This document shows, one piece after another, positions 1 to 64,000 of a stretch of 64,000 bases of DNA. The stretch comes from Candidatus Poseidoniales archaeon (GTDB lineage Archaea > Thermoplasmatota > Poseidoniia > Poseidoniales > Poseidoniaceae), in the NCBI GenBank assembly GCA_003602415.1, contig QQSK01000002.1, forward strand, positions 66,795 through 130,794. Reading direction: 5' to 3'. Positions within the stretch are counted from its first letter, which is position 1; the number at the start of each line of letters is the position of its first letter. The translations under genes and the position numbers were made by a program. Under the pieces are notes generated by a model. The model had not been told where the DNA came from and did not search any database. It worked only from the letters and a program-made list of their open reading frames with translations.

Positions 1-96
1 TTTGATTTAGGAATTGATGTAATGAAGCCTGAATACGTGCATGCATCTTCGGGAGTATATGTTCACACTTGGTCCATTGAGGAGGTTAAGCGATGA
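1..96 (+). CDS. C-terminal end of a truncated upstream CDS (possibly glycerophosphodiester phosphodiesterase-like)
   Basis: Open frame from the window start (FDLGIDVMKPEYVHASSGVYVHTWSIEEVKR*), stop TGA overlapping the next ATG as ATGA; the ending resembles the G-x-x-V-x-x-WT end of GDPD proteins. Confidence 0.45.
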   Translation, partial: FDLGIDVMKPEYVHASSGVYVHTWSIEEVKR

Positions 97-476
97 ATGA
101 ACGTGATTTCCTTCTTCTGGATGGAGATTGTGGTCTATGTCATAGACTGGCGACATTCATTGACAAGAGATTGGCTAAAGGACAAGATTTGGGATACAGA
201 CCTATATTGTCAGATGATGCTCAAGCGATGATTTCTAAATTCCCGAAGAGGCAACAAGATGCTGATTCTGTCTATCTAATTCGCAATGGGAAATCATACA
301 TTCGATCTGCTGCCGGAATTAGATGTCTACTATACATGAAATGGTATTATTCTATGTGGTTCCCATTGCTTTGGCTAATTCCTTTACCGATTAGAGACAT
401 AGGGTACAGAATTATTGCCAAGTATCGACACAGATTTTTCAAGCAACCTACTGAGTGTTTATTCAGAGTCGATTGA
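93..476 (+). CDS. DCC-family (DUF393) thiol-disulfide oxidoreductase-like protein
   Basis: N-terminal LLDGDCGLCHR matches the DxxCxxC DCC motif; size 127 aa. Confidence 0.8.
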   Translation: MNERDFLLLDGDCGLCHRLATFIDKRLAKGQDLGYRPILSDDAQAMISKFPKRQQDADSVYLIRNGKSYIRSAAGIRCLLYMKWYYSMWFPLLWLIPLPIRDIGYRIIAKYRHRFFKQPTECLFRVD

Positions 477-539
477 TTGTTTATTTTTCCCAAAAAAACC
501 GGGTAAAGTCTCTTTAAGTTGAAATTATTATTTTTTCTC

Positions 540-1196
540 ATGGGCAATAGTAAATGCAAGCATGAAAATTGCAATGCACTGGAATATAGAACAAGCGGTT
601 ATTGTCTTAAACACAAAAAGGCTGCTCCAGAGTCTATCTTCATAGTCACTTCTAATTTGGATGAAGAAGGAAATCAAATCCAAAAAAATAATCACCAATC
701 CTCAGACAATGTCGTAAATAACAAAAGTGATTATTCATCCAAACAAATTATTTTACCACTTAAACCAAGTTCAGGTAATGCGACAGCTGGGATTCTTGGC
801 ATTTCTGGATTTTGTTTTTTGATACTAGTCATAAATATAGATGAGATTCTGTTTGGTGATGGTGAAATATTTTGTTGGATTTGTTGTGGAGGATTATTTA
901 CGATAATTTTCATATTACTAAACTATTCAAATGCAAAGTCAAAATATGACAATGCTCGTGAAAAAGTGGTAATGGAAAAATTGGAAACAACAAAAAGTGA
1001 ACAAAGGATTCCAAAGAAGCCATCTGTTGCTTTAAGTTTCTTGAATGGTTTGTTTTTGATTTTGGCGATAATATTCATATTTAATGATGATATGATTTTC
1101 ATTTCATTCCTGTTTGGCACATTATTCTTGGTAACCTTCGTAGCTATATCGAGTGCGAATCGAGAATGGCAAAAATTCATCGACAATCATCTTTAG
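540..1196 (+). CDS. Membrane protein with N-terminal Cys/His cluster (CKHENC...CLKH)
   Basis: ORF with possible zinc motif C-x4-C-x10-C-x2-H and hydrophobic segments; ATG at 540 preferred over the TTG at 519. Confidence 0.6.
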   Translation: MGNSKCKHENCNALEYRTSGYCLKHKKAAPESIFIVTSNLDEEGNQIQKNNHQSSDNVVNNKSDYSSKQIILPLKPSSGNATAGILGISGFCFLILVINIDEILFGDGEIFCWICCGGLFTIIFILLNYSNAKSKYDNAREKVVMEKLETTKSEQRIPKKPSVALSFLNGLFLILAIIFIFNDDMIFISFLFGTLFLVTFVAISSANREWQKFIDNHL

Positions 1197-1248
1197 ATTT
1201 AATTATTTAATAACCAAATACAAAATCTGCTATGATCTCGAAAATTGA

Positions 1249-2043
1249 TTATTCTTCGTTATCGTTATTGGCCAAAATCAATTGCTTCAGTTCTGCAACT
1301 TCATCCCTTAGTTCGTTGATTAAACCTGAAATCCCTTCATCATCGCCACCTTCTTCAATAGATGCCATTGTATTCGTAAATACCGCAATGAACATGTTAA
1401 GGAATGTGAATGAGGTGCTAATGATGAAACTGACAAAGAAAAATGCAGCCCACCATCCTTGCTCATCAATAATCAATCTAGCAATTCCATTAGACCAAGA
1501 CTCCAATGTCATAACTTGGAATAATGAATAAAGAGACAGACCTAAACTACCAAAGTAGGTTTCTCCTGCAGGACCTCCATCTGAAAACATCATTGTTGCT
1601 AGTACTGAAAACACATAGATAACAATACAAAGCAACCAACTAATTGCTGCAATACCTCTCAATGAACGAAGCATTGCTTCAACCATTCTCTGCATCTCAG
1701 GCATACTGGAAACCAACCTCAGAGCTCTGAAAACTCTGAATACACGAAGAGTGCTTAATGGACCAGTAGTTGGTGCCAATGAAACCAGGATAATGACAAA
1801 ATCAAAATTGTTCCATGGGTCACTAAAGAATTTGTAACTATGCCCATATAATCTAATTACCAATTCAATTATGAAAATCCATAGAATTATTGTATCTGCA
1901 AGATGAAGAGTGTCCATAATTTCATCAGGCCAATCAAAAGTTTCCAATCCAATAGTAACAGCATTTATCACAATCAAAATCAAAATGAAATATTGAAATT
2001 TCAGATTCTCAGAAATTTGATAGCACTTCTCACGGTAATTCAT
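1249..2043 (-). CDS. Voltage-gated ion channel, bacterial NaChBac/BacNaV-like
   Basis: Six-TM architecture, S4 TLRVFRVFRALRLVSS (R-x2-R-x2-R-x2-R), pore MTLESWS, S6, C-terminal coiled coil INELRDEVAELKQLI. Confidence 0.88.
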   Translation of the reverse strand: MNYREKCYQISENLKFQYFILILIVINAVTIGLETFDWPDEIMDTLHLADTIILWIFIIELVIRLYGHSYKFFSDPWNNFDFVIILVSLAPTTGPLSTLRVFRVFRALRLVSSMPEMQRMVEAMLRSLRGIAAISWLLCIVIYVFSVLATMMFSDGGPAGETYFGSLGLSLYSLFQVMTLESWSNGIARLIIDEQGWWAAFFFVSFIISTSFTFLNMFIAVFTNTMASIEEGGDDEGISGLINELRDEVAELKQLILANNDNEE

Positions 2044-2065
2044 AATTACACCTAATCCTTCAAAA

Positions 2066-3589
2066 TTAAATCATTTCACTCGATTCTAAAACCGGTCTCT
2101 TCAAACTAGGAGAGAAATCAACCAATTTAGCCCAGACTGTAATTTCATCTCCTTCTTTGTGACTGAGTATCTTTTCATCAAAGGCTACTGGAATTTTGAT
2201 GACTCCCACATATGGTCCACCATCGATTAAACCATGAACGGATTGACCGCTACGATAAACTGGGTCTCCAATCAGTGTACGTTCCATCTTTTGGATCTTC
2301 AAATTGACTAGGAATTCACTGGTTTGTGTTTCCATCAATGTGCGTCTTTCACTTGAGAATTTAGCTTCTTCCATCTGCAAAATAAATCTTTCAAGATCTG
2401 TGTCAATACCCTCAGATAAATCTCCTTCTGAAGAATGTAGTTCCTCTACAGAATGTGCTTCATTTTCTTGATGGATTCTCGCTTCTTCCTCTGCCTGTAA
2501 TCTAGCGGCTTCTTCGGCTTGCAATCTTGCATCTTCCTCGGCTTGTAATGTAGCTGATTCGTCTTGCTGTGAATCGTCATGTTCAACATCAACTATTGAC
2601 TCATCTAATTCCACTTCTTCCAGAACATTATCAATTTCATCATCGCTATATTCACCTTCAGATTCTAATTCAAATCCTAAATGTACCCACATCTGATTCA
2701 ATTCGTTTTCATCGAGTTTGCCATCACCATTTGAATCGAATTGTTTGATTGCATCGGTTACAATAAATGCAGGGACGGCAAATCCTGTTGCTGCAGTCAT
2801 TGCTCCCGCAATTTCAGTAGCGTCTAACTTTCCATCCTTGTTGAAATCTGCGACCTCCATCAGAATCTGTGGAGTTAGGTTGCGTTCTTTGATTTGCTTA
2901 GAAATTTGGTCGAGAACTACATTGTGAGCAACTTCTGTTGCAGTTTCTCCTGATTCATTAGCAGGTATTCTAGAATTGATTTCATACTTGCCCTGTTCAA
3001 TATTCTCTTGTAATTTCTGCCTTCCCTGTTCACGTAATTCTTCTGCTCTGGCTACTGCCTTCTCTCGACTACTTTGAATAATTCTTGATGTGGCCACACC
3101 CGCTATTCCACCAGCTGCAGCAATCGCACCAAGTTTTAGTCCTTTTTTGGCAATATCAGAATTGTGTAATGCCTCAATCTTTTGAGTTCTTGAACCACTA
3201 TCAAATCCATACGCACTAGATAGAACATCCAATTCAGATTGTTCGAGTTGTTCCAATGGTTTACCATCTCTAACCTGCTTGATCACTCTAGACAAAATCT
3301 GATTTGACGGGTTGTTATAGTCGGCGGCTGATGCTTGAACATTTTCAGCACCCTGAGTCATCCATTTCCATTCACCTGAACTATCTTGCTTGAGAACCAT
3401 TTTACCATCTGAACTAACAGCTGAGCCAGAGGATGCGACTGAACCTGCAACAAGACCAAATATGCCGAATAAGCAACAAAATGTACCTAATCCTGGAGAT
3501 AAAGCGGTCAAGAAGAAACTACCTGCAATCAATACCCAACTGCTAGATTTAATCCAACTTAGAGGATTATCTTCTCCCGACATGGTCAC
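2066..3589 (-). CDS. Membrane-anchored EF-hand protein with octapeptide repeat
   Basis: Two canonical EF-hand loops (DFNKDGKLDATE, DSNGDGKLDENE), N-terminal hydrophobic segments, Glu/Ala-rich repeats. Confidence 0.75.
   Translation of the reverse strand: MTMSGEDNPLSWIKSSSWVLIAGSFFLTALSPGLGTFCCLFGIFGLVAGSVASSGSAVSSDGKMVLKQDSSGEWKWMTQGAENVQASAADYNNPSNQILSRVIKQVRDGKPLEQLEQSELDVLSSAYGFDSGSRTQKIEALHNSDIAKKGLKLGAIAAAGGIAGVATSRIIQSSREKAVARAEELREQGRQKLQENIEQGKYEINSRIPANESGETATEVAHNVVLDQISKQIKERNLTPQILMEVADFNKDGKLDATEIAGAMTAATGFAVPAFIVTDAIKQFDSNGDGKLDENELNQMWVHLGFELESEGEYSDDEIDNVLEEVELDESIVDVEHDDSQQDESATLQAEEDARLQAEEAARLQAEEEARIHQENEAHSVEELHSSEGDLSEGIDTDLERFILQMEEAKFSSERRTLMETQTSEFLVNLKIQKMERTLIGDPVYRSGQSVHGLIDGGPYVGVIKIPVAFDEKILSHKEGDEITVWAKLVDFSPSLKRPVLESSEMI
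2456..2551 (-). repeat. Four tandem 24-bp units encoding [T/R]LQAEE[D/A/E]A
   Basis: TLQAEEDA-RLQAEEAA-RLQAEEEA-RIHQENEA read from the CDS. Confidence 0.75.
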
Positions 3590-3622
3590 ACGATGCCGAA
3601 TGTAGTCATGAACTTGATGCCG

Positions 3623-4903
3623 TCACGGCCACCTTGCCTTGGGCCATTCTTCTGGGTTGCCATGATTCCATGAAATCGTACACAATGCTGTTTCAATTTG
3701 AGCTAAATCTTGGTATCCTCTCTCGATTTGAATTCTGAACAGCCATTCTTTCAAGCGACCCAATCTTATACCGGGTCCTAAACCAGTCTTTTCCATAATC
3801 CAATCACCATCGATTAAGCACTCGATATTTGTTGGATATTGTAATGCTTTTTTGATTAGATCAATATTCTTGCCCATTGAATCTAGTAAATCACCATGGG
3901 TCAAAACTTCTTCTCCGAGTTCGTTTCTATATAATCTCAATTCGTTAGCATCAGGATAATTGTGGATTAAAAAATGAAGTTTTTTGGTTCTTGAGAATGT
4001 ATTTTTAGAAACCTTCAACCTTTTCAAAATATCATCAATCTCGTTAGATTTCAATTTTAAAAACATCATTGATAATCTTGCTTCTAAATCAGGTTCAAGT
4101 TTTGAAATGTTATCGATTAAATCAAGAGAGATAGGGTATCCAATAATTGCACCTAAGACTCCATCTCGGTTCATTCTCGAAAGTATAACATGCGCATTTT
4201 TACCAATAATAATTCGCTTTAATTCTGCCCAAATTCGTTCAATAGAAACCATCGCTAACATAGATCTATGTTCCACCAAGGCATCTGATAATTCGTTATC
4301 AGGGAACCAAACTCCGTTTTGTGAGCGATCCATAAATCGGTACGCTCGCATTATCCTCAATCCGTCTTCAGACAGTCTTTGTGAGGCTTTGCCTACAGCT
4401 CGCAAATTTCCATTTTGTAAATCGATTCTTCCTTTGTATGGGTCGTGTAATAATTCTCTAGCACAATCATAAGCCATAGAATTCATAGTGAAATCTCTCC
4501 TAGAAAGGTCGACTGCAAGGCTATCCCCCCATTCTACAGCATCTGGTCTCCTTCCATCTCCATACCCTGTTTCTGTCCTAAGAGTAGTTATTTCAAACAA
4601 TGATTCTCCGCTCTTTACAGTAATAGTTCCAAATCTTTCACCTGTTGGAATAGTATCCTCAAAGGACTCAATTATCTGTTGTGGCGTGGCATTAGTACAG
4701 ATGTCATATTCAGAGGGAATAGTTCCTAAAATACAATCACGAACGGCTCCACCAACTACCCAGGCACCATATCCGCCGGCACATAATACATCGAGTACAT
4801 GTCGCAAGTCATCGTTTTGAGGTATTAGAGAAGGGAAATGTTCTCCAGCAACATCTGCAAGAAGACCCTCCTCCATAGATAGTGTCACACTCACCCTTTC
4901 CAA
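3623..4903 (-). CDS. CCA tRNA nucleotidyltransferase / poly(A) polymerase family, class II (bacterial type)
   Basis: VVGGAVRDCILG...EYDICTNATP...RRDFTMNSMAYD class II nucleotidyltransferase motifs. Confidence 0.88.
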   Translation of the reverse strand: MERVSVTLSMEEGLLADVAGEHFPSLIPQNDDLRHVLDVLCAGGYGAWVVGGAVRDCILGTIPSEYDICTNATPQQIIESFEDTIPTGERFGTITVKSGESLFEITTLRTETGYGDGRRPDAVEWGDSLAVDLSRRDFTMNSMAYDCARELLHDPYKGRIDLQNGNLRAVGKASQRLSEDGLRIMRAYRFMDRSQNGVWFPDNELSDALVEHRSMLAMVSIERIWAELKRIIIGKNAHVILSRMNRDGVLGAIIGYPISLDLIDNISKLEPDLEARLSMMFLKLKSNEIDDILKRLKVSKNTFSRTKKLHFLIHNYPDANELRLYRNELGEEVLTHGDLLDSMGKNIDLIKKALQYPTNIECLIDGDWIMEKTGLGPGIRLGRLKEWLFRIQIERGYQDLAQIETALCTISWNHGNPEEWPKARWP

Positions 4904-4936
4904 AGCATTATCCCATACATCTGCTTCGATTATGCT

Positions 4937-5356
4937 ATGTCGTGGGAAGCAGATGATGTCACATTGGTCAATATTGAATGGCTAAAGCCCCATGAAGAAA
5001 TCAAAATCAAAAATCGAGACAAGTTGTTAGATATGACCAAAAGATGGGGAGGATTTACCAAACCGCTTCTCGTAGATTCACAAACAGGATCGATTTTAGA
5101 TGGACATCATAGATACTCAGTGGCATTATCACTGGAACTGAAAAGAGTTCCTGTAATCTTGATTGATTATTTGGAAGATGATGAAATCACTGTTGATGTT
5201 TGGCCAGGTTGTGGCCTACAAAGTATTTCCAAGCAAGATGTAATCAACATGTGCTTGAGTGAAGAACTGTATCCTCCAAAGACTAGCAAACACACAATTG
5301 CAAACCACATGCCCCCAATTCATGTGTTGCTTGATGATTTATCCCGTTCAGAATAA
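4937..5356 (+). CDS. ParB/SerK-like domain protein (candidate free serine kinase)
   Basis: LKPHE...DGHHRY...PPKTSKH resembles the SerK/ParB-like family. Confidence 0.65.
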   Translation: MSWEADDVTLVNIEWLKPHEEIKIKNRDKLLDMTKRWGGFTKPLLVDSQTGSILDGHHRYSVALSLELKRVPVILIDYLEDDEITVDVWPGCGLQSISKQDVINMCLSEELYPPKTSKHTIANHMPPIHVLLDDLSRSE

Positions 5357-7105
5357 TCAGCGTTTTGAGGATTTAATCGAATGCCAAGTTTTGTTCCCTT
5401 TACCTTCAATGGTCACCGGATGATTAGGATTACTGATTGGAGTAATAACAACGTCCTGAAGTGCACCTTCTCTAGCTATTGTGAATTTGGTTTTCACATC
5501 TTGATTGCCAAATACTGCTGCTGAAATTTCTGATGAAGATTTCACTCGTAGCCCATCTATGGCCACAATTTCATCACCAGTGTGAATCAATTCTCTACAA
5601 GGTGAACCTGACAGATGAGTACGAACCTTCACATTGCCGTTGGAGTTTACCAAATTTAGCCCAACCCATGCACCCTTATTCTTCTTATCAGGAATCATAT
5701 CCATGCCCAATTTTTGAATTGCAGATAATACATCAGGTGCTTTACGTTCACTAACTAATGAGTCAAGCATAGTTCCTAATCTTCTTCCGCCTGGAATATT
5801 GACTAACACTTTCTTGATATCCGCGTGTGTAATTCCAGGATTATCAGAATCAAGTTTGAAATCATGATACAGTTTTGCCATTACATCATCCATTCCAAAC
5901 TCTCCTTTGGACCTCTTTCGTAATTCTACATCCAAACAAAATATTGCCATTTCGCCTTCTAGATAATATGAGATTTGAACCTCACGGCTATACGAATTTG
6001 CTCTGTAAAGATGAATCCAAGCATCATGACTACTCTCTTGCAAGGATTCATGTTCCATTCCGTTACGGTCAGTATGACGTTTCATCTTCCGAGTCCAGTC
6101 TTTCCTCCAATCCTCTTCGGTCCAAGCACCACTTCGTAAGCAGATTATATCTCCCAACCAAGACGTTAGACCTTCAAACCACCAAAGCAGGTCTGAGTGT
6201 ACTTCCTTTTGTAATTCATAATCTATGAAATTCTTAGGCCTTAGTTGCTTTACATTCCACTGGTGTAAGAACTCATGGCTGAATAATGAGACTAAATCTC
6301 TCCATTGTTCTTCATTGCCTTCCTGAAGACATTTTCTTGGCATCATAGAGGTTTGGCTTCTGAGGTGTTCTAAACCACCTCTTCCTGAATCTGTCAAATG
6401 TAAAACTGTCCAATACTCCTTCCATTCAGGAACTCCAAATAATGCGAAATGCTCCTCTATTACCAACTTCATGGCTTCAACAAATCGATTAATTCCTTTC
6501 TGAGGTATTGGTAAACTACCTGAATCCCATAACTTGAGATATTGCTTACAACCTTGAACTTCAAAGCTAATCATTGGATTAGGGTTGGATTCTATGATTG
6601 CATCAAGAAATTCATCTCTTCCATCAGCAAACCATTCGCCTTCTTTACCGGGCAACTGAATTGCAGTATTCCAAGATTCTGGCTTAGCAAGAGTAATTTT
6701 GTGAGTAAGATTCATTCTTTCAGAATCTATTCCTCTTGTAGGCATTAACCAAGTGTATGGGGGCATAATATGAACGTGCGAAGTATCCAAATGGTTTGCA
6801 CGACAAGTCATCTCTGCGGCTAATACCTTGTAAGTAAGCACTACTCTACTAGCATCGCTAACGCCATTTACTCTCACGCCATCGATTTCTACTCTCTTAA
6901 CATCTGCTGGTTTGCCATCACAGGTAGCCTCAAGATCAGACATATGCTGAATAGGCTCTCTAATGAAATAAGAACCCGGCACCCATCTAGGAAATCTCAA
7001 TTCCAAAAAATTCCCTGTGAATGGACCCTCAATTTCAATTCGTACTCCAAGCCTTCGACTAGCTCCATCTGTAGCATCAGCATGAAATGTAATACCTGAA
7101 CTCAT
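5357..7105 (-). CDS. M61 family glycyl aminopeptidase with PDZ domain
   Basis: FSHEFLHQWNVKQLRPKNF zinc motif; C-terminal PDZ-like GDEIVAIDGLRV. Confidence 0.88.
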   Translation of the reverse strand: MSSGITFHADATDGASRRLGVRIEIEGPFTGNFLELRFPRWVPGSYFIREPIQHMSDLEATCDGKPADVKRVEIDGVRVNGVSDASRVVLTYKVLAAEMTCRANHLDTSHVHIMPPYTWLMPTRGIDSERMNLTHKITLAKPESWNTAIQLPGKEGEWFADGRDEFLDAIIESNPNPMISFEVQGCKQYLKLWDSGSLPIPQKGINRFVEAMKLVIEEHFALFGVPEWKEYWTVLHLTDSGRGGLEHLRSQTSMMPRKCLQEGNEEQWRDLVSLFSHEFLHQWNVKQLRPKNFIDYELQKEVHSDLLWWFEGLTSWLGDIICLRSGAWTEEDWRKDWTRKMKRHTDRNGMEHESLQESSHDAWIHLYRANSYSREVQISYYLEGEMAIFCLDVELRKRSKGEFGMDDVMAKLYHDFKLDSDNPGITHADIKKVLVNIPGGRRLGTMLDSLVSERKAPDVLSAIQKLGMDMIPDKKNKGAWVGLNLVNSNGNVKVRTHLSGSPCRELIHTGDEIVAIDGLRVKSSSEISAAVFGNQDVKTKFTIAREGALQDVVITPISNPNHPVTIEGKGNKTWHSIKSSKR

Positions 7106-8061
7106 TGTCTCTCACCTTCTAACTCAGCGACGGAGGCTGATAGGTTCATCGCTGCCAATTGAACCAATTTGGATTCATCATTAGAAATTGCATTTAGTCG
7201 CTCTAAGTCGATGTCCAATCTACCTTCCATTTGTTCGATTAACTTCAATCTAAGTCTAGAATTAATTGATTCATCCTCAATCATACCCCACCTTAATTCG
7301 ATTGAATTTTCATCATATCTTGAGCGTAACCACCTCACTATAATTTCAGGACTTGTCTTTGCGATTAATTGGATTCTGTCATCGACCTCTTGAATCTCGT
7401 TTCGCAAAGTATCTGCTATTGATTTTCGAACTTTGGGATTCGAATCTTTGCATGCTTTCTCCAAAATATCCCCTCCGACATTTACTGCCATTGAGGCGAT
7501 TAATGAACGAAGATTGGCATCGGACGATGTAAGTCCGCTTTCCAGTATATTTTGACTCAAAACTATTTCATTTTCAGATGCATTTGCTATTGCAGCACGA
7601 CGTACAGATGAATGTTTGTCAGAAATCAATGCAGAAATAATTTGTTCATCTGTAGATGAACTAGCTGCAACCATTCTTACTGAATGATGAATGTCAGAAG
7701 CAAACCTTTCGTGCATTTCGGCATCATTTGACAAACTTCTTGCGGCAAAGGACCTAGTGATGTGGTCATCACTTTCGAAAAGAATTTGAGCCAACTCAGG
7801 AGCCTCAATACGTTCCAATAATTCCCCAACTAATCTTTGATGGCCATCCATCAATGGCATCAGGTCTTGTGAACTATTTGCCCACTTTCTATGTGCATCT
7901 AATGCTTTATTCTTGAACCAAAAGTCATCATCTACAAGCAAAGGTACGAAACCCTTCAGTGCCCTTGGATTGTCGGCATCAAACAAATGCCTAACGGCTC
8001 TTCTACGGATTTTTACATCCTTGTTTGATAATCTGGCAATCTCTGTTTCTATTGCTGACAA
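7102..8061 (-). CDS. HEAT-repeat-like protein
   Basis: Repeated helical units such as DKHSSVRRAAIANAS and DSNPKVRKSIADTL; 4-bp overlap with the M61 gene. Confidence 0.65.
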   Translation of the reverse strand: MSAIETEIARLSNKDVKIRRRAVRHLFDADNPRALKGFVPLLVDDDFWFKNKALDAHRKWANSSQDLMPLMDGHQRLVGELLERIEAPELAQILFESDDHITRSFAARSLSNDAEMHERFASDIHHSVRMVAASSSTDEQIISALISDKHSSVRRAAIANASENEIVLSQNILESGLTSSDANLRSLIASMAVNVGGDILEKACKDSNPKVRKSIADTLRNEIQEVDDRIQLIAKTSPEIIVRWLRSRYDENSIELRWGMIEDESINSRLRLKLIEQMEGRLDIDLERLNAISNDESKLVQLAAMNLSASVAELEGERQ

Positions 8062-8069
8062 AAAATCAC

Positions 8070-9032
8070 CTAAGGTACAAAATCTGAATGGCCGCTAGTA
8101 TCTAAATCGTCTTTTGGAGTATCAAATGAGGCAATTCTATTTTCCATCATCGATTGGATAATTGGCCACAAGTGAACAAACCATTCTCCCTTTTCCATCA
8201 TCAGTTTCATCATTGGATGTTCGCCTGGTTCATCCATTTCTTCAGGAGGGGGTAAATCATCAGGTAATAATCGAAGATCTGCGACCAAATCATACAATTT
8301 GTTCCTTTCATTATCTTCCACTAAGCCAGCGTCGTTCATCAATTCAATAACCTGTTCAATCAGTTCAGCCATTTCGGTTGGAGAAGGAGTATCAACTATT
8401 GAATTGGAGATGTCTAGGGGGCCGAAAATAACGCTACCTAAATCAGTTTCAAACAATTCTCCATCTTGTTTTTCGATTTTCAATAATCTTTGACTATTCC
8501 TATCACCTAATGGGGCAATTGCAAATCCTCCATCTATAATTCCATCACTCAACCAATCCGGTAATTCTTGAATTTGCCCGGTAACCAAAACTCTGTTTAA
8601 CTCAGGAATTGAAATGTCATGATTATCTTTGATAACATGGCATTCAACAGTTGGGTATCCTCTAAGATTGGATGAGATATGTGTTATAACTTCAGATGAA
8701 GGGTCTAACACTGTTACTCTTCCATCTTCACCAACAATATGCGCAACTAAAGCGCTGATATAGCCTCCTTTAGCCCCATAAATTACGATATGTTGGCCCA
8801 AGTTAAGTTCCAAATTATGTAATAGAGTTACAATCATATGGGGTGCTGAAATTGTTTTTACTCCACCTTCTGGGGTTTCTAAGAATACCACTGGACGGTC
8901 ATAATAGAATCCACTTGAATCGTGTTCTGTAAAATCTTCAACATCAACTTTTTTCATAGCAGACTCTACAACGCTAGGAACCTCTATTCCTGAGTCTTTG
9001 AGGATTTTTAACAACTCATCTAGATTGCGCAT
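8070..9032 (-). CDS. Protein-L-isoaspartate O-methyltransferase-like protein with C-terminal extension
   Basis: SAPHMIVTLLHNLELNLGQHIVIYGAKGGYISALVAHIVGEDGRVTVLD (PCMT/SAM-binding pattern) and DGGFAIAPLG. Confidence 0.7.
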   Translation of the reverse strand: MRNLDELLKILKDSGIEVPSVVESAMKKVDVEDFTEHDSSGFYYDRPVVFLETPEGGVKTISAPHMIVTLLHNLELNLGQHIVIYGAKGGYISALVAHIVGEDGRVTVLDPSSEVITHISSNLRGYPTVECHVIKDNHDISIPELNRVLVTGQIQELPDWLSDGIIDGGFAIAPLGDRNSQRLLKIEKQDGELFETDLGSVIFGPLDISNSIVDTPSPTEMAELIEQVIELMNDAGLVEDNERNKLYDLVADLRLLPDDLPPPEEMDEPGEHPMMKLMMEKGEWFVHLWPIIQSMMENRIASFDTPKDDLDTSGHSDFVP

Positions 9033-9069
9033 AACTATCCCTCAAAGCCGTATAATGTAAACCCCAACA

Positions 9070-9885
9070 TCATTGGTCTTCAATTTCTTCGTCCCCGGGA
9101 ACTCCTTCATCATGCATATTTGAGTGCATGTTTATTAGTAATAACTTGAAGTTTTCATCATTATCAAAACCTAGGTTTTCGGAATCAGATACCGCCATAT
9201 CTTTGAACATTTCATATTCATCTTTTGTAATTCTAATATTTGTGTATGAACCCATCATATCGTCCATAACAACACTCTCAATTCGCGAAAGGTGCTCTGC
9301 AAGAGTTGCTCTTGCAAGTTTCAATTCTTCAGCCATCTCTGAAATTCTAACTTTTTTCTTGATATCATACCAACCCTTGTCATAAGCGAACTTAGCTAAT
9401 TTGAGTTGTTTTGGATTCAAAGGGCCTTTTTCTTGACTTACGGATAAGTCGAGGTTTCTTGCTGATATTCTATCTGGTTTTGCCATAATCCTAGCCATAG
9501 CTGCAACCAATCTTAATCGAATATTTCCTCCTTGAAGGATATAGGTCATTCCTTCTCCATCTAGTCTGCACCCTGGTGCTGCTGTTGTTCCTCCAGTTCT
9601 TGCATTGAAATTAGATAATGGATGTGATAATCGAACATTGAGGACATAACTCTCATCTTCTGATTCGGGAGTATAGTGAACATCTAGGAGTTGCAAAAAG
9701 TAGATTGAATTAAGATCTTCAGGACTCATTCCAGATTTGAAATTAACTTTAATCAAAATACGTACATCTCTTGGAGTACGCTTAATGTATGCAAGAAACA
9801 CTAAATTGGAAACGATATCCAATAATGGAGCAATGTCGGTCTCCATCAAGCGGGACCTTCTCCAGAAAAGTGTGATTTCCCGCAT
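9070..9885 (-). CDS. Bat-type HTH_10 transcriptional regulator
   Basis: LNPKQLKLAKFAYDKGWYDIKKKVRISEMAEELKLARATLAEHLSRIE matches the bacterio-opsin activator HTH pattern. Confidence 0.75.
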   Translation of the reverse strand: MREITLFWRRSRLMETDIAPLLDIVSNLVFLAYIKRTPRDVRILIKVNFKSGMSPEDLNSIYFLQLLDVHYTPESEDESYVLNVRLSHPLSNFNARTGGTTAAPGCRLDGEGMTYILQGGNIRLRLVAAMARIMAKPDRISARNLDLSVSQEKGPLNPKQLKLAKFAYDKGWYDIKKKVRISEMAEELKLARATLAEHLSRIESVVMDDMMGSYTNIRITKDEYEMFKDMAVSDSENLGFDNDENFKLLLINMHSNMHDEGVPGDEEIEDQ

Positions 9886-9925
9886 ATTTGTCTCATCCGA
9901 TGAATTGATTTTATCTCTCCGGTTC

Positions 9926-10615
9926 TTATCTACCTTTGTTGGTCACGATCATCATGCCCAAAATTGCACCTGCAATCGCTCCTAGTACTACCAACATTGG
10001 TTGTCCAGGCGCAACTGAATAGAAGCCGACTGAACCACCAACCATCAATGGTGGACACAACATCATAACTCTAGTAACAATAACTGAACGGTCGATTATG
10101 ACTTCTGGGACAATAGTCAAGGATTTTGTTCTCCTTTGAATTCTAGAAGTTCCTACTTTTTCTTCTAGTATGGGAAGAGTTCTCTCCCTCATTGCAGGAT
10201 CATTTTTTGGAAATCTAAAAATCAATTTGCATTGGTTTGACAAATTCAATGCCTTCTCGATAATTAGTAATGGATTAGATGCATTGGATAAGGATACAGA
10301 TGCGCCCATACCTTCACCTCTAACGTGTGAAAGAGCACGCCAACCACCTTTACCTTCATTGAATTCACTAAGTCCTTCACGCAAGGTTTTGACAAAAGCA
10401 TCGGTTTCAGGAACTCCTCGTTTTCGACCGACTGCTAGAATGGGAGTAAGGATTAACGAACATAAAACAATGGTTAGCCCCCACAAAAATGCGGCTAGCT
10501 TTAGGCCATCACTACCAAGGCTCATCGCTATTGCAACTGCTAACATGAAACCCGAATATAACCCTAACACGATGGATGCAGAAAGTGCTCGCCTGAAACC
10601 GACTTTCTCCTGCAT
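9926..10615 (-). CDS. Membrane protein of unknown function
   Basis: N- and C-terminal hydrophobic segment pairs. Confidence 0.55.
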   Translation of the reverse strand: MQEKVGFRRALSASIVLGLYSGFMLAVAIAMSLGSDGLKLAAFLWGLTIVLCSLILTPILAVGRKRGVPETDAFVKTLREGLSEFNEGKGGWRALSHVRGEGMGASVSLSNASNPLLIIEKALNLSNQCKLIFRFPKNDPAMRERTLPILEEKVGTSRIQRRTKSLTIVPEVIIDRSVIVTRVMMLCPPLMVGGSVGFYSVAPGQPMLVVLGAIAGAILGMMIVTNKGR

Positions 10616-10672
10616 AATCTGTCCAGCACCAACTAGGACAAAACATATCCTCTTCCAACTTTTGCACAGGTT

Positions 10673-11428
10673 ATGGAGCGAAACGGATTGGTGGACCGGT
10701 CCAGGGAAAGAAAAATTGGCCTATGGATTGGAGGAGTTTCACTATTCTTTTTTGTATCTTTTTTCTTAGTCCCTTTTTATCTTCCAACCGATAGCGTTCC
10801 TGAGTTATCAGGTAGAGCAAATACATTCGACTATTACTCTGAAGATTCATGGGGCAATGTGCAGACTAGCGATTCGGGTGAAGTTGGACACAATCAAAGT
10901 GAGTATGGCCTTTTTGCATGGAGTGAATTAGATCCATATGCTGCTTTTATCTATGGTTTTGGAGATTTAAATTGTCACAATAAAGCAGAACGTTCATGGG
11001 AGATTAACGGAAATCAGATGCCAGTTTGTGTTCGAGATGTAGGAATTTTTCTTGGACTTGCGATTGGAGGATTCTTGTTTTCTAGAAGAGGTCTGAATCG
11101 ATGGACTTTACGGGATTCTTTCCTTTCCATGTTCCCAGATAACAAAATGGAAGGAACATACAGAAACAATCGTAGAACTTTGGCGTTGATAGTTATTGCA
11201 GGAATTGCAATAATACCAATGGGAATCGATGGATTCACTCAAATGCTATCATCATATGAGTCTAATCCTACTATGAGATTGATTACTGGGATGCCGTTTG
11301 GAATATTCATTGGTTCATTCTTAGCTTCATCATTTGCTGCTAGGCCTGAGTATTTCGGCAGAGACCCATCGAATGTGTTACTTCCTTCAGGAAGTAGATT
11401 TAGTCTAGCGAAAGATTCTGAAGAATGA
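10673..11428 (+). CDS. Membrane protein of unknown function
   Basis: Several hydrophobic segments; long ORF between divergent and convergent neighbours. Confidence 0.55.
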   Translation: MERNGLVDRSRERKIGLWIGGVSLFFFVSFFLVPFYLPTDSVPELSGRANTFDYYSEDSWGNVQTSDSGEVGHNQSEYGLFAWSELDPYAAFIYGFGDLNCHNKAERSWEINGNQMPVCVRDVGIFLGLAIGGFLFSRRGLNRWTLRDSFLSMFPDNKMEGTYRNNRRTLALIVIAGIAIIPMGIDGFTQMLSSYESNPTMRLITGMPFGIFIGSFLASSFAARPEYFGRDPSNVLLPSGSRFSLAKDSEE

Positions 11429-11429
11429 T

Positions 11430-12782
11430 TCAATTTGGAGGTTGGGTTGACCACCAAATAATCAGTTCCTGTTCATTCTTTGGAACTGGACATTCAGCAT
11501 GACCGCTAGAGATTAGATGTAGCCTTTGGATTACATATTGAACTGCATTTCTAATTTGAGGGGATGGCTTTCTTTCTTCAGATTCTAAGATAATCTCCTC
11601 CAAAGCATTCTTCCAATCAACTTCAGGATTTGCTCTTCTCCAACTAGCGATTGCAGACCTTAGCGGCCACATTGCCAAACATAGCCTACCATAACCCAAT
11701 CTAGTCTTCCGTAACTTGAACATTTGTGCCTCTGCGAATGGAACATGGCTCTGTTGACGATGAATCCACCGTTCCTGTTCAAGCCACTTTACTAGACGTT
11801 GAGTGTGGCGTTTTGTTACAGACCTTACCGGACCCAATTGTTTGTGTAATGTAGGCACATCAGTTGTATCTGTCAAAGATAAAGTTCCAAGAACTGCCCA
11901 TGATGAATGAGCGATGGGTCTAGCTGGAACATCAGATGTTTTTGCTCTTTTTTCATCCCATTCATCCTCAGCAATACTCATCCATTGTGCAGGAGATTTG
12001 CCATCCAACCAATCTTCTAACAATGAGATATGCTGTGAAGGAGCACCAGGTAGCCTTTGCTGGGTCTGAACTCCAGATGTCAAACTCTTCAAAAGATGTC
12101 TATCGACTTCGTCTTTGCTAACATTTAGTGGTTCAGGTCTTTTGTTGAAAAATGTACTAAGAACTTGTGATAGTTGTTTTTCCAAATCATCAAGGCCACT
12201 CTCGTTCAATACAGGACCCATCACCAACGAGCGATTGAAAGGAGGAGGAGTTTCTATTTCTCCGGACAAAATACCTCTAAATCCTGCACGAATTCGGGTC
12301 TGGATCTCAGTTGTTTCAAAATATTCATGCTTCTCTCCTGCCATGCGAAGTGTTCCTGAATTGATTCTCTTCATCGCTTTAGCAGGGTCACAGTCGACCC
12401 AAATAACGAGGTCTGGAATCATGGCTGCTGCATTCATTTTTGAGACTTGGTCCAAACCCAATTCCCCAACTACTCCTTGATAGACTAAACTAGAATGGAT
12501 ATTTCTATCAGAAATTACCAAATCTCCCTGAGCGAGTTTTGGCCTAATCCAAGTATGTGAATGGTCTACTCGATCAGCAGCAAAAAGTCCTGCTTCTTCC
12601 AAAGGAGTATATCCCCCCTTACTCACAGCCTTGAGTGCCAATTTGCCCAATTCACTATGCCTTCTAGGCTCATGAGTAACGTGGACGTTTTTGAAAGCCA
12701 TTCTTCTAGCTAGATTGGCCAAGATTCTAACCGCTTCTCCCTTGCCAGAACCATCGCCGCCTTCGACGGTAATGAGATACAT
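11430..12782 (-). CDS. Thymidylate kinase-like P-loop protein with ~230-aa C-terminal extension
   Basis: MYLITVEGGDGSGKGEAV, VTHEPRRHSELGKLAL, ISDRNIHSSLVYQG align with TMK motifs but deviate; ATG at 12782, TTG at 12788 also possible. Confidence 0.75.
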   Translation of the reverse strand: MYLITVEGGDGSGKGEAVRILANLARRMAFKNVHVTHEPRRHSELGKLALKAVSKGGYTPLEEAGLFAADRVDHSHTWIRPKLAQGDLVISDRNIHSSLVYQGVVGELGLDQVSKMNAAAMIPDLVIWVDCDPAKAMKRINSGTLRMAGEKHEYFETTEIQTRIRAGFRGILSGEIETPPPFNRSLVMGPVLNESGLDDLEKQLSQVLSTFFNKRPEPLNVSKDEVDRHLLKSLTSGVQTQQRLPGAPSQHISLLEDWLDGKSPAQWMSIAEDEWDEKRAKTSDVPARPIAHSSWAVLGTLSLTDTTDVPTLHKQLGPVRSVTKRHTQRLVKWLEQERWIHRQQSHVPFAEAQMFKLRKTRLGYGRLCLAMWPLRSAIASWRRANPEVDWKNALEEIILESEERKPSPQIRNAVQYVIQRLHLISSGHAECPVPKNEQELIIWWSTQPPN

Positions 12783-12784
12783 GC

Positions 12785-13612
12785 TCAAAATACCTCCAAT
12801 TCCTTTTGGTCACTGAAATCTTCTTTGTTGAACATCAACAAAATCATACTTATCAAAATCAAAGTAGGACCGAATATAATCAAGCCTCTACTGAAAAGTG
12901 CAACCCAACAAAATATTTGGGTGCGCCTGTAATTTTTCTTCCGCTTGATTTCAAAGGATGCATGAACGCCAACAAGAGCACACCCTATGGTTAGCAAACC
13001 TTCGAAGGTGGCCAATGCAACCGCATTTTCTAATGACCAACCCTCTGTAGTAGAACGCTCATCTTTGGTTCTCTCCCCATCACCTTCAACCATTGTAATT
13101 GGAGAAATACCAATTGGTTCGGGTTTGAAAAACAAAATAACAGATTCATATCCTTGTTTAGAAAAGTGTAATTCATATTCTTTTACGGAAACTGCATCGA
13201 TGAGATATCTACCGTTTTCATCTGAAAGACTGCTCTTTATGGTTGAACCAGAATCTGGATCTACTAATTCGATTGTAACATTTGTTAATGCATTACCCTC
13301 TTCGTCGAGAACCAATCCATGCAAATCCAACGAATCTGTGTCTTTGAAAATTGATGAATTCAATAATCCTGAAGGGTTGCCTTGAAGAATAAGTATGCCT
13401 GACAAAATACCCATCAATGCACCGATCATAACCAGTGAAGAAGCAAGCCTTCTTCTTCTATCTCCATCAGATAATATTCCATCATCTAAATCTAGAAAAT
13501 TTGTTTGCTCAACTTGGGGTGCTTGAACGACCAATTCTTCATCTGCTTTCTTTTCTCGGCGTTTTGAAGCAATTCGCGACTGAACCAACTTAGATTGCAC
13601 CCTTTGGCGCAA
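12785..13612 (-). CDS. Membrane protein with carboxypeptidase-regulatory-like domain
   Basis: LHGLVLDEEGNALTNVTIELVDPDSG...SDENGRYLIDAVSVKEYELHFSKQGYES plus flanking TM segments. Confidence 0.65.
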   Translation of the reverse strand: MRQRVQSKLVQSRIASKRREKKADEELVVQAPQVEQTNFLDLDDGILSDGDRRRRLASSLVMIGALMGILSGILILQGNPSGLLNSSIFKDTDSLDLHGLVLDEEGNALTNVTIELVDPDSGSTIKSSLSDENGRYLIDAVSVKEYELHFSKQGYESVILFFKPEPIGISPITMVEGDGERTKDERSTTEGWSLENAVALATFEGLLTIGCALVGVHASFEIKRKKNYRRTQIFCWVALFSRGLIIFGPTLILISMILLMFNKEDFSDQKELEVF

Positions 13613-13687
13613 TGCTGCAAGCCGATTTTGTTTGTCATCGCTAATATTTACTCCCCCGATTAGTTAAGCGGAGACGGTGCGCGGATT

Positions 13688-14896
13688 TCACCCCTCCCCT
13701 TTATTATCCGCGTAAACTAACCGTACAAAAATCATCATTACTAATGCTATACTACAAATAATTGCAACTCTAACATACAACTCAATATCATTATTCTCTT
13801 CGGTTTTGTTTTCTATTTCATCTATGGGACAACCGAATTCGTCTTCGCCCCATGTATCGATGCAATCGTCATCTAAATCTATGATTCCATCTCCATCTGA
13901 ATCGATATTTGTTTCCTCGTTTACCCGGACATTTAACCAGGCTCCAGTCCTCAAACCATATTCCAAAATTAGCCCTACCTTCTCGAGAGATTCGGCACTG
14001 ACTTTGTCTGCAGTATCTTCGTGTGTGTGCCAATATCCTCCAAGATATTCTGCACCTTCTCCGTATCTAGTATCGATAATATCGATTGCCGGGATCCCTT
14101 TCTCAATAGCAGGAACATGGTCATCATAAATTCCGTCTTTCTTTTCAAAATCAAAGTATGAAGATTCATTTATTTCACAGACACTATCGATATTTCTTAT
14201 GATATTTTCAGTTCGATTCCAAAGAGTGTCATTCCCAGGATATGTTTTCCTAAGATTCAAATCAGAATCACCGACCATGTCTACTAATACAAATGATTCG
14301 ATTTTATCTGCTTCTTCTGCTGACAAGTTGTCTGCCCAAGCCCTTGCTCCAATAATGTATGTCGAATGGTCATCACCTTGGTCTTCAGCATCTGTGAAAA
14401 AGAGAGTTACAGAATGAGATAGATTCATTTCTGGAATGTGTCTAGCTAATTCTATCAAAACCGCTACGCCGCTTGCTCCATCATTTGCACCTAAAATTGG
14501 CTCATCTTGCCTACTTTCATTGGGATCTTGGTCCGCTTTATGTCTTGTATCATAGTGAGCAGCAAGAATTACTTCGGAGCCTGCTTCAGGATTCCAAGTA
14601 GCGAATAGATTTGTCAGATTCATCCCATTGATATAGTGGTTTTTCTCTGTTATTTCCCAACCAGATAAATTCGATTTTAACGATTCCCTTAATTCAAAAC
14701 TTGCATTAGAGCCTGGTATTCTTGGACCCAGTGAGGTTTGAAAATGAACTGATTCATTAGCAAGAATCCCGTCGAATTGTAATTCACATTCTGGAGGTTT
14801 TTCATCGGCTTCTTGACCTGAAGTAATCGAAGCCGAAGTTGCGACTAAAATCATCACCAAAACCGAGGCGATTACCTTGCGCATCGATGATGCCAC
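13688..14896 (-). CDS. Secreted/membrane-anchored M28 family peptidase
   Basis: Signal peptide; ILAAHYDTR...LGANDGASGVAVLIELAR...FTDAEDQGD; TSP3-like DSDGDGIIDLDDDC; C-terminal TM. Confidence 0.85.
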   Translation of the reverse strand: MASSMRKVIASVLVMILVATSASITSGQEADEKPPECELQFDGILANESVHFQTSLGPRIPGSNASFELRESLKSNLSGWEITEKNHYINGMNLTNLFATWNPEAGSEVILAAHYDTRHKADQDPNESRQDEPILGANDGASGVAVLIELARHIPEMNLSHSVTLFFTDAEDQGDDHSTYIIGARAWADNLSAEEADKIESFVLVDMVGDSDLNLRKTYPGNDTLWNRTENIIRNIDSVCEINESSYFDFEKKDGIYDDHVPAIEKGIPAIDIIDTRYGEGAEYLGGYWHTHEDTADKVSAESLEKVGLILEYGLRTGAWLNVRVNEETNIDSDGDGIIDLDDDCIDTWGEDEFGCPIDEIENKTEENNDIELYVRVAIICSIALVMMIFVRLVYADNKGEG

Positions 14897-14906
14897 ATTC
14901 GCTGAG

Positions 14907-14915
14907 TATTAAATA
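14907..14915 (+). promoter_or_regulatory. Candidate TATA box (TATTAAATA) for the PKD metallopeptidase gene
   Basis: AT motif ~58 nt upstream of ATG 14973, in a divergent intergenic region. Confidence 0.3.
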
Positions 14916-14959
14916 CCTCATCGGACACGAGTATTTGTAATGCAGTACTGCGTTTCATT

Positions 14960-14967
14960 GGAGGAAA
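14960..14967 (+). promoter_or_regulatory. Shine-Dalgarno GGAGGAAA
   Basis: 5 nt before ATG 14973. Confidence 0.6.
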
Positions 14968-14972
14968 GATAA

Positions 14973-17900
14973 ATGTCCGAACCATGCTCTACTCGCGCAT
15001 ACACAATTCTTCTCGTTTTCTTAGTGTCAATCACTACTCCGATGGTCTCTGCCGACCCTATTGTTCAAGAAAATGATACCATTGTAGAATTCACTCCAGT
15101 ATTTGCAAATCTGGAAGATTTCATTCCTGAAGATTCGCATCCATATATGATTCCTGATAGTAATCAGAGTTTGTACAGCGCTACTAGGTTGATGAAGAAT
15201 CAATGGATAGATGAAGGAATGCCAGGAGTAGATATCGCTACATCTCCTCAGTCCAAGACCAGCGGCAGAGCATGTACTCCGTACAATGAAGGAGACACTG
15301 CAACTGTACCTACATCGGGAGGTTCGATTGATGTAACCATCGAGAAGACGACCTCAACTGCTGCTTTCATGGTTCAAAGTGGTCGCACACTTTCGTCTAC
15401 CGTTCTAAACAACTGGGCTAGTACCTGGGATTCAACTGTATATCCAACACTGATGACATATTTCGGCAAGGACTACTTTGATGGCAGAGGCATTGCAGCT
15501 CCTGATGTTGATAATAACTGCCAAATTGAAATCGTGATTTACGCAATTGATGGTGCATACAATATCGGCGGCTACTTTTCACCGGGAATGTCTGCGTCAC
15601 GAGAGGCTATTTTCATTGACATTGACGATGCACCACTTACTTGGTCCAAGGTAATACTTGCACACGAGTTACAACATTTGATGCACAATGCGTTAGATCC
15701 TTATGAGAATTTGTGGATTGATGAAGGCGCAGCCGATATGGCAGCATTCCTATGCTTTGGTGGTTCATCTACACTGTACGGTCACGTCAACGCTTGGACT
15801 ACTGCTAGTCATTATTCGGTTAGATGGTGGAACCAGAGAATTGCAGACTATGGAGGAGGATTCATCTTCTTGCTCTATCTTGCAGACCACTTAGGCGGAG
15901 GCCCTGCTATCAGAAAACTTGCTCAAGATACCTCGACAGGAGCAGCAGGAATAGAAGACCTAGCTCGCAACCCAATAGGAGTCACACCAGGAGTTATCGG
16001 AAGAGATTTCATAGACATATACACTAATTTCACGATAGCATCAACCTTGGATAGCGATCAAGGAATATATGGTATGTCGAACCTATACATGACTCCCGCC
16101 TGTGGTTCATCCGATTTCTGTAGAATTCAGCCCGCTGATACGAATAGTGACTGGCTAGGCCCTTGGTCCTCTACAGGGAATAGCGTTGAAGGTTGGGGTG
16201 TTCAAGTTTTCAAATTCACACCAGGTAATGCTGCTCCTGCTCCATTGACTATGAGATTTACAGGAGATGTACCTGGAATAGATGGCGTAATTATGAGTAG
16301 AGCTGCTGCTGATGGAATCTACACCCGTTCAGACATCAATTTCAATGGCGCTGTTGGAACAGCATTAGTTCCAGGATTTGGAAATCTCACTGACGAAATT
16401 TGGGCAATAACTTGGTTTGCTTCTAATCAAGGAGATTGTGATTACACCTCTTGTGGTAGTTCATACCCACAAGCAGTAATCGATGTTGAAGCTGCAAGAA
16501 TTACATCTCCTGCATCACTTAGCCTCAATTCCACTGTTTTAGCAGATCGTGATGGAGATTCAATGGTTGATACTGCTGAAATCGAATTCAATGTTCTTTC
16601 AAACGCATTCTTTGAGGACTTAGATGTTGAAATTGAAGTGAAGAATGCTTCAGGTGTTGTCTTAGACACTATGGAAACTAGAGTTCAAGCAGGAGGAGGA
16701 GTAGATGTTCCAACCAGTTTCTGGTATACTGCTAAAACTAGTGAAGTTCACACATTCCACCTTACAATGAAAGACATGCTTGGAGATGTAATCGATACAA
16801 CTCAGACCGGTGCTCAATTCTTGGACAATATGCGCCCTGTATCAAATTCAAGTCTCGACCCGGTGGATGTTCAAACTTGGGATAATGTTCAATTTGTAGG
16901 TAATGGATTTGATGCATGGGGACTCTCTCTTGAAAACAATACGTTGCCTTACTTGGATGACCCTGTAGCTTATGCTTGGGACTTCGATGATGGAAATACA
17001 TCTTCATTGAAAAGTCCAGTCAGGCCGTATTTAGAAGTCGGACAGTACAATGTATCCCTGAGAGTATTAGATCAGGGAGGAAGTTGGTCTCTGTCTGACA
17101 CCAAATCGATCAATGTGTCCGATATTACTGCACCTAATCCAATCATTACCGTGAATGGTCAAGTCATAATGGATAACCTATCGATTTTGACAAATCAAAT
17201 TATTCAATTCAGTGCAGAACGCACCACTGACAATGTCCCAAATAGTCACCTACAATTCACATGGGATTGGGGAGATGGCGACCTAGAGGGTGGAAAGGGT
17301 GTCTCAACCGCTTATCATCGATGGGATGATGGTTTGACCGCAGTTACTGTATACAATCTGACATTAACGGTTAGTGATGGAGTGAATACTGCATCTGAAT
17401 CAATAGAAATTTTCGTTAACAATAGAGCGCCAGGTCAAATTTTCTCTGAACTAATCATTACTGAAACATTAACTGCGACTATGTTACCAGATGTTTTCGA
17501 AGATGAAGATGGTGAATTGATTAGTTGGACATGGGAATTTGATGAAGGAGTCAATCTTGACGGCGGCATTGTGGATAGGACCGATTTGTTTGTAGAAATG
17601 ATGAGTACTGAGCAGAATCCTATGGTTGCATGGTCTACTCCTGGAACCAAATATGTCAATACAACAGCCACAGATAATGATGGAGCGACATCTTCCGCAC
17701 AGATAATGATACAGGTTTTGAATCAATTACCCGTTGCACAATTTGAAGTCAGAGACTCAGGTTCTGCAGGAAGTCCAATTATCGATTTCAGAATTGAAGA
17801 TGGATTGGTAGATATTCCTTACACATTCAATGGAAGAGATAGTTACGACCCTGATGGTCAAATTGGAGATTCCAGCGACGTCACATTCCTTTGGACATTC

Positions 17901-19151
17901 TCAGATGGAACCACCTCAAATGATTCACTTGTTATTCACAACTTTTCAACACCAGGCGATCACCTAGTTGAGTTGGTAGTAACCGATGAAAATGGTATGT
18001 CTAGTGAACCAAGGAGCCTTTCGATAAGAATACAAAATCCAAAGCCGATTATCTCTGTGAAAATTTTCGATGTATGGTATGATCAAGAGCTAGTTACAGC
18101 GACTACGCCATTACCTGAAGGTTCTTCTTTCGATTATTCTCATACATTTGACGATGATGGAAATGTTGTGACTACACCAGGACAGATTCTGTTCTTTGAC
18201 TCATTGGGAACAAGAGATGGTGACCGAACTTATGAAGGTAGATTCGTTCCATTGGAATCAAATAATTCTAATTGGAATGGCATTGTTGAATATTCATGGG
18301 ACTTCGGAGATGCTACTCCAATTTCTCATGAGCCAATGCCTTGGCATTCATTCGAGAGACCTGGGACATACAAAGTTTCACTGACCGTTAGAGATTCATA
18401 TCTAACTGGAGATGTAACTCGAGCAACTTACACAATTGTTGTGAATGAACCTCCAGTCATTGGAGAGTTTGACATTCCAGAACCAGTATATGTTGGTGAA
18501 TCAATTGTACTTGATGCAAATATTTCCGATTCTGAGGAAGAATCAGAGTATGTTGTTTGGAGAGATTTGGATGTCAATGATGGATTGCACACCGATAGAG
18601 ACGAAAGAATCTCATCAACCATGACAATTCTATGGGAATATGATGTCGACTTTGATAGTGATGGTAATGGGGTTGCTGATGATGATTGGATCACTCCATC
18701 TGGAGCTGATGGCATCAGAGTTGCTGCTAGTTGGGATGATGTAGGAATCAAGACTGTCCGTGTTTCAGTATGTGATGGAATGGGAGTTTGTATCAAGAAG
18801 GATACAGAAATCACCGTTTTAGCACAGAAAGATGCAGACCCAAGTTTATCTGATTTCTCTGTTCAGGATTGGCAGGATTGGTTAGTAGATGCTAGTGGCG
18901 AATCAATGGTTGTACTTGCTTTGATTGTTGCTGTTCTTATTCTAGGATGGGCTGTAATGCGCAGTCCAACTGAAATTGAAGAAGAGGCAGAGCAAGCTGC
19001 AGCAACTTACGATGTTGAAGAAGTTCAGTCATATGGCGGCATACTGGGTATGGATCATCACACTCCACCACCCGCTCCAGGAATCCTTTCCAAAGATGAA
19101 CGTCGAAGTGATTCTTCAGGTTATGTAAGGCCTCTTAGAAGAAGAAGGTGA
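14973..19151 (+). CDS. Large secreted metallopeptidase with multiple PKD domains and C-terminal TM anchor
   Basis: Signal peptide; VILAHELQHLMHN...LWIDEGAADMAAF (HExxH); at least five PKD-like units (YAWDFDDG, FTWDWGDG, WTWEFDEG, FLWTFSDG, YSWDFGD); TM near C terminus. Confidence 0.85.
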   Translation: MSEPCSTRAYTILLVFLVSITTPMVSADPIVQENDTIVEFTPVFANLEDFIPEDSHPYMIPDSNQSLYSATRLMKNQWIDEGMPGVDIATSPQSKTSGRACTPYNEGDTATVPTSGGSIDVTIEKTTSTAAFMVQSGRTLSSTVLNNWASTWDSTVYPTLMTYFGKDYFDGRGIAAPDVDNNCQIEIVIYAIDGAYNIGGYFSPGMSASREAIFIDIDDAPLTWSKVILAHELQHLMHNALDPYENLWIDEGAADMAAFLCFGGSSTLYGHVNAWTTASHYSVRWWNQRIADYGGGFIFLLYLADHLGGGPAIRKLAQDTSTGAAGIEDLARNPIGVTPGVIGRDFIDIYTNFTIASTLDSDQGIYGMSNLYMTPACGSSDFCRIQPADTNSDWLGPWSSTGNSVEGWGVQVFKFTPGNAAPAPLTMRFTGDVPGIDGVIMSRAAADGIYTRSDINFNGAVGTALVPGFGNLTDEIWAITWFASNQGDCDYTSCGSSYPQAVIDVEAARITSPASLSLNSTVLADRDGDSMVDTAEIEFNVLSNAFFEDLDVEIEVKNASGVVLDTMETRVQAGGGVDVPTSFWYTAKTSEVHTFHLTMKDMLGDVIDTTQTGAQFLDNMRPVSNSSLDPVDVQTWDNVQFVGNGFDAWGLSLENNTLPYLDDPVAYAWDFDDGNTSSLKSPVRPYLEVGQYNVSLRVLDQGGSWSLSDTKSINVSDITAPNPIITVNGQVIMDNLSILTNQIIQFSAERTTDNVPNSHLQFTWDWGDGDLEGGKGVSTAYHRWDDGLTAVTVYNLTLTVSDGVNTASESIEIFVNNRAPGQIFSELIITETLTATMLPDVFEDEDGELISWTWEFDEGVNLDGGIVDRTDLFVEMMSTEQNPMVAWSTPGTKYVNTTATDNDGATSSAQIMIQVLNQLPVAQFEVRDSGSAGSPIIDFRIEDGLVDIPYTFNGRDSYDPDGQIGDSSDVTFLWTFSDGTTSNDSLVIHNFSTPGDHLVELVVTDENGMSSEPRSLSIRIQNPKPIISVKIFDVWYDQELVTATTPLPEGSSFDYSHTFDDDGNVVTTPGQILFFDSLGTRDGDRTYEGRFVPLESNNSNWNGIVEYSWDFGDATPISHEPMPWHSFERPGTYKVSLTVRDSYLTGDVTRATYTIVVNEPPVIGEFDIPEPVYVGESIVLDANISDSEEESEYVVWRDLDVNDGLHTDRDERISSTMTILWEYDVDFDSDGNGVADDDWITPSGADGIRVAASWDDVGIKTVRVSVCDGMGVCIKKDTEITVLAQKDADPSLSDFSVQDWQDWLVDASGESMVVLALIVAVLILGWAVMRSPTEIEEEAEQAAATYDVEEVQSYGGILGMDHHTPPPAPGILSKDERRSDSSGYVRPLRRRR

Positions 19152-19182
19152 AGGGAAAGCCGATTAACCCCCTACTGTAAAT

Positions 19183-19201
19183 CACCCCCCATAGGGGGGT
19201 G
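19183..19201 (+). promoter_or_regulatory. CACCCCCC-ATA-GGGGGGTG hairpin immediately upstream of the next start codon
   Basis: Perfect 8-bp inverted repeat with 3-nt loop; the G-run could also act as SD for ATG 19206. Confidence 0.6.
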
Positions 19202-19205
19202 TGAT

Positions 19206-20210
19206 ATGTCATCTAGGCTAACTTTCTCAGTTCTCTTGGTATTCCTTATTCCGATGCTTGTTCCAGCATCAATATCTCCAATCAGCGTAGTTGTTGCAGA
19301 ATCCAATTGTGATGATGGTAAATTTGTACCACCTAACTGGAACAAAACCGTTGAAAGACTTGCTAAAATTCCAACTGTTTTTGATTATGACAATGAGTAT
19401 GCTGATGACCGAGATAGGCGCGATGGTAAGGGGGATAACGACGATGATGATCAACCTCAAGTCGTTCTAGAATATGATGGACCCGAGGAGTCTTGGATGA
19501 CTTGGGAGCCAAATAACAATTTGAATCTTTTAAGAGATGATTTCTCCACTGTAGTTTCTATAGGAAATGATGCTGTAGGTACACTAAGAGTGAATTTGGA
19601 TCATGAAAGGAGAACCACAATTTGTGTAAATATAGTTAGTGAGAACACCTCTTTTGACCCGAAAGCTGACGTTTATCTTTTGACTGACACCCAATATGAC
19701 AGATATACTGCTGCATACGATGTTGCTCATGGAGCATGGGGGTGGGGCGGTTTTGATGATGATGACGATTTAGGAGATGTCAGTCCAGAATGGCGTAGTT
19801 TCAATATTGCTGGATGGAATACATTTAGAGATGTACATCAATATGAAAATATCAACGAAGTATCCTTTTCAGTATCTCTAGATGGTCCCGAGATAAGTAG
19901 TGGACTATTTGGTGACAATAGTAAACAGTATTTCAATATCGTAATTGACAATACAAATAATTCTCACAGAAATGATGCCATCCCTCAAACCTCGATTGAT
20001 GCCATAGTCACAATCGTCTCTGAAGAAAGAACTACGATTTTGCCTAATTGGACAGTATCCGTTGTATGTTGTGGAGTTATGATTGCCACCCTATTCATCC
20101 CAGCAGTGATGAACAAAAAATACATGAGCTCAGGGCTAAGCCTGACTGCTGAAAATCAACAAATAGAGAAGGGATTAGTGCCTTCTTTAGAACAAAATAA
20201 GCCAAATTAG
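19206..20210 (+). CDS. Secreted acidic membrane-anchored protein
   Basis: Signal peptide, Asp-rich stretches (DDDDDLGD), C-terminal TM. Confidence 0.65.
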   Translation: MSSRLTFSVLLVFLIPMLVPASISPISVVVAESNCDDGKFVPPNWNKTVERLAKIPTVFDYDNEYADDRDRRDGKGDNDDDDQPQVVLEYDGPEESWMTWEPNNNLNLLRDDFSTVVSIGNDAVGTLRVNLDHERRTTICVNIVSENTSFDPKADVYLLTDTQYDRYTAAYDVAHGAWGWGGFDDDDDLGDVSPEWRSFNIAGWNTFRDVHQYENINEVSFSVSLDGPEISSGLFGDNSKQYFNIVIDNTNNSHRNDAIPQTSIDAIVTIVSEERTTILPNWTVSVVCCGVMIATLFIPAVMNKKYMSSGLSLTAENQQIEKGLVPSLEQNKPN

Positions 20211-21001
20211 TATTCAAGTAGTGACCAAGCATCTCTAAGGTCACGCACATTGATTAATCCCTTATCTGAAATTCTGAATTCGTTCTTCATTGTTGCATAA
20301 ACCAAACTTTGATCCAGCATAGGAGCATGAAGTCTAGGCCAATCTCCACCGCCGTTAATAGCCATTAGACTGTGCATTAATCCCTCTCCCTTCAATTGCA
20401 CTGCTGCTTCGATAATTTGCAGAGCATCGCCATGATTTTGAGCAGTTCCACAGAACTTTACGATATCTCCTGAATCTTGATTTTCACGAACAAGTGTTGC
20501 GATGTCTTCAGCGTCCGGCACTCCATTGATATCATGCTTAGATGCGATAATTTGGCAACCATTTTTGTCTGCTGCTTCTTTCAATGAGGTTCTTTCGGAT
20601 TCTTCGATTGAAAGTTCCAAATCAATCCAAGAGACCTTGGAATCGATTGCTTTCTTCAAAATCTCTAATCTCTCAGATTCTACACCTGGGAAGAAACCAC
20701 CTTCAGAAACGGATCTTACTGTAAAAATTACTGGCAATGGCAATCCTTCTTTGAGTGCAGCAATAGATGCGTCAACATCGATTTCAGACATTTCTACGGT
20801 ATCCCAATCATTTTCAGGAGGAAGTTCAACCTTTTCGCCTTCTTCTTCTTCAGCGATAGTAGGGTCCGGCTTAATCAAGTACAAACGGTCAAATCTAACT
20901 TCAACCATGTCTGCACCTGCTAAATTAGCACGAGCTGCTTCATCTGTCATTTCTTTAACAGTAGTCCCGTCGAGGGAAACGCATACTTTCGGGTCAGCCA
21001 T
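20207..21001 (-). CDS. aroD: 3-dehydroquinate dehydratase, type I
   Basis: ADMVEVRFDRL, VIFTVR, IIASKHDI, GDIVKFCG, LMAINGGGDWPR match class I DHQ dehydratase. Confidence 0.82.
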   Translation of the reverse strand: MADPKVCVSLDGTTVKEMTDEAARANLAGADMVEVRFDRLYLIKPDPTIAEEEEGEKVELPPENDWDTVEMSEIDVDASIAALKEGLPLPVIFTVRSVSEGGFFPGVESERLEILKKAIDSKVSWIDLELSIEESERTSLKEAADKNGCQIIASKHDINGVPDAEDIATLVRENQDSGDIVKFCGTAQNHGDALQIIEAAVQLKGEGLMHSLMAINGGGDWPRLHAPMLDQSLVYATMKNEFRISDKGLINVRDLRDAWSLLEY

Positions 21002-21313
21002 GCCTTCGGCGACCTACCATCCTTCATTAACGGTTGCGATTAAAATCAGGAGATTCATTATTTTGAAAATACGATAAAATGACAATTTTGGCACCGGAAA
21101 TATACCCTGAAAATGCACTATTTTTCACTTGGAATTAACTATGTTCATATACCCCCTCCGGCACCCTTTATTTTGAGTACGAGGAGACTTTTAGAAAACG
21201 CCAGACTACGGCGAAATTTGTTAAACTTTTTTTGCATGATTTTTCAACAAAAAATATAGCGGAAAATACACTATTTCATAGTTACAAAAAAGAAGGTTGA
21301 ATATTACTTGTAA

Positions 21314-26027
<4,714 letters not shown>

Positions 26028-26106
26028 TTTTTCAAACATCCGACGGGTTCAAACGCTAACCGCCTATCTGCGAAGCGGGGAGCGAGTTCCTTAACAGGTG
26101 AGTATC

Positions 26107-27360
26107 ATGGATGAACAGAATCTGATATACGACTGGAACACTGTTGATTACGAGTATTCTAGGGATGCCTCTAATCACCCGCATGGCGTTTGGTTTGATG
26201 ATGAGACATTGAGAGATGGTCTACAAAGCCCAAGTGCACTTAATCCATCTATTGAACAAAAAATAGAATTGTTGACCTTTATGGAAAACCTTGGAATTCA
26301 GAAGGTAGACCTAGGGCTTCCTGGCGCTGGTCCATTCCATCTAAACCATATTGATGCAATGTTAAGCCATATTGGAGAAAATGATTTCCAAATCCGCCCA
26401 GGTGCTGCGGTTAGAACTCTAATGAATGATATTGAACCACTGGTTGACTTACAGGCTAAGCATGAGATGCAGATACAGGCTAGTGCATTCTTGGGAACAA
26501 GCCCTATCCGCCAATTTACTGAGGGTTGGACAATGGATAAATTGGTTTCAACCATGGAAAAAGCAGTATCGTTTGCTGTAGAAAATGACATTCCTGTAAT
26601 GTTTGTTACCGAAGATACCACTCGTTCTAAGCCTGAAGATGTAAAACTGATTTATCAAAGGGCTATGGAACTAGGAGTCAGGCGACTATGCATTTGTGAT
26701 ACATGTGGCCATGTTACTCCAAATGGTGTTAAGCAATTATTGTCATTCATCGATGAAGAAGTAATCAAAGATGCAGGATACAAGCGAAGGGATATCGAAG
26801 TTAATTGGCATGGACACCAAGATAGAGGATTAGGAGTAGCCAACAACCTAGCCGCAGTTGAGGCGGGTGCAGATGTAATTCACGGAACTGCATTAGGTGT
26901 TGGAGAGAGAGCAGGTAATGCACCTCTAGATCAGACTCTTGTCAATTTATCACTCATGGGTGTAATCAATAATGACCTTTCAATGCTAAGCGAATACGTC
27001 AGAAAAGCGAATGAATACATCACTGTACCACTTCCAAGAAATTACCCTGTCTTTGGACAAGATGCGTTTGAAACCGGAACTGGAGTCCATGCAAGTGCTG
27101 TAATCAAGGCGATTAGAAAGGGTGACATGTGGCTTGCAGACCGAGTTTACAGTGGAGTACCCGCTGGAGATTTCGGCCTTGAACAAGTTATCAGAATTGG
27201 ACATATGTCTGGTAGATCAAATATCATTCACTGGTTGGAAAGCAGAGGAATAGAAGCCACTGATGGCCTAGTTGGACACCTATTTGAAGTTGCAAAGAGC
27301 CAACCTAGGAATATGGAAGATGAAGAAATTAAAGCAGCAATAGCAGCTTATCAGGATTAA
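26107..27360 (+). CDS. DRE-TIM metallolyase (isopropylmalate/homocitrate synthase-like, no LeuA regulatory domain)
   Basis: FDDETLRDGLQSPS...NWHGHQDRGLGVANNLAAVEAGADVIHGTALGVGERAGNAPL; ATG 26107 with upstream AGGTGA. Confidence 0.8.
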   Translation: MDEQNLIYDWNTVDYEYSRDASNHPHGVWFDDETLRDGLQSPSALNPSIEQKIELLTFMENLGIQKVDLGLPGAGPFHLNHIDAMLSHIGENDFQIRPGAAVRTLMNDIEPLVDLQAKHEMQIQASAFLGTSPIRQFTEGWTMDKLVSTMEKAVSFAVENDIPVMFVTEDTTRSKPEDVKLIYQRAMELGVRRLCICDTCGHVTPNGVKQLLSFIDEEVIKDAGYKRRDIEVNWHGHQDRGLGVANNLAAVEAGADVIHGTALGVGERAGNAPLDQTLVNLSLMGVINNDLSMLSEYVRKANEYITVPLPRNYPVFGQDAFETGTGVHASAVIKAIRKGDMWLADRVYSGVPAGDFGLEQVIRIGHMSGRSNIIHWLESRGIEATDGLVGHLFEVAKSQPRNMEDEEIKAAIAAYQD

Positions 27361-28652
27361 GATTCGCCTTCTTCCTGTTCGGTTTCATCGGCATTGATTC
27401 GGTTCCATTCAGCATCCACTGAACCGCCCGACCATTCTCCCTTAACATCGATTTCTACCATTTCGTTTTCATCACGCCACATGGCTTCTTCTTGACTACC
27501 ATTGACCATCAAGATGTTTCTATCATCTATCTGTGTCTTTAGTAAATCGATATGTTTGGTGACTGGCAAGAAATGGCCGACTGGAGTTCCTGCTGTAACG
27601 AATGGGTTTGTTGCTGTACAAATCATCAAACCATCCTCAGGTGCAACGATATCTACCGATAATCCAGGAGAACCTGGGTCTGAAATTGTTGCAACTACAT
27701 CTCCTTTCATCACAACACTACCGGGTCCTACGAACATGTCTAGAAGTCCTCCCTCTCCTGCTCTTAGCCACTTTGACCCTCCTGCATTTAATCTAAATCG
27801 AGGCCGACTCGGATTTTTTGGAATGACTTTCAAAGCCCTTAGAACATTTAGGCACCCATGAACTGCAACTTTGACGGCGTTTTGGTCCAGTCGGTTCGCT
27901 CCCCCACCCTCATAAGTTACTGCAGCAATATCCATTTCATTTGCAATTCTTCTCAAACTGCCTTTAGGTGGTCTGCTATCCAAAATAACCTCAATTCCAA
28001 ATGCTTTGGCCAGTAAATTAGACTCGGGATGAGACAAGTCTCCTCTGATTTGAGGCATATTTGAGCGACCAGTAGCAGCGCTGTGTAAATCGATTATCAC
28101 ATCCGAATCATTGATTAGATTCTTTCTGACAGTATATGCAACCCTAGAGGTTGTACTACCTTTTGACAAACCAGGGAATGCTCGGTTCAGGTCTCTTCCA
28201 TCTGGGAAATACCTAGATTTTGAACGATATCCTGGAAGGTTAAGCACGGGCACTATTCTGACAGTTCCTGCCATGGTTTTGGGGTCTAATGCACCATCTA
28301 TGCCGGTGAATTTTGCAGATAGCAAATTTGTGCAAGCGCTTGGCCCTGTTAACTCATCTCCGTGAGTGCCACCAATAATTGTCACTACGGGACCTGGTCT
28401 GATTCCTTGCAGTACTGTTACTGGAATAGGCCAAGAATCACCCATGTCAACATCTAGAAGTGGCATGTGTATAGTCCGCATCTCGCCTTTTTTGATCCGC
28501 TTACGCATAAATCGAACTTCCCCCCAATCAGAGGTTCTATCCCATTCAGGACGAGCTTCGGACTCGTGCTCTTGTAGGGCTTTTTTAATTGCCAAACGAC
28601 GATCTTTGGGAAGTTCGTGAGCGACGCGCACCCTCCTTTTCTTCCCGGCCAT
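27357..28652 (-). CDS. Succinylglutamate desuccinylase/aspartoacylase family (M14-like) protein
   Basis: VTIIGGTHGDELTGP...DGRDLNRAFPG...DLHSA. Confidence 0.82.
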   Translation of the reverse strand: MAGKKRRVRVAHELPKDRRLAIKKALQEHESEARPEWDRTSDWGEVRFMRKRIKKGEMRTIHMPLLDVDMGDSWPIPVTVLQGIRPGPVVTIIGGTHGDELTGPSACTNLLSAKFTGIDGALDPKTMAGTVRIVPVLNLPGYRSKSRYFPDGRDLNRAFPGLSKGSTTSRVAYTVRKNLINDSDVIIDLHSAATGRSNMPQIRGDLSHPESNLLAKAFGIEVILDSRPPKGSLRRIANEMDIAAVTYEGGGANRLDQNAVKVAVHGCLNVLRALKVIPKNPSRPRFRLNAGGSKWLRAGEGGLLDMFVGPGSVVMKGDVVATISDPGSPGLSVDIVAPEDGLMICTATNPFVTAGTPVGHFLPVTKHIDLLKTQIDDRNILMVNGSQEEAMWRDENEMVEIDVKGEWSGGSVDAEWNRINADETEQEEGES

Positions 28653-28728
28653 GTTTGTCCATTGATAGGAGCATCATCAAGGTGATGGAAGCGAATAGCA
28701 AATCAACCCCCTCAATCCATCAAAGCAC

Positions 28729-29193
28729 ATGGGCCAAGGAGTTCAACGTCAATATGCACCTTCATCGATATGTTTTGGTTGTGGGCCTGCAAATGAAAAT
28801 GGGTTGCAAATCGATTCACACCGATGCAAAGAAGGCCTTGAGATGAGATTTACTCCGTCCCAAGAACATCAAGCATTTCCTGGAATGATAAATGGTGGAA
28901 TTATTGGAAGTTTGATGGATTGCCATGGAAACTGGGCCGCAGCAATTGCTTTAATGGATGCAAATGGTTTGCAAGAGCCCCCATGTACGGTTACTGCAAA
29001 TTACAGTATTTCACTAAGGAGGCCAACACCTGCAGGAGAGGAATTACATATTCTTGCTGAGATTGAGGAACTATTGGAAGATAGAGCAAATGTCAAGATG
29101 ACCTTAACTGCTGCTGGAAAGGTATGTGCTACCGGAAAAGGACTTTTTGTCGCAGTTAAAGAAGGTCATCCAGCATACCATCGGTGGTCGTGA
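28729..29193 (+). CDS. Hotdog-fold (PaaI-like) thioesterase
   Basis: CFGCGPANENGLQI...EHQAFPGMINGGIIGSLMDCHGNWAA...SLRRPTPAGEELHILAE. Confidence 0.8.
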   Translation: MGQGVQRQYAPSSICFGCGPANENGLQIDSHRCKEGLEMRFTPSQEHQAFPGMINGGIIGSLMDCHGNWAAAIALMDANGLQEPPCTVTANYSISLRRPTPAGEELHILAEIEELLEDRANVKMTLTAAGKVCATGKGLFVAVKEGHPAYHRWS

Positions 29194-29733
29194 ATGGCCA
29201 AAGCATCGGATTCTCAGATGATTGAATTACAATCATTACGAGACTTCGTATTAGAGGTAATGAGTAGTATGGACTTCTGGAGTGAAGTGTCACTTACTAA
29301 ACTTACTGAAATCCAATTAGGAGTTTTGAAGAAGAATGCAACTCAACGTCACGGAGTAACCAGGTGGAAACGTGGCGTCACCAAACCATCCAGACCAGAA
29401 CAGGTTGATGTCATCGATTTGCATCCACGGTTGTTATCAAATGAATGGAGCGCTTATGCTGCATGGGTTCTTCATCATGAATTTGTACATGCATTGGGAT
29501 ATACAGCACATGATTCTACATTTCGTACTCTAGAACAGATGTGGCCAAGTCAAGAAGCAGGTAATATGGGTAAGATATTCACTGAGATGCTTCGTAAGGA
29601 AAAAGCGACTTGGCTATGGTTTTGCCAGACATGTAAGAAGGAATATCCTAGACAAAAACCTGGGAAAGGCAGGTACCTTTGCAGGGTTTGCCGCACAGTG
29701 TTGAAAGATATACCCAACAATCCGTCACAGTGA
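29194..29733 (+). CDS. SprT-like metalloprotease with C-terminal zinc ribbon
   Basis: HHEFVHALGYTAHDSTFRTLEQ and CQTCKKEYPRQKPGKGRYLCRVC. Confidence 0.78.
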   Translation: MAKASDSQMIELQSLRDFVLEVMSSMDFWSEVSLTKLTEIQLGVLKKNATQRHGVTRWKRGVTKPSRPEQVDVIDLHPRLLSNEWSAYAAWVLHHEFVHALGYTAHDSTFRTLEQMWPSQEAGNMGKIFTEMLRKEKATWLWFCQTCKKEYPRQKPGKGRYLCRVCRTVLKDIPNNPSQ

Positions 29734-29758
29734 TTAGTGCTGGATATAACAGACAACT

Positions 29759-31777
29759 ATGCGGAGGTTTACTGCAATACTACTCCTCTGCATCTTAGCC
29801 TTCCCAATTGCTTCTGCTGCAATTGATTCAGAAGAAGGAGGAGGAGAACTCTGGTTCTCTTGTAATGATATTGATGATTGCTCCTTAACAGAATTTCACA
29901 CTGGTGAATCAAGTATTTCTGGTACCGTTAATTCTGCATCGCCACTATCTCCTGAAACCATCTTCATCGAGTTACCAATGATGCCAATGCAAACCGAGAT
30001 TGCATTAATTCCAGATGTGATCAAAGAATTGCAAGTTGACTTAAGATATCAAGACGACATCATTGGATTGTCAAGACCTGACTTAACTGTCACAGTAATC
30101 ATCGCTCAGTCTACAACCGTCATAGAATTTGAAGGAGATTCAAATCCAGTAGATGGAACATCAGATCCGCACCATGTAGAAGATGAACCAATCGAACACG
30201 GAGGTGATCGATTGTTTTGGCCTGATGAAGAGATTCGTATTCTTTTACAGTTTGATGTAGAGAGACCAGGAACCTGGCAACTCAACCTAAGGGGTTCTTC
30301 ATTCATGATGCTAGACATCATTTGGTCCGAAGATGTCGATTCAAGGGATGTGGATGAGCCTTCATCAGACAGTAGTCCTCAAGTCACAGATTTAGAAACG
30401 GTCCACTATGGAGCATTGGTTGAGGATGATAGAGACTGTTGGACTTTTGATGTTGATGACCATGAGCTCCTAAGGATCACATTCGTCTGGGAAGAAGTTC
30501 CTTCAGAAATCGAACAAACACATGGCCAACCAGACCTAATTCTACCAGACAGAAGATTAGCACCTACTCCCGAATTAGAGACTGAAGTCACTAATGGTGA
30601 GACCAGAATGACTTGGCAATGGCGAGCACTCCCTACTGGAGAATATGACTTCTGTATTGGCGGGAGGCTGAATGCATTTCAGCCCTATCAATGGGTTGGA
30701 CTAATCGCTTTCGAAGGACTGGGCCCTACTTCGCCCGAAGAGTTCGACTACTCTTCTTGGCAATGGGAGGGGTTTGGAATGAAGGCAGAAGAGTTCGGTG
30801 CATCTGAATTGAATGCAGCATCAGGAATGATGGCGTTGATTCTTTCATTAGCAATACTTCTTGGGTTAGTAATAGAAATTAAACAAGACACTACATCCAA
30901 ACCAATACGTTATGGCATCTTTGTGCCAGGGGTATTAGTTCTACTTCTAGGAGGAGTGGTCTCACCATTATGGGCAATTAGTGGTGAAGTACAATCTTCT
31001 GATGAAATGAGTTTAGATGAATTGATAGATACTAGATTAGACCAATTATGGCACGCATCTCATCCAGGAACTCCGGCCTCATCTAGGGCATTGCATGTTG
31101 GGGCGACATTCGGCATGCTCGATGGTGAGACTCTTTCGGTTCGTCTAGAAGCTGACTCGGCTTGGCCATTAGAAGATGGAAGATGGCAACTTCATATTCC
31201 CGCCTTTTATGAATTAGATTTCGAATCCCTAATTTTTGCTAAAGTAGCTCAAAAATCAACCAATAGACCAGTTGATGATATGCTAGATTCTCATTCTAGA
31301 ACATTCATTCTTCTGGCGGCTAGGACATTAATGCTTGACCTATTGATGCTTGAGGCTTTGCTGGTTGTAGACGATGTTCCAGATTCCAATATAATTCATT
31401 TCAAAACTGAAATGAAAAAGTCAGGCAGCCTAGGGCTGATTCAAGACCCTACATGGGGCACTCGTCCAATCGATATCCCTGAGGGTAGATGGAGATTGAT
31501 GCAAGATAATCTGTATCCAAATTTGATTTCCATTACAATGCTTGATGGAGATAAAGATGATTTAGAATTTAGGATTAAAATCGATAATGAAATCGACCAC
31601 AATCTATTGTTTTCCTCTGATTCGGTTCAACCTGCAGAACCATTACTAGAATCACAGTATCTATGGATTATTGGAGGTATCTCATTAATCGTACTGGGTA
31701 CAATCATGGAAAATAAAAGGCGAACTAAAGCAAAACAAATCCTAAACCGCTTGGTTGCAGAAAATATGTGGGATTAG
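29759..31777 (+). CDS. Secreted/membrane protein of unknown function
   Basis: Signal peptide and several TM segments; ordinary amino-acid composition. Confidence 0.6.
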   Translation: MRRFTAILLLCILAFPIASAAIDSEEGGGELWFSCNDIDDCSLTEFHTGESSISGTVNSASPLSPETIFIELPMMPMQTEIALIPDVIKELQVDLRYQDDIIGLSRPDLTVTVIIAQSTTVIEFEGDSNPVDGTSDPHHVEDEPIEHGGDRLFWPDEEIRILLQFDVERPGTWQLNLRGSSFMMLDIIWSEDVDSRDVDEPSSDSSPQVTDLETVHYGALVEDDRDCWTFDVDDHELLRITFVWEEVPSEIEQTHGQPDLILPDRRLAPTPELETEVTNGETRMTWQWRALPTGEYDFCIGGRLNAFQPYQWVGLIAFEGLGPTSPEEFDYSSWQWEGFGMKAEEFGASELNAASGMMALILSLAILLGLVIEIKQDTTSKPIRYGIFVPGVLVLLLGGVVSPLWAISGEVQSSDEMSLDELIDTRLDQLWHASHPGTPASSRALHVGATFGMLDGETLSVRLEADSAWPLEDGRWQLHIPAFYELDFESLIFAKVAQKSTNRPVDDMLDSHSRTFILLAARTLMLDLLMLEALLVVDDVPDSNIIHFKTEMKKSGSLGLIQDPTWGTRPIDIPEGRWRLMQDNLYPNLISITMLDGDKDDLEFRIKIDNEIDHNLLFSSDSVQPAEPLLESQYLWIIGGISLIVLGTIMENKRRTKAKQILNRLVAENMWD

Positions 31778-32430
31778 TCATCCAATGATTTGAGAATCTT
31801 CTCGACTTCATTGGTGATTTCGCCGCTTTCTAGAGCCTTGGTCAGCTTTCCTTTCTTTGCTTTGGAAAGACCTTCTGCCGCATTCATGATCATTTCTTTC
31901 TCATCATCGGAAACCTTACCATCTGCTAATGCTGACTTGACCGCACTTCTAACAGCCATCTTGGAAGCATCTTCATCACTAATTCCTAAAGCATCTTGGA
32001 TTGTCTTTAACTCTTCAAGTTCCTTATCGGTAATAACGCCGTCTGCATATGCATTCTCGTATTCCTTTACCAAGAATTCAGTGTATGTACTAGGATTTAG
32101 AATAACATCGCGGATAAGTCCGTAGTCTAGTGAACCTTGCTTAGAACCCATCTCCAACAAAACAATAGATTTGCGAACTTCCTTGATTGCCATGTCCTTC
32201 AATCCATGAGCAGCCCAAACAATTCCGGAAACTGAGACTGCCGCTGCGAACCAACGCATGACATCAGGGTCGACTAAATTGCCAGGAGATATCAATTGAA
32301 AAATCCCAATAACGGCCATCAGAGAGCCACATATTACCTCAAACCAATCATTCAAATCAGGTTCGTCCTCGAAGACTGAAAGTCTCTGGTCGACCACACT
32401 ATCGTCGGTGCTCATGTAACAGCCACACAC
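31774..32430 (-). CDS. TerB-like helical domain membrane protein
   Basis: YADGVITDKELEELKTIQDALGISDEDAS...ALADGKVSDDEKEMIMNAAEG TerB/EF-hand-like helices plus two TM. Confidence 0.55.
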   Translation of the reverse strand: MCGCYMSTDDSVVDQRLSVFEDEPDLNDWFEVICGSLMAVIGIFQLISPGNLVDPDVMRWFAAAVSVSGIVWAAHGLKDMAIKEVRKSIVLLEMGSKQGSLDYGLIRDVILNPSTYTEFLVKEYENAYADGVITDKELEELKTIQDALGISDEDASKMAVRSAVKSALADGKVSDDEKEMIMNAAEGLSKAKKGKLTKALESGEITNEVEKILKSLDD

Positions 32431-32493
32431 CCGATAGACCTTGAGGATGTCGGCTAAACAATCGTTTACCTTTTGGACTATTGACTACCACTT

Positions 32494-35010
32494 GTGGTCA
32501 TGGGTGAGCCAGAACGCGCCGTTTCGCGACTTGGTTTGCCAGTAGATTTGGCCAAATTCATAGAAAACGAATGGGGGATTGAAACATTACATCCTCCACA
32601 AGCCAAGGCTATGCCATCTGTTTTGTCCGGTAAGAACACGATGTTATGCATACCTACAGCAAGCGGTAAAAGTTTGGTAGCATTCATTGGAATAATCAAT
32701 CAAATCAGAGTTAGAGATGCTGGTTCTAGAGGCATCTACATCGTGCCACTAAAAGCCCTTGCAAGTGAAAAGTTAGATGAGTTGAAGCAGATAGGTGAGC
32801 ATCTTGGATTAAAGATTGGTTTGGGAATTGGTGATGCTCCTAGTGAAGCAAAGCAAATAGATGACTGTGATATTTTGGTTTGTACCAGTGAAAAATTAGA
32901 TTCACTGATGAGGTCCAAACCCGAAGTACTTCGTAGAGTCTCTGTCGTGGTAGCTGACGAATTCCATTTGGTAAATGATAGCCATAGAGGCCCTACGATG
33001 GAAATCAATCTTGCTAGAATAAGACACTTAGTTCCAAAGGCGCAAATCATCACACTTTCGGCTACTGTTGGTAATTCTCAGGATCTTGCAGATTGGTTAG
33101 ATAGTGAATTGATTGTTTCACAGTGGAGACCTGTCAGCCTTGAATACTCAACCTTAGCAGAACTTGATTTAGAGCCAAGAGCAATTCAAAAGAGTGAATT
33201 GACAACCCATGGTAATCTCAATCCCCCAAGAACTCTGGATGGGCCAAAAAGCCATGTCGCTTGGGCCGCACTACAAGATGTGCATCAACAAGAAGGACAA
33301 TTATTGGTATTTGTTGGAACTAGGCGGTCTGCACAGTCTGAAGCCAAAAAGTTAGGACAGAGAATGCATAAGCATCTCAGTAAAGTAAACCCTGAAGCAC
33401 TCACTGCCCTGAAAGAAATTTCTGAAAAGTTAGCAAGGAGTTCAAACTCCGCCATGGGAGATGTCCTTGCAGAATGTGTGAAGGGAGGCGTTGCTTTCCA
33501 TCATGCTGGATTGAGACATTCTCAAAGAAGTCTCATTGAAAATGCATTCAAAAATAGAATAATCCACTGCCTATGTGCAACCCCAACGCTTGCAGCAGGA
33601 GTCAATCTTCCTGCTCGAAGAGTATTGGTAAGAGATCTGAAAAGATTTGAAGATGGAATGAGTAGATTACTTCCTGTGATGGAGGTTCGACAAATGCTTG
33701 GACGTGCAGGAAGGCCGAGATATGACCCTCTTGGAGAGGCTTGGTTGGCTTGTAAAGGAGGGGACCCAAGGCAAGTTGCAGATGATATTGCTGAACGTTA
33801 CATACACGGCCCTGTTGAAGACATTTCTTCAAAATTAGCTGCAGAACCGGCGATGAGATTCCATCTATTATCATCAATTGCAACTGGTGGTCTAAACTCC
33901 AGAGAGAACATTGGCAACTTTTTTGCAAGCACTTATCTCGGACATTCGCAAACAAATTCTTACCTGCAAGAAAATATAGATTCAATGCTAAGATGGTTAG
34001 TTGATAAGCGATTTGTAAGAAGAACAAACGTTGGAAGTATCAATGAAAATTGGGATGATGAAACCCCTTCCTGGGTAGATGCTGCACAATCAGCATCAGG
34101 AGTTTCAATTTCTTCATCAAAAACAAAAGAGCCAACTGAGGCTACTTTTGGTTTCCAGAGAGCATCTAAAATTGAAATTACATCCAGCAATTCTTACGAC
34201 ATGGAAGCATTAGATACGACCTATGAAGCAACTGCTATGGGTGAAAGAGTAGCTCAATTGTATATCGACCCCTTGTCCGCAGATATTCTAATCGATGGAC
34301 TTAGGAGAGCGGTTAGAAGAATTGTTCGTAAAACCCTCCCGGTGACACATTTTGGCCTGTGTCACCTTGTTGCGGCAACTCCAGATTTCATTTCTTTATG
34401 GCCCAAATCTTCAGAATTAGATTTTGGTAGCAAATTGAGACAGAAAGCCGCAGTAGTAGAAGATGAATTGCTTATTGAAAGCCCAATCGACGAAAGAGCG
34501 ATGGGTTTAGTCAAAAGTGCATGGTGCACTGAAATGTGGTATGAGGAAGACGACCTGAGAGATATTGAGAAAGAATTAGGGGTCACACCAGGAGATGTGC
34601 ATTCAAGAACAGATTTGATGGCCTGGCTTCTATTGGCGGCCAGAGAAGTTCTTCTTCGCGACGATGTATTCGCAGAGGAGCACCTTGGATATGTGGCAGA
34701 ACTAGCAGGATTACTAGAAATGACCAGGGCTAGAGTCAGGGCTGGATGCAAAGAAGATTTACTTCAGTTAGTTCAAGTTCGGAATGTTGGAAGGAATAGA
34801 GCCAGAACTCTGTCAAAAATGGGAATCAGAACTCCTGCAGATCTACTTTCTATGGATAACAAGGCACTTGATGAATTGAAATCAAAGAGAGGCTGGGGTC
34901 CAGTTTTAGTAGATAGGATACTTGAATCGGTTAGAAAATTATCAAAAAACGAGGACATAAAGAAACCTCGCAGCGATGATGAACCTTTACCTGGAGAGCG
35001 TCAGTATTGA
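32494..35010 (+). CDS. Hel308-type superfamily 2 DNA helicase
   Basis: PTASGKSL Walker A, VVADEFHLV DExH, LSATVGN, MLGRAGRPRYD, C-terminal HhH; start GTG 32494 or ATG 32500. Confidence 0.88.
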   Translation: MVMGEPERAVSRLGLPVDLAKFIENEWGIETLHPPQAKAMPSVLSGKNTMLCIPTASGKSLVAFIGIINQIRVRDAGSRGIYIVPLKALASEKLDELKQIGEHLGLKIGLGIGDAPSEAKQIDDCDILVCTSEKLDSLMRSKPEVLRRVSVVVADEFHLVNDSHRGPTMEINLARIRHLVPKAQIITLSATVGNSQDLADWLDSELIVSQWRPVSLEYSTLAELDLEPRAIQKSELTTHGNLNPPRTLDGPKSHVAWAALQDVHQQEGQLLVFVGTRRSAQSEAKKLGQRMHKHLSKVNPEALTALKEISEKLARSSNSAMGDVLAECVKGGVAFHHAGLRHSQRSLIENAFKNRIIHCLCATPTLAAGVNLPARRVLVRDLKRFEDGMSRLLPVMEVRQMLGRAGRPRYDPLGEAWLACKGGDPRQVADDIAERYIHGPVEDISSKLAAEPAMRFHLLSSIATGGLNSRENIGNFFASTYLGHSQTNSYLQENIDSMLRWLVDKRFVRRTNVGSINENWDDETPSWVDAAQSASGVSISSSKTKEPTEATFGFQRASKIEITSSNSYDMEALDTTYEATAMGERVAQLYIDPLSADILIDGLRRAVRRIVRKTLPVTHFGLCHLVAATPDFISLWPKSSELDFGSKLRQKAAVVEDELLIESPIDERAMGLVKSAWCTEMWYEEDDLRDIEKELGVTPGDVHSRTDLMAWLLLAAREVLLRDDVFAEEHLGYVAELAGLLEMTRARVRAGCKEDLLQLVQVRNVGRNRARTLSKMGIRTPADLLSMDNKALDELKSKRGWGPVLVDRILESVRKLSKNEDIKKPRSDDEPLPGERQY

Positions 35011-35034
35011 AACAGTGAAACCTGTGCGAGTATT

Positions 35035-35523
35035 GTGACCGGACCGCATTTTCCCTGTAAGAGAGTGGCTTTGTCTACTCCATGTGAAAATCCTCGAGAG
35101 TTAGCACTTTCATGGATAGACAATAGGGATTCTGATAATTGGGCACTAATTTCTGGCACAGCCCTAGCTAGTGAGATTCATGGATGGGTTGCTCACAGTG
35201 TACTTCTAAGAAACAGAGATAGAGAAATTATGAAGTCCAATTCACTCGATGGGGAATTCATTAGATTAATTTCAGGAACTCACCACGTGGCAACTAGTTT
35301 CAAACGTGCAGGTTTAGGAGTTGGCGATAAAACTGCATGGATTGTAGATTTATCTGGACAAAATTCAGACGAACTATTCGAAAAACATGCAAACAGAATG
35401 GGGTTTGAGATTTTGCAAGATAGGCCTAATCTAGACATTTTTGATCATCAGAGATTAGGCATTGAAGGTGAAAGCAGTGAAAATGCTGCAATTGGCCATA
35501 TTCACCTTGCAGATTTACGCTAA
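35035..35523 (+). CDS. KEOPS subunit Cgi121-like protein (GTG start)
   Basis: GEFIRLISGTHHVATSFKRAGLGVGDKTAWIVDL matches the Cgi121 'LSGTRQI...GI' region; next to Hel308. Confidence 0.65.
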   Translation: MTGPHFPCKRVALSTPCENPRELALSWIDNRDSDNWALISGTALASEIHGWVAHSVLLRNRDREIMKSNSLDGEFIRLISGTHHVATSFKRAGLGVGDKTAWIVDLSGQNSDELFEKHANRMGFEILQDRPNLDIFDHQRLGIEGESSENAAIGHIHLADLR

Positions 35524-35558
35524 ATTTCGCAAGCCTGAAAGAGTACCACCAAATCCAC

Positions 35559-37004
35559 ATGGTTATGGTAGTAGCCACGAGGCAATCAGGAGACCATTTT
35601 TCTAACGGTAGAATGTTAGATGAAGATAAAATTACTAAGGCACTAAACAATGCTACTGCCCTTGGTGCTGAGTATGCTGAAATCCGACTGGTTAGTGAAA
35701 CCACTAACACAGCATCTCTCAAAGATGGTAAATTAGAGAGAGCGATTCCGGGCCAAGAAGTTGGAGTTACCATGCGAATATTAGCAGATGGGGCATGGGG
35801 TGTACACTCAACTAGCGATATTGCATCAATTATTCATCAGGTTGAGCCTACTTTCCGCTTGGCTAAGGCTGTCGCTGCTAGACGTTCACCTTCTCAAACT
35901 GCGGTAGGATTAGCAGAGGTTCCAATTATCGAAGACGAATTGCATTGGAAGAGTCTGAAGGATGTTAGAGATACCGATTTGGATAAGAGAATCGAATTGA
36001 TGCTAGCGATTGATAATGAAGCAAAAGATGATGACCGAATCGTCTCAACATCTACTGGTTGGTCGGATGAACATATCCATACCGAATTGATGACAACTGA
36101 AGGAATGAATCGTGTATGGTCCTTCCAAAGAAGTCTGATCAATGGGATGGTTACCGCTAGAGACGGAGGAGATGTAGTCTCCTATAGAATGAGACACGGA
36201 GGCGAAGGTGGCCTTGAATTAATCGAAGCATGCGACCTAGGAGAAATGGGCAGAAATGCTAGAACTTCAGTTCTAAGATTATTAGGTGCTGAAAGAGCTC
36301 CATCTGGCAGAATGCCATTGGTCGCTGACAGAGACCTTACTGGAGTTTACATCCATGAAGCATTAGGTCATCCTTGTGAGGCGGATTTGGTTGCAGCAGG
36401 AGATTCGTGCTTAGAGGGGCGTTTGGGGCAACTAATCGGCTCCGAGATCTGTACTGTGGTTGATGACCCTACAATGAGAGGAGGATACGGATGTTATCCA
36501 ATTGATGATGAAGGGGTTGATACTAGACCAAAGAACCTCATTGTCAATGGAGTACTAACCGAGTATCTAAATCACAGAGAGACCGCTCATCGTTATGATT
36601 TGGAGCCTAATGGGGGCGCTAGAGCACAAGATGGATTACATCATCCACTTGTCCGGATGTCAAACACCGTTATTCAAGGCGGGTCTCACAGGGACCTAGA
36701 TGAATTGATTGAAGATATTGATTTTGGAATCTATGCCTGTGGTAGCAGAGGAGGTCAAGTCGACACTGGAAGAGGTTCTTTCCAATTTGCTGCTCAAGAG
36801 GCTTGGATAATCGAAAACGGTTCTTTGGCTAGACCTGTTAAGGATGTAAGCGTATCAGGAATGACTCTACAGATCTTGAAAGATGTTGACGGATTAACCC
36901 GTGATGCGCATTTAGCGGCTCCAGGTTTTTGTGGAAAAGGTCAAACTGTACCAGTAGGTGATGGAGGACCATTAATGAGAATCCGTGAAGCTTTGGTGGG
37001 ATGA
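35559..37004 (+). CDS. tldD: TldD-family metalloprotease
   Basis: IHEALGHPCEADLV zinc motif; VDTGRGSFQFAAQEAWIIENG. Confidence 0.9.
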   Translation: MVMVVATRQSGDHFSNGRMLDEDKITKALNNATALGAEYAEIRLVSETTNTASLKDGKLERAIPGQEVGVTMRILADGAWGVHSTSDIASIIHQVEPTFRLAKAVAARRSPSQTAVGLAEVPIIEDELHWKSLKDVRDTDLDKRIELMLAIDNEAKDDDRIVSTSTGWSDEHIHTELMTTEGMNRVWSFQRSLINGMVTARDGGDVVSYRMRHGGEGGLELIEACDLGEMGRNARTSVLRLLGAERAPSGRMPLVADRDLTGVYIHEALGHPCEADLVAAGDSCLEGRLGQLIGSEICTVVDDPTMRGGYGCYPIDDEGVDTRPKNLIVNGVLTEYLNHRETAHRYDLEPNGGARAQDGLHHPLVRMSNTVIQGGSHRDLDELIEDIDFGIYACGSRGGQVDTGRGSFQFAAQEAWIIENGSLARPVKDVSVSGMTLQILKDVDGLTRDAHLAAPGFCGKGQTVPVGDGGPLMRIREALVG

Positions 37005-38407
37005 TTATGATTCCAGATGATGCTGCAGAACGTCTTATGGATTCGGCACAGTTCATAGGAAAATCATGCGAAAAATTAGGCATCCAACAATGGGAAGTTT
37101 TTGCTTCTCAAGGATATGGGCACTCTCTAGATATCGAGGCTGGAAAGATCTCGATGGCATCTGGTGGAGGAGAAGGAGGATTTGGTATCAGAGTTGTAGA
37201 AGATGGCCGATATGGTTTCGCCCATCTAGTCGATACAAATTCAGCAGATAGAGCCATTCAAGAAGCAATTGATATCGCTAGGAAATCTCCATCTATCAAA
37301 GGATTTGAATTACCAGGTAATCAGAATGCTACAAAGGTTGGAGGAATGAAAGATAAATCAATTCTTGACATGGGGCCAGAAGACCTTCTAGAGCAAGGTG
37401 ACCAGGTGCTTACTAGAGTCTCTGAGTTGGATTCAAGGGCCGTTGCAGTAGGCGGAGGTATTGGAATAGGTGCTGGTGCTGGGGCAATCCTTACCAGTTC
37501 AGGAATCGAAGACTCAGGGATTTACACATCACATGGAATTGGAATACATGTTTCAATCGATGAAGATGAACACTTAACTTCATCATACGAGGGTGAATCC
37601 TCTCGCTCTAAATTGAAGGATTTGACTGCAAGTGTTGACAAAGCGGTTCACTGGTCACAAGTTACCAGAAACAAAATCGACGGTGGAGAGACTGAAGATT
37701 GCCCTATTTTGATGACATCTGATGGTTTTTCGCCACTGTTTTCTGTTGTAGTTCCATCTGCAATTAAAGGTGATAGATTGGCGAGAGGTGAATCTTTCTG
37801 GTCAGGTAAAATGGGCCAAACTGTGATGGCAAATCACCTTTCTCTAGTCGACGATGGCCTCATGGAAGGAGGAATGTCATCCGGTTCCAGAGATGGCGAA
37901 GGTGTTCCTTCAAGAACTCAAACATTGGTTGAAAATGGCCGCCTCAGTGGCCAATTATGGTCTAGTAGAGATGCTGCCAAATTGGTATCAGAAGGAAAGG
38001 TCGATTCCGCACAATCCACTGGCTCTGCTTCTAGAGGAGGACACACCTCTCCACCTGTGTGTGGTTGTAGCGACCTAATACTAAGTTCATCAGCCAAAAC
38101 ATTGACTCGGGATAGGTTGATCGAGGAAATGGATAGAGGATATATTGTTCATAGTGTGATGGGCGCACATACTGCTAACCCTACCAGTGGCGACTTCTCG
38201 GTAACGACCTCGACCATTCTTCGTGTGGAAGGTGGAGAAGTGATAGGAGCACTATCACAAGCAGGCCTCTCGGGAAATATGGCTAAAGCATTGAATGGTA
38301 GAGTCACTTTGGGAGATTCTCTAAAACGCAAGGGTTCATACAGTACCGGCTCAATGCATGTCCCAGATGTTCTATTAATGGATGGACTGAGGATAAACCC
38401 TGCATAA
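37001..38407 (+). CDS. TldE/PmbA-family protein
   Basis: Homologous architecture, 4-bp overlap with tldD; GDFSVTTSTILRVEGGEV, KGSYSTGSMHVPDVLL. Confidence 0.85.
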   Translation: MIMIPDDAAERLMDSAQFIGKSCEKLGIQQWEVFASQGYGHSLDIEAGKISMASGGGEGGFGIRVVEDGRYGFAHLVDTNSADRAIQEAIDIARKSPSIKGFELPGNQNATKVGGMKDKSILDMGPEDLLEQGDQVLTRVSELDSRAVAVGGGIGIGAGAGAILTSSGIEDSGIYTSHGIGIHVSIDEDEHLTSSYEGESSRSKLKDLTASVDKAVHWSQVTRNKIDGGETEDCPILMTSDGFSPLFSVVVPSAIKGDRLARGESFWSGKMGQTVMANHLSLVDDGLMEGGMSSGSRDGEGVPSRTQTLVENGRLSGQLWSSRDAAKLVSEGKVDSAQSTGSASRGGHTSPPVCGCSDLILSSSAKTLTRDRLIEEMDRGYIVHSVMGAHTANPTSGDFSVTTSTILRVEGGEVIGALSQAGLSGNMAKALNGRVTLGDSLKRKGSYSTGSMHVPDVLLMDGLRINPA

Positions 38408-38432
38408 TGGCTTCACTTTCACATTGAAGCCA
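38408..38432 (+). terminator. Inverted repeat TGGCTTCA-N9-TGAAGCCA directly after the tldE stop
   Basis: Perfect 8-bp arms starting 1 nt after the stop codon. Confidence 0.4.
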
Positions 38433-38482
38433 AATCTGGCAGACATCTTCATGAACCGTCTCCAACGAACATTGAACTCCAC

Positions 38483-38490
38483 GGAGGTGA
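38483..38490 (+). promoter_or_regulatory. Perfect Shine-Dalgarno GGAGGTGA
   Basis: 6 nt upstream of the GTG of the short ORF, same spacing as at gyrA. Confidence 0.55.
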
Positions 38491-38496
38491 AAGGGA

Positions 38497-38595
38497 GTGT
38501 CCAATAAACTCAACCAGCCAGCACGAAGCCCAAACACCCGTCCTACGACGGGCCAGAAAATAGAATCGGACCGTCGAGGTGCTTGGCATGTCTGA
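38497..38595 (+). CDS. Candidate 32-aa small protein MSNKLNQPARSPNTRPTTGQKIESDRRGAWHV
   Basis: GTG start with perfect SD; stop TGA overlaps the RPA ATG region (ATGTCTGA). Confidence 0.4.
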   Translation: MSNKLNQPARSPNTRPTTGQKIESDRRGAWHV

Positions 38596-40282
38596 TTACG
38601 AAGCACATGTATCTGAGGTTCTGAAACAAGTTCCTGAAGCCGATGCTGAAAAGGTCAGAGAAGCCTTTGCTAGATATGAGAAAGATTTCCTCATACCACC
38701 TGAAGATGCAATGCGTTCTGTATTGCGCCGTTTCCAATCAGATACTGGCGCTCCAGCTCCTGCAAACCAATCTCAACAATCACAAAGACAATCAATTCCA
38801 ATTAAGAAGGTAGAGAAACTTTCTGACCTTTCTTCTGATGATCGTAATGTCGAAATTGAGGTTGAAATCGTAACCCACAACCCTCGTACTACAATGGTAA
38901 GAGGAGAAGAAAAAATTGTCCCTTACGGATTACTGGAAGACCAACCTTGGAATGAGGGAGGGACCAGGACTAGATGGGAATTCAAGGATTGGGGCAACCA
39001 CCAAAATATAGCACCAGGAGCAGTAGTTCGATTAGAGGGAGTTTCAGTAAACGAATATCAGGGACGCATGAGTCTTAACATAAATCAATCGAGTAGGGTT
39101 GTAGTTCTTAGAGAAGGAGTTCGAACTGTTTCAACACCAGGTGAACCTGTTGAGATTAATACAATCAAACATGAGGGTTCTGCCACAGTAGTTGGAAGGC
39201 TATTAGCAAGTAGAAAGGACGTAATTCATCGCAAAGATGGTTCCGGTTCTATAGACATAGTTAGAGGGAGAATCGCAGACGAGACTGGTGCAATTGGATT
39301 CCTATCTTGGGAATCATTTGATCATGAAATCGGTTCTTTGTTGAAGATAGAAAATGCTCAAATTAGAGTATTCAGAGATACACCAGAAATAAACATCGGA
39401 ACTTCAACAAAAATAGAAATCTTCCACGACTCGAACTTTGCTTCTGCTGACGACTTAGTAGCCCGTTCAGTTAGCCGAATTGAAGACCTGAGAGACGGTT
39501 CTAGAGATGTTGAAATAATCGTTGAAATTCAAAAGATGATTAGAAGAGATTTCCAAGGAAAAGATGGAGAACAGAAGAGTGTTTGGTCTGGAGATATTGC
39601 AGACCCTACCGGTAAATGTCGCTGTTCGATCTGGTCAGAACCGCCATTTGACTTTGAAGCAACGCCTGTAGTCGTTAGATTGCGAGGGGTTAGAGTCAGA
39701 GCATGGCAAGGCATTCCTGACATCACAATCGATGATGTTTCGCAAATTGAAGTGCTAGCTGCTGCTCCATGGGGAGATGATGTCGACCTTGCTAACAACG
39801 TTGTAGATGTTGACTTATCCGATTTGACATCTGGGGCGAGTCGTGTAGGAATCTCAACAACTGGCCATATTATCTCAATAAGAGAAGATTCAGGAATAAT
39901 TTCTAGATGTCCCGAATGTAGACGTGTACTAAGAGATGGCGAATGTGCAACTCACGGCTCACAGGATGGAGAAATGGATGTTAGATTGAGAATGGTTCTA
40001 GACGATGGAAATTCTACAATCTCTCTAATTGTTAACAAGGCTGCGTCAGAATCTCTAATTCAGATGGACCAAGAGTCAATATCGAAAGATATCGCAGAAA
40101 ATGGCACCATGTCATTCGTTCAAAGTCTCAGAGAAAGGCTGTTGGGAAGACAATTGAAGGCCTCTGGAAGAACTATCGTCGACGAGCAGGGAGCAATGCT
40201 GCTTTCAGACAGTGTCGAATTGATTGAAATCGATTCAGTCCTTGTTGCGGCTGAGTTAAGAGCAAAGTGGGGGGTGGTTTGA
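38588..40282 (+). CDS. Replication protein A (RPA)-like ssDNA-binding protein, multi-OB with zinc finger
   Basis: Repeated OB-like blocks (VEIEVEIVTHN, VEIIVEIQKM), ARVGIST..., zinc motif CPECRRVLRDGECATHG; downstream RPAP gene. Confidence 0.82.
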   Translation: MSDYEAHVSEVLKQVPEADAEKVREAFARYEKDFLIPPEDAMRSVLRRFQSDTGAPAPANQSQQSQRQSIPIKKVEKLSDLSSDDRNVEIEVEIVTHNPRTTMVRGEEKIVPYGLLEDQPWNEGGTRTRWEFKDWGNHQNIAPGAVVRLEGVSVNEYQGRMSLNINQSSRVVVLREGVRTVSTPGEPVEINTIKHEGSATVVGRLLASRKDVIHRKDGSGSIDIVRGRIADETGAIGFLSWESFDHEIGSLLKIENAQIRVFRDTPEINIGTSTKIEIFHDSNFASADDLVARSVSRIEDLRDGSRDVEIIVEIQKMIRRDFQGKDGEQKSVWSGDIADPTGKCRCSIWSEPPFDFEATPVVVRLRGVRVRAWQGIPDITIDDVSQIEVLAAAPWGDDVDLANNVVDVDLSDLTSGASRVGISTTGHIISIREDSGIISRCPECRRVLRDGECATHGSQDGEMDVRLRMVLDDGNSTISLIVNKAASESLIQMDQESISKDIAENGTMSFVQSLRERLLGRQLKASGRTIVDEQGAMLLSDSVELIEIDSVLVAAELRAKWGVV

Positions 40283-41223
40283 TGCAACCTGCAAGAAGAG
40301 CACGTAGACAACCTGCATGGCACATGTTAGCATCTGAATTCGGAGATTCTACACTGCATCAACAAGGTTCAGGAGAATTCGATCCATTGTTTGTCATCTC
40401 CAAACTTGGTGCTAAAGTAAATCGAATCATTGTTGCAGGACTTTTGGAAAGATTGGAACCTAGAGAAACCGCAAATGGTGCAACGATTTGGCAAGGCCAA
40501 TTAAGGGACCCTTCTGGATTGCACTATTTCTCTGTTGGAGATTATGCTCCAGAATCAATGCGTGAATTAACCGTTCAACTATCATCAAGAATCGATGATG
40601 GAGAAACTATTATGCTGATTATGACTGCTAAAGCAAGATACTATCAAAACGAAGAAGGCGCAGTTTACACTAGTTTGCGTCCAGAAGAAGCTGCAGTAAT
40701 CACAAGGTCGACTTATCGTGAGTGGCTTGTTAAAGCAGCAGACGGAATGCTGCAACGTATTAGTCTGCATGAAAAGGCATCATCACTTGAAAAGAATACT
40801 GATTCATTCATTGGTGCTGGAATCCAGGAAAACATGATTGAAGGATTGTTACTAGCAAATGAGCACTATGGAGAAATTGATTTGGAATCATATCGCTTGA
40901 GCATTATGCAAACATTGGATATTGCCGAAGACAAGATGCCATCGGCAGTTACTCCTACACCTCCTTCACAATCTAGTCTAGATATTGGTGAAGAACAGGA
41001 TGTTGACTCTTCAAATGGTAGTGAAGAAGTAGACCTAAAGGGAGTTATGTTGGACTTAATTCAAAGGCTTGATCAGGGAGAAGGGGTTGATTTTGATACT
41101 CTGCTTTCAAATGCAGCAGCAAGAGGACATGACCGCGATAATGCTGAATCATGCCTTGATGACCTTTCTGAAGATGGCACCATCCATGAACCGAGATTTG
41201 GATGGTTCAAGATAACTGTCTGA
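40282..41223 (+). CDS. RPA-associated protein (COG3390-like)
   Basis: RQPAWHMLASEF...NRIIVAGLLERLEPRE...WQGQLRDPSGLHYFSVGDYAPE, overlaps the RPA stop (TGATG). Confidence 0.75.
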   Translation: MQPARRARRQPAWHMLASEFGDSTLHQQGSGEFDPLFVISKLGAKVNRIIVAGLLERLEPRETANGATIWQGQLRDPSGLHYFSVGDYAPESMRELTVQLSSRIDDGETIMLIMTAKARYYQNEEGAVYTSLRPEEAAVITRSTYREWLVKAADGMLQRISLHEKASSLEKNTDSFIGAGIQENMIEGLLLANEHYGEIDLESYRLSIMQTLDIAEDKMPSAVTPTPPSQSSLDIGEEQDVDSSNGSEEVDLKGVMLDLIQRLDQGEGVDFDTLLSNAAARGHDRDNAESCLDDLSEDGTIHEPRFGWFKITV

Positions 41224-41283
41224 GCTTTTTTCTCCAACAGGTTCAAGTCCCATTCGCGCTCTCATCAATTCACAGGTGAGAGT

Positions 41284-41637
41284 ATGGCGGGAACTGATTT
41301 CTTTATTCGCCCAGCAAGTGGGACTTCGAGTGCTGACTGGCTAAGGCTTCCAAATGCGGACATTAGCGTGGTAATTACTAGAAGAATTACCCGAACTGTA
41401 CTTCACGGTGGAGAAGGCGATGATTTGGTTGACGAAGGTGCCGAATCAGCAGTTTACACCGTTAGAGGAGAAATGGATTACGAAGATTACAAGAAAATCC
41501 TCAAGATGTTCAGAAGTGGACAGCCATACATCCACGACCCATTCGAAGAGAGAGATGTAAAAGCTGTTTTTGGAAAGATGGAGTATGATGGATCAGAGAA
41601 ATTATACACCTTTGAATTCATTGAAGATATACGATGA
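41284..41637 (+). CDS. Small protein of unknown function upstream of pilus genes
   Basis: 117-aa ORF with good SD (AGGTGA), in-line with pilus motor genes; beta-rich, weak tail/baseplate-protein flavour. Confidence 0.65.
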   Translation: MAGTDFFIRPASGTSSADWLRLPNADISVVITRRITRTVLHGGEGDDLVDEGAESAVYTVRGEMDYEDYKKILKMFRSGQPYIHDPFEERDVKAVFGKMEYDGSEKLYTFEFIEDIR

Positions 41638-41646
41638 GGTGAATAG

Positions 41647-42219
41647 ATGCGCTCCTTAGATGAATCTCGTGAGGTATTGTATGTCATCAGGACATTGGAT
41701 GTCTTAATGGGGTCTGGAGTCGGTCTAGAAGCTGCAATCCATTCAATCTCGCAAGGCGGTTATGGAATTATTTCCAAAGACTTTGCAGACTTGATGGAAA
41801 ATATCAACAAAGGCAGACCAATGGAAAAGGAATTACGAGGACTTCTAAAGAAGGCTGAAACCGACGGCTACAAGCGAGTAGTCAATACTATGCTCAACAA
41901 TGTAACCCAAAATACTGACATCATTGAAACTCTGCGTAAGCAAGGTGAAAGGATGGAAGAATCAAGGACTGAAAAAGTCAAGGATTACATCGAAGAATTA
42001 GGAGGAGTACCTGAAACTCTGCTTTCGATTGGAATGATTGGACCAATCATTCTAGCTATACTTGGAATTGCACCACAATTAATGGAAGGTGCTGAAGAGT
42101 TGTTCGGTTCAATGGACCAGGGAATCATTATGACTATTGTCAACGCTGGATTATTCCTTACATTGCTGGGTATGGCAATGATTGGCCTGAAGGCGCATAC
42201 TAAGGACCCGGGGTTGTGA
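41647..42219 (+). CDS. TadC/T2SSF-like pilus assembly membrane protein (first half)
   Basis: SGVGLEAAIHSIS...INKGRPMEKELRGLL...plus two C-terminal TM; SD GAGGTGA. Confidence 0.75.
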   Translation: MRSLDESREVLYVIRTLDVLMGSGVGLEAAIHSISQGGYGIISKDFADLMENINKGRPMEKELRGLLKKAETDGYKRVVNTMLNNVTQNTDIIETLRKQGERMEESRTEKVKDYIEELGGVPETLLSIGMIGPIILAILGIAPQLMEGAEELFGSMDQGIIMTIVNAGLFLTLLGMAMIGLKAHTKDPGL

Positions 42220-42953
42220 TTATGCTTTTCGGGATTTTAGAAATGTTCAGGAATGACCCTCTATTGCTTTTCATAATCACGCTGGGATTTGCATGTGCTA
42301 TTGGTGGAGTTCCTCCAATCATTGAAAGAAATAGGCGTAGAGGCATTGAAAATGATTTACCCGCCATGCTGGAAGCACTATCTGATTCATTAGGAGCAGG
42401 TTTGGGTCTTCAACAAGCAATGATGGCAGAAGCAGACAGAAATACCGGAGTATTGGGTAAATTGTTGAAAGAAACGCTCAGTGAAAGTCAAGTTTCATCA
42501 TTCGATGCAGCATTATCAAATTTTGCAACAAAGTCAAGATCACCTCAAGTTCAAAGGGTAATGCACTTGATTTCAACCGCTATAGAACAGGATGCTCCTT
42601 TACAAAACATTCTTGCAGATATGTCTAGAGATTATGAGAGACTAAATGATTTAATGAATCGAAGAGAATCAGATTTGATGGGCCGATCAATTTTGATTAT
42701 CATGTTCGTATCTGTTGGATTACCATTCCTAATCGCCTTCATCGTTGGATTGTTTGCTCCTAGAAATCAGGGGTTCCAATTAGATGATTTCAACTCTTCA
42801 TTCACAATGTTCTTCGGAGCAGCATCATTAGTTGCAATTGCAGTTAGTGGTAGAATGTTAGGTAGAATGAGGTCTGCACTTTGGTGGGCACCTCTTTGGA
42901 TGGCTGTTTCTATGACTATCTATCATGTTGGAGTTATGGTTATTGGAGGATGA
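42216..42953 (+). CDS. TadC/T2SSF-like pilus assembly membrane protein (second half)
   Basis: LPAMLEALSDSLGAGLGLQQAMMAEADRN...DAPLQNILADMSRDYERL plus TM segments. Confidence 0.78.
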   Translation: MIMLFGILEMFRNDPLLLFIITLGFACAIGGVPPIIERNRRRGIENDLPAMLEALSDSLGAGLGLQQAMMAEADRNTGVLGKLLKETLSESQVSSFDAALSNFATKSRSPQVQRVMHLISTAIEQDAPLQNILADMSRDYERLNDLMNRRESDLMGRSILIIMFVSVGLPFLIAFIVGLFAPRNQGFQLDDFNSSFTMFFGAASLVAIAVSGRMLGRMRSALWWAPLWMAVSMTIYHVGVMVIGG

Positions 42954-42956
42954 AAT

Positions 42957-44192
42957 ATGGAACAAATACTAGAACAATACGGAAGAGTAACAATCTACAT
43001 GGAAGGAAATCACCCTTCTCCTATGTATCACGTAGATGGAGGAGTAGAGCCAAACCCCTATGGAAACCTTGCCGCCCTTCTTGAAGACGATAATCTGGAA
43101 GAAGTGATGTACAACGGTGGTGCACAGTGTGTTAAAGTTGCACATAGAGACCATGGAATGTGCAGAACAAATGTTTGGGTCGATGACCAACAGGGGCTTG
43201 AGATCTCCAAAAATATTGCAGCATTCACATCTGTACCTTTGGGTGACGGCCCAGGAATGGTCCCGATATTTGATGGACGACTACCAGATGGAAGCCGTGT
43301 AAATGGAACAATACCTCCGGTTTCTCCAGATGGCCCTACACTTACCATCCGTAAATTCCGAGAAGACCCACTGACCATGATTGACTTAATCAAATTTGGA
43401 ACTGTAAATGTAAGACTTGCAGCAATGATGTGGGTTTGGATTGAAGGATTGGACAGTAGACCTGCTAATTTCGTTATTGCAGGAGGAACTGGTTCCGGTA
43501 AAACAACCACATTGAATTGTTTGGGAATGTATATTCCATGGCATAAGCGATTACTAACAGTTGAAGATACCGCTGAATTGCAAGTTTACCACGACCACTG
43601 GTTGAGAATGGAAACACGCAGAGAAAGACCAGATGGCACCCCTGCTGTCGACATGAATGATTGTCTGAAGTCAAGTCTTCGTATGCGCCCAGATAGAATC
43701 ATTGTGGGAGAAGTTCGTTCTAGCGAAGCTGCAACTCTACTAACTGCAATGAATACTGGACACGATGGTTCATTCGGTTCTTTGCACGCAAATACAGCAA
43801 TGGAAACAATCACCAGAATGATTAATCCACCGATGAACGTACCTCCAATTATGCTAACAGGTCTTGATTTGATTATTATTCAAGCAAGATTGTACGTTAA
43901 TGGGAAAACTGCTAGGAAAATCACAGAAGTTGCTGAAATTGCAGGAATGGAAGGAGATAAACCTAGGCTGAACGCTATTTGGAAATACAATGCTGCTACA
44001 GATAAAATTGAAGAAACAGGAATCCCATCAAAGATGAGAGAGACCATCTGTACAGCCGCGGGAATTACCCCAGCCCAATTTGAGCAACATGTCAATCAAA
44101 GGGAGCAAATTTTGGAAGATCTTCTTCGTAGAGATATTAGAGATATTGAAACCGTGACTAAAGTCATACAAGGTTTCTATGCTACTCGTTAG
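42957..44192 (+). CDS. Type II/IV secretion ATPase (TadA/ArlI-like)
   Basis: TIRKFREDPLTMIDL...VIAGGTGSGKTTTLNCLG...TVEDTAELQ...SLRMRPDRIIVGEVRSSEA...GHDGSFGSLHAN. Confidence 0.92.
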   Translation: MEQILEQYGRVTIYMEGNHPSPMYHVDGGVEPNPYGNLAALLEDDNLEEVMYNGGAQCVKVAHRDHGMCRTNVWVDDQQGLEISKNIAAFTSVPLGDGPGMVPIFDGRLPDGSRVNGTIPPVSPDGPTLTIRKFREDPLTMIDLIKFGTVNVRLAAMMWVWIEGLDSRPANFVIAGGTGSGKTTTLNCLGMYIPWHKRLLTVEDTAELQVYHDHWLRMETRRERPDGTPAVDMNDCLKSSLRMRPDRIIVGEVRSSEAATLLTAMNTGHDGSFGSLHANTAMETITRMINPPMNVPPIMLTGLDLIIIQARLYVNGKTARKITEVAEIAGMEGDKPRLNAIWKYNAATDKIEETGIPSKMRETICTAAGITPAQFEQHVNQREQILEDLLRRDIRDIETVTKVIQGFYATR

Positions 44193-45886
44193 TTGTTAGA
44201 TAATTTCAATCGAGCAAGTAAATCGTCTACACCGTCGATTTTTCTACGCATTGAGTTAACTCTGTCCGCTGCATCAGCAACAGATTCTGCCATTTCCATT
44301 TCTTGGTCTGGTGCTTCTTCTTCAGGAGCTTTGAATTGTTGTGCTAAACGCTTCAAATCTGTGATTATAGAATCAACCTCTGTATCACTGACCTTGATTC
44401 CAGGAGCCAGTCTAGGTATCTCACTAGGTGCTATGTGTCCCAATTCAGCACCAACAACACCTGCTGCTGCAATTATTCGAGGACGTAATTCCGAGTTGTT
44501 AACATCGTAGCCCTTCTTCTCAAGGAATCGGATTACCAATGTTTGCTGAGCATCTCCGTAGACCCCTTCCGATTTTTCCATAATTGCCTCAACCAATTGT
44601 TCAAACCCGCCGATATTTCGCTCCAATCTATCTAGAGTTCTTCTTTCACTAGATTGCAAATGTATTGCTCCATGTTGTAACAATCGAATAACTCTGGTTC
44701 TGCGAGCTGTTCTTGGGTCTGTGGCTGCAATTTCCTCGTCTAAGGATATTTGTAAATCGAATAAAGCATGCAATCTTCCAGAAACTGAAGGAAGGCGCAA
44801 GTCTAGTCCTAATTCTCGTGCTTTGTCTTCAAATGACATCCTTGCTTTGACCATTTCACCATTATTTCCAGCAATGATTTCAGGTAAAGCATCTCTCAAT
44901 ATCCCTCTTGCTTCCTCAAACTGACGAAGTGCTTCTCTTTCTCTCCAAGAGTTTGGAAGAGAGTGCATAGCATCTTTTTCAGCCCTGGCCATTGAATCCA
45001 ACGAAATTAACCTCGCTTTGATAAAATCTGCAACATTGGAATCTGCAACTGCAAATCCATGCGAGGATAGGCTCGAAACAAAGGCGTTGACATCTTCTGG
45101 ATCATTTATGCTACCAACCAACAAAAAGTCTCGACAAAGGGCATCGATTTCAGCAACTCTTCCCTCGACTTCAATCACCGAATCTGTTAACTCAACAACA
45201 GGTGCGATAGGCATAACAATCTCTTTTGGCTCTGAAATAGGTGTGATGTCTATCACCTCAACTTCACCGATTGAATCATTGGTTTCAACAATCACTTCCT
45301 GAACCTTAACCAGAGGTTCATCTACTGGGACAAAAGTATCTGCTGTATTTTCTTGAATGGAAGAAACTGGTGAATAGTCTTCTTCTGAAGGTGATGGGAT
45401 TGCAATCATTTTTGGAGCACCTCTTGGCCTTCTAAGACTCTTCTTGATAACACCCCATGAACCTGATTGAGATGTTAGAACACCAGCAACACGCATCAGT
45501 AGTGCTTGCTTAGTTCCAGATCTAGGTAAATCTAATTTTGAGCACAAATCATGAAGTTGGTCTCTGGACAGTGAATCGAGTTTTTCTGGAGTTAACTGTT
45601 TAGCATCATGATTTAGATGCAAGTATAGTCTCTGTCTCCTTTCTCTAATGGAACCTGATTTCTTAACTCCGAACACTGCTAGTACATCGCCAAGGTCATT
45701 ATTTAATATCGAGTCAATGCCATCTGGTGTTAAATCCCATTCATCTAAAACAAGTTCAGATATTAACTTAGAACGCAATACTTCTACCGAACCATTTCTT
45801 GAGATATTATGCTGTGCACAAATCTCTTTCAGGCGGTCTAATCTTGCCTGATGAAGTTCGGAAAGAAGAGTTTGCTTATCGCTCAT
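44189..45886 (-). CDS. SAP-domain-repeat protein of unknown function
   Basis: N-terminal SAP-like units (RLDRLKEICAQHNISRNGSVEVLRSKLI; SRDQLHDLCSKLDLPRSGTKQALLMRV) followed by a long helical region; ATG 45886 preferred. Confidence 0.65.
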   Translation of the reverse strand: MSDKQTLLSELHQARLDRLKEICAQHNISRNGSVEVLRSKLISELVLDEWDLTPDGIDSILNNDLGDVLAVFGVKKSGSIRERRQRLYLHLNHDAKQLTPEKLDSLSRDQLHDLCSKLDLPRSGTKQALLMRVAGVLTSQSGSWGVIKKSLRRPRGAPKMIAIPSPSEEDYSPVSSIQENTADTFVPVDEPLVKVQEVIVETNDSIGEVEVIDITPISEPKEIVMPIAPVVELTDSVIEVEGRVAEIDALCRDFLLVGSINDPEDVNAFVSSLSSHGFAVADSNVADFIKARLISLDSMARAEKDAMHSLPNSWREREALRQFEEARGILRDALPEIIAGNNGEMVKARMSFEDKARELGLDLRLPSVSGRLHALFDLQISLDEEIAATDPRTARRTRVIRLLQHGAIHLQSSERRTLDRLERNIGGFEQLVEAIMEKSEGVYGDAQQTLVIRFLEKKGYDVNNSELRPRIIAAAGVVGAELGHIAPSEIPRLAPGIKVSDTEVDSIITDLKRLAQQFKAPEEEAPDQEMEMAESVADAADRVNSMRRKIDGVDDLLARLKLSNN

Positions 45887-46062
45887 CGGCATACCTCTAA
45901 TCTCGCTCCACTCCTCTCCATATTTGAGGTTGCACCCCAAACGAAGGTGAAAAATGCACTTTCCGAGGGAGAAATTCACCTATTCGAAGTAACAATCTGA
46001 GAATTTAATCAGTGGCAACATCTTCAAACCAGTGCCGTCACAAGGGGTGATGAGGGCGAACT

Positions 46063-46704
46063 ATGGGGCGCTATGAAAGAGCTGCAAAAACCTCGCTCAA
46101 AGAAGCGACTGCTTTGGCATCGGGAATCATTGATTCTGTTCGCCATGATCTTCGTAGAGAAGAAGTTCGCCTAGAACAAGAAATGATTGATAGAGTCCAA
46201 TCTGTTCAATCCATTTTAAACGAAGTAGCTAGTATTCAAGATGCGATTATAGCAGGTTCTTCAGAAGTCAAAAGAGACTTGGAAAAGGCAAAGAAAAAAT
46301 TGATCAAATATGGTGATAAAGAATTGATGATAACACAAATCATTGGTTCAGCAACTAGATTGGGTGAATTGAGAACACTGCACTTAGATGCTGTTAAGAG
46401 GATTCAAGGAGCATTGGCAAGACCGCCATCAGCAGTTGAAATCATTGAAAGAATGACCAAGGATTTACTCAAATTATCAGGTTCCTGGGAAGCATCTGCC
46501 CGAGAAATAGATGAGTCGATTTCCGATGTTGTAGATGCTAACGCACCTATCGAGTTAGTCGAACTCTCAAGAGAATTGAACAATAATGGATATGACCTAA
46601 TCTTAGCAGGCGATGACAGAAGCCCAGAAAATATAGAGGCTGCTAGAAGTAAAATAAAATCGATGACTGGGGAAGAATCCAATCTCAATAATCACCATCT
46701 TTGA
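46063..46704 (+). CDS. Coiled-coil protein of unknown function
   Basis: Long charged helical ORF; preceded by SD-like sequence. Confidence 0.55.
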   Translation: MGRYERAAKTSLKEATALASGIIDSVRHDLRREEVRLEQEMIDRVQSVQSILNEVASIQDAIIAGSSEVKRDLEKAKKKLIKYGDKELMITQIIGSATRLGELRTLHLDAVKRIQGALARPPSAVEIIERMTKDLLKLSGSWEASAREIDESISDVVDANAPIELVELSRELNNNGYDLILAGDDRSPENIEAARSKIKSMTGEESNLNNHHL

Positions 46705-47821
46705 ATAAAGGAGAATAGATTCTGTCGTCTGAAAGACGGCCTTTAGACACCAAATCATCGATGTAATCATCCATTATTTGTTTCATCCTGCCTCTCTTTT
46801 CTTCTTCAGGAGTTTCTCTGGCTATTTTCAGCAATTGTTGCCAGTTAAACAAGACATTCTGCGCCCCAGAATGGCTTTCTTCGATTGGGAATATTCTTTC
46901 AACACTGGTCGTAACTGTTCCATCTTTGCTAAGCGTTTCAAGAATAATGTCAATTCTAGGGTCTGAATCTTTAGGACCCTGCTTTTCATCCTTTACAGTA
47001 AATGACTTCCACTCAGTCAATGGATTTTCAGAACCCAATGTTCGACCACGATTACCAACGTCTTGGAGAATCGTTCTTACCTTACGTTGTTCAACCACTA
47101 AAGCAATTTTATCATGCATTTCAGGCTCGATGCTATCTAAGATCATAATTTCAATCCTCAAGGATAGTGATGCTCCAGAATCAATCACTTTGGAAAATCG
47201 AGAGGAGGGGAAATCCTTTCTTGTCAGCAAAATTGTATAACCTTCAAGAGGAATTGGAACAAATCTAGAACGTGAATCATCTTGCCTTTGTATCCCAAGT
47301 GTATGTCTTCTTGCTCTTGATGGCAGAGTAGAATGAAGAGCCCTAGTTGTAACAAATCCGTCTATTGAGCCATCCTTTCTCAATCCTTCAAGCCAAACCA
47401 CTCGGTCGAACACATCGTCTGGTGCATCACCGAATTCTTCGACTAAGAGCACTTGAACATCACTCCTAGAGCGTAGCAATTGTCTTTTGATGACTTCACA
47501 ATCTGCTAAAATTATTCCACCCTTAGGAATATATTCGGGCTTATCTTCACCAACTAGAACCCTAGTAGGTTCTCTGCGAGGCAAAACTAGCAATGAAGAT
47601 AGGTCTTTGTGGCGGTTATTGTACCACCATTCGCCAGATACTGGAACCACATCCCCGTGTCCATCAAGAAGCAAATCAATTGCAGTTTGAACATGTGGTA
47701 CTTCCTTTAGAACCAAGTCTAATCCATCAGGAGAGCTTTCAATGAATTTGTGAGCATGAGTGCTGACCCCATCACCCATTTCGGGGTACACCAGGACTTC
47801 AAAGCGGTCATCTCCACTCAT
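46685..47821 (-). CDS. Divergent hydroxymethylbilane-synthase (HemC)-like protein, probably non-catalytic
   Basis: VLPRREPTRVLVGED...IPKGGIILADCEVIKRQLLRSRSDVQVLLVEE...DGFVTTRALHSTL follows the HemC 'REPxDAL...GTSSLRR...RPDL...DAIxLAxAGL' order with motifs eroded. Confidence 0.4.
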   Translation of the reverse strand: MSGDDRFEVLVYPEMGDGVSTHAHKFIESSPDGLDLVLKEVPHVQTAIDLLLDGHGDVVPVSGEWWYNNRHKDLSSLLVLPRREPTRVLVGEDKPEYIPKGGIILADCEVIKRQLLRSRSDVQVLLVEEFGDAPDDVFDRVVWLEGLRKDGSIDGFVTTRALHSTLPSRARRHTLGIQRQDDSRSRFVPIPLEGYTILLTRKDFPSSRFSKVIDSGASLSLRIEIMILDSIEPEMHDKIALVVEQRKVRTILQDVGNRGRTLGSENPLTEWKSFTVKDEKQGPKDSDPRIDIILETLSKDGTVTTSVERIFPIEESHSGAQNVLFNWQQLLKIARETPEEEKRGRMKQIMDDYIDDLVSKGRLSDDRIYSPLFKDGDY

Positions 47822-47899
47822 TTTCTCACCTCGGCCAGCATTGCCGGCAACCTGTGGGCGCCCGCCACTCGTTAAGAAGGCGACCCTTGTGGGGGTGGC

Positions 47900-48874
47900 A
47901 TGGAGGACGTTGTAGTTCTTGATCGAATTGAAGCGATGAAGGACCTTGTCGATGCCAACCTTGAAGCAATTATTGCTAAGCAAACCGCCATTTATGGACA
48001 AGTTGCTGAGGTATCGGGACAGGTTGTACTCGCTGGTGGAAAGCGTATCAGACCAATATTGGTAATGCTTGCTTACGAAATTGCTGGAGGAGAAGATAAT
48101 GAGGAAATTATGCCTCTGGCATTATCTTCAGAGTTTATTCATTCAGCAACATTGGTTCACGATGACATCAACGATGAATCTCTTACCAGAAGAGGACAGG
48201 AAACAATTCATGCCAAACTAGGGCAAGCAAAGGGAATAATTGCCGGCGATTGGTTATTTTCTCAAGGATTTGGATTGGGAGGGCGATACGAACAATCTGT
48301 TGTTGAAGTTATAGCACACTATTGTTCTAAATTAGCAAGTTCTGAATTCACTCAAATCGATCATGTTCTAGACCTATCAACATCACCTGAAGATTATCTT
48401 GAGATTGTTAAAGGAAAGACTGCAGGTCCATTTGCAGCAGGTTGTAAAGGAGCTGCAATGGTTGCTGGCGCTAGTAAAAATGAATGCGAACTGTTGTTTG
48501 AATTCGGGATGGAGTTGGGAATTGCATTCCAATTAGTTGATGATCTACTAGATATCCGAGGTGATGAAAGAATGGGTAAACCTCGAGGAGCAGATGTATA
48601 TGAGGGTAAGATGACACTACCAATCATACATGCTCTGACTATCCTTCATGGACCTCAAAGAGCAAGGTTAGCAGAAATTCTACACGATTTCAAAGATTCA
48701 CTATTTGATGAATTGATTACTCTACTCGACTTTGGCGAGAGTCTAAAGTATTCTGAAATTCTTATTTCTAACCACCTTGAAAGGGCATTGAGTAAACTCG
48801 ATGCTTTTGCGGATTGTGATGCAAAGCAATTGCTTAAACATGTAGTACATGTAGTCCAGAACAGGCATTCCTGA
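47900..48874 (+). CDS. Polyprenyl (geranylgeranyl) diphosphate synthase
   Basis: GGKRIRPILVML; LVHDDINDESLTRRG; QLVDDLLDIRGD; both Asp-rich motifs present. Confidence 0.92.
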   Translation: MEDVVVLDRIEAMKDLVDANLEAIIAKQTAIYGQVAEVSGQVVLAGGKRIRPILVMLAYEIAGGEDNEEIMPLALSSEFIHSATLVHDDINDESLTRRGQETIHAKLGQAKGIIAGDWLFSQGFGLGGRYEQSVVEVIAHYCSKLASSEFTQIDHVLDLSTSPEDYLEIVKGKTAGPFAAGCKGAAMVAGASKNECELLFEFGMELGIAFQLVDDLLDIRGDERMGKPRGADVYEGKMTLPIIHALTILHGPQRARLAEILHDFKDSLFDELITLLDFGESLKYSEILISNHLERALSKLDAFADCDAKQLLKHVVHVVQNRHS

Positions 48875-48883
48875 GGTGTTTAT

Positions 48884-49984
48884 TTGTCTCACAATTTTGA
48901 ACGTGACGTTATCGTGATTGGCGGAGGCCCCGCTGGTAGCACAGTTGCTCGTTATGCTGCACTTGGTGGTGCAAATGTTCTGGTAATCGACGGAAGAGAC
49001 CCTATTGGAACCCCCTTACAATGTGGGGAATTAGTTCCAACCAACGACGAGATGCGCAGATTGTGTCCCGATGTACCAGATATGGATGATTTGTTCAAAA
49101 CTCCTGACTCAGCGATTTCTCGTCATTCCAAGAAAATGCATTTGGTGCCTCCTTCTGGAAAGCCTCTGATTTTTGATTTTGATGGTTATGTTTTGAACAG
49201 GGTTGCTCATGATGAATTCTTGGTTGATTTGGCCAAAGAATCAGGGGCCGAATTTTTAGTAAATTCGAGGGTTGAAAAGGTAGAGGAAAACATTGTGCGA
49301 CTGAAGAATGGTGATACTCATTCGGCAAAAATTATTGTCGATGCTGGAGGGCACAATGGCCCGATTAGGAGAGATTACTGGACTGAAAAATCAACCAAGA
49401 TTCCTGTAAAGTTTGTATTGATGGATGGAGACTTCGGAGAAGCCGTAGAATTACACTTTGGTTCGATGGCTCCAGGAGGTTATGCTTGGATGTTCCCAAA
49501 GGGAAGTGGAGCAAATATTGGACTTGGAATCCAGAGGAGTTTTTCAAAAGGACGTAGTCTCAATCAATACACTGAGGACTTCATTTCAAAATACGAAGGT
49601 GAAATTACTTTCAATGGTGCAGGCTCATTACCGATGTCTGGAACAATCAAAAAATTCGTCAAAGGCGATTACATGCTCGTTGGAGATTCTGCGGGAATGG
49701 TTTTGCCATCAAACGGCGCAGGAATTACGATTGCTATGATCGGTGGCCGGATAGCAGGACAGGTTATCGGTGAACATTTTGCTAATGGCACCCCATTAGA
49801 AGAATATGAAAAGCGATGGAAAAAACAAATGGGGAAGGTTATGAAGAACTCAAAACGCTCTTTCAAAATGGGAAGTATGCTTTTCAGATTACCAGATTGG
49901 ATTCTCAATATGTTATTCAATCGTTTAACTAAGGGAATTATCTGGAGAGCCGTCACTTGTAGACGTATGCTTTGGATAATCTGA
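48884..49984 (+). CDS. Geranylgeranyl reductase family flavoprotein (TTG start)
   Basis: DVIVIGGGPAGSTVARYAA...LQCGELVP...GYAWMFPKGSGANIGLGI...LVGDSAGMVLPSNGAGI. Confidence 0.88.
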   Translation: MSHNFERDVIVIGGGPAGSTVARYAALGGANVLVIDGRDPIGTPLQCGELVPTNDEMRRLCPDVPDMDDLFKTPDSAISRHSKKMHLVPPSGKPLIFDFDGYVLNRVAHDEFLVDLAKESGAEFLVNSRVEKVEENIVRLKNGDTHSAKIIVDAGGHNGPIRRDYWTEKSTKIPVKFVLMDGDFGEAVELHFGSMAPGGYAWMFPKGSGANIGLGIQRSFSKGRSLNQYTEDFISKYEGEITFNGAGSLPMSGTIKKFVKGDYMLVGDSAGMVLPSNGAGITIAMIGGRIAGQVIGEHFANGTPLEEYEKRWKKQMGKVMKNSKRSFKMGSMLFRLPDWILNMLFNRLTKGIIWRAVTCRRMLWII

Positions 49985-50066
49985 TACTAACTACATCTTG
50001 TCAAATATGCCAAAATTGTCTCAATCCAAGCGGTTGTTTCAAGTGGATTGCATGTAAGGGGTATAC

Positions 50067-50549
50067 ATGCACAGAGATGATGATGCGGTTAGCCCTGTCA
50101 TCGCTACTGTTCTTCTGCTTGCGATTACTGTATTGCTTACTAGTATGGTTTTCGTGATGATGTCTTCTACTTTAGACACCGTAGAGAAGGCCGACCCTAA
50201 GGCTTCAGTCTCTGTTAGAGCGCTTTCAAACGGTTATCATGTAATTTCAATTACGAGTATCGACCAATCTCTTGACCCTTCCAAAGTCGAATGGGCAGTA
50301 GTAAATCAAACTGCACAAAGTGTCAAGGAACATTATGGAGCAGTAGATGACTCCGATGTTTACGGAACTGTTGGAGCAAACATTTCTTTCCACGATAGAG
50401 ATGCAGGATGGTCACTGACCAAAGGAGATTATTTCGTTGTGAATTGTGAGAACTTGGGTTGCAATAGTGGAAATCATTACTTCCAACTTGTTGATACTGG
50501 AAGCAACACTGTTCTGGCAAAGATTAGATTACCTGCTCTAGAAAGTTAA
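50067..50549 (+). CDS. Archaeal type IV pilin-like protein
   Basis: MHRDDDAVSPVIATVLLLAITVLLTSMVFVMM matches the archaeal pilin N-terminal pattern. Confidence 0.82.
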   Translation: MHRDDDAVSPVIATVLLLAITVLLTSMVFVMMSSTLDTVEKADPKASVSVRALSNGYHVISITSIDQSLDPSKVEWAVVNQTAQSVKEHYGAVDDSDVYGTVGANISFHDRDAGWSLTKGDYFVVNCENLGCNSGNHYFQLVDTGSNTVLAKIRLPALES

Positions 50550-51514
50550 CCACCGATAAAGGACATCTCAACCTTTTCAGTCTCAATATCGCCTCTATTT
50601 TGGGAATAGGCATCATCTCTCTTAGACCAAATGCTGCGCACTGCTTCAGAGATTTGTTCAGTTGTTGCATTCATCCTGAGTAAGGATTTCAGATCATTTC
50701 CTTTGGATGCGAATAAGCAAGTGTATAGAGAACCATCTGCTGAAATTCTAGCACGGTTACAATCACCACAGAATGGTTTTGAAATGCTTTCAATGAATCC
50801 TATTTCCTGCATACCTCGCTTGTATCTATTAGCTACTTCTCCAACGTGGTTTTGAACTACTGGTTTCAAGCCATCAAGCATGCGTCTCATCATTTCTCCA
50901 GTGATTACTTCTTGGTCATCCCAAGAATTTGTCTCTCCAACATCCATAAATTCGATATAACGTACAATCACATCACTTCCTACAAATCTTTCAGCGACTT
51001 TTTCCACAGAATGTTCATTATAACCTGCTCGGATGACTGTATTGACTTTTACAGATAGTCCTGCTTTTCTAGCGGCTTCTATTCCTCTAAGCACTGTTTC
51101 TGGTTTCTCATTTGTATCTCCCATCGCTTGAAATGTTTCAATATCCAATGCATCTAGAGATACCGTCACTCTTTTTAGACCCGCATTTGCTAATTCCTGA
51201 GCGTATTTTTCCAACAAAATTCCATTTGTAGTCATAGCAATATCAAGTTCTTGTGGTAACATGCTAATGAAAGCACATACGTCTTTTCTTAGCAATGGTT
51301 CCCCTCCAGTCAAACGAACTTTGTTCAGACCAAGAGGAATCAGGGATTGAACGATTAGAGTCAACTCTTCATATGATAGAATCTCTTTTTTCTCGAGGAA
51401 TTGGTGAGAATCAAAATGCTCACGAGGCATACAGTACCTGCACCTCATATTACATCGATCTGTCAAGGAAATTCGCAAATCTCGCAACGGCCTATTACGA
51501 AGATCCTTGACCAT
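50546..51514 (-). CDS. moaA: GTP 3',8-cyclase MoaA (radical SAM)
   Basis: LRISLTDRCNMRCRYCMP; VRLTGGEPLLR; FCGDCNRARISADGSLYTCLF. Confidence 0.93.
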   Translation of the reverse strand: MVKDLRNRPLRDLRISLTDRCNMRCRYCMPREHFDSHQFLEKKEILSYEELTLIVQSLIPLGLNKVRLTGGEPLLRKDVCAFISMLPQELDIAMTTNGILLEKYAQELANAGLKRVTVSLDALDIETFQAMGDTNEKPETVLRGIEAARKAGLSVKVNTVIRAGYNEHSVEKVAERFVGSDVIVRYIEFMDVGETNSWDDQEVITGEMMRRMLDGLKPVVQNHVGEVANRYKRGMQEIGFIESISKPFCGDCNRARISADGSLYTCLFASKGNDLKSLLRMNATTEQISEAVRSIWSKRDDAYSQNRGDIETEKVEMSFIGG

Positions 51515-51591
51515 GTGCTCTCCTACTCCGATGAATCACTTCAACATGTGCCTTGGATGACTTCTTGTCATAGTTCATCTTCGCAGGCACA

Positions 51592-52749
51592 ATGGGAGGA
51601 AATAGCGGTGTTAAATCGAGCCAACAAAATGGCCGAACTTCACTGAAAATACAGCCCAGTAGACTTGTTGGTAATCTAAGGTTGCCACCATCGAAAAGTC
51701 ATGCCATGAGATGGTTGACTCTAGCGAGCATGGATACATCACCCACCAAAATTATGATGTGGGAAATTGGCGAAGATGTTCAAGCTATGATCGACTGTTT
51801 GATTAAACTCGGAAGTGAATGGAATGGCGAAGAATTAACTGGATGTTCCAAAGTTTCTAGTGGCGGAAAATTAGATTGTAAAAATAGTGGAACCGCACTT
51901 AGATTTCTAATTGCACAATCTGCAACTTCTGAATCCATAATTACCCTTGATGGAGATGCAAGTCTACGAGCAAGGAGTTCCTTACAATTAGTTGAATCAT
52001 TGGGTGTTTCAGCGAATAAAACCCCTGATGAACAAGAATATCCAATCACAATTTCTGGCCCATTCACAAAGGATTTGGTTGAGATTGATATCTCAAAAAC
52101 CTCTCAATTCCATTCAGCACTAATGCTAATGGCACCAAGAACAAATGGATTTGTAATCCAGACTAAAGGAGAAGGAGTCTCTAGAAAACATTCAGAATTA
52201 ACTTGGAGATTGTGCAAAATTACTGGAGCAAAAACACCAGGTATGCCTTGGAAAGTTGATTGCCCCGATGTTGTTATTCCTCCTGATGCATCGATGGCTG
52301 CCTTCGCAAGATTGGCAAAATTAGAGGTGGTTAACCAACCAAAACAATCTGAATCGATAGGTCATTCCTTAGAGAGAAGTGAGTTGAGAGATTCAAATGA
52401 CCTGATAACACCCATGGCTGCTTGGTTAGCAATGGGAAATGGTGGTGTAATTAGTGGAGCAAAACATGCAGCCTACAAAGAATCCAATCGAATTACCAAG
52501 ACTGCCGAATTGTTAGCGCAATTCGGGCTGAAATCCGAGATTACCGAAGATGGACTTTCAATCACTGGAAGACAGACTCCGACCAGACCTGAAGGACTCG
52601 TCAAAACTTTTGATGACCATCGAATACAAATGACTGCGATATTATTAGCATCAATTTGTGGAGGAGAAATCGAAGGTCCAGAACTTCACAAAGTAGCTTG
52701 GCCATCATTCCTTGACCAGTTAGTCAAATGTGGATTGCGATTGGAATAA
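51592..52749 (+). CDS. aroA: 3-phosphoshikimate 1-carboxyvinyltransferase (EPSP synthase)
   Basis: LPPSKSHAMRWLTLAS; KNSGTALRFL; SQFHSALMLMAP; KTFDDHRIQMT. Confidence 0.9.
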   Translation: MGGNSGVKSSQQNGRTSLKIQPSRLVGNLRLPPSKSHAMRWLTLASMDTSPTKIMMWEIGEDVQAMIDCLIKLGSEWNGEELTGCSKVSSGGKLDCKNSGTALRFLIAQSATSESIITLDGDASLRARSSLQLVESLGVSANKTPDEQEYPITISGPFTKDLVEIDISKTSQFHSALMLMAPRTNGFVIQTKGEGVSRKHSELTWRLCKITGAKTPGMPWKVDCPDVVIPPDASMAAFARLAKLEVVNQPKQSESIGHSLERSELRDSNDLITPMAAWLAMGNGGVISGAKHAAYKESNRITKTAELLAQFGLKSEITEDGLSITGRQTPTRPEGLVKTFDDHRIQMTAILLASICGGEIEGPELHKVAWPSFLDQLVKCGLRLE

Positions 52750-54651
52750 TCATCCATGCCTTCCGAAATGATGATCTAAAGCATTCAATGGTATTCGCAT
52801 TGCAGTAGGCCTGCCATGTACACAAGCCCAAGGATTTGGAATTCTTCTCATATCATCAAGAAGTCTCCTCATTTCAGCCAAATTTAATTTTTGATTTGCT
52901 TTAACAGCACCTCTACAAGAGTTAAGGAATGCAAGATGGTCTTTACGTTGCTCAACAGTTTCAAGCGGAGCTCCATCCTCACTCATGTCCAGCAAAATAT
53001 CATGAATAAATGGTTCTAATTCCTTTGCCGAAAGTAGAGCAGGCGCACTAGTTATAGAATATCCTCCAGCATTTTTCTTTATCACAAATCCAAGATTTGT
53101 CAAATCGTCAATCCTAGCTTCAAGACGTGCGATTTGTCTAGCATCCAAATCTAATGGTACCGAAGTAATTCTTTCCTGAGCCTGCCAAAGAGATTCATCA
53201 TGTCGCAATCTTTCGTATCGAACCCTTTCGTGTAATGCGTGTTGATCGATTAGAAGTAATTCTTCTTCTGCTTGAACTAAGATGTATGAGTCCGCAAACT
53301 GGGCTAATGGTTCCATTGCTGGCAAATCATTGATTACAGGACCCAATGGTTCTGAATTTTCAATATCTTCTGTATCCAAGCCTGCGTGTCGATGCAATTC
53401 TCTCTCGCCAAATGAAAGGGCTGGTGCTATCGCTTTGATTCCAGTAATTGTGGTCTGAGAAGTTTCTGCTTTAGAGATAGGTCTGGGCTTTTCAGAAGGC
53501 TTGACATCTAGAGGTTTGTCTCCAGTTAAGGAAATTTGTGCAGTCTGAGCCCAAGCAGGCTTCTCAATCTCTCTTTTTTCATCTGTTTGAGGAGCCAATG
53601 ATGTGATTCCTGTAATACCGCCACTTGATTCTGGTTCGGTTGGTGTAGATTCTAATGTATGAGCAATTGAACGTTCTAGCCTTTCCAATACCCTCCAAGA
53701 ATTTTTCAATCTAACTTCCCTCTTTGTTGGGTGGACATTGACATCAACCTCGCCTTGAGGTAACTCAAGCATCAATACTGCAACTGGATGGCGACCTTGC
53801 ATCAACCTAGTGCGATATCCACGCCGAATAGATTGTAAAAATGGTTGAGCCGCAACAGGTCTTCCGTTTATCAAAATATGAATGTCATCTCCCTTTCCTC
53901 TTGTAATATCAGGAGTTGAAATCCAGCCTCTCCAACTTTCTTCACCAGGGGCTGCTTCATCTTCTGGAGGAGAAGATATAGCGATCATCTTACTGGCCTG
54001 ACGGCCTAAAATATCGTACAACCTATCCTCCATATCTTCTACAGCAGGAACTTCAAGAATCACCTTTTCATCGCTGACCAGTCTAAATCCTACTTCTGGA
54101 TGAGAGATTGCATGAGATACCACTACGTCTACGATTTTGCTAGTTTCAGTAGCAGGCCTTCTTTGGAATGCGAGCCTAGCTGGTTGATTAGCAAAAATAT
54201 TCGAAACTTCGATCGAAGTTCCAATAGCCATTCCAACTGGCTCAATAGAACTCTTGTTCCCATTATCCATCACTATTTTCCTTCCTTCAGTACCTGGTGG
54301 CCTACTAGAAATGCTTAGCATGCTTACCATACCAATGCTGGCTAAGGCTTCACCTCTAAATCCGAGAGTGCCAATCGCTGCTAAATCCTCTTCACTACTC
54401 AATTTACTAGTCGCATGTCTATCCAATGAAAGTGATAAATCATCTTCATGAATTCCTGAACCATCATCAGTGATACAGATGATATCAAAACCACCGCGCT
54501 CGACATTTACTGTGATATGATTTGAACCTGCATCAATCGAATTCTCAACTAATTCCTTTACGACTTGTGCAGGTCTTTCAACGACTTCTCCTGCAGCAAT
54601 ATGACCAATTGTTCTCTCATCAAGTTGCTTAATTCGGCTAGGGTTGGTCAT
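52750..54651 (-). CDS. mutL: DNA mismatch repair protein MutL
   Basis: IAAGEVVERPAQVVKELVENSIDAG; GTLGFRGEALASI; FANQPARLAF; DQHALHERVRYE. Confidence 0.95.
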   Translation of the reverse strand: MTNPSRIKQLDERTIGHIAAGEVVERPAQVVKELVENSIDAGSNHITVNVERGGFDIICITDDGSGIHEDDLSLSLDRHATSKLSSEEDLAAIGTLGFRGEALASIGMVSMLSISSRPPGTEGRKIVMDNGNKSSIEPVGMAIGTSIEVSNIFANQPARLAFQRRPATETSKIVDVVVSHAISHPEVGFRLVSDEKVILEVPAVEDMEDRLYDILGRQASKMIAISSPPEDEAAPGEESWRGWISTPDITRGKGDDIHILINGRPVAAQPFLQSIRRGYRTRLMQGRHPVAVLMLELPQGEVDVNVHPTKREVRLKNSWRVLERLERSIAHTLESTPTEPESSGGITGITSLAPQTDEKREIEKPAWAQTAQISLTGDKPLDVKPSEKPRPISKAETSQTTITGIKAIAPALSFGERELHRHAGLDTEDIENSEPLGPVINDLPAMEPLAQFADSYILVQAEEELLLIDQHALHERVRYERLRHDESLWQAQERITSVPLDLDARQIARLEARIDDLTNLGFVIKKNAGGYSITSAPALLSAKELEPFIHDILLDMSEDGAPLETVEQRKDHLAFLNSCRGAVKANQKLNLAEMRRLLDDMRRIPNPWACVHGRPTAMRIPLNALDHHFGRHG

Positions 54652-57269
54652 CTTTCACCCTCCAGCATTCTTAGCAATTCATACAACTTATCGTGAGCTT
54701 GTCTAGGACTCATCACATCAGGATCTATCTTGGATAACTCATTCATCAGTGATTCTGCAAGAGGGTCTTTTTCTATTCTGACTTGAGGTTGTCCAACAAA
54801 TCCCATCAGAGAGGATTGCCCTGCACCTCTAGCAACGGGTGCGCCTTTTTCTCCTGCTTTAGCACCATGTGCCTGTCTCTCCAGGAATCCTAAGAGGTCA
54901 CCAGAACGTTCCACTACATGGCGAGGAAGTCCGGCAAGAGCCGCTACTTGGACACCATATGAATCATCACATGGCCCATCTGCAACAGTATGTAAGAACT
55001 TCAATTCCCCATCTAATTCGGCAACCTGAACGTGCACATTGACCAAACCTTCCGCTTCACCTTCCAATCCAATCAGTTGGTGGTAATGGGTAGCAAAAAG
55101 AGTCCTAGAACCTATGCGCTTGCAAATATCTTCAGTCACAGACCAAGCGATAGATAATCCATCAAATGTTGATGTTCCTCGTCCAATCTCATCAAGAAGG
55201 ACGAGCGATTTGTTTGTAGCCCTCTTTAGGATATGAGCAACTTCCATCATTTCCATCATGAATGTTGAACGCCCCCTTCGTATATCATCAGAAGCACCAA
55301 CTCTAGTGAAAATACGGTCTACAAGACCTACTTGGGCACTACTTGCGGGCACAAAGGAGCCTGCCTGAGCTAGAACTGATAGTAAAGCAGCACAACGTAA
55401 GTGTGTCGATTTACCACCCATATTAGGACCAGTAATCAGCAGGAACTTGCGCTTGCGGTCTAAACGGATGTCATTTGGAACAAAACCTGGTTGAGTTTCT
55501 AGTACGGGATGTCTCAAACCTTTAGCGATCAACTTTTCATCATCGGTAATCTTAGGCCTTGACCAAGAACGATTTCGTGCCACATGTGCAAAGCATTGTA
55601 GTACATCGATTTGTGCTACATTTGAACTGATTAATCCCAGTGTTCTAGATTTTTCTCGACATCTATCTCTCAAATCTCGGAACATATCATATTCCATAGA
55701 ATTGGCTTTCGAGTCTGCAGTCAACAATTTATCTTCCCATTCGATAATCTCATCTGTAACATATCGATTACCATTAGTCATCTGTTGTTTTCTTCGCCAA
55801 TCTTCAGGCACCTTAGCAAGATGTGTTTTTGTAACTTCAATAAACCAACCAATCTGCCGATTATGTCTGACCTTCAAAGAGGGAATTTCCAGTCTTATTC
55901 TTTCTTTGGCCTCGAAATCTTTGAACCATTTGTGGCCGACTGCTGCTGCATTCCTCAATTCATCTAGTTTAGAATCAATACCTTCTCTGATTAAACCACC
56001 ATCTCTTAGAGAGAGAGGTAATTCATCATTTAAATTAGCCTGGATATCTATTTTCATCATCTCTAATACATCTAAATCCTGACATAATTCAATCAATAGT
56101 TCATCTTCGACTTCCAAACATAGGGATTTGAGACGAGGCATTCTTTCAAGAGCCAATCCGATGGCTAGCAAATCCCTAGCCCCTGAACGATTGTATGACA
56201 ACTGAGTTGCCAATCTTTCCATATCTCTGAGTCCTTTGAGATTAGTTCTCAAATCATCCAATCTTCTAGACGACCTTGCCATAGCAGCAACAGCATCTTG
56301 CCTAAATTCGATTTTTTCCTTGTCTGCTAATGGCCTAAGCAACCATTGTTTCAATGTCCTTCTACCCATCGAAGTTCTGCATTTGTCAATAGCCCCTAAT
56401 AGAGAACCTTCTTTCTCACCAGAGAGAGTGTGAGTCAATTCCAAATTTCTCAACGTGGTTTGATCAAGCACCATATTTCCATCCGGACGCATTATCTCGA
56501 CATCTCTTACATCAACAGAATCGACTACATGCATAGCAGCAATATAGTCAGCAGCAAGACCAGCAGCATCCATTGCAAGTGGTGAATCGCCAAGGTCTAT
56601 GTGACCCAAATCTGCGACTTCAAGCACTTTCTTCAATGCAGATTCTCCCTTTTTACGAGAAGATGAATGCTGAGATAATGTAACTCCATCCAATTGTGAA
56701 ATTATCTGGCGGAATTCCTCCCTCTCTGCATCTCTGGGAGAAAATATGACTTCTCTCGGATTACTCCTCAACAAATCGTCAAGTAATCTCGTCCACATCT
56801 CATCTCCATGATGCTCAACCGTCCAGACATGACCTGTCGAAGCGTCGAGAATAGCTAACCCCAAGCCATCTGTTTTGATTGAAATTGCAGCTAGACCTGC
56901 AACTTCATCAGTACCTATCAAACTCTCTTCATACAATGACCCTGGAGTATAAACTCTCGTCACTACACGTTCGAGTAGCTTTGCACCCGGTCGCAGTTCC
57001 TCTTCTTGTTCTGCCACACATACTTTGTATCCCGATTGCAACATTTGACGAAGGTTCTCTTCTAGAGCATGCCAAGGAAAACCTGCCATAGGAATTGGTT
57101 CTGATGCTTTTTTATCGCGACTGGTCAGAGAAAGGCCCAGCACTTCAGATGCTACTACTGCATCATCATGGAACTGTTCATAGAAATCTCCCATGCGGAA
57201 GAAGAGAACAGAATCTGGATGTTCTGCCTTGATGTCCATATATTGGTCCATCATTCCTCTTTTCGCCAT
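54648..57269 (-). CDS. mutS: DNA mismatch repair protein MutS
   Basis: FFRMGDFYEQFHDDA; ITGPNMGGKSTHLR; VLLDEIGRGTSTFDGLSIAW; FATHYHQL. Confidence 0.96.
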   Translation of the reverse strand: MAKRGMMDQYMDIKAEHPDSVLFFRMGDFYEQFHDDAVVASEVLGLSLTSRDKKASEPIPMAGFPWHALEENLRQMLQSGYKVCVAEQEEELRPGAKLLERVVTRVYTPGSLYEESLIGTDEVAGLAAISIKTDGLGLAILDASTGHVWTVEHHGDEMWTRLLDDLLRSNPREVIFSPRDAEREEFRQIISQLDGVTLSQHSSSRKKGESALKKVLEVADLGHIDLGDSPLAMDAAGLAADYIAAMHVVDSVDVRDVEIMRPDGNMVLDQTTLRNLELTHTLSGEKEGSLLGAIDKCRTSMGRRTLKQWLLRPLADKEKIEFRQDAVAAMARSSRRLDDLRTNLKGLRDMERLATQLSYNRSGARDLLAIGLALERMPRLKSLCLEVEDELLIELCQDLDVLEMMKIDIQANLNDELPLSLRDGGLIREGIDSKLDELRNAAAVGHKWFKDFEAKERIRLEIPSLKVRHNRQIGWFIEVTKTHLAKVPEDWRRKQQMTNGNRYVTDEIIEWEDKLLTADSKANSMEYDMFRDLRDRCREKSRTLGLISSNVAQIDVLQCFAHVARNRSWSRPKITDDEKLIAKGLRHPVLETQPGFVPNDIRLDRKRKFLLITGPNMGGKSTHLRCAALLSVLAQAGSFVPASSAQVGLVDRIFTRVGASDDIRRGRSTFMMEMMEVAHILKRATNKSLVLLDEIGRGTSTFDGLSIAWSVTEDICKRIGSRTLFATHYHQLIGLEGEAEGLVNVHVQVAELDGELKFLHTVADGPCDDSYGVQVAALAGLPRHVVERSGDLLGFLERQAHGAKAGEKGAPVARGAGQSSLMGFVGQPQVRIEKDPLAESLMNELSKIDPDVMSPRQAHDKLYELLRMLEGER

Positions 57270-57371
57270 CGGGACACATCCATTGCTTGCGCTAGGGTGT
57301 TACCACTTAGTAGGGGGTTCGTAAATGATGCCCTCGAAAAAAGGATTTGCATAAGATATTGCAAGTGAAAA

Positions 57372-58529
57372 TTAGAACACTTCACCCTTACGAATAGCAT
57401 CGAAGATATTCCAAGACATTATGCCAATAATCAATAACGAAACTAGGATAAATCCGAGATCCAAAATGCCTCGCATACTTAGGAATGAACTCCTAGCATT
57501 ACTATCTATAGAAAGAGATTCGGATTTGTCTTCAGAATTTGCACCATGAATTGAAATCATTCCATCCTCATCACAATTGACATATGTTGGAATGATGTTC
57601 ATAGGTTCAGGTAACTTTTCGATGCTCATATCACCATCTGAGATAATTGCAACTGTTTTTGAACCGATACCGCCAAAGAGCCAAACATCTCCATTGTTAT
57701 CTCCTGCTGCTGCATAACTATTGATTCCGAAGGATGATATTTCATCACCAATTATGGAAATTGTGTCGCTGGTACCCGTTGCTATGAAACCTTCATCGGT
57801 CTCAAAAATACCGTGTATAGTGCCTTCATTGCCCATGTAGATTATTTCTACATCTGGAGCAGAAACGCCATCCCAAGTCACAGAAATGACCAATTCAAAC
57901 ATAGGAGGAGATGCTGGATTGGTGCCAAGCCAGTTGACCGGTGCTTGCCAAGAACCTCCCACTAACCAACCTTCATCATTTGGAACGATGACATCGAGGT
58001 ACATCTTTGCCTCAAGTTCGGTAACTGCTGGATCTTTATCTTCAGAATTTATCCAAATCGCTGCTAAAGAATCGCTGGTGCCATCTTGTACTACCATAAG
58101 CAAAGCCTGACCATTTCCAGATACCTGGCTAGCTGTTAGATTCTCACCAATGTCATACAAGCACCATGATTCTTCACAGAAATCATTTCCTTCTTCAACA
58201 AAGGAAATACTTCCTTCATCACCCATGCAAGCAAATGTGATTTTTCCGTGCTGTGTCAGACATGTGGCGTATTGGGCGTTTTGATCTAAATCATTTACAG
58301 CCAATCTCACACCGTCTCCATTTTCATACAGTATGGCATCCCCTGCAGAATCGATTACAATCCCGTCTACTTCTAGAGTGCTTCCTTCATGAACGCCAGA
58401 TAATTCGCTAGACCAATCGATTAACACAGCGCCTATAATCACAATTACAGAGAATATAGCAAATGACAACCACTGATGTTCAGATTCCTCTTCAAGGAGC
58501 CTACTCCAACCTGACATTGAACAGGCCAA
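57372..58529 (-). CDS. Membrane-anchored extracytoplasmic protein of unknown function
   Basis: N- and C-terminal TM segments flanking a beta-rich domain. Confidence 0.55.
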   Translation of the reverse strand: MACSMSGWSRLLEEESEHQWLSFAIFSVIVIIGAVLIDWSSELSGVHEGSTLEVDGIVIDSAGDAILYENGDGVRLAVNDLDQNAQYATCLTQHGKITFACMGDEGSISFVEEGNDFCEESWCLYDIGENLTASQVSGNGQALLMVVQDGTSDSLAAIWINSEDKDPAVTELEAKMYLDVIVPNDEGWLVGGSWQAPVNWLGTNPASPPMFELVISVTWDGVSAPDVEIIYMGNEGTIHGIFETDEGFIATGTSDTISIIGDEISSFGINSYAAAGDNNGDVWLFGGIGSKTVAIISDGDMSIEKLPEPMNIIPTYVNCDEDGMISIHGANSEDKSESLSIDSNARSSFLSMRGILDLGFILVSLLIIGIMSWNIFDAIRKGEVF

Positions 58530-58632
58530 GAGGGCTTAAACCATGACCTTTCCCCTACGGGGAGTTCTAGAAAAGCCATCGGTATGGTCAAATAGGAATG
58601 GTCGGTCGCAAACTCGCCCGGAGGTATCAAGC

Positions 58633-59172
58633 ATGGCACGTAAGCCCGCAAAGATGTACCGCAGACTCAAAGGTCCTGCATATACCCGACGCAAGTATAT
58701 CGGTGGTGTTCCAAACAACCGTATTCTTAATTTCTACGCCGGTAATCGCCGTGCTGCGGAAACAGGAGAATTCCTAATGGAACTAAATCTCATCGCTGAT
58801 GAATCTTGTCAGATCAGACACACAGCTCTAGAAGCAGCCCGTGTTATTTCCAACGCTACCATCAGGAAATCTGCTGGTGCAATGAATTACGCTCTACGTA
58901 TTCACACCTACCCACATCACGTTCTACGTGAGAACAAGCAGGCTACAGGTGCTGGTGCAGACCGTGTTTCTCAAGGTATGCGCTGTGCATTCGGAAAGAA
59001 TGTAGGTACTGCTGCTAGAGTAAAGCGCGGACAACGTGTCATCTCCTTACAATTCACTCCTGAACACTATCTGGTTGCAAAGGATGCACTTCGTAAGGCT
59101 AGCATGAAGTTCCCAACCCCTTGTACCACCAAGCTAATTCGTGGACACGAGCACGTTAAGGGACTTGTTTGA
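58633..59172 (+). CDS. 50S ribosomal protein L10e (uL16 family)
   Basis: MARKPAKMYRRLKGPAYTRRKYIGGVPNNRI...YPHHVLRENKQATGAGADRVSQGMR; ATG 58633 preferred over the longer ORF. Confidence 0.93.
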   Translation: MARKPAKMYRRLKGPAYTRRKYIGGVPNNRILNFYAGNRRAAETGEFLMELNLIADESCQIRHTALEAARVISNATIRKSAGAMNYALRIHTYPHHVLRENKQATGAGADRVSQGMRCAFGKNVGTAARVKRGQRVISLQFTPEHYLVAKDALRKASMKFPTPCTTKLIRGHEHVKGLV

Positions 59173-59177
59173 TACTC

Positions 59178-59194
59178 TCTTGCCATTGGCAAGA
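59178..59194 (+). promoter_or_regulatory. Hairpin TCTTGCC-ATT-GGCAAGA after the L10e stop
   Basis: Perfect 7-bp inverted repeat. Confidence 0.55.
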
Positions 59195-59219
59195 TGAATG
59201 TTCTAAGTTTCATTGCTAA

Positions 59220-59237
59220 ATGGCAAACTATTGCCAT
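59220..59237 (+). promoter_or_regulatory. Second hairpin ATGGCAA-ACTA-TTGCCAT
   Basis: Perfect 7-bp inverted repeat whose arms also complement the first hairpin. Confidence 0.55.
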
Positions 59238-59292
59238 AACTACCGGCTGATTCATGAACATTGGACTAAACGACATAACAAGAGGGGATTGA

Positions 59293-61071
59293 ATGCGTGT
59301 TGCAGTTCTGAAGGAAGACAATTGTCAACCCAAGAAATGTATGGACGAATGTATGACCTTCTGTCCTCCTGTTCGTAATGGGCAGGAATGCGTAGTCATG
59401 GACGAGTCAACTGGCAAACCGCACATTTCTGAATCATTGTGTATTGGATGTGGAATATGCGTAAATAAGTGCCCTCATGATGCACTAATTATTACTCAAT
59501 TACCTTCTGAACTCGAAAGCGATATGATTCACAGATATTCATTAAACGGATTTAGATTGTTTAGACTTCCAACCCCTTCTAAGGAATCGGTTGTCGGAAT
59601 CTTAGGTCCTAACGGAATGGGTAAGTCAACAGCATTCAACATCCTGAGTGGGTCAATAATTCCCAACGTAGGAGATTTTGAGGCTGATGAAGTCTGGTGG
59701 GAGGATGTAATATCCAGTCTTCCTAGAGGAGAATTACGAGATTTCTTGATCGATGTTAGTGAATCTGATATTACCGTAGCACTCAAACCACAATACGTAG
59801 ACCACATTCCTAAAGCGGTCAAAGGTAAAGTTGGAGAATTGCTTTCATCGGTTGATGAAAAAGAAATTTTTGATGAAATGGTCGAAAAATTGGCGATTAG
59901 CCATCTATTGGAAAGAAACCTCGACCAATTGTCTGGTGGAGAATTACAGCGTGTTGCAATATGTGCTACACTAATGAAAGAAGCTGATGTCTATTTCTTC
60001 GACGAACCATCATCTTACCTGGACATACATGAAAGAATGAGAATAGTAAAAATCATTCAAGAACTTGCTGAAACTTCAAGAGTTATTGTTATTGAACACG
60101 ACTTAGCAGTACTAGACGTGTTAGCAGACCTTATTCACATCGTATATGGAAGAAAAGGTGCATTTGGAATATTTACTCCTGCAAGGTCTACTCGTCAAGC
60201 GATAAATGCATACTTAGACGGATTTTTAGTCGAGCAAAACGTTAGGATTAGAGATAAGCCTATCAAATTCCAAACCCATACAGACAGGTCGAATGAATTG
60301 GGAAGTACTGTTCTTGAATGGGGAGGACTAGAGAAAGAACTTGGCACCTTCAAACTCAAGACTGGAGAAGGAAAGGTGCACCAATCAGAAGTTGTTGGCG
60401 TGGTTGGACCTAATGGAACTGGAAAGTCAACAATGGTCAAGATTCTATCTGGAGAACATGAATATGATGCAGGGTGGGTTACTGCTGACGCAACAATTTC
60501 ATACAAACCACAGCATATTGATACAGACTTGGATTGTACTGTTCAAACTTGGTTAGATGCTGAAGTCGGCCCTAAGTGGAGAAGTGGAGAATACAATGTG
60601 AATGTGATTCGAGCCTTGGGCGTTGAAGAGTTGCTAGCAAAACAAGTTGACAATTTGTCTGGAGGAGAAGCACAAGCGGTGGCCATCGCTATCTGTTTAG
60701 GGAAAGAGGCAGACCTATACCTTCTGGATGAGCCTAGTGCCCACTTGGATGCGAATGCAAGAATGGAGGCTGCGAAGGCTATTCGGAGAACTATGGAAGC
60801 GAATGAGAAGTCAGCATTTGTTATCGACCATGACGTATATTTCATCGATATTGTTTCTGACTCGTTACTTGTTTTCGAAGGAGAAGGAGGAAAGCATGGA
60901 ATGGCTGAAGGGCCATTCCGTCTAAGGGAAGGAATGAATCGATTCTTGGGAGGAGTCGATGTAACATTCAGAAGAGATCACGATTCTAAGCGCCCAAGAA
61001 TTAACAAAGCCGCTAGTCGTAAAGATAGGGAGCAACGTGCAAAGGGCGATTATTACTCGTTTGATTCATGA
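59293..61071 (+). CDS. ABCE1/Rli1 ribosome recycling ATPase
   Basis: CQPKKCMDECMTFCPP and CIGCGICVNKCPHDA Fe-S motifs; two P-loops GPNGMGKST and GPNGTGKST; two LSGGE signatures. Confidence 0.95.
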   Translation: MRVAVLKEDNCQPKKCMDECMTFCPPVRNGQECVVMDESTGKPHISESLCIGCGICVNKCPHDALIITQLPSELESDMIHRYSLNGFRLFRLPTPSKESVVGILGPNGMGKSTAFNILSGSIIPNVGDFEADEVWWEDVISSLPRGELRDFLIDVSESDITVALKPQYVDHIPKAVKGKVGELLSSVDEKEIFDEMVEKLAISHLLERNLDQLSGGELQRVAICATLMKEADVYFFDEPSSYLDIHERMRIVKIIQELAETSRVIVIEHDLAVLDVLADLIHIVYGRKGAFGIFTPARSTRQAINAYLDGFLVEQNVRIRDKPIKFQTHTDRSNELGSTVLEWGGLEKELGTFKLKTGEGKVHQSEVVGVVGPNGTGKSTMVKILSGEHEYDAGWVTADATISYKPQHIDTDLDCTVQTWLDAEVGPKWRSGEYNVNVIRALGVEELLAKQVDNLSGGEAQAVAIAICLGKEADLYLLDEPSAHLDANARMEAAKAIRRTMEANEKSAFVIDHDVYFIDIVSDSLLVFEGEGGKHGMAEGPFRLREGMNRFLGGVDVTFRRDHDSKRPRINKAASRKDREQRAKGDYYSFDS

Positions 61072-61080
61072 GGTGAATCA

Positions 61081-62685
61081 ATGCCTGCACAAATCCCTCC
61101 CGAAGCTCAATCCATTGGAAGAGCAAGAGGAAGATTGTCTGCATCCTCATTGACTACTTTTCTTAGATGTGAAAAACAATGGTTCCTGAATTACAGAATT
61201 GGATTAAGAGGACCTCTATCTCCTCATCAAGTGATGGGTATTGAGGTAGAAGATGCATTCTGTTCGATTCTTATGCACAGGGCGCCTGCAGTAAATTCCT
61301 TTGAAGAATTAGAATCATGGCTCCATAGTTTGATTAAAGAACATGCTGAAAAAGCATTACTAAGCGGCAAAGAGACATTTGAAAACTCATTATGGCATGA
61401 AGGTGATTTCGATGAATATTTCAATACTGAAAATGTTTCACAGATGCTCGAAAATGGAATTGCGTTGCAACTGGAAGAAGTGAAAAATTGCTTTAACGCA
61501 AAAGGAGGAATTCATGAATTTACAATTCCGGCCCCATGCTGGGATTCTCCACCACACTTTACTCAACCTGAGAAAGCAAACAGTATGATTTCGTGGAAAG
61601 ATGAGCCTCATCAATTTAGTCAAGAGATTACTTGGCAAGATGCTTGGGAGATTGCAAGACCTTGGGTTAAGGATCCTAGAAATCCGGAACCACAACGAAT
61701 GTATCACCCAAAGCGATGGGCTGCAGGTGAATGTGACCTTGTATTGAGATGGGACGGCAAAACAAGAATCGTTGACATAAAGATGGGCGACGGAGATGGG
61801 AAATTCGCATCTAGCCTTGATGCTCAATTGAATTTCTATGCATGGTTATGGAACGAAACTCACGAGGAAAAGTGCTACGGTTTAGAGGGATGGTACTTGA
61901 CCAATGGCTTGAGGAAAATTGTTGAAGTCAATCCTCAAGAAACTGAAGAATATCGAGATGTATATGATAGAATGAAATCTTGGAATTGTGATTCAACATT
62001 ACCTCTGGAATCTCCATGTGATGGTGAGGCAGGCGGGTGCCATTGGTGTCCTTTAGTAGAGATACCTTACGAAATTCCACAAATTACTATGCCTTGTGAA
62101 CCGCTTTCAGCAATTCCTTCAAGAGTAAATGTCAAAGGACGCTTACAAGGTGCTTGGGGTCCACTTCCTAATCACTATGGAGAGATGGTTCTAGGTGCAA
62201 TGATTCAGGCAGGAGACAAGATGGTGACTCTGGAAGAAAGTCAACCCGGAGCTTTTCCATCAATGCATGATTCGCCTCAAGATGAGGTAATTATCACCGG
62301 TGCATTACCTGGTGTTTGGAGAAGGCAGGCACGACTATACTTAGATGAAAATAGTGCTATTTTGGCAGATTCTGATGCCACATTAACACGTATGGGCATG
62401 TTGAGAACCAAAGCGAATGTAGAGGGTACAGTACTGTCCTGTTCCAAGAGAGACGGTAAAAGGTCTGATGGCCGGCCTTGGTCGATGATGTCTTTCCACC
62501 TATGGGATGGTGAAAGGGTTGCTGAAGTGGTTGCTTTTGGTTCAGCAATCAATGGAACAATCCTGTCAATAAGACCTGGGATGAATGTAAAATTGACTTC
62601 TGCTGAACTCGGTTGGAGAGAAGGATTGGTTCAATTACGAATAGATTCTAGAACTACAAGAATCGAAATCAAATCGAAGGCTTGA
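61081..62685 (+). CDS. Cas4/RecB-like PD-(D/E)XK Fe-S nuclease with C-terminal OB-like domain
   Basis: SASSLTTFLRCEKQWFLNYR; AGECDLVL...RIVDIKMG...DAQLNFYAWLW; CDGEAGGCHWC; C-terminal ANVEGTVLSC...VVAFG. Confidence 0.75.
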   Translation: MPAQIPPEAQSIGRARGRLSASSLTTFLRCEKQWFLNYRIGLRGPLSPHQVMGIEVEDAFCSILMHRAPAVNSFEELESWLHSLIKEHAEKALLSGKETFENSLWHEGDFDEYFNTENVSQMLENGIALQLEEVKNCFNAKGGIHEFTIPAPCWDSPPHFTQPEKANSMISWKDEPHQFSQEITWQDAWEIARPWVKDPRNPEPQRMYHPKRWAAGECDLVLRWDGKTRIVDIKMGDGDGKFASSLDAQLNFYAWLWNETHEEKCYGLEGWYLTNGLRKIVEVNPQETEEYRDVYDRMKSWNCDSTLPLESPCDGEAGGCHWCPLVEIPYEIPQITMPCEPLSAIPSRVNVKGRLQGAWGPLPNHYGEMVLGAMIQAGDKMVTLEESQPGAFPSMHDSPQDEVIITGALPGVWRRQARLYLDENSAILADSDATLTRMGMLRTKANVEGTVLSCSKRDGKRSDGRPWSMMSFHLWDGERVAEVVAFGSAINGTILSIRPGMNVKLTSAELGWREGLVQLRIDSRTTRIEIKSKA

Positions 62686-62713
62686 ATAAAGTCGAGCACG
62701 GGCTTGATTTGTC

Positions 62714-64000
62714 ATGCCAGTACACGCTGCAAATCCGGACACCGATGAAATCGGTGCATTCAATCGCCTATCCGCTTCACAGGCAAACACTTGGGAGGAT
62801 TGCCCAAGGCTTTGGTGGTATCAAAACAAGTTGAGATTGAAGTTTCCTCAAACTCCTCCACTATTCTTGGGTAGAGCAGTCGAAGAATGTGTTTGTAGAG
62901 TTTTGATGGAATCACCAGGTCTTGTATTCCCCAACGCTCCGTCCGATGTTCTATCAAATGGTGCAGATAACCTTCTTCCATTGCTAGATAACGAGTTACC
63001 TAATGATTTTGAAAAGTGGTGCGAGGCAAGAGTGGATGCTCATTGGCCGTCGATAAGAGATGAAATGCACGCTGAATGGTCCAAGGATGCTCGTAAATCC
63101 GGTAATTGGCACGATTATTCTATGGAAGTATACCGTGACATGTGCGTTACTGCATTACGAATGCATATGGAAGAAGTTCTAGATTGTCAAACAAATATTT
63201 CAGAGGATGAGCTCAAAGATTGGAGAAATGGAGTAAGACCAGATATTCCTGCACCTGATGCACGAACCAAATCTGGAACTCACCCACTTGCCAAAAGTGG
63301 AGATTGTAGTCTAGTAGAAGCATGGGAAATTGCCAGACCATGGTTTGTAGACCCCGATGCACCACAGTTTTCACTCAACGCAATTCACCCAGAACATTGG
63401 TTCCAAGGAGAGTATGATCTAGTCTACCGACATTGTGGAAAACTGAAAATTATGGATTTGAAAGCTAGTAGAGGCGGCGGGGATAGAAGTGGCAATTATG
63501 TTGAACAACTACGAATATATGCCATGCTATGGTCCATTACTCATTCAGGACAAATACCAGATGTTCTGGAAATTTGGTATGCTGGAGTCGGAGTTAGAAA
63601 GAATGTAGAAGTTCCTTCTGCAGAAGAGATTCAAGAAATGGAAACCAAATTACATGACCTTTGGAATGAGATTAAGGGTACTGAAGTTACTTTGGAAGAC
63701 TGCCCTCCAATACCTAGACCTCTCAGAGGATTTTCAGAAGGAGGAGTGAAAACTGACGACCCTGAAGAAAGCCGATGTTCCAACTGTGATTGGGCGGAAC
63801 TTTGTCCAAATGGAAGCGGAGATGATGATTTGCCAAGTGGAGGAGTTCATCAACCACCAGGCGATGTCAAAACATATGATTTAACACCATTCAGCGAATT
63901 AGTACCTCGTGTGAACATATTTTGCGAGGCCTTTAGTGTCACTAATGTTCCAGATAAAGCACCGAATATCACCATCGAAAAAGATGGTGGTTTTGCATTC
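62714..64000 (+). CDS. Second Cas4/RecB-like PD-(D/E)XK Fe-S nuclease, truncated by window end
   Basis: Own translation from ATG 62714, 429 codons open to the edge: LSASQANTWEDCPRLWWYQNK...GEYDLVY...KIMDLKAS...VEQLRIYAMLW...CSNCDWAELC; missing from the ORF track because unclosed. Confidence 0.72.
   Translation, partial: MPVHAANPDTDEIGAFNRLSASQANTWEDCPRLWWYQNKLRLKFPQTPPLFLGRAVEECVCRVLMESPGLVFPNAPSDVLSNGADNLLPLLDNELPNDFEKWCEARVDAHWPSIRDEMHAEWSKDARKSGNWHDYSMEVYRDMCVTALRMHMEEVLDCQTNISEDELKDWRNGVRPDIPAPDARTKSGTHPLAKSGDCSLVEAWEIARPWFVDPDAPQFSLNAIHPEHWFQGEYDLVYRHCGKLKIMDLKASRGGGDRSGNYVEQLRIYAMLWSITHSGQIPDVLEIWYAGVGVRKNVEVPSAEEIQEMETKLHDLWNEIKGTEVTLEDCPPIPRPLRGFSEGGVKTDDPEESRCSNCDWAELCPNGSGDDDLPSGGVHQPPGDVKTYDLTPFSELVPRVNIFCEAFSVTNVPDKAPNITIEKDGGFAF

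Follow-up and report, generated by a model that had tools for sequence, protein, structure and literature searches.

Genes and features of the locus

The window, that is, the whole stretch of 64,000 nucleotides of Poseidoniales DNA that was analysed, carries two neighbouring open reading frames (ORFs) on its minus strand, 1249-2043 and 2066-3589. As the original prediction had it, they are separated by a gap of 22 bp. The features of the two genes are listed below.

1249..2043, minus strand: BacNaV-type voltage-gated channel, 264 aa with an ATG start (ORF, Ion_trans match, Foldseek, 36-38% identity to NavAb, NavMs and NaChBac)
1717..1746, minus strand: S4 voltage-sensor arginines R100, R103, R106 and R109, invariant in a 19-sequence alignment and in NavAb, NavMs and NaChBac
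1492..1509, minus strand: selectivity filter TLESWS (residues 179-184) with N at the seventh position; all 23 archaeal tree sequences read TLESWS with N or H as the next residue
1258..1329, minus strand: C-terminal helix, a predicted tetramerising coiled coil (AF2 helix 239-262, NavAb-like tail)
2044..2065, minus strand: 22-bp junction; the region upstream of the channel lacks the TTTAWA-type box present at -27/-28 in eight stand-alone loci
2066..3583, minus strand: EF-hand protein, 505 aa from a likely ATG at 3583 (ORF, EF-hand_1 match, 14-sequence alignment)
2813..2848, minus strand: EF-hand loop 1, DFNKDGKLDATE, residues 248-259 (EF-hand_1, alignment)
2702..2737, minus strand: EF-hand loop 2, DSNGDGKLDENE, residues 285-296 (EF-hand_1, alignment)

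The EF-hand ORF was first listed as 507 aa with a GTG start at 3589; this GTG is probably two codons early, because the alignment with the relatives begins at the ATG at 3583. The two ORFs and their motifs are not a product of chance, yet they encode two separate proteins of known type.

Identity and architecture of the channel

The Pfam family Ion_trans matched residues 16-231 of the channel with 157 bits (E 8e-46). Pairwise alignment gave 38% identity to NavAb, 38% to NavMs and 36% to NaChBac, and the three reference sequences were verified against their PDB copies. An AlphaFold model built from the 19-sequence alignment reached a pLDDT of 79, and its best Foldseek matches were NavMs (6sx5) and NavAb (5vb2). 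According to the Pfam match, the model helices and the fold match to NavMs and NavAb, the protein contains a single Ion_trans domain with six segments and a pore loop. The top PDB match by phmmer was a T-type Ca2+ channel, which was rejected as an artefact of summing four domains; Foldseek preferred the bacterial channels. The PDB sequence matches likewise supported the identity as a channel.

The S4 segment, LRVFRVFRALRL, carries the four arginines that had been claimed for it, spaced by three. Residues N27, F57, E60 and D81 were common to the channel, NavAb, NavMs and NaChBac in the alignment, and the gating-charge path included, as in these three proteins, a phenylalanine and a glutamate in S2 and an aspartate in S3. 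The filter TLESWSN conforms to the BacNaV pattern TLExW with the Glu of the EEEE ring. It had been described as identical to that of bacterial Nav channels, which is correct for the six residues TLESWS of NavAb and NavMs (TLESWSM) but does not extend to NaChBac (TLESWAS) or to position 7, which is N here. The claimed C-terminal coiled coil was supported by the predicted helix 239-262 and by the tail NELRDEVAELKQLI, which resembles the NavAb tail IKLREEIVELKELI. These results demonstrated that the channel is a one-domain, six-segment protein of the BacNaV kind, in agreement with the predicted NaChBac-like identity in an archaeon. By its sequence features, it would assemble as a homotetramer and would be voltage-gated, opening on depolarisation.

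The EF-hand protein

The Pfam family EF-hand_1 matched the second protein with 38 bits (E 8e-10), and the main Ca2+ ligand positions of both loops were invariant in the 14-sequence alignment, confirming two canonical EF-hands at 2813-2848 and 2702-2737. The description of their carrier as a membrane protein was borne out less fully; the basis for a membrane location was hydropathy together with low-confidence predicted helices at residues 9-30 and 35-52. The model of this protein was poor (pLDDT 61, pTM 0.23), and the EF pair, whose fold resembled a calmodulin lobe in a weak Foldseek match, was its sole interpretable part. It is a separate Ca2+-binding protein and probably membrane-associated.

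It is encoded by a core gene of the genus, present in nearly all of 27 members, mostly at 40-60% identity. The window genome encodes about eight to ten EF-hand proteins; therefore, an EF-hand neighbour of the channel needs no special explanation. As a separate observation, the C-terminal ~120 residues of the protein (2066-2440, minus strand) recur alone in many other Poseidoniales proteins, with matches confined to residues ~390-504, and no Pfam match to this part was found.

Distribution of the channel

A search of 319 genomes from the order Poseidoniales yielded a full or near-full copy of the channel (E below 1e-60) in 37, and no strong copy was detected beyond the order in a wider sample of the phylum. 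The relatives were all metagenome-assembled genomes, mostly 55-95% complete. Within the window's genus, three of 27 members carried the channel, namely the window genome, G009 (75% identity) and G007 (about 46-47%). The G007 channel (L086, G007:C74:4137-4892) grouped in the other subclade with the channels of a different genus, which reflects either horizontal transfer or misbinning. This patchy spread indicated that the channel is an accessory gene that moves alone, being gained, lost and moved singly, and that its clade is confined, among the genomes searched, to Poseidoniales.

Viral or mobile carriage was considered as the cause of the patchiness and was rejected: sequence and alignment-pattern searches of 2.9 million viral contigs found no relative, and only one partial match to a phage record was obtained. 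This match (MT835812.1:16518-16976) lies near the end of an unannotated faecal 'Bacteriophage sp.' record, has 38% identity to the channel and is perhaps bacterial DNA. In addition, a second, distant Ion_trans family was observed in other Poseidoniales (L133, G070:C27:236590-237078, and similar proteins), with 25-32% identity over part of the channel.

Gene neighbourhoods in the relatives

We compared 23 channel loci from several genera. The EF-hand gene was adjacent to the channel in one of them, the window's own, and no canonical EF-hand ORF was found beside the channel in the other 22; the nearest exception was a single-loop ORF ~4 kb from the channel in G126/G123. The channel neighbourhoods differed between genera and represented several unrelated settings. 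The original prediction had proposed to look for the pair across related archaeal genomes and had named its absence there as evidence against a functional module; the pair was not conserved.

In the relatives, a tRNA nucleotidyltransferase gene precedes the EF-hand gene, and a cupredoxin gene in convergent orientation often follows it. The order EF-hand gene, cupredoxin gene, DCC1-like oxidoreductase gene was complete and without a channel in G019 and G010, which thus represent empty sites. The place that the cupredoxin gene holds in the relatives is taken in the window by the channel and a membrane ORF of 225 aa (519-1196). The closest channel, that of G009, is followed by the cupredoxin and DCC1 genes and preceded by triosephosphate isomerase and other genes; the G009 EF-hand gene lies on a different contig, whose end cuts the gene, so that the following sequence was not seen. 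A genus tree calculated from four flanking genes had support too weak to time the insertion or to settle whether G000 and G009 are sisters.

Two further observations were made in this region. The ORF 519-1196 (plus strand) shows a cluster of Cys and His residues at its N-terminus and roughly four hydrophobic segments; it yielded no Pfam match above the cut-off and no homologue in the loci examined. The contigs of several genus members (loci L085, L087, L089, L093 and L096) stop within or near 2 kb of the EF-hand gene, which suggests that the region varies between strains.

The junction and co-transcription

In eight stand-alone channel loci, a TATA-like TTTAWA-type box was located 27-28 bases before the ATG and scored 16.5-19 bits on a matrix built from these same eight loci, five of which are near-copies in two groups. 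No such promoter-like box was found before the window channel, where the score was -1.5 bits, a value reached by about 2% of window positions. Several other stand-alone channel loci likewise had no TTTAWA-type box, and no general TATA signal was clear among the window genes. With no such box in front of it and a gap of 22 bp to the EF-hand gene, the channel probably depends on the promoter of that gene for its transcription. The co-transcription claimed earlier is thus plausible for this one genome. Such read-through, as judged from the sequence, would be silent on function.

Ion selectivity and probable role

Previous studies have reported that the Ca2+ selectivity of CavMr and CavAb is tied to a Gly at filter position 4 or to extra acidic residues (PMC7041947). 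In the archaeal filters, neither a Gly at position 4 nor added acidic residues were found, position 4 being S and position 7 N or H. Because these features of prokaryotic Ca2+-selective filters are absent, Na+ selectivity is the best guess, and the filter suggests that the channel is probably Na+-selective. The alternative, a Ca2+-selective or non-selective channel, would find some support in position 7, which is N or H here and M in NavAb, and in NsvBa, a natural BacNaV that is non-selective (PMC4225499); we consider it unlikely, given a filter without the extra acidic residue or the glycine at position 4 (PMC7041947). In alkaliphilic Bacillus, channels of this kind provide voltage-gated Na+ re-entry in a Na+/H+ cycle (PMC4225499). 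By analogy, the Poseidoniales channel likely serves voltage-gated Na+ entry as part of such a cycle.

Origin of the gene pair

Nearly all relatives use the EF-hand protein in the absence of the channel; therefore, the two genes are read as neighbours by insertion and not as a Na+/Ca2+ sensing device. We are highly confident in this explanation, in which an accessory BacNaV channel, probably Na+-selective, was inserted beside a genus-core EF-hand gene. The channel would have entered between the EF-hand gene and the cupredoxin gene convergent with it. Lacking a promoter-like box, it would be transcribed from the promoter of the EF-hand gene and may have become co-transcribed with it. The homotetramer would then open on depolarisation and admit Na+.

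Three other explanations were weighed against insertion. The first accepts that the pair was born by insertion and proposes that the two proteins now cooperate in the window species only. The missing promoter-like box and the tight spacing agree with such a coupling, but the pair was observed in no other genome and tight spacing is common, as 13 of 49 window ORFs are separated by less than 20 bp from the ORF upstream; this coupling is very unlikely. It is likewise highly improbable that the channel lost its own promoter and then became functionally linked to the EF-hand protein, which would make it a young, lineage-specific, Ca2+-linked voltage-gated channel.

The second is the dedicated two-component excitability module of the original prediction, in which the EF-hand protein would sense Ca2+ and regulate the channel or be regulated by it. 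It is consistent with the shared strand, the 22-bp gap, the likely read-through transcription in the window genome and the canonical, conserved EF-hand pair. These points are outweighed by the adjacency in one of 23 channel loci, by the genus members that keep the EF-hand protein without a channel, by the empty sites in G019 and G010, by a filter that is not of the Ca2+-selective type and by the about eight to ten EF-hand proteins of the window genome. A Na+/Ca2+ module is without evidence, because the comparison with relatives shows no conserved pair; we regard it as scarcely probable, and a tempting but unsupported operon story is thereby removed.

Finally, a chimeric assembly join between the EF-hand gene and the channel is extremely improbable: several relatives' contigs stop just after the EF-hand gene, which shows that the region assembles badly, but the window contig is 160 kb long and keeps the genus synteny on both flanks, and the DCC1 gene is a near neighbour of the EF-hand gene in G019 and G010 and of the channel in G009.

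Relationship to known systems

In a maximum-likelihood tree, the channel was placed within the BacNaV family, as the original prediction had proposed to do. All 23 archaeal channels formed one clade (support 100/98) with two deep subclades, separate from the bacterial sequences sampled. This clade was sister to the group holding NavAb and NavMs, with a support of 89/85 for the join in a tree that did not include an AnclNav reference. The filter read TLESWS(N/H)G throughout the 23 sequences, with N at position 7 except for H in three rows. A BacNaV survey mentions archaeal members for the AnclNav group only (PMC7041947), and our literature search found no paper on BacNaVs in marine archaea. The new part is modest, namely that BacNaVs with a canonical filter form a well-supported clade in planktonic marine archaea. 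Abundant marine plankton thus carry a monophyletic archaeal BacNaV branch with the canonical Na+ filter, patchy across genera and genomic sites. These channels are useful distant homologues for structure-function studies and raise the question of what purpose a voltage-gated Na+ channel serves in a planktonic marine archaeon.

The EF-hand protein resembles the calmodulin type in its two canonical loops and, weakly, in the lobe-like fold of the pair; unlike calmodulin, the pair is embedded in a 507-aa protein (as first listed) with an N-terminal hydrophobic hairpin, an acidic linker and an unassigned C-terminal beta domain. The channel shares the BacNaV superfamily with the AnclNav group (CavMr, NavPp), which has archaeal members on record (PMC7041947), but the filters of that group contain Gly4 or additional acidic residues, neither of which occurs here. 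NaChBac of the Bacillus group has the same architecture, 36% identity and a similar coiled-coil tail; it differs in its filter, TLESWAS, and lies on a separate long branch. NavAb and NavMs differ from the channel in the low identity of 38% and in position 7 of the filter, which is M in both and N or H in the archaeal clade, but they share with it a six-segment subunit, the S4 arginines, the gating-charge partners, the TLESWS filter and, as predicted, the C-terminal coiled coil.
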